Below the pieces are notes generated by a model, which worked only from the letters and a program-made list of their open reading frames with translations, was not told where the DNA came from and did not search any database. The position numbers were made by a program, and so were the translations under genes. Below are positions 1 through 41,219 of a stretch of 41,219 nt of DNA, piece after piece. This DNA is from an uncultured Roseiflexus sp. (GTDB taxonomy: Bacteria > Chloroflexota > Chloroflexia > Chloroflexales > Roseiflexaceae): the NCBI GenBank assembly GCA_937935075.1, contig CALGYB010000169.1, positions 1 to 41,219 of the forward strand, in the 5' to 3' direction. Within the stretch, counting starts at the first letter, position 1; each line of letters opens with the position of its first letter.

Positions 1-2
1 GG

Positions 3-92
3 TCAGGGAGGGAGCGCGGCGCCTGAGCCGGTCGAAGCGACGAAGGCCCGCTCCTCGTCGCTCACATCGCTGGGATAGGGTTGACGTGTCAT
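3..92 (-). pseudogene. N-terminal remnant of an IS5-type transposase
   Basis: The reading frame starting with ATG at 92 encodes MTRQPYPSDVSDEERAFVA, which resembles the conserved N-terminus of IS5-family transposases (usually ...DVSDEEWAFVAPYL). After about 19 residues the similarity ends and the frame runs into a copy of the TTCGACCGGCTCAG intergenic repeat, with a stop after 29 codons. The Trp usual in this motif is Arg here. It is most simply a dead fragment of an insertion sequence cut by a repeat. The window begins here, so I cannot see whether more of the element lies to the left. The family assignment is from memory of the motif. Confidence 0.4.
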
Positions 93-140
93 ACTGAAAT
101 CATACCACGTGTATCTCTGAAGTGCATAACAGGCTCTAGT

Positions 141-285
141 AACCCCGGTGGGGCTTGCACTTGCCTCAGCGAGGGCTTTCGCCCGCAATGACACGGCGTC
201 CTGTGCGCACTGGCAGTATTGCACAAATGACTGCGCATGAGTATTAGCAAGGGCTTCCGCCCGTAGCGCTACAGGGGTTCCGGTC
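141..285 (-). repeat. Copy of the GGGCGAAAGCCCTCGCTGAGG intergenic repeat family
   Basis: On the minus strand this stretch reads GCGGGCGAAAGCCCTCGCTG followed by GAAGCCCC-like blocks. A second partial block (agggcttccgcccg) lies at 249-263. The same text recurs at 12341-12415 and 29988-30080, always outside genes. It is a dispersed, non-coding, partly palindromic repeat of unknown role. Confidence 0.6.
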
Positions 286-319
286 ACATCACGCCTGCAC
301 TCTCGCTTCTTCCAAGCGA

Positions 320-349
320 TTGACATTCCATGATGCCCGGCGGTATACT
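320..349 (+). promoter_or_regulatory. Sigma-70-type promoter upstream of the YbjN-like gene
   Basis: TTGACA at 320-325 and TATACT at 344-349 are separated by 18 bases. Transcription would begin near 356, giving a leader of about 200 bases before the chosen start at 563. The in-frame ATG at 353 lies almost at the predicted transcription start, which argues against it being the translation start. Confidence 0.6.
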
Positions 350-562
350 CTGATGGAACGACGTCAGCCCGGTTCGTTTCTGATTGGCGTACTCTTCTTT
401 TGTGACAGCCTGTCTTTTGTAGCAGCCTGTCCTCGATTGTCGGCGCCCCGCCATCCGATACGATTTGCGCTGCGCCTGTTCGATCAGCGTTCATCGCCGC
501 GCGATCGGACGCTGTGGGATCGTTCATTCTCAAAACTCAGGCGTGTATGTGTGAGGTGTCGA

Positions 563-964
563 ATGACTGCACCGGATCGCGAGCAGACGCGGGCACAGAT
601 CGGTCATCATCTGCAATTTCTGGGGTACGAAGTCAGTGCAGACGAGAAGACAGTTCTGGCGCGCCACCCAACCAAGCCGAACATCATTATTCAGACGTTC
701 AACGAAGGGGTCCTGTTTACCTCGATCTACGGCTGCGGAGAAGCCGCAGCGCTCGACCGCGCCGGTTTTCTCGAGTTCATCAATGTAGCCAACAGCAATG
801 CAACCATATCTCGCTATTACGCTGGATCGAACGACAATTTCTTTCTGGAAGCCTGGTACTCCGGTGACTACCGGCAGGTCGATTTTGCGCGCTTCGTGAG
901 CCTGTGGGAGATGGACTTCGAACGCCTCAAGCAGGCGCCGGGCATTTCGACGTATCTCACGTAA
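563..964 (+). CDS. YbjN-like small protein
   Basis: 133 residues. The sequence (GHHLQFLGYEVSADEK, IIIQTFNEGVLFTSIYG, FLEFINVANSNA, FFLEAWYSGDYRQVDFARFVSLW) has the alternating strand/helix pattern of YbjN/type-III-chaperone-like proteins, in which two helices pack on a beta-sheet. No catalytic residues are evident and it is probably a small cytoplasmic binding protein. The frame is open upstream to 320, but residues before 563 look non-coding (Arg- and Ser-rich, no conserved pattern). ATG 563 has GAGGTG at 553-558, so this start is preferred. It converges with the STAS gene, with 75 bases and no clear terminator between. Family assignment is moderate; function is unknown. Confidence 0.7.
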   Translation: MTAPDREQTRAQIGHHLQFLGYEVSADEKTVLARHPTKPNIIIQTFNEGVLFTSIYGCGEAAALDRAGFLEFINVANSNATISRYYAGSNDNFFLEAWYSGDYRQVDFARFVSLWEMDFERLKQAPGISTYLT

Positions 965-1039
965 GCAAACGTCGGAACGCCGGTTGTGTCCGTTTTGCGA
1001 TGGTTGTATCAGTATGCGGGCTGGAGCGGATCAGGCGCG

Positions 1040-2296
1040 TCATTGCAGTACGCTCTCAATCCCCTGTTCGAGCGTGCTGTAGGTGGTTACACTGGCAAGC
1101 GCATCGCCGAGTGGCGCGAGCGCCTGCGCAACCTCGGGGCGAATGCCGACCAGCACTGCATTAGCGCCAAGTAATCGGAGCGCGTGGATAACCTTGTTCA
1201 ATCCGCGCGCTACCTCTTCGTCCACCACCGGTACGCCGGTGATGTCGAACAGCACGCGCTGAAAACGTCTGTCAGCGACCGATCGCAGGACGCGGTCGGC
1301 AAGCATGGCGAGCCGTGCGCTGTCGATCGCGCCGATCAACGGCACGACCGCCGACGTGCGAGTGAGCGGCAGCAGTGGAATGCTCATGGCGCGAATGACT
1401 TCGCGCTGCTCTTCAATGGTGGCGAGTTTCTCCTGAAGGTGCATGCGGGCAATCTCGGCTTCAGCACGCGCCGCCTCGGCCACGACGATCTGCTCTTCCA
1501 GGCGCCGGGTTTGCTGCGCGAGCGCCTCGGTCATCTCATTGAACGCGCGTTGCAGGCGCCCGATTTCGTCACGACTGGTGATTTGCAGCGGCGCCATGCT
1601 GCGCCGTTCGCTCATTGCCTGCGCCGCCGCCGCCAGCGCTTCGAGCGGCTGCACCACATGCCGGCGCAGCAGCCAGAGCGCGATGACAGCGGCAAGGATC
1701 AGGACAACATTGGCGCTTCCCAACACCAGATTTGCCATGCTGATTTCGGAGCGCAACACGGTTTCGGTTGCGCGGAATTCTTTCAGCGCAACCGAGGACA
1801 TGGTTTCCGATAGTTGCCCGCTATAGCCCGCCAGTGTGATCAGGGTCGTCGTATGACTGGCGATCGCCTCCTGATCGTTCTCGGTGATGGCAGTTTCGAG
1901 AGAGAGGAACACCATTTCCGCTTCGTTGATCAGACGCATGTAGCGTTGCTGCAACATTTCCTGATCGGCGAGGGTTTCGGCTGCTATAGTGTGCGTCTCA
2001 TCATCAGTCATGAGCGCCAGTTCATTGCGCGCCATGGCAAGATAGACGCGCGCAACAGCGAGTTTGGCGCGAGAACCGGATGTCGCAGCGGCGTGCGCTT
2101 CGGCGAGCGCTCGCGAGATGGAGCTGCTGGCTGCATCGGCGTGGGTGATTCGTTTGATCGTGTGATTGGTGAGATGTTCGATAGACTGGTGGATGTCCTT
2201 GATGACGCGCGAGGTTCCTGCGACCGCACCGATGATCAGGGTTACGATGATCAGCGCTGCAAGCATGACCTTGCCGGTCAGTGAAGAACGGATCAT
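1040..2296 (-). CDS. Membrane-anchored HAMP-STAS protein (RsbR-like)
   Basis: 418 residues. A membrane helix (about 8-27) is followed by a helical extracytoplasmic region of about 160 residues resembling a four-helix-bundle sensor, a second membrane helix (about 188-210), a HAMP linker, a coiled coil (about 255-300) and a C-terminal STAS domain (about 304-418). The STAS part contains FDITGVPVVDEEVARGL and LLGANAVLVGIRPEVAQAL, the signature of RsbR/RsbS stressosome proteins. In classical RsbR the residue after VVD is the Thr phosphorylated by RsbT; here it is Glu (residue 360), and the second phospho-Thr region (RPEIAQT) reads RPEVAQA. So it is probably a membrane sensor feeding an anti-anti-sigma or stressosome-type switch, or a constitutive variant. 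No partner kinase is encoded nearby. AGGAGA at 2302-2307 supports the start. Confidence 0.85.
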   Translation of the reverse strand: MIRSSLTGKVMLAALIIVTLIIGAVAGTSRVIKDIHQSIEHLTNHTIKRITHADAASSSISRALAEAHAAATSGSRAKLAVARVYLAMARNELALMTDDETHTIAAETLADQEMLQQRYMRLINEAEMVFLSLETAITENDQEAIASHTTTLITLAGYSGQLSETMSSVALKEFRATETVLRSEISMANLVLGSANVVLILAAVIALWLLRRHVVQPLEALAAAAQAMSERRSMAPLQITSRDEIGRLQRAFNEMTEALAQQTRRLEEQIVVAEAARAEAEIARMHLQEKLATIEEQREVIRAMSIPLLPLTRTSAVVPLIGAIDSARLAMLADRVLRSVADRRFQRVLFDITGVPVVDEEVARGLNKVIHALRLLGANAVLVGIRPEVAQALAPLGDALASVTTYSTLEQGIESVLQ

Positions 2297-2711
2297 TTCC
2301 TTCTCCTCTCGAGGACCGGAACAATGTGGGGATGGCGCCCATCGCGCGAGGACCGTAGCGTTTTCCGGGTCCCTTGACAGTTCAGCGCCTCAGGACGATT
2401 GTTCGCGTGAACCTGTCATTCGGCGATGGCTCGCTGAAGACGCGAATTGGCTTTGCGTCTCTTTTCGCCCTATTAGTCCGCCACATATGTCCGGTCAATA
2501 GTACAACGTGGTTGCAGACGCACTCATCGTGGAGCGCAGCACATGGTCTATGCTAGTACACGAAATGGAAAAGGTAAATGAGACATTAAGGTCATTAAGG
2601 GGTGGTACCTGTGGGAGTGCAGCACATTGGGGACTTTGCATGCAAAATCCTTGTGCCTTTGCGCCTTTGTGTGCGTTTCCTTGAGATGATCGCTTCAGCC
2701 GAAACGCACTA
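2297..2711. other. Intergenic stretch, no gene recognised
   Basis: About 415 bases between two minus-strand genes. It should hold the promoter of the HAMP-STAS gene, but I cannot pick a convincing -35/-10 pair. Bases 2650-2690 carry a partial copy of the CCTTTGTG/CTTCGTG-type repeat also found at 28061-28141 and 30416-30448. The region around 2460-2600 is AT-richer than its surroundings. No RNA gene recognised. Confidence 0.5.
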
Positions 2712-3980
2712 CTACGCCGGTTCTATCAACGACTGATAGAGACTCTCCACCTGCCTGGCAACAACATTGGGCGCGAAGCGACGCTCTGCCAGGCGGCGCG
2801 CTCCGACGCCAAGCGCGCGGCGCTCGTCGGGTCGTTCGAGCAGTTCTGCCAGGCGACGCGCGAAATCAGAGACAGTTGCCGCCAGGGCGCCGCTTTCACC
2901 GTCGATAATGATGTCGGGTGTGCCACCGGTGGGCATTGCCAGGATGGGCGCGCCGCAGGCGCATGCTTCGAGCAACACGCGGCTCAATGGTTCGCCCCAC
3001 GCCGATGGGAAGAGCAACAGATCGCAGCGCGCCATCAACCGCAACACGTCGTCGTGGTCGATCCAGTCGAGGAAGCGGGCGCGTACCTGAGCGGCACGCG
3101 CCGCGTCTTCCAGCTCCGCCCGTAACGGACCACTGCCCGCAACCACGAGCGTGCAGCGATGGAGCGTGGCGCCTGCCCGTCGCACAATGTCAGCCAGGAG
3201 ATGCGCGCCTTTGTTCCGTTCAAGCTTGCCAACATAGAGGACGAATCGCTCGTCGGGCGGGATGAGGCGCGATGGTGTGGCGATCAGGGCGTCGATTCCG
3301 GCAAGATCGACGATGTTCGGAATGATGTGCAGGCGTTGCGGCTCAACCAGGTCCGCCAGTCTCCCGGCGATGTAGCGACTGCCGGCGATCACGGCGTCTG
3401 CCCGGCGCAATGTGGCGCGACGGCGCGCAAGGTGTGCCAAGATGTACGGAATGGCAGGCAGCGCCGCTGCGCCGCGCAACGGTCCCAGCCGGGCAGGCAG
3501 GTCGGTCGCCAGCGATGCCCACGTCTGACGCGGGTAGGGGATGCGGTCGCCGTGCAATCCGGTGGCGAAATAATCCCAGGGCCAGTGGTCGCGCACGCTG
3601 ATGACCACCGGTGCGCCAAGGCGTTGCCCGGCTATCACAGCGGCTGGCGCAACCTGAACGTGTTGGGCATGGATGATCGTGTCCCGAGGATGACAGGGAG
3701 GCGTTGCACCTGCCGCGACAATCACTTGCGCCAGGCGGGGCCATAACCGCTCATTGCGGACATAGTTGCGCACGAAAGGAATGCGTGGCGCATGGTAGCC
3801 GAAGGCCACCGCTGGCACGCCGAGCGTGTCGCCGGCGGCGCAACCGCGTTGCCCTTCACGGGGGACAATGGCCGTCACCTGATGCCCGCGCGCGATCAAC
3901 GCCAGCGCCAGCGCATATGAGCTCCAGCCAGCGCCGCCGCAACGGGGTGGAAAGACGTCGGTTGGGAGGATGATGCGCAT
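2712..3980 (-). CDS. GT4-family glycosyltransferase
   Basis: 422 residues with a two-domain GT-B fold. The N-terminal half opens with MRIILPTDVFPPRCGGAGW, the usual glycine-rich acceptor-side start with the GGAG element. The C-terminal half has a typical nucleotide-sugar site: FVLYVGKLERNKGAHLL, VVAGSGPLR, then FPSAWGEPLSRVLLEACACG, where the two Glu residues form the E-x7-E motif of retaining GT4 enzymes. It probably transfers a sugar from an NDP donor to a cell-surface or lipid acceptor; the substrate cannot be deduced. It lies 180 bases downstream of the second GT4 gene on the same strand, with a palindromic repeat between. I see no good ribosome-binding site in front of ATG 3980. Confidence 0.85.
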   Translation of the reverse strand: MRIILPTDVFPPRCGGAGWSSYALALALIARGHQVTAIVPREGQRGCAAGDTLGVPAVAFGYHAPRIPFVRNYVRNERLWPRLAQVIVAAGATPPCHPRDTIIHAQHVQVAPAAVIAGQRLGAPVVISVRDHWPWDYFATGLHGDRIPYPRQTWASLATDLPARLGPLRGAAALPAIPYILAHLARRRATLRRADAVIAGSRYIAGRLADLVEPQRLHIIPNIVDLAGIDALIATPSRLIPPDERFVLYVGKLERNKGAHLLADIVRRAGATLHRCTLVVAGSGPLRAELEDAARAAQVRARFLDWIDHDDVLRLMARCDLLLFPSAWGEPLSRVLLEACACGAPILAMPTGGTPDIIIDGESGALAATVSDFARRLAELLERPDERRALGVGARRLAERRFAPNVVARQVESLYQSLIEPA

Positions 3981-4021
3981 ATGAAGGTAAATGAGGGTTC
4001 ATGAAGTCAATTCATACCTGA

Positions 4022-4140
4022 CCGCAGTCGAAGCCGCCATCGTCGTCGCGGTGGTCTGGCGGTCGTTGCCTTCGACAAGCTCAGGCAACGGCGGGGCGGG
4101 TGCGCTTGCGGCGGCTGCGCTTGTCGAAGCCGCCGCCGCT
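4022..4140. repeat. Cluster of TTCGACAAGCTCAG palindromic repeats
   Basis: Contains CGTTGCC (4064-4070), TTCGACAAGCTCA, GGCAACG (4084-4090), a 7-bp stem with the repeat core as loop, flanked by two more partial cores (gtcgaagccgcc at 4027 and ttgtcgaagccgcc at 4121). The same core recurs at 21-38, 7132-7170, 12491-12548 and 36950-36980. It separates the two glycosyltransferase genes and could terminate or stabilise mRNA, which is untested. Confidence 0.6.
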
Positions 4141-4160
4141 ATAACGTCTACTGGCAATAT

Positions 4161-5342
4161 TCAACCTTCTTTCTCACATCCCTGCGCGCTGGTGATCTCC
4201 CTCATAACGCGCTCGAGTTCCTCGCAATGTCGCGCCCACGAGAAATGCGTCGTGACGCGCTCGCGACCGCGCTCCCCCATAGCGCGCGCCTCGTCCGGGT
4301 GGTCGAGCAGATAGGCAATCGCTGCCGCCAGCGCACCGGTGTCGCCTTCGGGGTAGAGCAACCCTTCGATGCCATGGCGCACAATCTGATTGAGCGGCGG
4401 AATGTTGATTGTCACGACGGGCAATGCCGCAGCCATGTATTCGAACACTTTCAACGGCGACCAGAAGAAGCCGGCGGCGCGGAGCGCAGGATGTGCCGCA
4501 GTGTCGAATGGCGCGACCGCCACCGAGGCCTGTGCCAGCAGCGCAGGCACATTATCGTATGGAACAGCGCCGGTAAAGGTGAACTGTTCACGCCAGCGCG
4601 ATGCCAGACGTTCTGCGGCAGTGCGTTGCGGACCATCGCCGATAAACAGGAAGCGGCACACGCGCCCCTGCTCGACGAGAATGCCGCCGGCGCGTACTGC
4701 GTCGAGCACGCCATGCCAGGCGCGAAATGAACCAAGGAACACGACGATCGGCTGTGTGGGGCTGATGACAGGTCGATCAACACGAAAATGTTCCACATTG
4801 GCGCCCCATGGCAGTTCAACAATATGTGTGCGGGGAATGTCGGAAGGGACCGTCGTATGCAGTGGCGTTACAATTCGATCTGCCATGCGGCACTGCGCTG
4901 TCGCCCAGCGGCGCAGCGGAGCGCCCAGCGTATCGTCGAGGCGTCGTTTCAGCACCACCGGCGGATCGATGATCAGCGCGTTGACTTCGAGGATTGAGGG
5001 GATGCCGAACCGTCGGGCGGCCAGGATGCCCGCGCCAGCGAAGTTATAGTACCGCTCCATAATGATGTCGGGTCTCAAGGCGCGCGCCAGGCGCATGATC
5101 AGGGGAATCGTGAGCAGACTCAGGGTTTTGGGAATATCAATGTGGTGCAGGCGCACGTCACCGAAGCGGGATGAAACCGGGCGCGCCAGCGAGGCGATTT
5201 CAAATGTGCTGGAGCGGGAACAAGCAATGACATCGACCCCATGACCACGCCGTGCAAGCCCGCGTGCGACTTCCAGCGTATGGATCGAGCCGCCAAGCGT
5301 GCCCGGAACAGGAATACCGCTGGCGACATAGAGGATCTTCAC
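4161..5342 (-). CDS. GT4-family glycosyltransferase
   Basis: 393 residues, GT-B fold. The N-terminus MKILYVASGIPVPGTLGGS has the GGS acceptor loop. The C-terminal Rossmann half carries IVVFLGSFRAWHGV, FLFIGDGPQR and GFFWSPLKVFEYMAAALPVV, the SPLKxFEYMA donor-site signature of many GT4 enzymes. The first Glu of the usual E-x7-E is not obvious; the second is in FEYMA. Likely role is transfer of a sugar in exopolysaccharide or glycolipid synthesis. The GTG start at 5342 overlaps the stop of the DarA-like gene (GTGA), so the two are translationally coupled and share the promoter near 5617. Substrate unknown. Confidence 0.85.
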   Translation of the reverse strand: MKILYVASGIPVPGTLGGSIHTLEVARGLARRGHGVDVIACSRSSTFEIASLARPVSSRFGDVRLHHIDIPKTLSLLTIPLIMRLARALRPDIIMERYYNFAGAGILAARRFGIPSILEVNALIIDPPVVLKRRLDDTLGAPLRRWATAQCRMADRIVTPLHTTVPSDIPRTHIVELPWGANVEHFRVDRPVISPTQPIVVFLGSFRAWHGVLDAVRAGGILVEQGRVCRFLFIGDGPQRTAAERLASRWREQFTFTGAVPYDNVPALLAQASVAVAPFDTAAHPALRAAGFFWSPLKVFEYMAAALPVVTINIPPLNQIVRHGIEGLLYPEGDTGALAAAIAYLLDHPDEARAMGERGRERVTTHFSWARHCEELERVMREITSAQGCEKEG

Positions 5343-5581
5343 AGGCGCTCGTAGCGTTCGAGGTCCAGCGTGATCGAGAGCGTGCCAGGCGCTGTACTGC
5401 GCACCAGATCGAGCGCGCGATCGACAGCAGCGTCTTCCACGCCAACCAGCAGGGTCGTTCTCCCTTTGCGGAGGAAGCCGCCGGTCGATGCCAGCCGGGT
5501 CACACGAAACCCCTGTTCGACCAGCGCATCGACTGTCGCATCCGCGACACTATCATCGGTTACGAAGATCAGCAACTTCAT
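5339..5581 (-). CDS. Short DarA/PstA-type c-di-AMP receptor relative
   Basis: 80 residues. Residues 1-50 match the PII-like cyclic-di-AMP receptor family well: MKLLIFVTDD, GFRVTRLASTGGFL, TTLLVGVED, and the protein ends with the final strand LDLERYERL. Family members are usually about 109 residues; here the long loop between the third helix and last strand is missing (only STAPGTLSI remains). The Asn of the GNTT motif that contacts c-di-AMP in DarA is Arg (residue 41). It may bind a different nucleotide, bind weakly or act as a fold-only partner. AAGGAG at 5587-5592 supports ATG 5581. The stop overlaps the next gene's start. Confidence 0.8.
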   Translation of the reverse strand: MKLLIFVTDDSVADATVDALVEQGFRVTRLASTGGFLRKGRTTLLVGVEDAAVDRALDLVRSTAPGTLSITLDLERYERL

Positions 5582-5616
5582 GGGCGCTCCTTGGGCTGAA
5601 TACCAGCGTAACGCGC

Positions 5617-5622
5617 ATTATA
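5617..5622 (-). promoter_or_regulatory. -10 box for the DarA-like/glycosyltransferase genes
   Basis: On the minus strand the sequence reads GGTATAATGCG. TATAAT lies about 36 bases upstream of the start codon. The -35 position (GATGCA near 5640-5645) is poor, so activity may depend on an activator or other contacts. Confidence 0.45.
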
Positions 5623-5668
5623 CCAGATTGATCTGCCGCTGCATCATTGTGGCAAAATGCACAAATAT

Positions 5669-5697
5669 TTGACAATCATGGCGCTCGTTGCTATACT
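5669..5697 (+). promoter_or_regulatory. Strong promoter of fabD
   Basis: TTGACA (5669-5674), 17 bases, then TATACT (5692-5697) preceded by TGC (extended -10). Transcription would start near 5704, leaving about 115 bases of leader before the TTG start at 5820. Confidence 0.75.
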
Positions 5698-5819
5698 CCT
5701 GAGTCGTTTTTGAGCGAGCGTCGAAGAATCTCACTCGTTGGTTATTGTCTGCCGTAACGTCAAAAAGACGACGCATGGCAGCCAGCCGCTTGAGCAAACC
5801 CCTTCGTCAGGAGGATCAC

Positions 5820-6812
5820 TTGAATACCCTCGATGATATGAAAAAGCGAATCGCGCTGGTGTTTCCAGGGCAGGGTTCGCAATACGTGGGCATGGGCAGG
5901 GAGTTGTGCGAGGCGTCGCCGGCTGCGCGCCGGGTCTTCGAGCAGGCGGATCAGGTGCTGGGCTTCGAACTCTCCAAACTATGCTTCGAAGGTCCGCAGG
6001 AGGAACTTGACGATACGATCAATGCGCAGCCCGCGATTCTTACGGTGAGTGTTGCGTGCCTCGAGGCGCTCAAGGAGCGTTTTGGTCCCTTCGGGTATCT
6101 GGGCGCGCCCTCTCTTGTCGCCGGTCATAGCCTTGGCGAGTTTACCGCACTCGTTGCAGCTGGCGTGCTCGATTTCGAGGACGCACTCAAGCTGGTGCGC
6201 GAACGCGGTCGGCTGATGAAGGAGAGTGGCGAGCAGCGTCCAGGCGGAATGGCAGCAGTGGTTGGTCTCGATGAAAAGACCCTGGAAGAGGTTGTGGAGG
6301 AGGCTCAGGCGGAAGGAGTTGTCTCGGTCGCCAATGCGAACTCTCCAGGGCAGACGGTGATCTCGGGTGAGCAGCGCGCCTTGCAGCGCGCCATGGAACT
6401 GGCAAAGGCGCGTGGCGCAAAACTCGTCCAACGCTTGCAGGTGAGCATCGCCGCGCATTCGCCGTTGATGCAGAGCGCCTCGGCGCGGTTCGATGAACTG
6501 CTGGATCGGTTCCAGTTGCGCCCGCCGGAAGTGCCGCTGATCGCCAATATCAGCGGGCGCGCGCTGACAACCGTCGAAGAACTGCGGCATGAACTCTCGC
6601 AGCAGTTGACGCGCCCGGTGCAGTGGACGCGCTCGGTGCAGGAGATGGTGTCCCAGGGTGTCGATACGATTGTCGAGGTCGGTCCGCGCCAGGTGCTCTC
6701 GGGGCTGATCAAGCGCATTACGCCCCATGCCAAACCGGTTCCGCTCACCGACGCCGAGGTGGCTCGGTTGGTGACGCAAGCGGAAAGCGAAGAGGAAGGC
6801 TCTGGCATCTGA
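5820..6812 (+). CDS. fabD: Malonyl-CoA:ACP transacylase
   Basis: About 330 residues from the TTG at 5820. It moves malonyl groups from CoA to acyl carrier protein for fatty acid synthesis in the cytoplasm. Visible motifs are LVFPGQGSQYVGMG near the N-terminus, GHSLGEFTALVAAG with the catalytic Ser, SIAAHSPLM with the catalytic His, and VPLIANISG and EVGPRQVLSGLIKR toward the end. The length is normal for FabD. Start choice: AGGAGG at 5809-5814 sits 5 bases before TTG 5820; the frame is open to 5745 but has no ribosome-binding site there, and ATG 5838 is too far from the AGGAGG. fabF follows after 500 bases of repeats, while acpP and fabG are not in the window. Confidence 0.95.
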   Translation: MNTLDDMKKRIALVFPGQGSQYVGMGRELCEASPAARRVFEQADQVLGFELSKLCFEGPQEELDDTINAQPAILTVSVACLEALKERFGPFGYLGAPSLVAGHSLGEFTALVAAGVLDFEDALKLVRERGRLMKESGEQRPGGMAAVVGLDEKTLEEVVEEAQAEGVVSVANANSPGQTVISGEQRALQRAMELAKARGAKLVQRLQVSIAAHSPLMQSASARFDELLDRFQLRPPEVPLIANISGRALTTVEELRHELSQQLTRPVQWTRSVQEMVSQGVDTIVEVGPRQVLSGLIKRITPHAKPVPLTDAEVARLVTQAESEEEGSGI

Positions 6813-6891
6813 TATAATCAGTCAGACATTGAAACATCAAGATGTCAGCGCCTGTCCGAATATGTGAGAGGCGGGCGTTGCAGAAAGGGCT

Positions 6892-6971
6892 TATCCGGAA
6901 AATCGCGCCGGGCAGGTACAGGCAATATCTTCGCCTGCCCGGCGGCGCGTTACGCGGCGATTTTTCGGATA
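6892..6971. repeat. Nested palindrome
   Basis: The outer arms TATCCGGAAAATCGC (6892-6906) and GCGATTTTTCGGATA (6957-6971) pair with one mismatch. The inner arms GCCGGGCAGG (6907-6916) and CCTGCCCGGC (6934-6943) pair perfectly. Transcribed, it would form a long hairpin just after fabD. No T-run follows, so it is not a classical terminator. Confidence 0.75.
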
Positions 6972-6986
6972 GCCGCCAGGTGCAGC

Positions 6987-7020
6987 GAAGCAATCTTTCC
7001 GCCTTGTGGAAGATTGCTTC
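6987..7020. repeat. Hairpin-forming inverted repeat
   Basis: GAAGCAATCTT (6987-6997) pairs with AAGATTGCTTC (7010-7020) across a short loop. It lies 15 bases after the nested palindrome. Confidence 0.7.
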
Positions 7021-7094
7021 GTTGCTTGAACGCTGCGCCATCACGACCGGGATAGATGCTCAATTTGCAAGTTCTTGCCGGCTTGACCCGACTA

Positions 7095-7216
7095 ATAGAG
7101 CGATCAACTAAACCCTGCAAAGACGTGGAGCGGCGAACGTCGGCTTCGACAGGCTCAGCCAACGTTCGCCTGTTAACACAGGCAATTATTGTGTAACATC
7201 CGGTTGATCGCTCTAT
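7095..7216. mobile_element. MITE-like element, copy A
   Basis: About 122 bases bounded by perfect 14-bp terminal inverted repeats ATAGAGCGATCAAC (7095-7108) and its complement (7203-7216). Inside is GGCGAACGT ... ACGTTCGCC (7132-7140/7162-7170) with a TTCGACAGGCTCAG core as loop. A second element with the same layout lies at 12438-12590. It has no coding capacity. No target-site duplication is evident. It might alternatively be an immobile structured repeat. Confidence 0.55.
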
Positions 7217-7319
7217 AAGGTTTGCATTGATGACGCGATGATGTGGGTGGAGAGCAGAGGCTCGAGTAAGTGTCGCGCTGGCTGCCGGATTGCTGCTACG
7301 TGACTGGAAAGGCTCTGCC

Positions 7320-8564
7320 ATGAGTGGGCAGCGAGTCGTCATTACTGGTCTGGGCGCTGTGACGCCGTGTGGCAACACAGTTCGGTTGACGTGGGAAGCG
7401 CTCCTGGCCGGACGCAGTGGGATTGGTGCGATCACCCGTTTTGACGCTTCCCATTTTACGATCCGGATTGCCGGCGAGGTGCGCGATTTTATGCTCGATC
7501 CGACGGTCGATGCGCGTGAAGCGCGTCGAATGCCGCTGTACGTTCGATACGCGCTCAATGCCGTGCTCGAGGCGGTGCGCGATGCGCGCCTCGATATGGC
7601 GCACGAAAACCCGGAACAGGTCGGTGTCGTCTTTGGCAGTGGCGCCGGCGGCCTTGATCTGATCTTCGATAACCACGATGTGCTGCGCGAACGTGGTCCC
7701 CGGCGCGTTTCTCCAACTCTGATCGCCAATATGATCCCCGACTCGGCGAGTGGTTACATTGCCATCCAGTTGGGGGCGCAGGGTCCGAACATGGCTGTCG
7801 TCGCCGCTTGCTCGACCGGCGGGCACAATGTCGGCGAGGCGTATGAACTGATCCGTCGGGGCGATGCCGCCGTGGTGATCGCCGGCGGGAGTGAAGCGCC
7901 GATCCACCCAACGATTGTGGCGTCATTCTCGAATATGCGTGGTCTGGCAGAGGATAACCTCAATCCCGAACGCGCCTGCAAGCCGTTCGATGCCCGCCGC
8001 GACGGGTTCATTCTTTCGGAAGGCGCGGGCGCACTGGTGCTGGAAAGCCTCGATCATGCCCTGGCGCGCGGCGCGCCGATTGTGGCGGAGATCGTCGGCT
8101 ATGGCAATAGTTGTGATGCGGGCGATATGATCGCCGCCGATGATCAGGGGCGCGGCGCGGCGCGCGCGATGGCGATGGCGTTGCGCAAATCCGGTCTGCC
8201 GCCGGAAGCGGTGGATTATATCAATGCGCATGGCACCGGCACGCCGCTCAATGATCTTGCCGAAACACGCGCGATCAAGGCGGTGTTTGGCGATCATGCC
8301 TATCGCCTGGCGATCAGTTCCACCAAATCGATGCTCGGGCATATGATGGGCGCAGCCGGCGCGGTTGAGGCGCTGATCTGCGCTCTTGCCATCCGCGATG
8401 GACGTATTCCGCCGACGATCAATCTCGAAGAGCCTGACCCCGACTGCGACCTGGATTATGTGCCGAATACGGCGCGCTCCGCCGATGTGCGTGTGGCGCT
8501 CTCGAATTCGATCGGATTGGGCGGGCACAACTCCGCGCTGTTGATGCGTCGCTTCGAGGGGTAA
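7320..8564 (+). CDS. fabF: 3-oxoacyl-ACP synthase II
   Basis: 414 residues. Beta-ketoacyl-ACP synthase II condenses malonyl-ACP with acyl-ACP in fatty acid elongation. The N-terminal motif is RVVITGLGAVTPCGN. The catalytic Cys is in VVAACSTGGHNVGEA, the first His in INAHGTGTPLND, the structural Lys and second His in STKSMLGHMMGAAGAVE, and the C-terminal glycine-rich loop is NSIGLGGHNSALL. Length is standard. ATG 7320 has GGAAAGG ten bases upstream; upstream in-frame codons from 7290 lack conservation. The gene follows fabD on the same strand across a repeat block and converges with the next gene, whose stop is 11 bases away. Confidence 0.95.
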   Translation: MSGQRVVITGLGAVTPCGNTVRLTWEALLAGRSGIGAITRFDASHFTIRIAGEVRDFMLDPTVDAREARRMPLYVRYALNAVLEAVRDARLDMAHENPEQVGVVFGSGAGGLDLIFDNHDVLRERGPRRVSPTLIANMIPDSASGYIAIQLGAQGPNMAVVAACSTGGHNVGEAYELIRRGDAAVVIAGGSEAPIHPTIVASFSNMRGLAEDNLNPERACKPFDARRDGFILSEGAGALVLESLDHALARGAPIVAEIVGYGNSCDAGDMIAADDQGRGAARAMAMALRKSGLPPEAVDYINAHGTGTPLNDLAETRAIKAVFGDHAYRLAISSTKSMLGHMMGAAGAVEALICALAIRDGRIPPTINLEEPDPDCDLDYVPNTARSADVRVALSNSIGLGGHNSALLMRRFEG

Positions 8565-8575
8565 ATCCGCAACGT

Positions 8576-9508
8576 TCAACCATTCCCCAATGCCAGGTTG
8601 TGTTCCGGGCACCAGCCGTCGTAGCCGCCGACGCTCACAAAGCGCCAGCGCGTTCCCTCGGCATCGACCGGCGCGCGATCCAGCAGCGTCACTTCCAGCC
8701 CTTCACTGAGGGGGACCGGTTGGGTCGGTGCGCGGAAACTCGGTGTCGTGCGCAGCCACCCCGGCCCGCCGGGCGGCAGATTGACGATGCGCGCCGTCTG
8801 CGGCGTGGGGGTGTTGGTCGGCGGCGGCGCAATCGGTGTTGCGAGCGTCGCCGGCGGCGCTCCTGCAATCGAAGGGGTGGTCGGCGTCAGTTGCTGCATG
8901 CCGACGATTGCCAGCACGATCAGAAACAGGACCGCAACAGCCGCCAGCGCCACGCGCAACGATCCGCTCTCCGGGATCAGCCCTGCCCGCCGCGCCTTCC
9001 GCTCTTCGGCGCGGGCGCGCAACCCGGAGGCTCTGGCTGCCGAGGGAGAGGCGGCTGTGGTGGTGGCCGAACTAGCCGCAGTGCGGTGGGCGGCGGTCGG
9101 TGCGCGGTGTGGCGCAGTCTCGCGCGTGGAGGGGGATGCTGCCAGGCCGCAGAGTTCGGCGACGAATTCGCCGTAGGCGGCAACACTGCGCGCACTGCCG
9201 GCAAAGCCCTCACCATGAGCGAAACCGGTGCGCACCCGATTGATCTCGAGCACACGGTCACGCTGCTTTTCGGTGAGCAATCCGATGCGTTGCGCCAGTG
9301 TTGCGCGCACGGGCCAGGTCATCGTTCCTTCGTCGATCCCCTGGCGTTCTGCATCGCTCAACAACGGACTGCGGCGCAGTTCGGCGTCCAGATAGTCCGA
9401 CAGCGCGCTGTGGAACGCCAGCAACGCTGCGCCGAGCAGGTCGCTGTCGTCGCCAGCGCGTCGTATCAGGTCAAAGCCACGTCGCACTTTTTCTTCGATA
9501 CGTGTCAC
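8576..9508 (-). CDS. Membrane protein with HEPN-like N-terminus and external SH3-like domain
   Basis: 310 residues from GTG 9508, which has AGGAGG at 9515-9520 with 6-base spacing. Residues 1-120 are helical and contain INRVRTGFAHGE, with R93-x4-H98 as in the Rx4-6H motif of HEPN domains. Residues 121-180 are a low-complexity Ala/Thr/Arg linker. Residues 185-204 form one membrane helix, with basic residues before it placing the N-terminus inside. After a Pro/Thr-rich spacer (about 208-226) comes an SH3-like segment (LPPGGPGWLRTTPS, GLEVTLLDRAPVDAEGTRWRFVSV, DGWCPEHNL). The SH3-like part probably binds wall or surface material. The HEPN assignment is suggestive only. It is transcribed alone, after serS and from its own promoter. 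Confidence 0.7.
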   Translation of the reverse strand: MTRIEEKVRRGFDLIRRAGDDSDLLGAALLAFHSALSDYLDAELRRSPLLSDAERQGIDEGTMTWPVRATLAQRIGLLTEKQRDRVLEINRVRTGFAHGEGFAGSARSVAAYGEFVAELCGLAASPSTRETAPHRAPTAAHRTAASSATTTAASPSAARASGLRARAEERKARRAGLIPESGSLRVALAAVAVLFLIVLAIVGMQQLTPTTPSIAGAPPATLATPIAPPPTNTPTPQTARIVNLPPGGPGWLRTTPSFRAPTQPVPLSEGLEVTLLDRAPVDAEGTRWRFVSVGGYDGWCPEHNLALGNG

Positions 9509-9610
9509 TGTGAGCCTCCTGCTGCATGCAACCTGCCTGCGCTCGTGTCCTCCCTTGTGCTGATGCACTATCATGGCAGCGCACGACCATGCGCCCCTGC
9601 ACCTTTGTCA

Positions 9611-9639
9611 ATGATAGCACAGATGTTCTTTCCGGGCAA
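9611..9639 (-). promoter_or_regulatory. Promoter of the HEPN/SH3 membrane protein gene
   Basis: On the minus strand TTGCCC (9634-9639) and TATCAT (9611-9616) are 17 bases apart, and the -10 is preceded by TGC. The leader would be about 95 bases to GTG 9508. It lies in the 219-base gap after serS. Confidence 0.5.
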
Positions 9640-9727
9640 TACGATATGTTCACACTTCTCCCTGGCGTGCGGACATCTTGCCTGCGCTCCCGGGAGTACG
9701 GAGTCGCCCAACGCTGCATACACCATG

Positions 9728-11002
9728 TTACGACCGCCGGATGACATCGATGCCGCCCATGTAGGGGCGCAGCGCTTCAGGGACGACAATGCTGCCGTCA
9801 GCCTGCTGGTAGTTCTCCATGATGGCGATCAGCGTGCGCGGCAAGCCCAAGCCCGATCCGTTCAGTGTGTGGACGTACTCCGGACGCGCTCCCGGCGTTG
9901 GACGGTAGCGGATGTTCGCTGCCCGCGCCTGAAAGGCTTCAACATTCGAGCACGAACTGACTTCGAGCCATTCACCTTGCCCCGGCGCCCACACCTCGAT
10001 GTCGTAGGTGCGGGTGGCGGCGAATCCCAGGTCACCGGTGCAGAGTTCTTTGGTGCGGAACGTCAATCCCAACCGTCGGCAGGTCTCCTCGGCGTCGGCG
10101 CGTAGTTTTTCGAGTTCGTCGTAGCTCGTTTCCGGGCGGACGAACATATACATTTCGACTTTGTCGAACTGATGCCCGCGCTTGATGCCGCGCACGTCAC
10201 GCCCGGCGCTCATCTTTTCACGGCGGAAGCAGGGGGTGTAGGCGCAATAGCGCAGCGGCAACTGATCCGCCTCCAGAATCTCATCGCGGTGCAGATTCGT
10301 CACCGGCACCTCGGCAGTTGGCACCAGCCACAGGTCATCTTCCACGTCGCGGTAGAGGTTGTCGCGGAACTTGGGCAACTGGCGCGCGCCCCACATACAC
10401 TGCTCTTTTACCACGAACGGCGTGTAGACCTCGTAGTATCCCTGTTGAATGTGGAGGTCGAGCATCCACTGAATAAGGGCGCGTTGCAGGCGCGCTCCCT
10501 GCCCTTTGAGAACGTAGAAACGCGAGCCGGAGAGTTTGACGCCGCGCTCGAAATCGATGATGTCGAGCGCTTCGCCAAGTTCCCAGTGCGGCTTTGGCGT
10601 AAAATCGAAGGTGCGCGGTTCGCCTTCCTGCGCCACCACCACATTGTACGTCTCGTCTGGTCCATCGGGAACTGACGGATGCGGCAGATTGCGCAGTTCC
10701 ATTAGCGCCGCCTGCTGCTGCTCCTCAACCGCCGCGAGGTCGCGGTCGAGCGCAGCGATGCGATCACCGACGGCGCGCATCTCGGCGATCTTCGCGTCAC
10801 GCCCGGCGGCATCGCTCATTTTGCCGATCTCTTTCGAGACGGCGTTGCGCAACGCTTTCAGTTGCTCCACGTCACGCAGCAAAGCGCGGCGGCGCTCGTC
10901 GTATGCCAGCACGGCGTCGATCTGCGCCGGATCGACGCCTGCCCGGCCAAGCGCTGCCTTGACCATGTCGGGTTGCTCACGGATCAATCGGATGTCCAGC
11001 AT
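9728..11002 (-). CDS. serS: Seryl-tRNA synthetase
   Basis: 424 residues. It charges tRNA-Ser with serine in the cytoplasm. It has an N-terminal antiparallel coiled-coil arm (about 30-100, rich in [19 protein letters not shown]-type heptads) that binds the long variable arm of tRNA-Ser. The class II catalytic core follows: motif 2 [19 protein letters not shown] and motif 3 [18 protein letters not shown]. Length is typical. AAAGGAA lies 7 bases before ATG 11002. It is the third gene of a T-box operon, 12 bases after Nudix B, so its transcription should respond to uncharged tRNA-Ser. Confidence 0.97.
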
Positions 11003-11014
11003 GGGCGATTCCTT

Positions 11015-11506
11015 TCAGAGCAGCACGTAGTGCCATGAAACCATCTTCCCGTTCTTGTACGGCGCAACGCCGAAGAAGGTCCGGTGGTCACGCGCGAAGA
11101 CCATATCGATCCAGAGGCGGTCGCTGTCCCACAGGTTGAGGTCGTGCAGACGCGTCAACGGCACCCATTCCAGGTCTCCTTCCGGGTTGCTGGTGAATGG
11201 CGTGCCGCTCCAGCGATCGATGCGGAAGACGAAGGCAAACCAGTCCTCTTCATTCTTGCCGAAGCCGGGCCAGTTGAGCGTGCCACGCAACACCATCTCT
11301 TCCACCTCGATGCCGGCTTCCTCGCGGATCTCGCGCTTCATACCGCTGACGACATCTTCGTGCGAGTCGAGTTTGCCCCCCAGCCCGTTGTATTTTCCGT
11401 AGTGCACGTCGTCGGGGCGTGCATTGCGATGCACCATCAGCACCGATGCGCCATCAGGCGACATGACGTATCCAAGCGTTGCCAGGATCGGCGTATATGC
11501 AGGCAT
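11015..11506 (-). CDS. Nudix hydrolase B of the serS operon
   Basis: 163 residues. The Nudix box is complete: GGKLDSHEDVVSGMKREIREEAGIE fits G-x5-E-x7-REUxEExGU (residues about 44-66). The N-terminal part (TPILATLGYVMSPDGASVLMVHRN) and C-terminal DFF-like segments fit the MutT/8-oxo-dGTPase-like branch, but Nudix substrate cannot be told from this. GGAG precedes ATG 11506. The open frame extends upstream to 11929, but that part is antisense-like Arg/Cys-rich sequence overlapping Nudix A. It sits between Nudix A (31-base gap) and serS (12-base gap). Confidence 0.9.
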   Translation of the reverse strand: MPAYTPILATLGYVMSPDGASVLMVHRNARPDDVHYGKYNGLGGKLDSHEDVVSGMKREIREEAGIEVEEMVLRGTLNWPGFGKNEEDWFAFVFRIDRWSGTPFTSNPEGDLEWVPLTRLHDLNLWDSDRLWIDMVFARDHRTFFGVAPYKNGKMVSWHYVLL

Positions 11507-11537
11507 AGATGCTCCATTTGTTCTCAAGAAAAGGGTG

Positions 11538-12023
11538 CTACCACCATGCTGAAACTCCCGCAGCGCCCGCCAGATATTCTTCGATCCGGCGGCGTGATCC
11601 GGGATCGATGCCATCGGGCAGGTCGCCGAACGGGAAGAAGTGCGCTTCGGCAATTTCAATCGAACGCGATGCAACCGGCGCGCTCCGCGTCGTGAACACA
11701 AAGACGACAATGTAATTGACATAATTGAAATGAAAGGCATCATAGACGCCGAGCACGCGCTGAACCTCCGCCACGACGCCGGACTCTTCGTAGACCTCGC
11801 GGCGCGCGGCTTCTTCGAGCCGTTCGTGGGGATCGACCGCGCCGCCGGGCAACCCCCATGGCGTTGCGCCGCCGCGATGACGCACCAGCAGCACCTGATC
11901 GTCGCGCACCACCAGCGCGCGCACGCCAAGGAGTGCTGGACGGGCGATATGCCAGAGCGCGCCGCGCGCCGTGTGCGCCAGGCGGTAGATCAGCGCCAGT
12001 GTGCCATTGACGATCTGATTCAT
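11538..12023 (-). CDS. Nudix hydrolase A, first gene of the serS T-box operon
   Basis: 161 residues from ATG 12023. The Nudix box is intact: GGAVDPHERLEEAARREVYEESGVV. Before it are LLGVRALVVRDDQVLLVRHRG and WGLPGG. An N-terminal stretch of about 30 residues (IVNGTLALIYRLAHTARGALWHIARPALLG) is amphipathic, perhaps membrane-associated. Start choice: GGAGG at 12031-12035 lies 7 bases before ATG 12023 and also forms the 3' side of the leader terminator. An in-frame ATG at 12083 lies inside the T-box and is rejected. Likely substrates are nucleoside diphosphate derivatives; a dinucleoside polyphosphate made by the synthetase is one guess. Confidence 0.9.
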   Translation of the reverse strand: MNQIVNGTLALIYRLAHTARGALWHIARPALLGVRALVVRDDQVLLVRHRGGATPWGLPGGAVDPHERLEEAARREVYEESGVVAEVQRVLGVYDAFHFNYVNYIVVFVFTTRSAPVASRSIEIAEAHFFPFGDLPDGIDPGSRRRIEEYLAGAAGVSAWW

Positions 12024-12056
12024 AAAAAAACCTCCACGTCCGCGAAGGACGAGGAG
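12024..12056 (-). terminator. T-box terminator hairpin
   Basis: On the minus strand CTCC(T)CGTCC pairs with GGACG(T)GGAG around TTCGC, followed by seven T. The 5' arm CTCCTCGTCC is shared with the antiterminator, so the two structures exclude each other. The hairpin also buries the GGAGG ribosome-binding site of Nudix A. Confidence 0.9.
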
Positions 12057-12282
12057 TTTGCTCCCCCGTGTTGCCACCTTCATTCGCCGCGTCCGGCGGA
12101 CGCGACCTCATTCCTCTGCGCGGTAACGGGCGCTCCCGGCGTTGGTTCGAGCGGGCGAACGATGCCGCGCTTTTCCCAGGCGACTCAGGAGGGGATTCGG
12201 CAGTCATCCGGCAGCCGCCTCGCACCAACCGGCGGTTCTCTGGGTGCTGATGAGCGCCTACGTCGTCTCCGTCACTGTCGTT
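12024..12282 (-). promoter_or_regulatory. Serine T-box leader
   Basis: Read on the minus strand, the leader has the stem I distal pattern CAGAGAACCGCC-GGTTGGTGCGA-GGCGG (12214-12243), then GAATCCCCTCCTGAGT and GGGAAAAGCGCGG. A candidate specifier is AGC (Ser) at 12169-12171, but I could not fix it with certainty. The T-box is GAAGGTGGCAACACGG (12066-12081). The antiterminator pairs GAAGG with CCTTC and ACG..GGAG with CTCC..CGT around the TGGCAAC bulge. TGGC fits tRNA ending G-CCA, the discriminator of tRNA-Ser. It controls the two Nudix genes and serS by premature termination. Confidence 0.9.
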
Positions 12283-12288
12283 GCCGGT

Positions 12289-12317
12289 ATTATATCAGCC
12301 TTGTAAACAGCGTGCAA
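12289..12317 (-). promoter_or_regulatory. Promoter of the T-box operon
   Basis: On the minus strand TTGCAC (12312-12317), 17 bases, TATAAT (12289-12294). Transcription would start near 12282, just before the T-box stem I. Confidence 0.8.
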
Positions 12318-12340
12318 TGTCCTGGGTGCGCAGTATCGTG

Positions 12341-12415
12341 GCGGGCTGAAGTCCTCGCGGAGGACGCAGTTCGACCATGCTCATCGCAAGTGGAAGCCCC
12401 TGCGGGACTGCTCGG
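12341..12415 (+). repeat. Copy of the GGGCGAAAGCCCTCGCTGAGG repeat family
   Basis: Reads GCGGGCTGAAGTCCTCGCGG then AGGACGCAGTTCGACCATGC and GGAAGCCCCTGCGGG. It matches the copy at 29988-30080 closely and the inverted copy at 141-191. Confidence 0.65.
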
Positions 12416-12437
12416 ATTTTGTGGCAAGCGTACTTTT

Positions 12438-12590
12438 ATAGAGCGAACAACCAAATGTCGCCCAATACCTGCCCGTGTTGACCGTCTTGCGGCGGACGTT
12501 GGCTAAGCCTGTCGAAGCCGGCTGAGCCTGTCGAAGCCAACGTCCGCCGCTCCCCGTCCTTGATGGTCCAGGTTTTGGCTGATCGCTCTC
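12438..12590. mobile_element. MITE-like element, copy B
   Basis: About 153 bases with imperfect terminal inverted repeats: AGAGCGAACAACCAAAT on the left (12440-12456) and, reversed at the right (12573-12589), AGAGCGATCAGCCAAAA. Inside is a perfect 14-bp stem GGCGGACGTTGGCT (12491-12504)/AGCCAACGTCCGCC (12535-12548) enclosing two TGTCGAAGCC cores. The same design as copy A at 7095-7216. Confidence 0.55.
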
Positions 12591-12653
12591 TCAGGCGAAG
12601 GCCCCATCTTCACCTGCTGGCCACACGTCACGCAGCGATTTTCAGGATAGGCG

Positions 12654-14282
12654 CTAATATGCCACAGCACATCCGTCCTTGCGCGGATCGGAACCGGCGT
12701 GGCGCACGCCAGCGTCATCGACGACGATAATTTGCCCGCCGCCGAAACCGAACATGCTCTGACGATCCACGACGCGATGCCCACGCGCCGCGAGCGCCGC
12801 CGCCACGGCAGGATCGTGCTCCAGCGCCACAGCATCCTGGCGGAGATAGGGATCGATCAACTCGAAGCGCGGCGCATCGAGCGCCTCCTGCGGATTCATG
12901 CCGAAGTCGATCATATTCACCAGCATTTGTACATGCCCCTGGGGCTGCATGAACCCGCCCATCACGCCAAAACTGGCCCACAGCCGGTCGCTGCGTGTGA
13001 CCATGCAGGGAATGATGGTGTGGTACGGACGTTTGCCGGGCGCCACACAGTTCGGATGGTCCGGGTCGAGCACAAAACCGGCGCCGCGATTGTGCAGGCA
13101 GATGCCGGTGTCGCCCGCTACCACACCCGATCCGAACCCCATGTAGAGGCTGTTGATGAACGAGACCGCGTTACCCTCGGCATCGACCGCCGTAATATAC
13201 ACGGTGTCGTGTCCGCCGGGCATTGGAGCGGCGCGCACCGATGGCATCACGCGCTGCGGATCGATCTGCGCGCGACGTTCGTCGGCATGCGCAGCAGAGA
13301 GGAGCCAGTCAGTCGGAACGCGCACGTGCGCCGGATCGGCGACATATGCCGCTGCATCGGCGAATGCCAGTCGCAACGCTTCGATCTGAAGGTGAAGCGC
13401 TTCTGGTGAAGCAGGCGCCAGCGCCGCCATGTCGAATCCTTCGAGGATGTTCAACGCCATCAGCGCCGTAATCCCTTGCCCGTTCGGCGGACACTCATGG
13501 ACCGTATACCCGCGATAGGTGGTGCTGATCGGCATTTCCCAGGTTGAACGGTGCACCGCCAGGTCATCGAGGGTCAACACGCCATGGTCACGCGCGCTGG
13601 TTGCCGCGATTGCCGCTGCGATTGCGCCACGGTAGAACGCATCGCGCCCGCCTTCGGCGATCAACCGCAGCGAGCGCGCCAGTCCCGGCTGGCGAAACAG
13701 TTCACCGGCGCGCGGGGCGCGACCGTGCGGCAGGTAGGTGCGGGCCGTATCGGGGTGAGCGGCGAGTTTCGGTTCCGCCAGTTGCCAGCCGCGTGCAATG
13801 ATCTCACTGACCGGGAAGCCGTTTTCGGCGTACTCGATGGCGGGTGCAAGCACCTGCGCAAGGGGCAGGCGACCATACGCCGTCAGCAGTTCGATCCAGG
13901 CATCCACAGCGCCGGGAACGGTCACAGGCAGCATTCCGGTTAGCGGGATGCCGGTCAATCCTCGCGCTGCGAACGTTTCACGCGATAATGCGGCCGGTGC
14001 GCGTCCACTCCCATTCAACGCACGAACAGTGCGCGATTGAGCGTCATACACCAGGGCAAAGGCGTCCCCGCCAATGCCGGTGCTCATCGGTTCGACGACA
14101 TTGAGCGCAGCAGCAGCGGCAATAACCGCATCAGCGGCGCTCCCGCCGTCCAGCAACATACGCAGACCCGCCTGAGCCGCCAGTGGTTGACTGGTGGCAA
14201 CGACGCCACGCCTGGTCATAACAACGGAGCGTCGTGAACGAAAACGCTCACCGGTCACAGGTGCGAAATCGGTGTGTGACAT
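12654..14282 (-). CDS. ggt: Gamma-glutamyltransferase
   Basis: 542 residues. An N-terminal-nucleophile hydrolase that cleaves gamma-glutamyl bonds (glutathione and analogues) and transfers the glutamyl group. It begins with the family pattern RGVVATSQPLAAQAGLRMLLDGGSAADAVIAAAAALNVVEP and GIGGDAFAL. The autocleavage/nucleophile Thr is in GGHDTVYITAVDAEGNAVSFI. GAGFVLDPDHPN, YHTIIPCM and FGVMGGFMQPQGHVQ follow. No signal peptide is visible, so it is probably cytoplasmic. Length is normal. ATG 14282 has GAGAG upstream; ATG 14306 is an alternative without support. It is transcribed alone, divergent from the 14433 gene. Confidence 0.93.
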   Translation of the reverse strand: MSHTDFAPVTGERFRSRRSVVMTRRGVVATSQPLAAQAGLRMLLDGGSAADAVIAAAAALNVVEPMSTGIGGDAFALVYDAQSRTVRALNGSGRAPAALSRETFAARGLTGIPLTGMLPVTVPGAVDAWIELLTAYGRLPLAQVLAPAIEYAENGFPVSEIIARGWQLAEPKLAAHPDTARTYLPHGRAPRAGELFRQPGLARSLRLIAEGGRDAFYRGAIAAAIAATSARDHGVLTLDDLAVHRSTWEMPISTTYRGYTVHECPPNGQGITALMALNILEGFDMAALAPASPEALHLQIEALRLAFADAAAYVADPAHVRVPTDWLLSAAHADERRAQIDPQRVMPSVRAAPMPGGHDTVYITAVDAEGNAVSFINSLYMGFGSGVVAGDTGICLHNRGAGFVLDPDHPNCVAPGKRPYHTIIPCMVTRSDRLWASFGVMGGFMQPQGHVQMLVNMIDFGMNPQEALDAPRFELIDPYLRQDAVALEHDPAVAAALAARGHRVVDRQSMFGFGGGQIIVVDDAGVRHAGSDPRKDGCAVAY

Positions 14283-14315
14283 GGATGTTCTCTCAAAGGA
14301 TGACAAAACCGAAAC

Positions 14316-14346
14316 TTGACAACCAAAACCTGACCTCTGCTATAAT
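14316..14346 (+). promoter_or_regulatory. Promoter of the 14433-18373 gene group
   Basis: TTGACA (14316-14321) and TATAAT (14341-14346) are 19 bases apart. The long spacing is compensated by TGC directly before TATAAT (extended -10). The leader is about 80 bases. Confidence 0.65.
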
Positions 14347-14432
14347 ACGTCGTAGACTTCAAAACAACAATACGTTGTGTTCTCGCTTCATTCCATCGGT
14401 TCTGCCCCGTTAGCATCAAGGGAGGATGTGGA

Positions 14433-14939
14433 ATGAGCCGTACCGGCATTCGCGTCGTCAGCTCATCGATGCGTGTGCAGCGTCCGGTGGGATTGGCAAT
14501 TCTTGCAGGCATAGGGGTTGCTTCAGGCATTGCCCTGGCGTTGCTTGCTGTGGCGCTGATCGCATACAAAGCCGCGCTGGGGGTTTCGCTGGCAATGCAG
14601 ATAATCGATATTGCACTCGCAATTATTGTGCCGTTTACGATTGTCTGGTTCTTCTGGGGCTTGTGGGAAGTGATGCAGAGCGCCTGGTGGTCGCACGTGA
14701 TCGGGGGACCGCTGGCGGCAGCGGGGCTGGGTGCGGCGTTTGTCTGGCGCAGTTCGATCATTGGGCTGCTGGTGCGGGGGCTTCCGGTTGCTGTGCATCA
14801 GTGGGTCGAGACCGGGTTTGTGTGGTCGGTTTGGATCATCCTGATCCTCGAGTTGCTGACGGTGATGTATCTGCTGACTGCATGGAAAACCTTTGGCATT
14901 GGAGCGCCGAAACCGTTGTGGGAGCGGCTGCGTTTGTGA
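14433..14939 (+). CDS. Four-helix membrane protein of unknown function
   Basis: 168 residues. Four hydrophobic segments are visible: about 20-46, 51-72, 85-105 and 128-150. The N-terminus is basic (inside) and the C-terminal tail is basic (KPLWERLRL), also inside. A pair of Trp-rich segments (WFFWGLWEVMQSAWW) lies between helices 2 and 3. I do not recognise a family. It is first in the group driven by the 14316 promoter, nine bases before the amidohydrolase gene. Confidence 0.8.
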   Translation: MSRTGIRVVSSSMRVQRPVGLAILAGIGVASGIALALLAVALIAYKAALGVSLAMQIIDIALAIIVPFTIVWFFWGLWEVMQSAWWSHVIGGPLAAAGLGAAFVWRSSIIGLLVRGLPVAVHQWVETGFVWSVWIILILELLTVMYLLTAWKTFGIGAPKPLWERLRL

Positions 14940-14948
14940 TGACTGAAT

Positions 14949-15815
14949 ATGGATCACGAAATTGTCGATACACATCTTCATCTGTGGGACCCGGCGCATT
15001 TTCGCATTCCATGGCTCGATGGCAATGACCTGCTCAACCGCGCCTACGATATGCAGGCGTTCTATGAGCACACTGGCGGGTTGAATATTGCCGCCATGGT
15101 CTATGTGCAGGTGGAAGTAGCGCCTGCCTATGCCCTGCTTGAGGCGCAGCATATCGTCCGTTTGGCGGAGCAGGAACCGCGCCTTCAAGGAATTGTCGCG
15201 TGGGCGCCGCTGGAAGATGGCGAGTGTGCGCGGTCGTTCCTTGAGGCGCTGGTCGCCGCCGGTCCGCTCGTCAAAGGCGTGCGACGCATTCTCCAGGGGG
15301 AGCCAGACCCGGCGTACTGTCTGCAACCCTCGTTCGTTCGCGGCGTCGAGATGCTGGCGGACTACGGGTTGTCGTTCGATATCTGCATCTATCATTACCA
15401 GTTGCCCGCAGTCATTGAACTGGTGCGTCAGTGTCCCGGCGTCACGTTCATTCTCGACCATATCGCCAAACCGGATATTCGCAGCGGCGCGCTTGAACCG
15501 TGGCGCGAGCACATCGCTGCTCTGGCGCGTTTGCCGAATGTGGCGTGCAAAATCAGCGGCGTGGCCACTGAGGCCGATCATGCACGCTGGACCGTCGATG
15601 ATCTGGCGCCCTATATCCGGCATGCGCTCACGGTGTTCGGTGAGGATCGCGTGATGTTCGGCGGCGACTGGCCTGTGGCGTTGCTGGCGACCAGTTATCG
15701 GCGCTGGGTTGAGACGCTTGCGACGCTGACGGTGGACTTCTCGCCAGAGGCGCAGCGGAAACTCTGGTCTGAGAATGCTCGCCGTATCTATCGCCTCCCC
15801 ACAGTTGCACGATAG
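14949..15815 (+). CDS. Amidohydrolase-superfamily lactonase-like enzyme
   Basis: 288 residues, TIM-barrel metal hydrolase of the COG3618/Amidohydro_2 branch that includes 2-pyrone-4,6-dicarboxylate lactonase and L-rhamnono/fucono-lactonases. Visible metal and active-site motifs: VDTHLHLWDP (HxH), FILDHIAKPD (barrel strand His), and MFGGDWPV (catalytic Asp). Length is typical. It probably opens a sugar lactone, but the substrate cannot be inferred. It overlaps nothing: nine bases after the membrane protein and 24 bases before the pseudokinase-like gene. Confidence 0.85.
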   Translation: MDHEIVDTHLHLWDPAHFRIPWLDGNDLLNRAYDMQAFYEHTGGLNIAAMVYVQVEVAPAYALLEAQHIVRLAEQEPRLQGIVAWAPLEDGECARSFLEALVAAGPLVKGVRRILQGEPDPAYCLQPSFVRGVEMLADYGLSFDICIYHYQLPAVIELVRQCPGVTFILDHIAKPDIRSGALEPWREHIAALARLPNVACKISGVATEADHARWTVDDLAPYIRHALTVFGEDRVMFGGDWPVALLATSYRRWVETLATLTVDFSPEAQRKLWSENARRIYRLPTVAR

Positions 15816-15839
15816 CGCACTCCATGGTATCTTGCGCCT

Positions 15840-16802
15840 GTGTGGGCGCATCTCAATCAAAATCTCCACCCGGACGATCCTGCCTCGTCGGAGGCGCTGC
15901 GACGCATTCTGGCGCGCCTTGGCGACTACGTAGCGGCAATTGTCGAGCCTGTCAAGGTGCGTCCGACCAGCGCCACCCTCGTATGTGCAACGAATCAGCG
16001 CATCGAGGTGCGCATGACGATGGCGACAAACCATCTGCTGCTGGTGATCGCACCGGATGGGAATCTGGCGCATGAGGTTTTCTTCCTGCGTATGCTGGCG
16101 ACGCGCGATCTGCCTGCGCCGCGCCTGATTACCTATGACCTGAGCTGCGCCACGGTTCCGTTCACCTATGCGCTCGAAACATATCCGGGCAGCCTGACGC
16201 TTGCTGCGCTCAATGATACGGCGCTGGCGCGGGTTGCCGGCAGGCGGATCGGGCGTGTCCTGCGACGGGTGCATCGGATCGAGGCGCCAGGGTTTGGCGC
16301 GCCGACGCCCGCTGGTCGCTGGACGGCGCGGACGTGGCGTGACGCGCTGGCGCGCTGGCTCGATGAACAGGGCGTTGCTGCGCGTGCAGAAACCGTGTTG
16401 GGTTCAGATGTGACTGCGGCGCTCTATGCTGCGACACTCGATCACCCGGCGCTTGCCTGTGCCCAACCACGTGTGCTGCACGGCGCGATTGAGCCTTCGC
16501 GCGCGATTGTCACCATTGGCGAATCGGTGCAACTCGAAGGTCTGGTGCGACCTGAAGCGCCGGTGGGGGGTGATCCGTTGTTTGATCTGGCATATGCGCT
16601 CTCATCATGCCAGTCGCCTGTCTTTCGCCAGAGTGTGTTAGAAGGGTACGAAATGGGAGGAGCGTTGACCGCCGAACATCATGCGCGCCTGGATCGTCTG
16701 CGGTTGCTGATTGATGTCGTGCATGCGTTCGAGTTGGCCGACCCGGTCGTGCTTGCGGGTTTGCCGGTGGCGGTGATGGCTCGTCTGGAGGCGCTCCTGT
16801 GA
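15840..16802 (+). CDS. Aminoglycoside-phosphotransferase-fold protein, apparently a pseudokinase
   Basis: 320 residues. The C-terminal part has the APH/choline-kinase layout: TYALETYPGSLTL (hinge), VLHGAIEPSRAIVTIGESVQLEGLV and GGDPLFDLAYAL. The catalytic HGD reads HGA, the following Asn is absent, and the metal-binding Asp of the D-W/F motif is replaced (LEGLV). No Lys is visible in the N-lobe strand HLLLVIAP. So phosphotransfer is unlikely and it is probably a binding or scaffold protein. The start is GTG 15840. Its stop overlaps the GTG of the GH57-like gene (GTGA), implying coupled translation and equal amounts. Maltokinases share this fold, so a glucan link is plausible but inferred. Confidence 0.75.
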   Translation: MWAHLNQNLHPDDPASSEALRRILARLGDYVAAIVEPVKVRPTSATLVCATNQRIEVRMTMATNHLLLVIAPDGNLAHEVFFLRMLATRDLPAPRLITYDLSCATVPFTYALETYPGSLTLAALNDTALARVAGRRIGRVLRRVHRIEAPGFGAPTPAGRWTARTWRDALARWLDEQGVAARAETVLGSDVTAALYAATLDHPALACAQPRVLHGAIEPSRAIVTIGESVQLEGLVRPEAPVGGDPLFDLAYALSSCQSPVFRQSVLEGYEMGGALTAEHHARLDRLRLLIDVVHAFELADPVVLAGLPVAVMARLEALL

Positions 16803-18373
16803 GCAACGATGGGCAGACCGACGAGAACGTACATCGTTTGTTTCCTGGCGCGCTGGCGCTCATCCTCACCGGCCATATGCCATACCTGCGCGCTGCCGGT
16901 CGTCGTCCCGACGGCGAGGATCCGTTGCACGAGATGATTGCCTTCTCGATCATTCCCACGTTGAACGTCCTGTATGATCTGCACGAACGTGGCATGCGTC
17001 CTTATGTGTCGCTGGCGTATTCGCCGGTATTGCTCGAACAACTGGCGGATATTGTTGTGCAGAAACATTTTGTCGTCTGGATGGAACGGTGGCTGGCGCG
17101 CTGCGAGGCGGCGCTGCGGCGCTGGCAGCGTCAACGGCAACGGCATCAGGCGTATCTGGCGCGTTTTTACCTCGACTGGGGGCAGGGCATTCTTCGCAGT
17201 TTTATCGGGCGCTATGGGCGTAATGTGGTCGCAGCGCTGCGCGAGTTGTGTGCGCATGGAACGGTCGAACCGCTGGGAGGGGCTGCAACGCATGCGTATC
17301 TGCCGCTGCTATCGCGCCAGGAGTCAGTGCGTGCACAGCTCGATGTCGGAACCCTGACGATCACCCGTCTGCTCGGTCGCCGTCCGCGCGGTGTCTGGCT
17401 GCCTGAGTGCGGTTTTCGCACAGGGTTGGATCAGGCGCTGCGCCTGAATGGCACCCGCTATTTCATTATCGATCCGGCAAGTGTTGCCTCGGATGCCCAT
17501 ATCACCCACCTGCGCCCCCGGTGGGTGGCGCCGCGCCGGATAATCGCGTTGCTGCGCGCGGTTGATGCGTCGCTTCAGATCGTTTCGCCTGGCATCGGCT
17601 ATGTTGGTGATCCGCTCTATCTGGCGCCCCGCCGGGATCGTATCACCCATCTGCCGATCTGGCGCAACGGCGACAGTGATACTGTCATCGAACCTTACGA
17701 TCCGTATCATGCGTTTCGACGCGCTCAGGAGCATGCCGCTCACTTTGCCAGATGGGTGGCAGCCGAATTGCGCGCCTTTGCCGACCGTCATGATCGTCCG
17801 GGGATTATGGTCGTTCCGCTCGATGCAGATGTGTTGGGGCGGCGCTGGTTCGAAGGCGTCGCCTGGCTGCGCGCGCTTCTGGAGACCGTTCTGATCCATC
17901 AACCGTTCGCTCTGACGACGCCTTCGCCGTATCTGCGCGCCTTTCGACCGCGCCAGAGCGTGGCGTTGCAAGATGGATCGTGGGGTCCCGGCGGCGATCA
18001 TTCCGCCTGGAACTCCCCGGCAGGCGCTCTGCTCCGTCGTGCGGTTGGCGAAGCGGAAGATCGGGTTGTTGGGATGGCGCGACGCTTCCCCAATGCCCAC
18101 GGCGACCAGGAACGCGCGCTCAATCAGGCCGTGCGCGAATTGTTGCTGGCACAGTCGAGCGATTGGTTGTTGCTGCTCAGCCGGAATGATGCCAGTGAGG
18201 CGCATCGTCCGTGGGACCACCTGTCGCGTTGCCAGCAGATGTGTGCGCTGGCGGAACGCCCTGCACTCGATGGAGCGGATCAGACGACCCTTGCCGCCAT
18301 CGAAGAGATCGACAATCCCTTCCCTCATCTGAACTACCGTGTTCTCGCAGCAGAGATCGTGGGCGGAGCGTAG
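16799..18373 (+). CDS. GH57-family glucan branching-enzyme-like protein
   Basis: 524 residues. The layout matches GH57 1,4-alpha-glucan branching enzymes: LTGHMPYLR near the N-terminus, YVSLAYSPVLLEQLAD, GGAATHAYLPLL, RGVWLPECGF with the catalytic nucleophile Glu, VPLDADVLGRRWFEG (family: D-T-E-L-F-G-H-W-W-F-E-G, with the acid/base Asp kept), LQDGSWGPGGDHSAW and a helical C-terminus (SSDWLLLLS). The GHWW element reads GRRW and one His of the first motif is Thr, so specificity may differ. It would build alpha-1,6 branches in glycogen-like glucan in the cytoplasm. It converges with rhodanese seven bases away. Confidence 0.82.
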   Translation: MSNDGQTDENVHRLFPGALALILTGHMPYLRAAGRRPDGEDPLHEMIAFSIIPTLNVLYDLHERGMRPYVSLAYSPVLLEQLADIVVQKHFVVWMERWLARCEAALRRWQRQRQRHQAYLARFYLDWGQGILRSFIGRYGRNVVAALRELCAHGTVEPLGGAATHAYLPLLSRQESVRAQLDVGTLTITRLLGRRPRGVWLPECGFRTGLDQALRLNGTRYFIIDPASVASDAHITHLRPRWVAPRRIIALLRAVDASLQIVSPGIGYVGDPLYLAPRRDRITHLPIWRNGDSDTVIEPYDPYHAFRRAQEHAAHFARWVAAELRAFADRHDRPGIMVVPLDADVLGRRWFEGVAWLRALLETVLIHQPFALTTPSPYLRAFRPRQSVALQDGSWGPGGDHSAWNSPAGALLRRAVGEAEDRVVGMARRFPNAHGDQERALNQAVRELLLAQSSDWLLLLSRNDASEAHRPWDHLSRCQQMCALAERPALDGADQTTLAAIEEIDNPFPHLNYRVLAAEIVGGA

Positions 18374-18379
18374 CGGCGG

Positions 18380-18721
18380 TCAGGTGACTATCGGCAGCCC
18401 GGCGCGCGCCCATGCGATGATGCCGCCGCGCAGGTTGAGCACATTGCCATATCCGGCGCGCCGGAGCATGTCGGCAGCGACGCCGCTGCGATTGCCCGAA
18501 CGACAGATGGCGATGATCGTGGCATCCTTCGGAATGCTGCTCAGTTGGCGCGATAACTGACCGAGCGGGATGAGCACGCTGTCGGGAATGTGCGCCTCGA
18601 CGTATTCTTCGCGCTCGCGCACATCGAGCAGGTACAATCGATCACCGCGGGCAAGGCGTTGCTGCACCTCGACCGGCGTAATTTCATCGTGTCGGGGTTG
18701 CGGGCGGAAAAAACTGAACAT
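18380..18721 (-). CDS. Rhodanese-domain protein
   Basis: 113 residues, a single rhodanese domain. It starts EITPVEVQQRLARGD, has LLDVREREEYVEAHIPDSVLIPLG and the active-site loop ICRSGNRSG with the catalytic Cys, and ends YGNVLNLRGGIIAWARAGLP. Such domains carry a persulfide for sulfur transfer or cyanide detoxification. No signal peptide is visible, though an N-terminal FSFFRP stretch is present. It lies downstream of the histidine kinase on the same strand (31-base gap), so it may be co-transcribed with it. Confidence 0.9.
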   Translation of the reverse strand: MFSFFRPQPRHDEITPVEVQQRLARGDRLYLLDVREREEYVEAHIPDSVLIPLGQLSRQLSSIPKDATIIAICRSGNRSGVAADMLRRAGYGNVLNLRGGIIAWARAGLPIVT

Positions 18722-18752
18722 GGCGCTCCTCTACGATTCTTTGTTCCAGTTG

Positions 18753-20204
18753 TCACCAGGAATATGATGCATCGAGCGGCTGAGACGTTACAGGCGTATC
18801 TGCCACAGGAAGGGTAAACCAGAAGCATGCTCCTTTGCCCGGTTCGCTTTCGACGCCGATTGCGCCGCCGTGCGCCAGCACGAGTTGGCGAGCAATGGCA
18901 AGCCCAAGACCTGTGCCGCCTTGCGCTCGCGCGCGCCCGCGGTCAGCGCGCCAGAAGCGTTCGAAAACGTGCGGCAGGTCGGCGGGGGCGATGCCAGGAC
19001 CGGTATCAATGACGCGGATGCAGACCATATCGGCGTCTGGCGCGGCGCAGGGCGCCCGATGCGCTCGCGCAGCCACAATGCGCACTGTCTTTCCTTCAGG
19101 CGTGTAGCGTAACGCATTCGACAGCAGATTGTTGAGCGCCTGTGCGACGCGATCGGCATCTGCCAGCACCGGCGGCAGGTGCGGTTCACAATCGGTATGC
19201 AGCGTTATTCCTTTCTCGATGGCCTGTGCGTTGAACAGCGCCACACTCTGCGCAATGATAGCCGCCATATCGACGGCTGCCCGGTTCAGACGCAACTGAC
19301 CGGCTTCGGCGAGCGTCAGTTCGCGCAGATCGGCGACCAGGCGACTGAGCAGCAGCGTTTCATCGTAGATCGTAGCAATCTCATCTTTTTCGAGCGGGAA
19401 CACATCGTCGAGCAGAGCGCGCAGATTGCCCTGAATGACGGTAAGCGGCGTGCGTAGTTCGTGAGCGATGTCGGCGAGCAACCGACGGCGTGTCTGCTCC
19501 GCTTCTTCGAGACTGGCGGCCATGGTATTGAAGGCTTCAGCAGCGCCGGCGACCTCGACCGGTCCGGCAACGGGCGCGCGCTGCGTCAGATCGCCGGCGG
19601 CAAGGTGATGAGCGGCATGCGCCAGCCGATCAAGCGGCGCGGTCAGGCCACGCGCAATAATGATTCCCAGGATCAGTCCAAGCGCACCGGCGATGAAGCC
19701 TGCCTGGATCAATGTCTGGTTCAGTTGATCCAGAAAGCGCTGTGCTGCGGTAGAAAGCGCGGTATCGCGCTGCACGCGCACTACCAGGTACCCGACCGGA
19801 GCGCCATCGACGACTATCGGGAGCGCCTGGCGCATATCGTCGCGGCTGAGGTAGGACGCTGGCGCATTCCCGGAGGCGCTGGGGTACACAACCCTTCCCG
19901 CAGCATCGGCAAGCGCCAGGTCGAGCGGACCACGCATCATTCCGGGACCTCCCGGTCCCATGCCGCGTGGTCCCATCCCCCGAATGTCGGCGAAGACAGT
20001 CTCGACGTTTTCCCAGTCGTGATGAGCGGTGTAGTATGCGGCGAGGCGCGGGATGAGGTCGAATTGCTGCACCTGGCTCTGCGCCAGAAACGTGCGGAAA
20101 TCGGCGCTGGCGCGGGTGTTCGCCAACCACGCGACCGACGCCACGCTCAGCATCGTCACCAGGGCGAATGCCAGTGCCAGTTGAACCCACAATCGCCGGA
20201 TCAT
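18753..20204 (-). CDS. Membrane sensor histidine kinase
   Basis: 483 residues. A first membrane helix (about 8-29), an extracytoplasmic region (30-160), a second membrane helix (about 163-187) and HAMP follow. HisKA has LLADIAHELRTPLTVIQGNL with the phospho-His, and HATPase has the N-box ALNNLLSNALRYTPEG, G1 VIDTGPGI, F-box FERFWR and G2 GGTGLGLAIAR. All catalytic boxes are intact. Residues 76-92 of the sensor part are a Gly/Met/Pro run (RGMGPRGMGPGGPGMMRG), possibly a metal- or peptide-binding loop. Its start overlaps the regulator stop (ATGA). Confidence 0.95.
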   Translation of the reverse strand: MIRRLWVQLALAFALVTMLSVASVAWLANTRASADFRTFLAQSQVQQFDLIPRLAAYYTAHHDWENVETVFADIRGMGPRGMGPGGPGMMRGPLDLALADAAGRVVYPSASGNAPASYLSRDDMRQALPIVVDGAPVGYLVVRVQRDTALSTAAQRFLDQLNQTLIQAGFIAGALGLILGIIIARGLTAPLDRLAHAAHHLAAGDLTQRAPVAGPVEVAGAAEAFNTMAASLEEAEQTRRRLLADIAHELRTPLTVIQGNLRALLDDVFPLEKDEIATIYDETLLLSRLVADLRELTLAEAGQLRLNRAAVDMAAIIAQSVALFNAQAIEKGITLHTDCEPHLPPVLADADRVAQALNNLLSNALRYTPEGKTVRIVAARAHRAPCAAPDADMVCIRVIDTGPGIAPADLPHVFERFWRADRGRARAQGGTGLGLAIARQLVLAHGGAIGVESEPGKGACFWFTLPVADTPVTSQPLDASYSW

Positions 20205-20896
20205 GCGACGACCTTCAGGCGATAGCCCACGCCATACACGGTTTCGATCTTGACGCCTGCATCGACCGCTTCGAGTTTGCGGCGCAGATTTTTGATATGG
20301 CTGTCGATGGTTCGTTCCATTCCCTCGTACTCATAGCCAGGACCTGCTTCGATCAACTCCTGGCGTGTAAAGGCATGGCCGGGAAGGCTCAGAAACGTGC
20401 GCAGCAGATGAAACTCGGTGGGCGTCAGATTGAGCGGTTGTCCCGCCACGGACACCTCGTGCCGGTCCGGATCGAGCCGCAACCGTCCTGCTTCGAGCAT
20501 GGCTGCTGGCGGCGGTGTGCCGCCGCCGGTACGCCGCAGAACGGCGCGCACGCGCGCAACCACCTCACGCGGATTGAACGGTTTGGTGATGTAATCATCG
20601 GCGCCGAGTTCGAGCCCCACAATTCTATCGGTGTCTTCGACGCGCGCGGTCAGCATAATAATCGGCAAGGAGGCGAGATAAGGATCGGCGCGAATCGTGC
20701 GCGTCAGATCGGCGCCATCGACATCGGGCAGCATCAGATCGAGCACCATCAGATCAGGGCGCTCACTGCGCGCCAGGCGAAGGGCAGTAGCGCCATCATG
20801 CGCAGTCAAGGTCTGAAACCCGCTGTGTTCCAGGTACGCGCCGATCAGCCGTGTGATCTGTCGATCATCATCAACGACCAGAATGCGCTGAGGCAT
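20201..20896 (-). CDS. OmpR-family response regulator
   Basis: 231 residues. An N-terminal receiver with acidic pair (VVDDDRQ), phospho-Asp in DLMVLDLMLPDVDG, Thr in IIMLTAR and Lys in DDYITKPFNPREVVARVRA. The C-terminal winged helix has LTPTEFHLLRTFLSLPGHAFTR, ERTIDSHIKNLRRKLE and YGVGYRL, the OmpR/PhoB DNA-binding form. It should be phosphorylated by the adjacent kinase and bind promoter DNA. It is first in the regulator-kinase unit; the small exported protein lies 129 bases upstream with a hairpin between. Confidence 0.96.
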   Translation of the reverse strand: MPQRILVVDDDRQITRLIGAYLEHSGFQTLTAHDGATALRLARSERPDLMVLDLMLPDVDGADLTRTIRADPYLASLPIIMLTARVEDTDRIVGLELGADDYITKPFNPREVVARVRAVLRRTGGGTPPPAAMLEAGRLRLDPDRHEVSVAGQPLNLTPTEFHLLRTFLSLPGHAFTRQELIEAGPGYEYEGMERTIDSHIKNLRRKLEAVDAGVKIETVYGVGYRLKVVA

Positions 20897-20931
20897 ATCG
20901 TATCCTCGTCATCGAACTTCCATCATTGTAC

Positions 20932-20969
20932 CAGAAGCAGGCCTCACGACGTTGTGAGACCTGCTTCTG
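20932..20969. terminator. Hairpin between exported-protein gene and regulator gene
   Basis: CAGAAGCAGG (20932-20941) pairs with CCTGCTTCTG (20960-20969), and CTCAC pairs with GTGAG inside. It follows the exported-protein gene on the minus strand. No T-run follows, so termination may be weak or Rho-dependent, and read-through would join the three genes. Confidence 0.45.
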
Positions 20970-21025
20970 TTCCGCGAAACCGGAACCTCCTGCGCGTCTG
21001 CTCTGACGCAGCGCGCCGGGCATCG

Positions 21026-21580
21026 TCAGCGATTGCGCCGGGGACCACGCCCGCCGGGTTGCGCGGTCGCTCCCTGCCCGGCGTTGTCGGGGCGCTGTCC
21101 GATCAGCGGATCGTGCGCCTGCCGCACCCACTGGTCAATCGGCGAACTGACCAGGACGGTGATGTGGGTGCGCATCCGCTCTTTGGCGTCTTCCGCCTGT
21201 GCGGGCGTGATCACGCCGTTGCTGACCAGCGCGTCGATGCGGGCGAACTGCGGCGCCACAAAGACGTCCACGATTTTCAGCGGATCGACGCCTTGCGCCA
21301 GCGCCACATCGGCAATGGTCTTGCCGTCGTACAGGTCGCTCAGCAGCGCCTGGCGCGTTACGCCCAGGGTCTCGGCGGCGACGCCGATCAACCCGCCGCT
21401 GCGATCGCCCTGCATGCGCATTCCGCCGCCTGCGTGCAGCGCCTGGGGCGTGCCTGTGGGACAGACCCCGCCAAACGGGCAGGCGCCTGGCGCGGTTTGT
21501 GCAGCGACGTTCGAGACGGTGAAGACGAGCGCCGCGACCGTCAGCGCTCCGATAACCCATGCCAGTATACGCGGTTTCAT
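21026..21580 (-). CDS. Exported helical protein next to the two-component pair
   Basis: 184 residues. The N-terminal signal peptide MKPRILAWVIGALTVAALVF ends near VAAQ. Mature repeats of helical segments read GGLIGVAAETLGVTRQALLS and GKTIADVALAQGVDP, then RIDALVSNGVITPAQAEDAKERM, as in DUF2680-type exported proteins. The C-terminus is Gly/Arg/Pro-rich (QPGGRGPRRNR). AAAGGAG at 21589-21595 supports ATG 21580. Its location upstream of a regulator-kinase pair suggests an envelope-stress or signalling accessory, by analogy with CpxP-like helpers; this is inference. Confidence 0.75.
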   Translation of the reverse strand: MKPRILAWVIGALTVAALVFTVSNVAAQTAPGACPFGGVCPTGTPQALHAGGGMRMQGDRSGGLIGVAAETLGVTRQALLSDLYDGKTIADVALAQGVDPLKIVDVFVAPQFARIDALVSNGVITPAQAEDAKERMRTHITVLVSSPIDQWVRQAHDPLIGQRPDNAGQGATAQPGGRGPRRNR

Positions 21581-21629
21581 TGATGTGCTCCTTTCGTATC
21601 AGCGCAATCGTCTTTGTGATTGCGATTGC

Positions 21630-21638
21630 AGTGTAGCA
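21630..21638 (-). promoter_or_regulatory. Extended -10 of the exported-protein gene
   Basis: On the minus strand TGC-TACACT, about 50 bases upstream of ATG 21580. The -35 (ATCAGT near 21653-21658) is weak. Confidence 0.4.
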
Positions 21639-21735
21639 GGAGAAGATGGAGAACTGATGGAGATGACGCGCAGATCGTTGGGAGTTGCTCATTAGTCGTG
21701 GCGACCTGCGCCATTTTGTGTCACTTAATGAAGCG

Positions 21736-21764
21736 TTGCATTATGTAACTTCCTGTGCTACACT
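21736..21764 (+). promoter_or_regulatory. Promoter of tRNA-Arg
   Basis: TTGCAT (21736-21741), 17 bases, TACACT (21759-21764) with TGC before it. The predicted start near 21771 is 8 bases before the tRNA. Confidence 0.7.
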
Positions 21765-21778
21765 GAGTAACGGTTAGA

Positions 21779-21854
21779 GGTCCAGTAGCTCAATGGATAG
21801 AGCGCCAGTCTTCGGAACTGGGTGTTGGGGGTTCGAGTCCCTCCTGGACCGCCA
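21779..21854 (+). tRNA. tRNA-Arg (anticodon TCG)
   Basis: The acceptor stem GGTCCAG/CTGGACC, D-arm GCTC...AGAGC, anticodon stem CCAGT/ACTGG with loop CTTCGGA (anticodon TCG), T-arm GGGGG TTCGAGT CCCTC with one G-U pair, discriminator G and encoded CCA (21852-21854). It decodes CGA. The identity is direct from the fold. Confidence 0.95.
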
Positions 21855-22063
21855 TCTTCCCCTTGTCATTGCCTGATCACTGATAATCCAGGGCGCTCGC
21901 CGATCAGATCAGTACGTTGCATCTATCGTTCTTGCACAATGTAGCCTGTTCTTTGCCTGCCACAGCGCACACCGCTCAATCAGGAGACGGTTTACTTCCT
22001 GATTTCCAGGAAACATTATTGCCCGAATCGTGTGTATAGAGTTACCAGCGAGTACGAGGCGCT

Positions 22064-24469
22064 ATGAATGACGAGACACCCCTCAGCGTGTTACTGGTTG
22101 CCCGGAGTGATGAAGTTGCAGGCAGGCTCCGCGCAGCATTCGGCGATCTGGCGATTACTCTCGATCACGTTTCCCCTGATCAGGTGCTGTACACATTGTC
22201 GGTCACTCATGTGGACGTGGTGCTGCTTGATGTCAGCCCATTCCCTGATGTTCCGCTGGAATTGATCGCCTCGATTGTGACGGTTGCGCCGCATGTGCCC
22301 ATCCTGGCGCTGGTGGTGAACGATGCCGACCCACGCGCACTGGCGGCGCTGGCGGCGGGCGCACACGATTTCGTCAGTTCCGAAGCGGCGGCAAGCGCGA
22401 TCGTGGCCCGGTTGCGCAGCGCTGCGGCGCATCGTCTGGCTGAGAAGAATGGCCAACCGGCTGCACTAAAGGATCTCATCCTGCGCAGCAACGATGCGGT
22501 GCTCCTGATTGGTCGTGACGGGCGGGTCAATCAGGCGAACGCTGCCGCAGCCGCATTGTTTGGCGTGCTGACCGAGCGACTGATCGGTGAACCGTTTGGC
22601 ACGCCTATCGTCTCGAACCTGGCGACGACGATTGACATTCCGCGACGCAATAGCGAGCCGATCACGGCAGAGTTGTTCTCGCTTCGCGTGCTCAGCGATC
22701 AGTCCGATACCGCATACCTGGCGATTCTGCGCAGCATCTCGCGCCATCACCGCCTCGATGTCGATCTCCGCCTGATGATGGCCGCCATTGCCAGCACCAG
22801 CGATGGTGTTGTGATTGCCGATCTCGATGGCGTTCCGCATTACCAGAACCCGGCGTTCCAAAAAATGACCGGTTTGACGCTCGATGATCTCCGGGTGGCC
22901 GGCGGTTTGTTGCGTCTGTATCGCGATGTCGGCACGGCGCGCGCGGCGCTGGCCGCAGTGCGCAGCGGGCAGTCCTATCGCGGCGAAATGCGCCTGATCG
23001 ACCGTCAGGGTCACGCAATCAGCGTGTTGTTGCATATCGACCCTGTGCTGGATGCGTCGGATCAGGTCATCGCGTTGGTTGCGGTGCATACTGATGTGAC
23101 GCAACGCAAATTGACCGAGGATCGCCTGGCGTACCTGTCATCGCACGATCCGCTCACCGGTCTGGCAAATCGAACATTAATGCTCGACCGGTTGCAACTC
23201 GCGCTGGAACGGCGCAACCGGCGCGGGTCGGCGCCGTGCGGTGTGCTGTTGCTCGATCTGGATCGTTTCAAACAGATCAATGACAGCCTTGGGCATACGG
23301 TCGGTGATGAGGTATTGGTGGCAGTCGCCGGTCGTTTGAAGCATATCACCCGTCCTGGTGACACGGTGGCGCGTCTCGGCGGCGATGAGTTTGCTATCGT
23401 TGTCGATTCGGTCGGTTCACTGGAGGATATCTGGCGGATTGCGTTGCGCATCCAGCAGTCGCTCAGTCATCCCATCACCGTGCAGGAGCATTCATTGACG
23501 GTCGGCGTCAGCCTTGGCATCGCGGTGGACGATGGGCGCACGACGGATGCGGCGGCGCTGTTGCGCGATGCCGATACGGCGCTCCATCAGGCGAAGGTGC
23601 GCGGACGATCGCGGATTGTGCTGTTCGAGGAGGCGATGCATACGGCAGCGGCAACGCAACTGCAACTCGAAATCGAGTTGCGTCAGGCATTGCAGCGTCA
23701 GATGTTAGTGATGCACTATCAGCCAATCGTCGATCTCTCCAGCGGCGCAATCCACGGCTTTGAGGCCTTGATGCGCTGGCATCGTCCGCTCAACGGCTTA
23801 ATGCTCCCTGATAGTTTTTTGCCGGTGGCTGAGGAAGCGGGCTTGATCCCGTCACTGGGCGCCTGGAGCATCGGCGAAGTCTGCCGTCAGGCGCGGCGCT
23901 GGCGCGATCAGTTTGGCGCCGCTGCCGACCTTCCTGTCAGCATCAATATTCATAGCCGGCAGCTCGAACAGGCGGATCTGCCGCGCCTGGTGAAACAGGC
24001 GCTCTATGAGTTCAATCTGCCCGGTTCCGCGTTGACCGTCGAAATTACCGAAAAAGTGGCGCTGACAGACCTTGATCTGGTCGTGTCGCAGTTGCGACAA
24101 CTCAAGGCATTGGGTGTGCAGGTGGTGCTGGACGATTTTGGCACGGGGTACTCATCACTCACGTATCTTGCGCGTCTGCCGGTCGATGGTGTGAAGATCG
24201 ACCGGACGTTCATCCAGTCGCTGATGCACGATCCGCTGTCTACCACGATTGTGCGCGCGATTATTACACTTGCCAGGGAGTTGGGGTTGCATGTGGTGGC
24301 GGAAGGCGTCGAGACGGAAGAGCAACGCATGGTGCTGTTGCGCCTTGGCTGCACCTGCGCTCAGGGGTGGCTGTTTGGGCGAGCGGTTGATGCGGATTCG
24401 GCGGCGAGCTTGATTGAGCAGCGCGTGGGATTGAGCACCGAGAACCCAGAACCAAGAACTGCGGCTTAG
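22064..24469 (+). CDS. GGDEF-EAL protein with receiver-like and PAS domains
   Basis: 801 residues. Residues 1-125 resemble a receiver domain. It keeps an Asp in VVLLDVSP, but the N-terminal acidic pair reads ARSD and the conserved Lys is absent (FVSSE), so phosphorylation is doubtful. PAS-like regions lie about 135-235 and 245-350. GGDEF has LGGDEFA (about 438), HDPLTGLANR and LDRFKQINDSLGH, suited to c-di-GMP synthesis. EAL has FEALMRW (about 566), SINIHSRQL, TVEITEK, DDFGTGYSSL, VKID, EGVET and AQGWLFG, all catalytic residues present. So both c-di-GMP synthesis and hydrolysis look possible. No membrane segment. It is transcribed alone. Confidence 0.95.
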   Translation: MNDETPLSVLLVARSDEVAGRLRAAFGDLAITLDHVSPDQVLYTLSVTHVDVVLLDVSPFPDVPLELIASIVTVAPHVPILALVVNDADPRALAALAAGAHDFVSSEAAASAIVARLRSAAAHRLAEKNGQPAALKDLILRSNDAVLLIGRDGRVNQANAAAAALFGVLTERLIGEPFGTPIVSNLATTIDIPRRNSEPITAELFSLRVLSDQSDTAYLAILRSISRHHRLDVDLRLMMAAIASTSDGVVIADLDGVPHYQNPAFQKMTGLTLDDLRVAGGLLRLYRDVGTARAALAAVRSGQSYRGEMRLIDRQGHAISVLLHIDPVLDASDQVIALVAVHTDVTQRKLTEDRLAYLSSHDPLTGLANRTLMLDRLQLALERRNRRGSAPCGVLLLDLDRFKQINDSLGHTVGDEVLVAVAGRLKHITRPGDTVARLGGDEFAIVVDSVGSLEDIWRIALRIQQSLSHPITVQEHSLTVGVSLGIAVDDGRTTDAAALLRDADTALHQAKVRGRSRIVLFEEAMHTAAATQLQLEIELRQALQRQMLVMHYQPIVDLSSGAIHGFEALMRWHRPLNGLMLPDSFLPVAEEAGLIPSLGAWSIGEVCRQARRWRDQFGAAADLPVSINIHSRQLEQADLPRLVKQALYEFNLPGSALTVEITEKVALTDLDLVVSQLRQLKALGVQVVLDDFGTGYSSLTYLARLPVDGVKIDRTFIQSLMHDPLSTTIVRAIITLARELGLHVVAEGVETEEQRMVLLRLGCTCAQGWLFGRAVDADSAASLIEQRVGLSTENPEPRTAA

Positions 24470-24515
24470 GAGTTCTGCCAGAGCCTGCGGCACTATGGCA
24501 CTTTCGATGAGGGTG

Positions 24516-24549
24516 GTGCGGTGGGCGGTATTGCCGCCGCACCGCACCG
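24516..24549. terminator. Strong hairpin between convergent genes
   Basis: GGTGCGGTG (24516-24524) pairs with CACCGCACC (24541-24549), and GGCGG pairs with CCGCC inside. No T-run follows on either strand. It lies between the GGDEF-EAL stop and the YugP-like stop and may serve both as a weak terminator. Confidence 0.45.
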
Positions 24550-24655
24550 CAAAAGAAGATAAGGACGGCTCTGCTGAAGGCAAAAAGTCGTTACGCGGCT
24601 TGTCCGTGAGCAACCGCGCAACTCCTGTTCGTGAGCCTCAGGTCGGCAAGGTCTG

Positions 24656-25351
24656 CTACCGTCGCCGCATCAGGAGCGACACATAGTACAACATCTGGAG
24701 AATTGCAGTCGCTGCGGCGGCGACGTAGGTCAGCGCTGCGGCATCGAGCACAGCCTTAACCCCCTCGGCTTCCTGGCGCGTCACCAGACCGTACCGTTCG
24801 AGCATAGCGCGGGCGCGCGCGCTGGCGTCGAACTCGACCGGTAGCGTCACCAGGCTGAAAATGGCGCCGCCGCTCATCAGAAGGACGCCGATCCAGGCAA
24901 GCGCCAGCCCTGCCCGTGAAAAGGCGCCGAGCACCAGCCCGACCATCAACAGAATACCGCCGAGTTGTGAACCAACGTTGACAATGCCGACGATCCCCGA
25001 TCGTAGCCGCAGCCAGGCGTATCCCTGTCGATCCTGCAAGGCATGCCCCAACTCATGAGCCACGACCGCCATGGCTGCCACCGATGGATGGGCAATCGAA
25101 CCGGCGGAGAGGCGCATTGCTTTCGCCCGTGGGTCATAGTGATCGGTCAGCTCACCGCCGATCTGCTCGACACGCACATAATCGAGACCTTCGTTGCGCA
25201 TCAGAACGCGCGCCACGTCAAGACCGGTCATATTGCGTGCATTCCGCACCTGGGCGTACTTCTTGTAGGTGGATTGCACCTTCCACTGCGCCCATAGCGT
25301 GATGCCTGCGCCAAGCAGCATCACAATCAGATAGAGAGGGCTAAAGAACAT
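24656..25351 (-). CDS. YugP-type membrane zinc metallopeptidase
   Basis: 231 residues. The N-terminal membrane helix (about 5-22) is followed by the zinc motif VVAHELGHALQD (HExxH, with a Gly between), then a hydrophobic region with two to three further helices (about 130-160 and 205-225). It matches the neutral zinc metallopeptidase family PF04298, whose substrates are unknown. SD AAGGA precedes ATG 25351. It follows the ABC permease by 49 bases on the same strand and may be co-transcribed. Confidence 0.88.
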   Translation of the reverse strand: MFFSPLYLIVMLLGAGITLWAQWKVQSTYKKYAQVRNARNMTGLDVARVLMRNEGLDYVRVEQIGGELTDHYDPRAKAMRLSAGSIAHPSVAAMAVVAHELGHALQDRQGYAWLRLRSGIVGIVNVGSQLGGILLMVGLVLGAFSRAGLALAWIGVLLMSGGAIFSLVTLPVEFDASARARAMLERYGLVTRQEAEGVKAVLDAAALTYVAAAATAILQMLYYVSLLMRRR

Positions 25352-25400
25352 AGTCGTTTCCTTCTGAACGCCTCGTGTCCTGACGGTGCGCCTCCATGCC

Positions 25401-26972
25401 CTATGCGCGACGGAACTGGCGCTGTGTCAGGAAGGTTACTAACACAAATGTGATAATCGCTGTGATCCCCAGGTCGATCCAGACCTCCGCATCGGGTATG
25501 ACGCCGCGCAGCATCAGGTCGTGAAACCCTGCAACTCCATGACTCATCGGGATGAGTGCAATGATCGGCTCGATCCAGGCTGCGAAACTGTCACGGCTGA
25601 TAAAAAAGCCGCTAAAGAAGATCGAGAGCAAGAGACTGATCATTGCAAATTGAATGGCCTGACTGTCCGATCCTGCAACAGTCGAGATGAGAAATCCCAC
25701 TCCCAGCGATGCAATCGTCAGCAGCAGCAACAACAACGCAAAGAGAAGCCAGCTACTCTGAAGCGGCACGCCAAACAGACGCATCGCCGCTGTGAGCGCC
25801 GCCGATGCAACCGCGATAATCATCGTGTAGCCGAGATACTTGCCGATGAGCAGTTGCACCATATTGGCGGGCGACACCCGGAACAATTCGAATGCGCCCA
25901 TCATGCGTTCACGCACCAGCGCCAGCGCGCCGAGCGACACTGCCGTATGCTGCACCAACAATGCCAGAACGCCTGGTGCATAGTATACCACTGCCGGATA
26001 AGCGCCGCTTGCCTGCCCGATTGATTCGGTGCGGATGTTCTGGTAGCGTTGCTGTACCGGCGAGACGATCGTTTCCGGCGCGATGTTGACAAAAATGGCG
26101 ATCTGCTGATCGAGGAGCATCAGCAGTTCCTTCGAGTCGCGCAGTTCTTCCAACCCGCGCTCGAGGTCGCCGGAAGCCAGGATAGCGTCCACCGCATCGA
26201 GAGATTGGATGGCGTCATCGGCGCGCGCCCGCAAGTTTTCGACATCATCGCCGCGACCGGCGAACAGATTGTCCGGTGGAATGGCGTCGCGGAACTGCAC
26301 GATCAGCGCGCGCAGGGTGCGCAGTTCCTGGCGAATGGCTTCCTGCTCGGCGCGGCTCACCTCGCGTTCGAGTTCGGTCAGACGATTGGCGCCGGCCGTG
26401 ATCCGCACGCCAACCGTGCGCGCCTGCTGCTGTGCCAGACGAGTTTGTTCCGTCAGCAACGCCTTGTTGATCTCATTGACCTGAGCATACGCCAGGTACT
26501 GGATCCATCCTTCGACCAGCGGGTTGATCGCGTTCGAGTAGATCAGAATCGTCGCATTTTCGCCGCGTTGCAGTTTGCCGAACACATCGTCCGGCACGAT
26601 CTGAACGACGTCGAGATCGCCGTCTGCCAGCGCCGCGCGCGCTTCGGCAGGGGTGTAGGCGCGGTTAACCAACCTGAAGTTGAGACCCACCAGACTCGTG
26701 ATCTGTGTGCGCATCTCAGCCGGCAGATCGTCGGGCAGAATGAGCGCGGTGCGCAGCACCGGGTTGCTGTTCACAAACCCGGCGCCGAAAAGCACGAGTA
26801 CCAGGAGCGGACCGGCGACCAGACTGATCAGGAGCAGCGGTTGGCGACGGATCTCGCGCACTTCTTTGAGGAAGTAGGCGCGGATGCGGATCAGCCAGCG
26901 CACCGCTTCATCGGCGGGATGCGGGGTGATCAGGGTGCGCTGTGTGGGACGTGTTGGCACTGTGCTGGCCAT
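25401..26972 (-). CDS. ABC-2-type permease
   Basis: 523 residues. One N-terminal membrane helix (about 43-65), a large extracytoplasmic region with a coiled-coil stretch (about 175-300, LTELEREVSRAEQEAI and so on), and a block of five hydrophobic segments near the C-terminus (about 340-520). This is the fold of YhgE/DrrB-type export permeases. It should pair with the adjacent ATPase to export a drug, lipid or polymer; the cargo is unknown. Its ATG 26972 (GGGAGAGAG upstream) lies 65 bases inside the ATPase gene. Confidence 0.88.
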   Translation of the reverse strand: MASTVPTRPTQRTLITPHPADEAVRWLIRIRAYFLKEVREIRRQPLLLISLVAGPLLVLVLFGAGFVNSNPVLRTALILPDDLPAEMRTQITSLVGLNFRLVNRAYTPAEARAALADGDLDVVQIVPDDVFGKLQRGENATILIYSNAINPLVEGWIQYLAYAQVNEINKALLTEQTRLAQQQARTVGVRITAGANRLTELEREVSRAEQEAIRQELRTLRALIVQFRDAIPPDNLFAGRGDDVENLRARADDAIQSLDAVDAILASGDLERGLEELRDSKELLMLLDQQIAIFVNIAPETIVSPVQQRYQNIRTESIGQASGAYPAVVYYAPGVLALLVQHTAVSLGALALVRERMMGAFELFRVSPANMVQLLIGKYLGYTMIIAVASAALTAAMRLFGVPLQSSWLLFALLLLLLTIASLGVGFLISTVAGSDSQAIQFAMISLLLSIFFSGFFISRDSFAAWIEPIIALIPMSHGVAGFHDLMLRGVIPDAEVWIDLGITAIITFVLVTFLTQRQFRRA

Positions 26973-27984
26973 AGGACTCTCTCCCCATCATCGCATCGGC
27001 GGTTTGATCGATCGGCTGGTCTTCCCACTGCCGGATGATACGGATGAAGACATCATCGAAGGTGAGCGCCAGTTCTTCGGCGCTCTCAACAACGATGTTC
27101 GGACCATTCGGGTCTTCCAGGACGTTGAGCACTTCTGGAATCCAGTCCCCGGCATCATCGACGGTGACGTACAGTTCACGGTCCGATTCGGGGACGTAGC
27201 GCACCTCTTTGACGTGCGGGCAGCGGCGCAGCGCGCCGACCGCTTTCGCCAGATTCGCCGGGTTCGCCAGCGTCAGGTGGATAATCTCGCCACCGAGGGC
27301 GCGACGCTTCAGGTTCTGCGGCGTATCCATCGCCAGCAGGCGCCCCTGCCGCATCACGGCGACATAGTCGCAGTACATTGCTTCACTCACGATCTGAGTC
27401 GTGATCAGCAGGGTGCGTCCCTGGTCGCGCAGGGTGCGAAAGTAGTCCCAGAATCGTCCGCGCAGCACCGGATCGATGCCCGCCGTCGGCTCATCGGCGA
27501 AGATCAGATCCGGGTCGTGCATCAGTGCGCCAACCAGCATGAGACGGCGCTGCATGCCGCCGGAGAGTTGCCGCCCCAGCCGATTGCGCGCACTGGCGAG
27601 ATCGACGAATTCGAGCAGTTCGTCGAGGCGCCGGCGGATCTGATGGCGACGCATGCCATAGAGTGATGCCAGAAACTCGGCGTTTTCCGCAACGCTCAGG
27701 TTCGGGTAAAGCACGAACTGCTGCGGAATATACCCGATGCGCGCCTGCTGTTCGGCGCGAAATGTCGCCGGATTGGCGCCAAGCACGCGGATGGTTCCTT
27801 TGTGAGGGCGGTAGAGACCGAGCGCCAGGCGCACGGTGGTGGTTTTACCGCACCCGCTCGGTCCGATCAGCCCGAGGATCGTTCCTTCGGACACAGTATA
27901 GGTTTGATCAAAGACGCCGGCGTTTTCGCCGAATATCAGGCTGACGTTGTGCGACTCAATGGCGTTGGCGCGCGTCGATGTCAT
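26908..27984 (-). CDS. ABC transporter ATPase
   Basis: 358 residues. Walker A GPSGCGKTT, Q-loop IPQQF, signature LSGGMQRR, Walker B LIFADEPTAGIDP, and a His/Gln-switch position (LITTQIVSE, Gln where His is common). The C-terminal 120 residues form the extension typical of DrrA-type exporters, ending in a Ser/His-rich tail. SD AGGAG lies seven bases before ATG 27984. It overlaps the permease gene by 65 bases, more than the usual 1-4, so the tail might be partly optional. Confidence 0.93.
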   Translation of the reverse strand: MTSTRANAIESHNVSLIFGENAGVFDQTYTVSEGTILGLIGPSGCGKTTTVRLALGLYRPHKGTIRVLGANPATFRAEQQARIGYIPQQFVLYPNLSVAENAEFLASLYGMRRHQIRRRLDELLEFVDLASARNRLGRQLSGGMQRRLMLVGALMHDPDLIFADEPTAGIDPVLRGRFWDYFRTLRDQGRTLLITTQIVSEAMYCDYVAVMRQGRLLAMDTPQNLKRRALGGEIIHLTLANPANLAKAVGALRRCPHVKEVRYVPESDRELYVTVDDAGDWIPEVLNVLEDPNGPNIVVESAEELALTFDDVFIRIIRQWEDQPIDQTADAMMGRESYGQHSANTSHTAHPDHPASRR

Positions 27985-28060
27985 GGGTGCGCTCCTGCGC
28001 GAAGAACTGATACGAATACGCGGTCATTTGGACAATATTGAGTCCACTGCACAAAGGCTT

Positions 28061-28141
28061 AACCACAAAGGACACGAAGCGCACGAAGGCGAATAAACAT
28101 GAAGCGCATTTCCTTTGTGTCCATTTGTGACCTTCGTGGTT
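28061..28141. repeat. AACCACAAAGG/CCTTCGTGGTT inverted repeat
   Basis: AACCACAAAGGACACGAAG (28061-28079) faces CCTTCGTGGTT (28131-28141), matching at ten of eleven positions. Internal CACGAAG and CTTTGTG blocks repeat. Partial copies lie at 2650-2690 and 30416-30448. Repeats of this kind are scattered in Roseiflexus-type genomes (recollection, unchecked). Confidence 0.6.
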
Positions 28142-28194
28142 ACCGCTTTTTGCAGTGAAGTCAATAATGGTTTTTGAAAAAATAATCTGACATC

Positions 28195-28257
28195 GCCCGG
28201 TGCAGCCCGCGCAGGCGGGCTTTGCAGCCGTAGCCTGCGGCTTCAGCCGCCGGGCGG
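28195..28257. repeat. GCCCGCGCAGGCGGGC / GCCTGCGGCTTCAGCCGCCGGGC repeat
   Basis: GCCCGCGCAGGCGGGC (28205-28220) is a palindrome, followed by GCCTGCGGCTTCAGCCGCC and GGGC, which pairs with the opening GCCCGG. It looks like a dispersed structured repeat. Confidence 0.55.
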
Positions 28258-28364
28258 ACTTTGGCGCCTCTTTCTTCCATTGTACAGGATGAGCGGAAGC
28301 GTGAGGCACGCTGTTGTCCGGCGATATCGCTTCAATGCAAAGCAATGTATCGGGGACATTGCGG

Positions 28365-28370
28365 TATAAT
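28365..28370 (+). promoter_or_regulatory. -10 box of purF
   Basis: TATAAT with no good -35 seventeen bases upstream. Transcription would start near 28377, giving a leader of about 110 bases. Confidence 0.45.
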
Positions 28371-28398
28371 ACCCATGTGCAGATCGTGGCAGTACATA

Positions 28399-28458
28399 GC
28401 CCCGGTAAAGAAACTTACCTGCGTCTGCGCCCTTATGGCTCGACTACGCTGCCGGGGC
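28399..28458 (+). promoter_or_regulatory. Structured purF leader
   Basis: GCCCCGG (28399-28405) can pair with CCGGGGC (28452-28458) to close a 60-base domain. A competing hairpin GGTAA/TTACC (28404-28408/28415-28419) shares part of the left arm. AGGGAG at 28474-28479 is the purF ribosome-binding site. It does not match a purine riboswitch that I know. Confidence 0.4.
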
Positions 28459-28486
28459 AGCCTTTCCTTCATCAGGGAGCAATTAC

Positions 28487-29887
28487 ATGGCAGGGGGCGA
28501 CAAGCCAGGGCATGAGTGCGGCATTTTTGGCATCTACGCGCCGCACGAGGACGTGGCGCGCTTGACGTTTTTCGGTCTCTATGCATTGCAACATCGCGGA
28601 CAGGAAAGCGCAGGCATTGCAGTCTCCGATGGGCGGCGCATTCATCTCCATAAAGAGATGGGGTTGGTTGCTCAGGTGTTTAATGAGGAAAAATTGCGCC
28701 CGCTCAAGGGTTACATTGCTATCGGTCATACGCGCTACTCCACCACCGGCTCCTCGAAACTGCAAAACGCGCAGCCTTTTATGGTCGAAAGCGTCCTTGG
28801 TCCGCTGGCGATCAGTCATAATGGCAATCTGACGAACGCGCCGCAACTGCGGCGCGAGTTGTTGATGCGCGGCGTCGGATTAATGTCGTCGAGCGATAGT
28901 GAAGTGATCACGCAGATGCTGGCGGGCGGCGAAGGACGCACCTGGGAGGAAAAACTGCGCGTCTTCATGATCCGCGCCGAAGGTGCGTATTGCCTGACGG
29001 TGCTGACGCGCGATACGCTCTACGCTCTCCGCGATCCATGGGGGTTGCACCCGCTCTGCTACGGGCATCTCGGTAATGGTGGCTGGGTGGTGGCGTCGGA
29101 GAGTTGTGCGCTGGCGACGATCGGCGCAACGCTGGAGCGTGAACTGGCGCCGGGCGAGATCATGGCGTTCGATGAGCGCGGGCCACGCACTATTGCACAC
29201 TCTCCCGCGCCGCAGCGCGCAATGTGCCTCTTCGAGTATATCTACTTCGCCCGGCCCGACAGCATCGTGGACGGGCAGACCCTCCACGCGGCGCGAGTGG
29301 CCGCCGGACGCGAACTGGCGCGCGAGGCGCCAGCAGACGCCGACATTGTTATTCCGGTGCCGGATAGCGCCGTGCCTGCCGCCATCGGCTATGCGCAGCA
29401 GTCGGGTATTCCCTATCAGGAAGGGCTGATCAAAAACCGGTATATCGGGCGCACCTTCATTCAACCCGACGACCGCCTGCGCAAACTGGGCGTGCAGTTG
29501 AAGTTCAACCCGCTCAGCGATAGTCTGGCAGGCAAGCGCGTCGTGCTGGTGGACGACAGCATCGTGCGCGGGAATACGTCGGGTCCGATCGTGCGGCTGT
29601 TGCGTGATGCCGGGGCTGTCGAGGTGCATATGCGCGTCTCGTCGCCGCCAATCAAACACCCCTGCTTCCTCGGCGTCGATATGGCCACTTACCCGGAGCT
29701 GATTGCGCACCGCTTGACGCTGCCGGAAATCCGCGATCACCTGGGAGTCGATAGCCTGGCATACCTCAGCCTGGAAGGTCTCATTCGCGCAACCGGCAGT
29801 GCGAGCAAGGGGTTCTGCAACGGCTGTTTCACCGGCAGGTATCCGGTGGATGTGCAGCTGCTGGAAAAGGAGGCGTTCGAGGGGTGA
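28487..29887 (+). CDS. purF: Amidophosphoribosyltransferase
   Basis: 466 residues. It performs the first step of purine synthesis, adding an amino group from glutamine to PRPP. The N-terminal glutamine amidotransferase domain starts after a 10-residue leader, MAGGDKPGHE, with the nucleophile Cys in CGIFGIYAP (exposed by processing); GHTRYSTTGSS and ISHNGNLTN follow. The C-terminal phosphoribosyltransferase has the PRPP site VVLVDDSIVRGNTSGPIV and a pair of Cys near the end (GFCNGCFTGRYP) that, in the Bacillus-type enzyme, hold an iron-sulfur cluster. Length is typical. AGGGAG precedes ATG 28487. It is transcribed alone. Confidence 0.96.
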   Translation: MAGGDKPGHECGIFGIYAPHEDVARLTFFGLYALQHRGQESAGIAVSDGRRIHLHKEMGLVAQVFNEEKLRPLKGYIAIGHTRYSTTGSSKLQNAQPFMVESVLGPLAISHNGNLTNAPQLRRELLMRGVGLMSSSDSEVITQMLAGGEGRTWEEKLRVFMIRAEGAYCLTVLTRDTLYALRDPWGLHPLCYGHLGNGGWVVASESCALATIGATLERELAPGEIMAFDERGPRTIAHSPAPQRAMCLFEYIYFARPDSIVDGQTLHAARVAAGRELAREAPADADIVIPVPDSAVPAAIGYAQQSGIPYQEGLIKNRYIGRTFIQPDDRLRKLGVQLKFNPLSDSLAGKRVVLVDDSIVRGNTSGPIVRLLRDAGAVEVHMRVSSPPIKHPCFLGVDMATYPELIAHRLTLPEIRDHLGVDSLAYLSLEGLIRATGSASKGFCNGCFTGRYPVDVQLLEKEAFEG

Positions 29888-29987
29888 GGAAGACGGCAAC
29901 GTAGCCCAACGGCTGGCGGCTCACCTGCTGCGCTGCCCAGGACTAATACGAACGTGCGGTTATTCGTACCATACTGCCGGGACGCTG

Positions 29988-30080
29988 CGGGCGAAAGCCC
30001 TCGCTGAGGACGCAGTTCGACCATGCTCACTGCACGCGGTTCGACCGTGCTCACCGCACGTGAAAGCCCCGCTGGGGCTG
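29988..30080 (+). repeat. Copy of the GGGCGAAAGCCCTCGCTGAGG repeat family
   Basis: Contains GGGCGAAAGCCCTCGCTGAG, then GACGCAGTTCGACCATGCTC duplicated in altered form (CACGCGGTTCGACCGTGCTC), and GTGAAAGCCCCGCTGGGG. The longest copy in the window. Confidence 0.65.
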
Positions 30081-30251
30081 CTGCTGCCGGGGCGCAGTCT
30101 GCGTCCACGACACGCCTGCCGGTGTGCGTTGACCGTTGCGCCTTGCCCAACGAACACGCGAACATTTCATCCCCGACGTTGCGCGCCTGGTTCCATCTTG
30201 TGACCGGTGACGCTGCCAACCACGATGCCTGTTTTTCCCTCATCTCCCAAT

Positions 30252-30305
30252 CCCCTTCTCCCACAAGCAGTGCGCTGAGCGATGCGCCAAAGCAGGGAGA
30301 AGGGG
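30252..30305. repeat. CCCCTTCTCCC inverted repeat
   Basis: CCCCTTCTCCC (30252-30262) and GGGAGAAGGGG (30295-30305) are perfect complements 32 bases apart. Confidence 0.6.
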
Positions 30306-30333
30306 GCGTTGGAGCGAGGCGGCGCTGCAATCC

Positions 30334-30364
30334 CGTATGGGCGGGTCTCAGACCCGCCCATACG
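30334..30364. repeat. Perfect 14-bp hairpin
   Basis: CGTATGGGCGGGTC (30334-30347), loop TCA, GACCCGCCCATACG (30351-30364). A very stable palindrome, possibly a mobile repeat such as a REP/PALE unit; no coding role. Confidence 0.75.
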
Positions 30365-30621
30365 AGGTCTGGCTCTATGCGGTTGCCGTCCTCCTGCTCA
30401 GGTGCGTTCCAAAACCTTCGCGTCTTCGTGCCTTTGTGTGAGTTGCTTCGAACAGTATCGAGTGTGAAGGCCATCGGGAAACCGCTCACATATGGAGTCG
30501 TGCGCTCGTGCACCGCACACTGTAGCGCGCGTTTTTTGTCGGATCGTTTGTCTCGCCCCGCAGAATGCGTTAGAATATCCGTGTTACTCGCTGAAGCGCC
30601 AGATGGCGAAGTGAGCGTTCT

Positions 30622-33561
30622 GTGGGATCGAATCGTCCGCTGCTGTTGTTGATCGATGGTCACGCGCTGGCGTATCGCGCCTTCCACGCGCTGGCGGAGG
30701 CCGGGCTGCGCTCATCGACCGGTGAGCCGACCTATGCGGTCTATGGCTTTACCTCGGCGATGCTCAATGCCATTGAGGAGTATCACCCGGAGTATGCCGC
30801 AGTGGCGTTCGATGTCGGCAAAACCTTCCGCGACGATCTGTACGCCGAATACAAGGCGAACCGCGCCGAGACCCCGGCCGAGTTCGAGCAGCAACTCGCA
30901 CGCATCAAACAGGTGCTGGCGGCGTTCGATATTCCGATCTACACCGCCGAAGGGTACGAAGCCGACGATGTGATCGGCACGCTGGCGCGCCAGGCGACCG
31001 AACGCGGCGTCGAGACGCTGATCCTCACCGGTGATACCGACACGCTCCAGTTAGTCAATGAGCATGTGACCGTGCTCCTCAATAATCCGAACCTGCGCGG
31101 ACCGAAGAATACCACGCGCTACAGCGTTGCAGAGGTCGCAGAGCGCTACAAGGGGTTGCGCCCCGATCAACTTGCCGACCTGCGCGGCTTGAAGGGCGAT
31201 CCATCCGATAACATTCCCGGCGTCAAGGGCATCGGCGAGGCGGGTGCGATTGCGCTGCTCAATCAGTTCGGCACGATCGAGAATCTGTACGATCATCTGA
31301 GTGAAGCGCCGAAGCGCTACCAGAAGCATCTCGAAGGGCAGCGCGACACTGCACTCTTCAGCAAAAAACTGGCGACGATTGTGTGTGATGCGCCGGTGAC
31401 GCTCAACCTCGCGGCGGCGACGCTCGCCGATTACGACCGCAGCCGGGTGATTGCAGTCTTCCAGGAACTCGAGTTTGGCGCGTCGCTCGTCAAACGCCTT
31501 CCTCCTTCCGGCAGCACAACCGCTGCTCAGCCGTTGCCGCCAGCGCCGCAGCCGTTGCCGTCTGTGCCACTGGCGGAACCGCCAGAGCCGCGCCAGGTTG
31601 ATAGGTTCGCGTCGGAAGCGCCTGCTACATCCGAGCCTTCCGCCGAACCGCAGCAGTTGACTCTGTTCGGCGATACGGAAACAGCGCCGCCTCCTGTGGT
31701 GCGCATCGAAGCGCCGCTGCGCGCAGCGCCGGGTGAATACCGCGCTGCGTGTAGCGATGAGGACCTGGACGCGGTGATTGCCGAACTGACCGTTGCGCCG
31801 CTGATTGCGTTCGATACCGAAACGCGCGGGATGAATCCGTTGCGCGATGACCTCGTCGGTCTGTCGCTGGCGACGGTTCCCGGTCGGGCGTGGTACATTC
31901 CCGTCGGGCATGCCACCGGCGAGGCGCAACTGCCGCGCGAGCGGGTGATCGCGGCGCTGCGTCCGTTCTTTGCCGATCCGGCGCGCCCCAAAATCGCCCA
32001 CCACGCCAAGTTCGACATCGAAGTGCTGGAGCGCGCCGGAGTCCCGGTTGCCGGTCTGTCGTTCGATACAATGCTGGCAGCCGGGTTGCTCGACAAACGC
32101 CGCAACCTGAAAGACCTGGCGTTCTACGAACTGGAACTCGCCGAGCCGCTCGATGCGATTGGCGAACTGATCGGCAAGGGAAAGAACCAGGTCACCTTCG
32201 CCGAGGTGCCGATTGCGCGCGCCACGCCGTATGCCGCCGCCGACGCCGATATGACGCTGCGCCTCAAACCGGCGCTCGAAGCGAAATTGCGCGCCGCCGG
32301 CAGCGTCGCCGATATCTTCTATCGCCTGGAAATGCCGCTTGTGCCGGTGCTGGTGCGCATGGAACAGGCAGGAATCCTGCTCGATGTTCCGTATATGCAG
32401 GCGCTGGGTGAGCGCATGGGGCGGGAACTGGCGCAGATCGAGCAGCAAATCTTCACCATCGCCGGGCAGCCGTTCAACATCAATTCCGGCGATCAGTTGA
32501 GCGAGGTGTTGTTCGGTCCCAAGATCAACCTGCCCACCGCCGGTCTCGAACGCACGCGGACAGGGCGCTACTCGCTGACGGCGCAGGCGCTCGAGGAATT
32601 GCAGGCGCGCGACCCCACCGGCATCATCGAGTTGATCCTGCGTCACCGTCGCCTGAGCAAACTCAAATCGACCTATGTCGATGAGTTGCCCGCGCTGGTC
32701 AACCCGGAGACCGGCAGAGTCCATACCGACTACAATCAACTCGGTGCGGCGACCGGGCGGTTGAGCAGCAATTCGCCGAACCTGCAAAACATTCCAACCC
32801 GCACCGAAGAGGGGCGCGAGGTGCGGCGCGGTTTCATTGCAGCGCCGGGCCACGTGTTGATCGCCGCCGACTATTCGCAGATCGAGTTGCGCGTGCTGGC
32901 GCACATCACCGGCGATCCGAACCTGATCCAGACCTTCATCGAAGGGCGCGACATCCATGCCGCCACTGCCGCCCGTCTGTTCGGCGTCGGTTTCAGCGCC
33001 GTGGACAAGAATCAGCGGCGAATCGCCAAAACCGTCGTTTTCGGCGTTATCTACGGCATCAGCCCGTTCGGCCTGGCGCAGCGCCTCGGCATTTCGCGTG
33101 AACAGGCGCGCGCCTTGATCGACAGCCTGTTCAACGAATTCCCCCGCATCCGCGACTATATCGACCGCACGCTGGAAACCGGACGGAACGAAGGGTATGT
33201 GCAGTCGCTCTTCGGGCGCCGCCGCCCCATGTTCGACCTGCGCACGTCCGGTCCACGGCGTCAGGCCGCCGAGCGCGAGGCGATCAACCATCCCATTCAG
33301 TCCACAGCAGCGGATATCATGAAACTGGCGATGATCGCGGTCGATGCCGAACTGCGCCGCCGCGAGTTGCGCACCCGTATGCTGCTCCAGGTCCACGACG
33401 AACTGATCTTCGAGGCGCCGGAAGTGGAAGTAGATGAGGTGGTGGCGCTGGTGCGCGACCGGATGGAGGGCGTGTTGAGCGATATGCGCCCGCCGTTCGC
33501 CGTCCCGCTGCGCGTTGAGATCGAAATGGGACCGAATTGGGAAGAATTGACGCCGGTGTGA
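30622..33561 (+). CDS. polA: DNA polymerase I with proofreading domain
   Basis: 979 residues. The 5'-nuclease domain (about 1-290) includes LLLIDGHALAYRAFHAL, the metal-binding GYEADDVIGTLA and GLKGDPSDNIPGVKGIG. A Pro/Ala-rich linker (about 295-360) follows. The 3'-5' exonuclease domain has exo I FDTETRGMNPL, exo II AHHAKFDIEVL and exo III YAAADADMTLRL, with the metal-ligand Asp/Glu kept, unlike Taq or Bacillus enzymes. The polymerase domain (about 570-979) has motif A DYSQIELRVLAH, motif B KTVVFGVIYGISPFGLAQ and motif C LLQVHDELIFE. So it should excise primers, synthesise and proofread. The start is GTG 30622 (weak GAAGTGAG upstream). No neighbours are co-transcribed. Confidence 0.96.
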   Translation: MGSNRPLLLLIDGHALAYRAFHALAEAGLRSSTGEPTYAVYGFTSAMLNAIEEYHPEYAAVAFDVGKTFRDDLYAEYKANRAETPAEFEQQLARIKQVLAAFDIPIYTAEGYEADDVIGTLARQATERGVETLILTGDTDTLQLVNEHVTVLLNNPNLRGPKNTTRYSVAEVAERYKGLRPDQLADLRGLKGDPSDNIPGVKGIGEAGAIALLNQFGTIENLYDHLSEAPKRYQKHLEGQRDTALFSKKLATIVCDAPVTLNLAAATLADYDRSRVIAVFQELEFGASLVKRLPPSGSTTAAQPLPPAPQPLPSVPLAEPPEPRQVDRFASEAPATSEPSAEPQQLTLFGDTETAPPPVVRIEAPLRAAPGEYRAACSDEDLDAVIAELTVAPLIAFDTETRGMNPLRDDLVGLSLATVPGRAWYIPVGHATGEAQLPRERVIAALRPFFADPARPKIAHHAKFDIEVLERAGVPVAGLSFDTMLAAGLLDKRRNLKDLAFYELELAEPLDAIGELIGKGKNQVTFAEVPIARATPYAAADADMTLRLKPALEAKLRAAGSVADIFYRLEMPLVPVLVRMEQAGILLDVPYMQALGERMGRELAQIEQQIFTIAGQPFNINSGDQLSEVLFGPKINLPTAGLERTRTGRYSLTAQALEELQARDPTGIIELILRHRRLSKLKSTYVDELPALVNPETGRVHTDYNQLGAATGRLSSNSPNLQNIPTRTEEGREVRRGFIAAPGHVLIAADYSQIELRVLAHITGDPNLIQTFIEGRDIHAATAARLFGVGFSAVDKNQRRIAKTVVFGVIYGISPFGLAQRLGISREQARALIDSLFNEFPRIRDYIDRTLETGRNEGYVQSLFGRRRPMFDLRTSGPRRQAAEREAINHPIQSTAADIMKLAMIAVDAELRRRELRTRMLLQVHDELIFEAPEVEVDEVVALVRDRMEGVLSDMRPPFAVPLRVEIEMGPNWEELTPV

Positions 33562-33767
33562 TCCGGTGCGAATACGTAGGGGCAAGGCGATGCAGCGCCC
33601 GCCGCGGCATCGCCTCGCCCACCGCCACACCCCCGGCAGCGGCGCCTCGCCCCACAACAGACCAGTCGCCGGGCGGGTAAGCCATAAAGATGACAAACGT
33701 CATATCCGGCGCATTGCTATGTATCATTCTCATGTCACGCCTGCATGCCACAATGAGCACAGGCATA

Positions 33768-33776
33768 TGCTACAAT
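33768..33776 (+). promoter_or_regulatory. Extended -10 of the GT2 gene
   Basis: TGC-TACAAT ends at 33776; transcription would start near 33783, only about 8 bases before the ATG at 33791. This supports ATG 33845, which has AGGAG at 33829-33833, as the true start. Confidence 0.45.
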
Positions 33777-33844
33777 GAAAGGGCGCGGCAATGAGCATGG
33801 GCGTGCTGACCGGAAAGGATATCTTTTCAGGAGACCATCCGTCT

Positions 33845-34837
33845 ATGACTTTCGTTGAACCCGTGACGCAGGCGCGTGCCCGCGACCAGCGTGTGCTCGA
33901 TGCAGAGCGTCCCACCTTTTCGATTGTAGCGCCGGTGTATAACGAAGAGGCGCTATTGCCAGAGTTTTATCGTCGCGTTGTGGCAGCCATCGAGCCGCTG
34001 GGAGAGCCGTTCGAGATTGTTCTGGTGAATGATGGGTCGCGTGACCGGTCGCTCCAGATTATGCTGGAACTGCACGAACGCGATCCGCGCGTCAAAGTGA
34101 TCAACTTTTCACGCAACTTCGGGCATCAGATTGCTATCACCGCCGGCGCCGACTACGCGCGTGGCAAGGCAGTCGCCGTGATTGACTCGGACCTGCAGGA
34201 TCCGCCGGAGGTGATTGTGGACATGATCGCCCGCTGGCGCGAAGGGTATCAACTGGTCTATGGCGTGCGCTCGGAACGCGAAGGCGAAACGGCGTTCAAA
34301 CTGGCTACCGCTTCCCTCTTCTACCGCCTCATTCGCAAAATCACCAGTGTCGACATCCCTGCCGACACCGGCGACTTCCGCCTGATGGATCGCAAGGTGG
34401 TCGATGCGCTCAAATCGATGCGCGAACATCACCGCTTCATGCGCGGGTTGTCGGTGTGGGTCGGCTTCAAGCAGACCGGCGTCACCTACAAGCGCGATGC
34501 GCGCAAGGCGGGAGTTACCAAATATCCGCTGCGCAAGATGCTGAAGTTTGCGATGGATGGCATTACCGCCTTCTCATACCTGCCGCTGCAACTGGCGACC
34601 TATGTGGGGTTTGGCGTGGCGGCGCTCGGTCTGCTCGGCATTATTGCGGTGATTATTCTGCGTCTGCTCGGCAATGAACTGCTGGGTCAGGCGACGACGC
34701 TGGTGGCGGTGCTGTTCATGGGAGGCGTGCAACTGGTTTTCCTCGGCATCCTCGGCGAGTACCTGGGCCGCATTTACGATGAGGTCAAGCAACGCCCCCT
34801 CTACATCGTTGCCGATGCCATCGGGTTCGAGGAGTGA
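33845..34837 (+). CDS. GT2 polyprenyl-phosphate glycosyltransferase (DPM/GtrB-like)
   Basis: About 330 residues. The N-terminal GT-A domain has [28 protein letters not shown] and [12 protein letters not shown] (the DxD metal site), then [13 protein letters not shown]. Two C-terminal hydrophobic segments (about 248-275 and 285-315) place it with bactoprenol glucosyltransferases. It moves a sugar from a nucleotide donor to a polyprenyl-phosphate at the cytoplasmic face for later surface glycosylation. ATG 33845 is preferred; ATG 33791 would add 18 poorly conserved residues. It stands alone, convergent with the lipoate genes. Confidence 0.88.
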
Positions 34838-34857
34838 TCCCCTTCGGCGTCCTGAAA

Positions 34858-35643
34858 TTATGGCACAGCCCGCAGCCATTCTTCTGTGCCGAATTTGGTT
34901 TCGGCTAATCGTTCGGCAGCCTGCCACTCCTCTGGTTTGATTGCAGAATCGGTCAATCCATGCTGCGCGCGGAAGGTGTCGATCATCCGCGCGATGATCG
35001 CCTCACGCGGCAGACCGGTCTGACGGCGCAGCGGATCGACCCGTTTGGCGGCGCTGGCAATCCCTTTGTCGCTGAGTTTCTCGCGCCCGATCCGCAACAC
35101 TTCCGTCATCTTCGCGCTGTCGATGTCATACGCCATGGTGACGTGGTGGAGCACTGCGCCGTTGCGCCGCGTTTGCGCCGCCCCGCCGATCTTCCCCGCC
35201 GCCGAGGTGATGTCGTTGATCGGCTGGTACCATGCCTCGACGCCGAGCGATGCCAGCGCATCGAGCACCCAGCGGTCGAAAAAGGCGTAGGAGTCGACCA
35301 TGCTCATGCGCGCGACCAGTTCGACCGGGGCGTAGATGGAGTAGGTGATTGTATTTCCCGGTTCGATGAACATCGCGCCGCCGCCGGTGATCCGCCGGAC
35401 GACCTGTATCCCGTGGCGTTGCGCGCCGTCTAGATCGACTTCGTTACGCAGTGACTGGAAGCGCCCGATCACAACGGCGCCGGCAGCCCATTCCCAAATG
35501 CGCAGCGTCGGCGGGCGACGTCCGGCGGCGACTTCTTCGAGCAGCGTTTCGTCGAGCGCCATGTGCATCACCGGAGAGGTTGGCGCGTCCTGGATCAACT
35601 GCCAGTCATACATGCGCCAGGAAGATGATGGATGTGTGCTCAT
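34858..35643 (-). CDS. lplA: Lipoate-protein ligase, catalytic subunit
   Basis: 261 residues. It activates lipoate with ATP and attaches it to carrier proteins such as the 2-oxoacid dehydrogenase E2 subunits. The fold is BirA/LplA: RRITGGGAMFIEPGNTITYS holds the lipoyl-AMP pocket, SAAGKIGGAAQTRRNGAVLHH carries the catalytic Lys. The C-terminal accessory domain of bacterial LplA is absent from this chain and lies in the next gene upstream. The stop of that gene overlaps this ATG (ATGA). Start at 35643 is fixed by the overlap; a longer frame to 35799 is arginine-rich and unsupported. Confidence 0.9.
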   Translation of the reverse strand: MSTHPSSSWRMYDWQLIQDAPTSPVMHMALDETLLEEVAAGRRPPTLRIWEWAAGAVVIGRFQSLRNEVDLDGAQRHGIQVVRRITGGGAMFIEPGNTITYSIYAPVELVARMSMVDSYAFFDRWVLDALASLGVEAWYQPINDITSAAGKIGGAAQTRRNGAVLHHVTMAYDIDSAKMTEVLRIGREKLSDKGIASAAKRVDPLRRQTGLPREAIIARMIDTFRAQHGLTDSAIKPEEWQAAERLAETKFGTEEWLRAVP

Positions 35644-35924
35644 TGCGCACCTCCCTGAAGAGCGCGGCGTACCGCTTCGGCAACTCCTTCCGGCGTAATG
35701 CCGAGTAATTCGGCGTGCGCGGCTGCGTCGTGCACCCGTGCGGCAATCGTCTCGACCGGCGTATCCGCCGGGAGACCTTCGAGCGCGGCTGTCATCCATT
35801 CCAGCGCTTCCGCCGGTTCGAGAAAGAAATCGCCGCTCAACACCACATCACGCAGCGCACCATCAGCCACGTTCAGATCAACGACCACCAATTTCCCGCC
35901 GGGGATTTTGTATTCGCCATGCAT
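35640..35924 (-). CDS. lplB: Lipoate-protein ligase accessory subunit (LplB-like)
   Basis: 94 residues. MHGEYKIPGGKLVVVDLNVADG, SGDFFLEPAEALEWMTAAL and ITPEGVAEAVRRAL fit the LplA C-terminal domain (PF10437), which in Thermoplasma is a separate protein (LplB) needed for ligase activity. AGGGAAG precedes ATG 35924. It is translated before lplA with an ATGA overlap, so the two should form one enzyme. Confidence 0.8.
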   Translation of the reverse strand: MHGEYKIPGGKLVVVDLNVADGALRDVVLSGDFFLEPAEALEWMTAALEGLPADTPVETIAARVHDAAAHAELLGITPEGVAEAVRRALQGGAQ

Positions 35925-36116
35925 GACGCTTCCCTTTCTTCCGTGTGACCATTGCCTGCTGTAGTGTCTCTCACGACCAGACCAATCATACGTTGGGCGA
36001 GCATGCTCAACATCTCAACGCAGGGTCAACGTGCGCGCCTGATAGCAATGGAGACGAACCGCTTTGCACAGCGTGACAGAGCAGAGTCGGGCGCAGGTGT
36101 CTAGTAGGTGTTCGCT

Positions 36117-36419
36117 CTAGGCTTTGACCTGATCTATTGCCCACTGACGCGCCATACTTTTCAGCGCATCTTCATATTTCGTCCAATTGTAGAGGGTCTC
36201 AGGATCGAAATCCGCTCCATTGGGCCACACAAGCGTGTGGACTTCAGGATCGATCGCTACCTGATTGAACAATGTTTCGTCCTGTAAGGCGCCGTATATT
36301 TCCCCTGCCAGTACAGGCTGAAAATTAATCTCGCGTTCTGTTCCATCATCGAATTTTACGCGCAGAGTATAGGGGCGGACGATTTCTAATCCGATGACGC
36401 GGCAAATTGCGTGATTCAT
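36117..36419 (-). CDS. DUF2442 protein
   Basis: 100 residues from ATG 36419 (AGGA at 36426-36429). Sequence VKFDDGTEREINFQPVLAGEIYGALQDETLFNQVAIDPEVHTLVWPNGADFDPETLY fits DUF2442 (PF10387), a family often next to DUF4160. A GTG at 36443 overlapping the upstream stop is an alternative. Base composition is lower in GC than in flanking genes, hinting at recent acquisition. Function unknown; a toxin-antitoxin role has been suggested for such pairs (recollection). Confidence 0.8.
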   Translation of the reverse strand: MNHAICRVIGLEIVRPYTLRVKFDDGTEREINFQPVLAGEIYGALQDETLFNQVAIDPEVHTLVWPNGADFDPETLYNWTKYEDALKSMARQWAIDQVKA

Positions 36420-36439
36420 GCCTTTTCCTGCCTTTCCAA

Positions 36440-36709
36440 TCACTTGAGTGGCGCTATCTTGTGGGGAAGTTGTCCAGACTGTAGTCGCGCCCAGTTTTCA
36501 AGCAATTCTTGGTGATGTAACTCCGCCCATGCCTCCACGAGACGTTTCTGGCGTTGCGGTAAATCGCCGCTGATGTACTCGATAGGGTCAATTCCATAAA
36601 TCGCCGCATAGTTCTGGTAGTAGACGTGAAAATGCGGCTGATGGTGTGGTGTGCCAGGTTCTACATACATGCGGATAATAACTCCAAAGAAGTGTGCGAG
36701 TTCAGGCAA
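36440..36709 (-). CDS. DUF4160 protein
   Basis: 89 residues, TTG start at 36709 (GGGGAG at 36717-36722). FGVIIRMYVEPGTPHHQPHFHVYYQNYAAIYGID with PHFHV and the C-terminal helix (RQKRLVEAWAELHHQELLENWARL) is the DUF4160 pattern. It is directly upstream of the DUF2442 gene, with an overlap or a 20-base gap depending on that start. No known activity. Confidence 0.8.
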   Translation of the reverse strand: MPELAHFFGVIIRMYVEPGTPHHQPHFHVYYQNYAAIYGIDPIEYISGDLPQRQKRLVEAWAELHHQELLENWARLQSGQLPHKIAPLK

Positions 36710-37050
36710 GATATGCTCCCCAGATGTCAGGTTGTAAAGAAAGGATCGATCAGCGCGTCCGGGATTTGATTACGTTCGCTACACGTATTTATATGTTCCT
36801 GATGATGTTTGTTGTGGCATGGTCTTAATTTTTGTGGATGGTAAAAGCGATCAGGGTTCAGTACGATCCTTTCCGTGCTGTGTGCTGCGAAGGTATTGTA
36901 GCATAGGCGCACAGGCGCGACAAACGGTGAATGCAACATTATATCCGACGGCGTTGGCTGAGCTTGTCGCAGCCAACGCCAGCCGCCCTGTATCCCGCAC
37001 ACGCCAGCGAAGGACACGTCGATCAGACCGACTCACCCGCATACGTCCTG
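36710..37050. other. AT-richer intergenic region, no supported gene
   Basis: About 340 bases between DUF4160 and the efp promoter. An open frame at 36727-37017 on the minus strand includes a His/Cys-rich part (PCHNKHHQEH) but has no ribosome-binding site and crosses the repeat at 36950-36980. It could be an eroded gene fragment. The DUF4160 promoter should also be here but I could not pick it. Confidence 0.45.
36950..36980. repeat. TTCGACAGGCTCAG-family palindrome
   Basis: GGCGTTGGCT (36950-36959), loop GAGCTTGTCGC, AGCCAACGCC (36971-36980). A degenerate core of the repeat seen at 4064-4090, 7132-7170 and 12491-12548. Confidence 0.6.
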
Positions 37051-37059
37051 TGCTATAAT
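37051..37059 (+). promoter_or_regulatory. Extended -10 promoter of the efp operon
   Basis: TGC-TATAAT, with no good -35. Transcription would start near 37066, giving a leader of about 70 bases. Confidence 0.5.
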
Positions 37060-37091
37060 TGACATATATCGTGTACCAGCCGATTCATGCG

Positions 37092-37119
37092 GCGCCGCTC
37101 ACAGGCGAGCGGCGCTTTC
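37092..37119 (+). terminator. Terminator-like hairpin in the efp leader
   Basis: GCGCCGCTC (37092-37100) pairs perfectly with GAGCGGCGC (37107-37115), followed by TTTCT. It lies after the predicted transcription start and 20 bases before ATG 37136. It could attenuate transcription or protect the mRNA. Confidence 0.5.
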
Positions 37120-37135
37120 TATGGAGATCAGGAAG

Positions 37136-37699
37136 ATGGCGACGACATCAGATCTGCGCACGAATATGATCATTCGCTACAATGGTCAGTTGCACCGCGT
37201 GATGGAGTTCTACCACCATGCCCCCGGCAACTGGCGCGCCATGGTGATCATGAAACTCAAGAACATCGAGACCGGTAAGACCATCGAAGAGCGGGTGCGC
37301 GCCGGTTCCGAAATCGAGATTGTGCGCGTCGAAAAGCGCCCGATGCAGTTTCTCTACCGCGAGGGCGATGTCTACCACTTCATGGATACGGAAACGTTCG
37401 AGCAGATCGAAGTGGCGGAAGACATGATCGGCGCACCGGCGAAGTTCCTCAAAGAAAACGAGATGGCCGACATCCTGTTCTACGATGACAATAAAATCCT
37501 GGGAGTCGAACCGCCGCTGTTCGTGACGTTGCAGGTGACGGAAGCAAGCGTCGCGGTGCGCGGCGATACGGCGACCAACGTCAACAAACAGGTCACGCTC
37601 GAGACCGGCGCGGTCGTTTCGGTTCCCGCCTTCGTCAATCAGGGTGATTATGTGCGGATCGATACACGCACCGGCGAGTATATCGAACGAATCAAGTAG
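37136..37699 (+). CDS. efp: Elongation factor P
   Basis: 187 residues. EF-P binds the ribosome between the P and E sites and eases peptide bonds at polyproline runs. The N-terminal KOW-like domain has MIIRYNGQLHRVMEFYHHAPGN, then RAMVIMKLKNIETGKTIEERVRAGSEIEIV. The OB domains have FMDTETFEQIEV, FYDDNKILGVEPP and VSVPAFVNQGDYVRIDTRTGEYIERI. The domain I tip reads HHAPGNWRA where most families have PGKG: the residue that is usually a modified Lys is Asn32. ATG 37136 with GGAGA eight bases upstream is preferred over 37121. Confidence 0.95.
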   Translation: MATTSDLRTNMIIRYNGQLHRVMEFYHHAPGNWRAMVIMKLKNIETGKTIEERVRAGSEIEIVRVEKRPMQFLYREGDVYHFMDTETFEQIEVAEDMIGAPAKFLKENEMADILFYDDNKILGVEPPLFVTLQVTEASVAVRGDTATNVNKQVTLETGAVVSVPAFVNQGDYVRIDTRTGEYIERIK

Positions 37700-37713
37700 G
37701 CTGTCTGACGACC

Positions 37714-39384
37714 ATGGGCAAGATCGTCACTGCGGGAGAAATGCGCGCCATCGAAGAAGCGGCGGTTGCCCGCGGCGCGACGTGGTCGGGCTTGATGGAG
37801 CACGCCGGCGCTGGGGTGGCGCGGGTTGCACTTGACGTACTCGGCAACCCCACGGGTCGCCGCGCGCTGGTGCTGGTCGGTCCCGGCAACAATGGCGGCG
37901 ATGGGCTTGTAGCAGCGCGCCTGCTCCACGATGCCGGCGTGCAGGTCACACTCTACCTCTGGCGGCGGAGCAATGCCGCTGGTGACGAAAACTGGCAATT
38001 ATGCCGCAAACGCGCCATTCTCGAGGTGTGCTCCGCCGATGATCTGCACGGTGAGACGCTGCGCGCCACGCTTGCCGAAAGTGACCTGGTGATCGATGCG
38101 CTCCTCGGGTATGGCGCCAACCGCCCGGTCGAAGGCGAACTGGCGACGATTATTGCAACGCTGAATGCAGTGACCGCGCAGCGGGAGCGGGCGAATCGGC
38201 CCTTTGTGCTTGCGGTGGACGTTCCTACCGGCGTTCACGCCGATAGCGGCGCGTTGCTCGGCGATGCGGTGCGCGCCGATCTGACCGTTTCGACCGGTCT
38301 GCTCAAACGCGGGTTGCTCTTCTACCCGGCGCGCGCGTATGCTGGCGAACTGCGCAGCGTCGATATCGGACTTTCGCCAGACGACCTGGAGGGTATCATG
38401 TCCGAACTGATCGACGGGAAACTGGCGCGTTCGCTCCTGCCGCCTCGTCCGCCGGACTCGCATAAGGGCACATACGGCAAAGTGCTCGTGGTCGCCGGAT
38501 CGGTCAATTATCCCGGTGCGGCATCGCTGGCGAGCGCTGGCGCGGCGCGTGTCGGCGCCGGGCTGGTGACCCTCGCGGTCGGGCGCAGTCAGGTGTTCGG
38601 TCCGGGTCGTATCCCCGAAGTCACGCTCCACCCGTTGCCCGAAGCCGAATGGGGAGTGCTCGGCGATGTCGCAGCCGACGAACTGCTCACCATCCTCGGC
38701 GATTATCAGGTGTTGCTGGTCGGTCCGGGTCTGGGGCGCGAAAAGGCGACGCGCGCTTTCTTCGAGCGGTTGCTTGGGTTGCAATCGCCGCGCCATCGCG
38801 GGCAGATCGGGTTTCGCATCGCAACGGCAGGAAGTGAGAAAGCCGCCGTGAAACAACGACCGGAACTGCCATTCACGGTTATCGATGCCGATGGGTTGAA
38901 TATCCTGGCGGATCTGATCCATCATCCTGAGACGACAGATGTCGCTCCCAGCACGGTCTGGGATCGCCTGCCTCATGGCAGGTGCGTGCTGACGCCGCAC
39001 CCCGGCGAGATGCGCCGCCTGCTCGGCGTCGAACAGATTGCCGACGTTCTGCTTGATGTGGCGAAGGACGCCGCTGCGCGCTGGAAGCAGATCGTGGTGT
39101 TCAAAGGCGCAACCACCGTTATTGCCGACCCGGAAGGTCGAGTGCGCGTGAACGACGGCGGCAACCCGGCGCTGGCGACTGCCGGAACCGGCGATGTGCT
39201 GGCAGGCGCTATCGCGGGGCTGCTGGCGCAAGGGCTGAAGCCGTTCGACGCCGCCACGCTCGGCGTCTACCTCCACAGCGCCGCAGGCCGTATGGTGCGT
39301 GATGAACTTGGCGATACAGGAGCGCTCGCCGGTGACCTGCTGCCGCGTCTGCCATTGGCGATCCGCGCCCTGAAACAATCGTGA
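37714..39384 (+). CDS. nnr: Bifunctional NAD(P)H-hydrate epimerase/dehydratase
   Basis: 556 residues. It repairs hydrated NADH/NADPH: the N-terminal epimerase (about 1-215) has VTAGEMRAIEEAAV, LVGPGNNGGDGLVAARLL and LLGYGANRPVEG, and the C-terminal ADP/ATP-dependent dehydratase has KGTYGKVLVVAGS, YPGAASLASAGAARVGAGLVTLAV, VGPGLGREKATRAF, VIDADGLNIL, LTPHPGEMRRLLG, and NPALATAGTGDVLAGAIAG. Both active sites look intact. The gap to efp is 14 bases, and uma2 follows. Confidence 0.95.
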   Translation: MGKIVTAGEMRAIEEAAVARGATWSGLMEHAGAGVARVALDVLGNPTGRRALVLVGPGNNGGDGLVAARLLHDAGVQVTLYLWRRSNAAGDENWQLCRKRAILEVCSADDLHGETLRATLAESDLVIDALLGYGANRPVEGELATIIATLNAVTAQRERANRPFVLAVDVPTGVHADSGALLGDAVRADLTVSTGLLKRGLLFYPARAYAGELRSVDIGLSPDDLEGIMSELIDGKLARSLLPPRPPDSHKGTYGKVLVVAGSVNYPGAASLASAGAARVGAGLVTLAVGRSQVFGPGRIPEVTLHPLPEAEWGVLGDVAADELLTILGDYQVLLVGPGLGREKATRAFFERLLGLQSPRHRGQIGFRIATAGSEKAAVKQRPELPFTVIDADGLNILADLIHHPETTDVAPSTVWDRLPHGRCVLTPHPGEMRRLLGVEQIADVLLDVAKDAAARWKQIVVFKGATTVIADPEGRVRVNDGGNPALATAGTGDVLAGAIAGLLAQGLKPFDAATLGVYLHSAAGRMVRDELGDTGALAGDLLPRLPLAIRALKQS

Positions 39385-39398
39385 AGGAAGGCGCTGCC

Positions 39399-40205
39399 AT
39401 GACGACGCTGGAACGACCCGCTCGCCCCCGGCGCGTCCACTATCCGGAGAGCGACGGCAAACCCATGGGTGAGACCGATCTGCACCGCGACTTGATGACC
39501 GATCTCATCTTTGCTCTGAAGTGGTTCCTGAGTTCGACCATCGCCTACGTGGCGGGCAATCTGTTCATTTACTACGAAGAAGGCAACCCGCGCGCCGTTG
39601 TTGCGCCTGATGTGTTCGTCATCATGGGTGTGCCGCAGCGCCGTCGTCGGATCTTCCAAACCTGGAAGGAAGGCGGGCGTGTGCCGGATGTGGTCATCGA
39701 GATTACCTCAAAACGCACGCAGAAGGATGATCGTGAACGCAAACCGGCGATCTACGCTGCGCTGGGAGTGCCGGAGTATTTTATCTTCGATCCCAACGGC
39801 GACTATCTCGATCCACAGCTTCAGGGTTTCCGGCTGGTCAATGGGATGTATGAACGTATGCAGACGTTTCCGTTGAGGAGCGACGCCCTGAACCTGGAAC
39901 TGCGCCAGGAAGACTCGATCCTGCGGCTCTATAACTCGCAAACCGGTGAGCGGTTGCCAACATCGGACGAAGAAGTGCTGGCGCGGCGTGCGGCGGAAGC
40001 GGCGCGTCTGGCTGCCGAACGCGAGTTGCTCGCAGAAACGCAGGCGCGCCTGGCGGCGGAGGCGGCGCGTCTGGCGGCGGAGGCGCATGCCGCAAAACTG
40101 GAAGCCCGCGCCGCAAAATTGGAGGCGGAAGTTGCCCGTTTGCGCGCTGCACTGGCGAAGCGCGCGAAATCGTCAACCGAACCACAGGCGCCAGAGGAGG
40201 CGTAG
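39399..40205 (+). CDS. Uma2-family (DUF820) restriction-endonuclease-fold protein
   Basis: 268 residues. The N-terminal domain is the Uma2/DUF820 PD-(D/E)xK fold: AGNLFIYYEEGNPRAVVAPDVFVIMGV, then RVPDVVIEITSKRT (Glu-x-x-x-Lys) and ERKPAIYAALGVPEYFIFDP. Residues about 190-260 are an Ala/Glu/Arg heptad coiled coil (ARLAAEAARLAAEAHAAKLE), DNA for which has direct repeats near 40055-40130. This family is common in cyanobacteria and Chloroflexota; its function is not settled. ATG 39399 has GAAGGAAGG upstream; a GTG at 39381 overlapping nnr is a possible alternative. Confidence 0.85.
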   Translation: MTTLERPARPRRVHYPESDGKPMGETDLHRDLMTDLIFALKWFLSSTIAYVAGNLFIYYEEGNPRAVVAPDVFVIMGVPQRRRRIFQTWKEGGRVPDVVIEITSKRTQKDDRERKPAIYAALGVPEYFIFDPNGDYLDPQLQGFRLVNGMYERMQTFPLRSDALNLELRQEDSILRLYNSQTGERLPTSDEEVLARRAAEAARLAAERELLAETQARLAAEAARLAAEAHAAKLEARAAKLEAEVARLRAALAKRAKSSTEPQAPEEA

Positions 40206-40207
40206 CC

Positions 40208-40633
40208 ATGCCGATCTACGAGTATCTCTGCCCGCATTGCAATGGACGTTTCCAGAAACTGGTGTACGGATTCCGCGATCCCGAGGGTCTGGCCTGCCCG
40301 CGTTGCGGCGCCACGGACGTGCGCCGTGCGATTTCGCGTGTGGCGGTGCTCAAGTCCGAAGAATCACGCGTTGAGGCGCTTGCCGATCCTTCGATGCTCG
40401 CCGGTCTCGATGAGAATGACCCGCGCTCGATTGCGCGTTGGGCGAAGAAACTGGGAAAGGAACTTGGCGAAGAAGCCGGCGACGACTGGGACGAGATGGT
40501 GGACGAGATGCTGGAAGAGGAATTGCAGCGCAAAGAAAAGGGCGAGGAAGACGGCGCCGATGAGGACGGGGAAGAATCGTCCGCTTCATCGAAAAAGAGT
40601 TCGGCAGGACCGGATGATCTGGGGTGGGCGTAG
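40208..40633 (+). CDS. FmdB-family zinc ribbon protein
   Basis: 141 residues. The N-terminus MPIYEYLCPHCNGRFQKLV and LACPRCGATDVRRAISR is the FmdB zinc ribbon (two CxxC pairs). The rest is acidic (EEAGDDWDEMVDEMLEEELQRKEKGEEDGADEDGEE) and ends with a Ser/Lys-rich tail, longer than the basic FmdB. FmdB proteins are thought to act as regulators or small zinc-binding adaptors. Two bases after the Uma2 gene. Confidence 0.85.
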   Translation: MPIYEYLCPHCNGRFQKLVYGFRDPEGLACPRCGATDVRRAISRVAVLKSEESRVEALADPSMLAGLDENDPRSIARWAKKLGKELGEEAGDDWDEMVDEMLEEELQRKEKGEEDGADEDGEESSASSKKSSAGPDDLGWA

Positions 40634-40647
40634 GCGGCGAGCGTGCC

Positions 40648-41187
40648 ATGCATTTTCGTGTCCATTTTCTGGCGGCTGCGGTGACCGGTCTGGCGCTCTA
40701 TCCGCGCTCGCCGTTACGCGCCGCGCTGACTACCCTCGGCGGCGTGGCGCTGGATGCGGATCATTTTTTGCTGTATGCACTGCGCAGCGGCGATTGGAAC
40801 CCGGTCGGCGCGCTGCGCTACGACCGTCGGCGTCACCGTCCACCCCGGTATGGCGACACACGACCGCGCTACGGGTCGCTCCGCTCCGTCGCGCATGAGC
40901 CGCAGGTCACGTTGCCGCTGGTCTGGCTCGCAGCGCTCCTCTGGTCCCCGTTGCGCCCGCTTGCCGTCGGATTGACGGTTCATCTGGCGCTCGATTTGCA
41001 TCTGCCGCGCTACAACTGGCGCGTGTATCGTCGGGCGCGGGGCAGGTGCGAACGGTGCGGCATCGCCGGCGTTCCGCTCGAAGTCTACTACCTGGTCGAT
41101 CCGCGTCGTGGCGGCAGGCGCTGGTCTGCGCAGAACTGCGTGCTCTGGTGTGCAGAGTGCGCGCGCGAGGCGAGAGGGAAGAGGTGA
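40648..41187 (+). CDS. Membrane protein with degenerate HNH-like zinc finger
   Basis: 179 residues. The N-terminal part has hydrophobic segments about 6-35 and 85-115 and a LDADHF motif that recalls DUF457/YdjM membrane proteins. The C-terminal part reads RCERCGIAGVPLEVYYLV, RRGGRRWSAQNCVLWCAECA: a treble-clef zinc site (CxxC...CxxC) laid out like an HNH nuclease, but the catalytic His pair is YY (usual VHHI reads VYYL) and the last His is Ala. So zinc binding is likely and cutting is not. A GTG at 40624 overlapping FmdB is an alternative start. Confidence 0.75.
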   Translation: MHFRVHFLAAAVTGLALYPRSPLRAALTTLGGVALDADHFLLYALRSGDWNPVGALRYDRRRHRPPRYGDTRPRYGSLRSVAHEPQVTLPLVWLAALLWSPLRPLAVGLTVHLALDLHLPRYNWRVYRRARGRCERCGIAGVPLEVYYLVDPRRGGRRWSAQNCVLWCAECAREARGKR

Positions 41188-41219
41188 GAGGGGAGAGGGG
41201 AGAGGCGAGAGGCGAGAGG
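41166..41219. repeat. 7-bp tandem repeat AGAGG(G/C)G
   Basis: Units agagggg, agagggg, agaggcg, agaggcg and a partial unit run from 41187 to the window end. Degenerate units extend back into the last codons of the preceding gene (agaggga, agaggtg, with TGA inside the array). The array is cut by the window edge. Confidence 0.8.

Follow-up and report, generated by a model that had tools for sequence, protein, structure and literature searches.

The window, a 41,219-nucleotide stretch from an uncultured Roseiflexus sp., carries on its minus strand a promoter, a T-box leader, and three closely spaced genes. The promoter (12289..12317; TTGCAC and TATAAT separated by 17 nucleotides) was read directly from the sequence and recurs in the leaders of relatives. 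It is followed by a serine T-box leader (12042..12284) with Stem I, an F-box region CCGUUA, Stem III, and an antiterminator, as assigned by RF00230 and RNAalifold, and by an intrinsic terminator with a U7 run (12024..12056), as judged by hairpin energy and a terminator scan. N1 (11538..12023) encodes a Nudix hydrolase of 161 aa (PF00293, E = 9.5e-20), N2 (11015..11506) an MTH1/MutX-like Nudix hydrolase of 163 aa (PF00293, E = 3.1e-15), and serS (9728..11002) a seryl-tRNA synthetase of 424 aa (TIGR00414, 482.7 bits, E = 9.8e-145), of which only one copy was found in the genome. The gaps measure 31 bp between N1 and N2 and 12 bp between N2 and serS, and N1-N2-serS is probably transcribed as a single unit. 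The original prediction, made from the sequence alone, had already read a promoter, a T-box, an antiterminator/terminator switch, and tight gene spacing at this locus, in agreement with the RF00230 match, the hairpin, and the measured gaps; its gene calls were confirmed by Pfam for both Nudix genes and by TIGR00414 for serS. A plasmid search gave no match.

The RF00230 model covers the leader end to end (model positions 1-219) with 69.1 bits and an E-value of 5.5e-15 on 501 bases, or 1.3e-14 when the whole genome was searched, where it was one among six T-boxes. As the Rfam gathering score of this model is 93, a default Rfam scan of the window misses the T-box, and its membership therefore also leans on the leaders of orthologous operons, the best of which, that of a sister genome, reached 91.6 bits. 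A K-turn in Stem I, an AG-rich distal loop, and the specifier loop were all seen in the RF00230 alignment. When RNAalifold was applied to 16 orthologous Stem I regions with no structure supplied, Stem I was recovered with compensatory changes in 11 of 16 pairs. The specifier loop GAA-UCC (12193..12198) contains the serine codon UCC at 12195-12193, which is identical in all 16 aligned leaders and fits both the host tRNA-Ser(GGA) and the downstream serS. The covariance search that had been proposed for assigning the specifier thus found Stem I and returned serine. The earlier statement that the TGGC of the bulge agrees with the G discriminator of tRNA-Ser also held, as the 3' end of the host tRNA-Ser(GGA) is CCCC-G-CCA, that is, GCCA. 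In this way, the specificity was fixed for a T-box that is missed by a default scan.

The terminator hairpin (12056-12031; -15.2 kcal/mol, z = -3.4), with U7 next to it, and the antiterminator are mutually exclusive, with CUCCUCGUCC common to both. In nearly all leaders of relatives, the same CTCGTCC stretch is contested by antiterminator and terminator, and terminator hairpins of -11 to -21 kcal/mol rival the antiterminator. The 3' arm of the window's terminator contains GGAGG (12035-12031), which sits 7 nt upstream of the N1 ATG and is likely the N1 Shine-Dalgarno sequence; this double role of the terminator arm had been overlooked in the original prediction. The -35 element TTGCAC of the promoter is weak, matching the consensus in three of six positions, and a sigma-70 consensus scan did not call the promoter. 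The pattern TTGC[AG]C-16/18-TATAAT was found at the corresponding distance in 12 of 28 leaders, at a background of 0.07 per kb.

The T-box bulge (12070..12076) was compared across 28 leaders. Its UGGC (12076-12073) is complementary to the GCCA of tRNA-Ser, yet the ACC part reads AAC, with A at 12071; that the window has UGGCAAC in place of UGGCACC had also escaped the first reading. UGGCACC is present in 24 of the 28 leaders, including that of the sister genome G069, and the four exceptions are all from Roseiflexus, namely UGGCAAC in the window and CGGCGCA, UGGCGCU, and UAGCGCU in the relatives G065, G066, and G068. Four of the five Roseiflexus genomes thus have a changed bulge, while the ACC part, which stabilises the discriminator structure (PMC7583486), is invariant in the other genera. 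At the serS loci of G065, G066, and G068, RF00230 detected no T-box at E <= 1; other T-boxes were found in these genomes. The remaining five T-boxes of the window genome retain UGGNACC. Upstream of N1 in genus g20 of family f2 (L084, L085, L094, L095), a terminator-like fossil, CCCTCGTCCTTC, precedes a G-rich arm and TGTTTT; no T-box is present there, and the fossil adjoins a gene that, from its reading, resembles that for ribosomal protein S18. On the basis of the altered Roseiflexus bulges, the unrecognised leaders, and the g20 remnant, several lines seem to have lost tRNA-Ser control in parallel and to have kept the operon.

For the gene order, N1 was searched for in 82 genomes of the order Chloroflexales, and the regions around 60 hits were taken, which together with the window gave 61 loci. 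N2 adjoins N1 in 59 of these, and serS lies downstream on the same strand in 53; some of the loci that lack serS break off close to the end of a contig. The synteny check that had been suggested for the Nudix-Nudix-serS arrangement therefore showed it to be conserved, and a gene order unique to the window genome is ruled out. Genomes with this order include Roseiflexus, Kouleothrix, Oscillochloris, Chloroploca, Viridilinea, and Chloroflexus islandicus. No flanking gene family other than two small ORFs is common to more than nine loci, which rules out that the order was kept merely through conservation of the whole neighbourhood. N2 orthologues outside the order, elsewhere in the phylum, were not found near serS, so a phylum-wide Nudix-serS association is ruled out as well, and N1 relatives in Hyphomicrobiales have neither serS nor N2 nearby. 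At most loci with serS located elsewhere, N1 and N2 remain together. Overall, the comparison shows that Chloroflexales lineages have stably maintained the Nudix-Nudix-serS operon. One of the two small ORFs, found between N2 and serS in 20 loci, is conserved, codes for about 150-170 aa, and is apparently a single-pass membrane protein; the other, found after serS in 21 loci (e.g. L096 and L106), codes for a Cys-rich protein of about 120 aa (CGPDCGCGCPY). A Pfam search with one member of each gave no match.

A T-box was found upstream in 28 of the 61 loci (19/20 in f1, the window's family, 5/37 in f2, and 4/4 in f4), counted with a pattern that allowed four substitutions and hence included decayed copies. 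Another 25 genomes keep the N1-N2-serS order with no T-box found ahead of it. Conversely, in G029 the T-box directly precedes serS and N1-N2 is located elsewhere, and in G042 and G043 of family f3, which lack N1-N2, a serine T-box is separated from serS by two or three small, unrelated ORFs. In family f4 and in G057, an extra gene, which from reading the translations is a glycosyltransferase or uracil-DNA-glycosylase-like, lies between the T-box and N1. These arrangements indicate that T-box plus serS is the constant element wherever the switch is kept and that the genes in between vary by lineage. They show, at the level of gene arrangement, that T-box plus serS is separable from N1-N2, and the simplest account would have the Nudix pair enter a T-box-serS operon that already existed and be retained there from then on. 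In the f3 loci L184, L186, and L188-L190, two or three small and apparently membrane-located ORFs occupy the place of N1-N2 before serS, and in the f4 loci L100, L110, and L115, a serine T-box (UCC) is followed by a gene for a DPM-type glycosyltransferase and then N1-N2-serS.

Regarding the two proteins, the Nudix box GX5EX7REUXEEXGU is intact in all 61 N1 orthologues. It is also intact in the N2 of the window, and the catalytic RE..EE is conserved among N2 orthologues, although 22 of the 59 deviate from the full pattern, mostly at the Gly that follows EE; the catalytic Glu residues are thus kept in both proteins. The mean identity within the genus is 94.5% for N2, 94.8% for serS, and 79.6% for N1, and, judged by these sequence identities, N1 evolves faster than N2 and serS. 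The AF2 models have pLDDT values of 85.7 (N1) and 91.7 (N2). In the fold search with N2, MTH1 accounted for 48 of 50 among the matches listed, with a TM score of about 0.8. The 8-oxo-dGTPase pocket of MTH1 is formed by Asn33, Asp119, Asp120, and Trp117. Three of these four have conserved equivalents in N2, with Asn40, Trp126, and Asp129 at the positions of Asn33, Trp117, and Asp120, whereas the position of Asp119 is Ser or Gly in most N2 orthologues, and the identity to MTH1 is about 25%. From fold and sequence, N2 is most likely an MTH1-type hydrolase that cleans oxidised or non-canonical nucleotides. With N1, the first Foldseek match was the Aquifex Ap4A hydrolase, then came UDP-X diphosphatase, MutT-like, NudC, and MutT1 entries, and an Ap6A hydrolase appeared further down. 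N1 shares the Nudix core fold with the Ap4A/Ap6A Nudix hydrolases Aquifex aq_158 and Thermus Ndx1 at 24-31% identity, but it has an added N-terminal helix of about 27 residues and is no nearer to these enzymes than to NudC or UDP-X diphosphatase. A Tyr located 16-18 residues past the Nudix box reportedly marks dinucleoside polyphosphate hydrolases, as Dunn et al. are said to have described in 1999. Tyr101 of N1 in the window lies at +18, but N1 lacks a conserved ApnA-type tyrosine, as this residue is not conserved among its orthologues, and we therefore dropped it as evidence for the N1 substrate. NCBIfam gave no equivalog above cut-off for either Nudix protein, and PHROGs gave generic Nudix matches only.

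In our view, with a probability of about 0.75, the locus is a tRNA-Ser-responsive T-box attenuator whose conserved target is serS, with the Nudix pair as a passenger that is transcribed along with it and conserved within the lineage, as the T-box accompanies serS also in genomes that lack the Nudix genes or carry them at another place. Uncharged tRNA-Ser(GGA) would base-pair through its anticodon to the UCC specifier and through its GCCA end to the UGGC bulge; the bound tRNA would stabilise the antiterminator, and RNA polymerase would continue into N1-N2-serS and yield one transcript. If the tRNA is charged, the terminator would form just ahead of the N1 start codon, and as the likely N1 Shine-Dalgarno sequence lies inside its 3' arm, read-through RNA in the terminator fold would be poorly translated too. 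It is extremely improbable that RF00230 matched GC-rich sequence by chance here. The score lies under the gathering threshold and the fold of the whole leader has an MFE no lower than that of shuffled sequences, which is uninformative, but the full-length E-value of 1e-14, the invariance of UCC, and the agreement with the tRNA argue against chance, and the covariation and the orthologous leaders rule it out. A mainly translational control, in which the hairpin masks the GGAGG of N1 instead of halting transcription, would fit the position of this motif 7 nt before the ATG and the relative L086, which has a hairpin without a long U-run. We regard it as very unlikely, as most leaders carry a U-run after the hairpin, T-boxes that act on transcription typically have a long Stem I (PMC7583486), and the start codon is far downstream in several relatives (e.g. 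L071 and L075), where the hairpin cannot cover the Shine-Dalgarno sequence. A possible, though rather doubtful, alternative is that the Roseiflexus serine T-box is a decaying relic, with a weak or non-functional copy in the window and an operon that is mostly expressed regardless of charging. The four altered Roseiflexus bulges against UGGCACC in the other 24 leaders, the three serS loci blank to RF00230 in genomes whose other T-boxes were detected, the UGGNACC kept in the other T-boxes of the window genome, and the loss in g20 all point in this direction, and given the C-to-A exchange in the ACC part and the three of five unrecognised Roseiflexus leaders, the switch may indeed be weak here. 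However, the AGAGA loop, specifier, UGGC, antiterminator, and terminator are all intact in the window leader, so that the single substitution may only weaken the switch, and in a draft genome the A at 12071 could be an assembly or sequencing error.

The passenger reading of the Nudix pair has to be weighed against a functional tie to SerRS, in which N1 and/or N2 would, upon SerRS induction, break down Ap4A or other side products of aminoacyl-adenylate chemistry, or guard charging in some other way. Conservation of the N1-N2-serS order over three families exceeds what a mere passenger would predict; the order is kept over at least three families with or without the T-box and amid scrambled surroundings, and such a tie would also agree with the first Foldseek match of N1, an Ap4A hydrolase, and the Ap6A hydrolase lower down, and with the catalytic Glu residues in both proteins. 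On the other hand, N2 is MTH1-like, N1 matches UDP-X, NADH, and MutT1 enzymes about equally well and its +18 tyrosine is not conserved, and N2 orthologues elsewhere in the phylum lie away from serS. In addition, N1 and N2 are paired without serS in several genomes, which makes N1-N2 the tighter unit, and adenylates are made by every aminoacyl-tRNA synthetase, so that serine is not singled out. We therefore consider a functional tie unlikely, and the more specific idea of a dedicated housecleaning pair for seryl-tRNA synthetase, which clears some side product of serine activation and stayed in the operon through repeated T-box loss, decidedly unlikely. The original prediction had raised the idea that the uncharged-tRNA signal first controls the Nudix enzymes so that they remove dinucleoside polyphosphates or related by-products when SerRS is induced. 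This role is not supported for N2, given its MTH1-like character, and may at most apply to N1, whose tyrosine is not conserved; the proposed link of the signal to the Nudix genes is not supported in view of the 25 genomes with N1-N2-serS in which no T-box was found, and of T-box-serS in genomes that lack the Nudix genes or have them at another locus.

The leader resembles other serine-type RF00230 T-boxes, such as those of Firmicutes serS (PMC2494555), in having Stem I, UCC, a UGGN bulge, an antiterminator/terminator switch, and serS in the operon. It differs from this type in the two Nudix genes before serS, in UGGCAAC versus UGGNACC, and in the terminator arm that coincides with the Shine-Dalgarno sequence. 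T-boxes of Chloroflexi are known (PMC2494555) and, according to the main text of a further study, were reported from a RegPrecise set with five genomes analysed (PMC3766115); this main text mentions neither Nudix nor serS, and the locus or an orthologue may be in the supplements. The TBDB paper mentions neither Chloroflexi nor hydrolases, and none of the papers searched, supplements and databases aside, described a Nudix-Nudix-serS operon or combined the terms Nudix, seryl-tRNA synthetase, and operon. As the three-gene order is old and occurs in many relatives that have or lack the T-box, the switch is ordinary, and the odd part is the long-lived gene partnership of Nudix and serS. If this partnership is functional, it would offer a concrete genetic handle on the question whether aminoacyl-tRNA synthetases depend on partners for nucleotide housecleaning, and the apparent leader decay in Roseiflexus is a natural series for following how T-box control can be lost from an operon that stays intact.

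Two further T-boxes of the window genome were noted. A threonine T-box (ACC) at L002 (G000 C113:30240-30491) is followed by an ORF of about 197 aa, which gave no Pfam match in the stretch searched, and then by thrS; this ORF is another passenger gene before a synthetase. At L006 (G000 C100:6650-6878), a T-box with 54 bits precedes a gene for a regulator with MerR-HTH and GAF domains, a target that is neither a synthetase nor an amino-acid gene.
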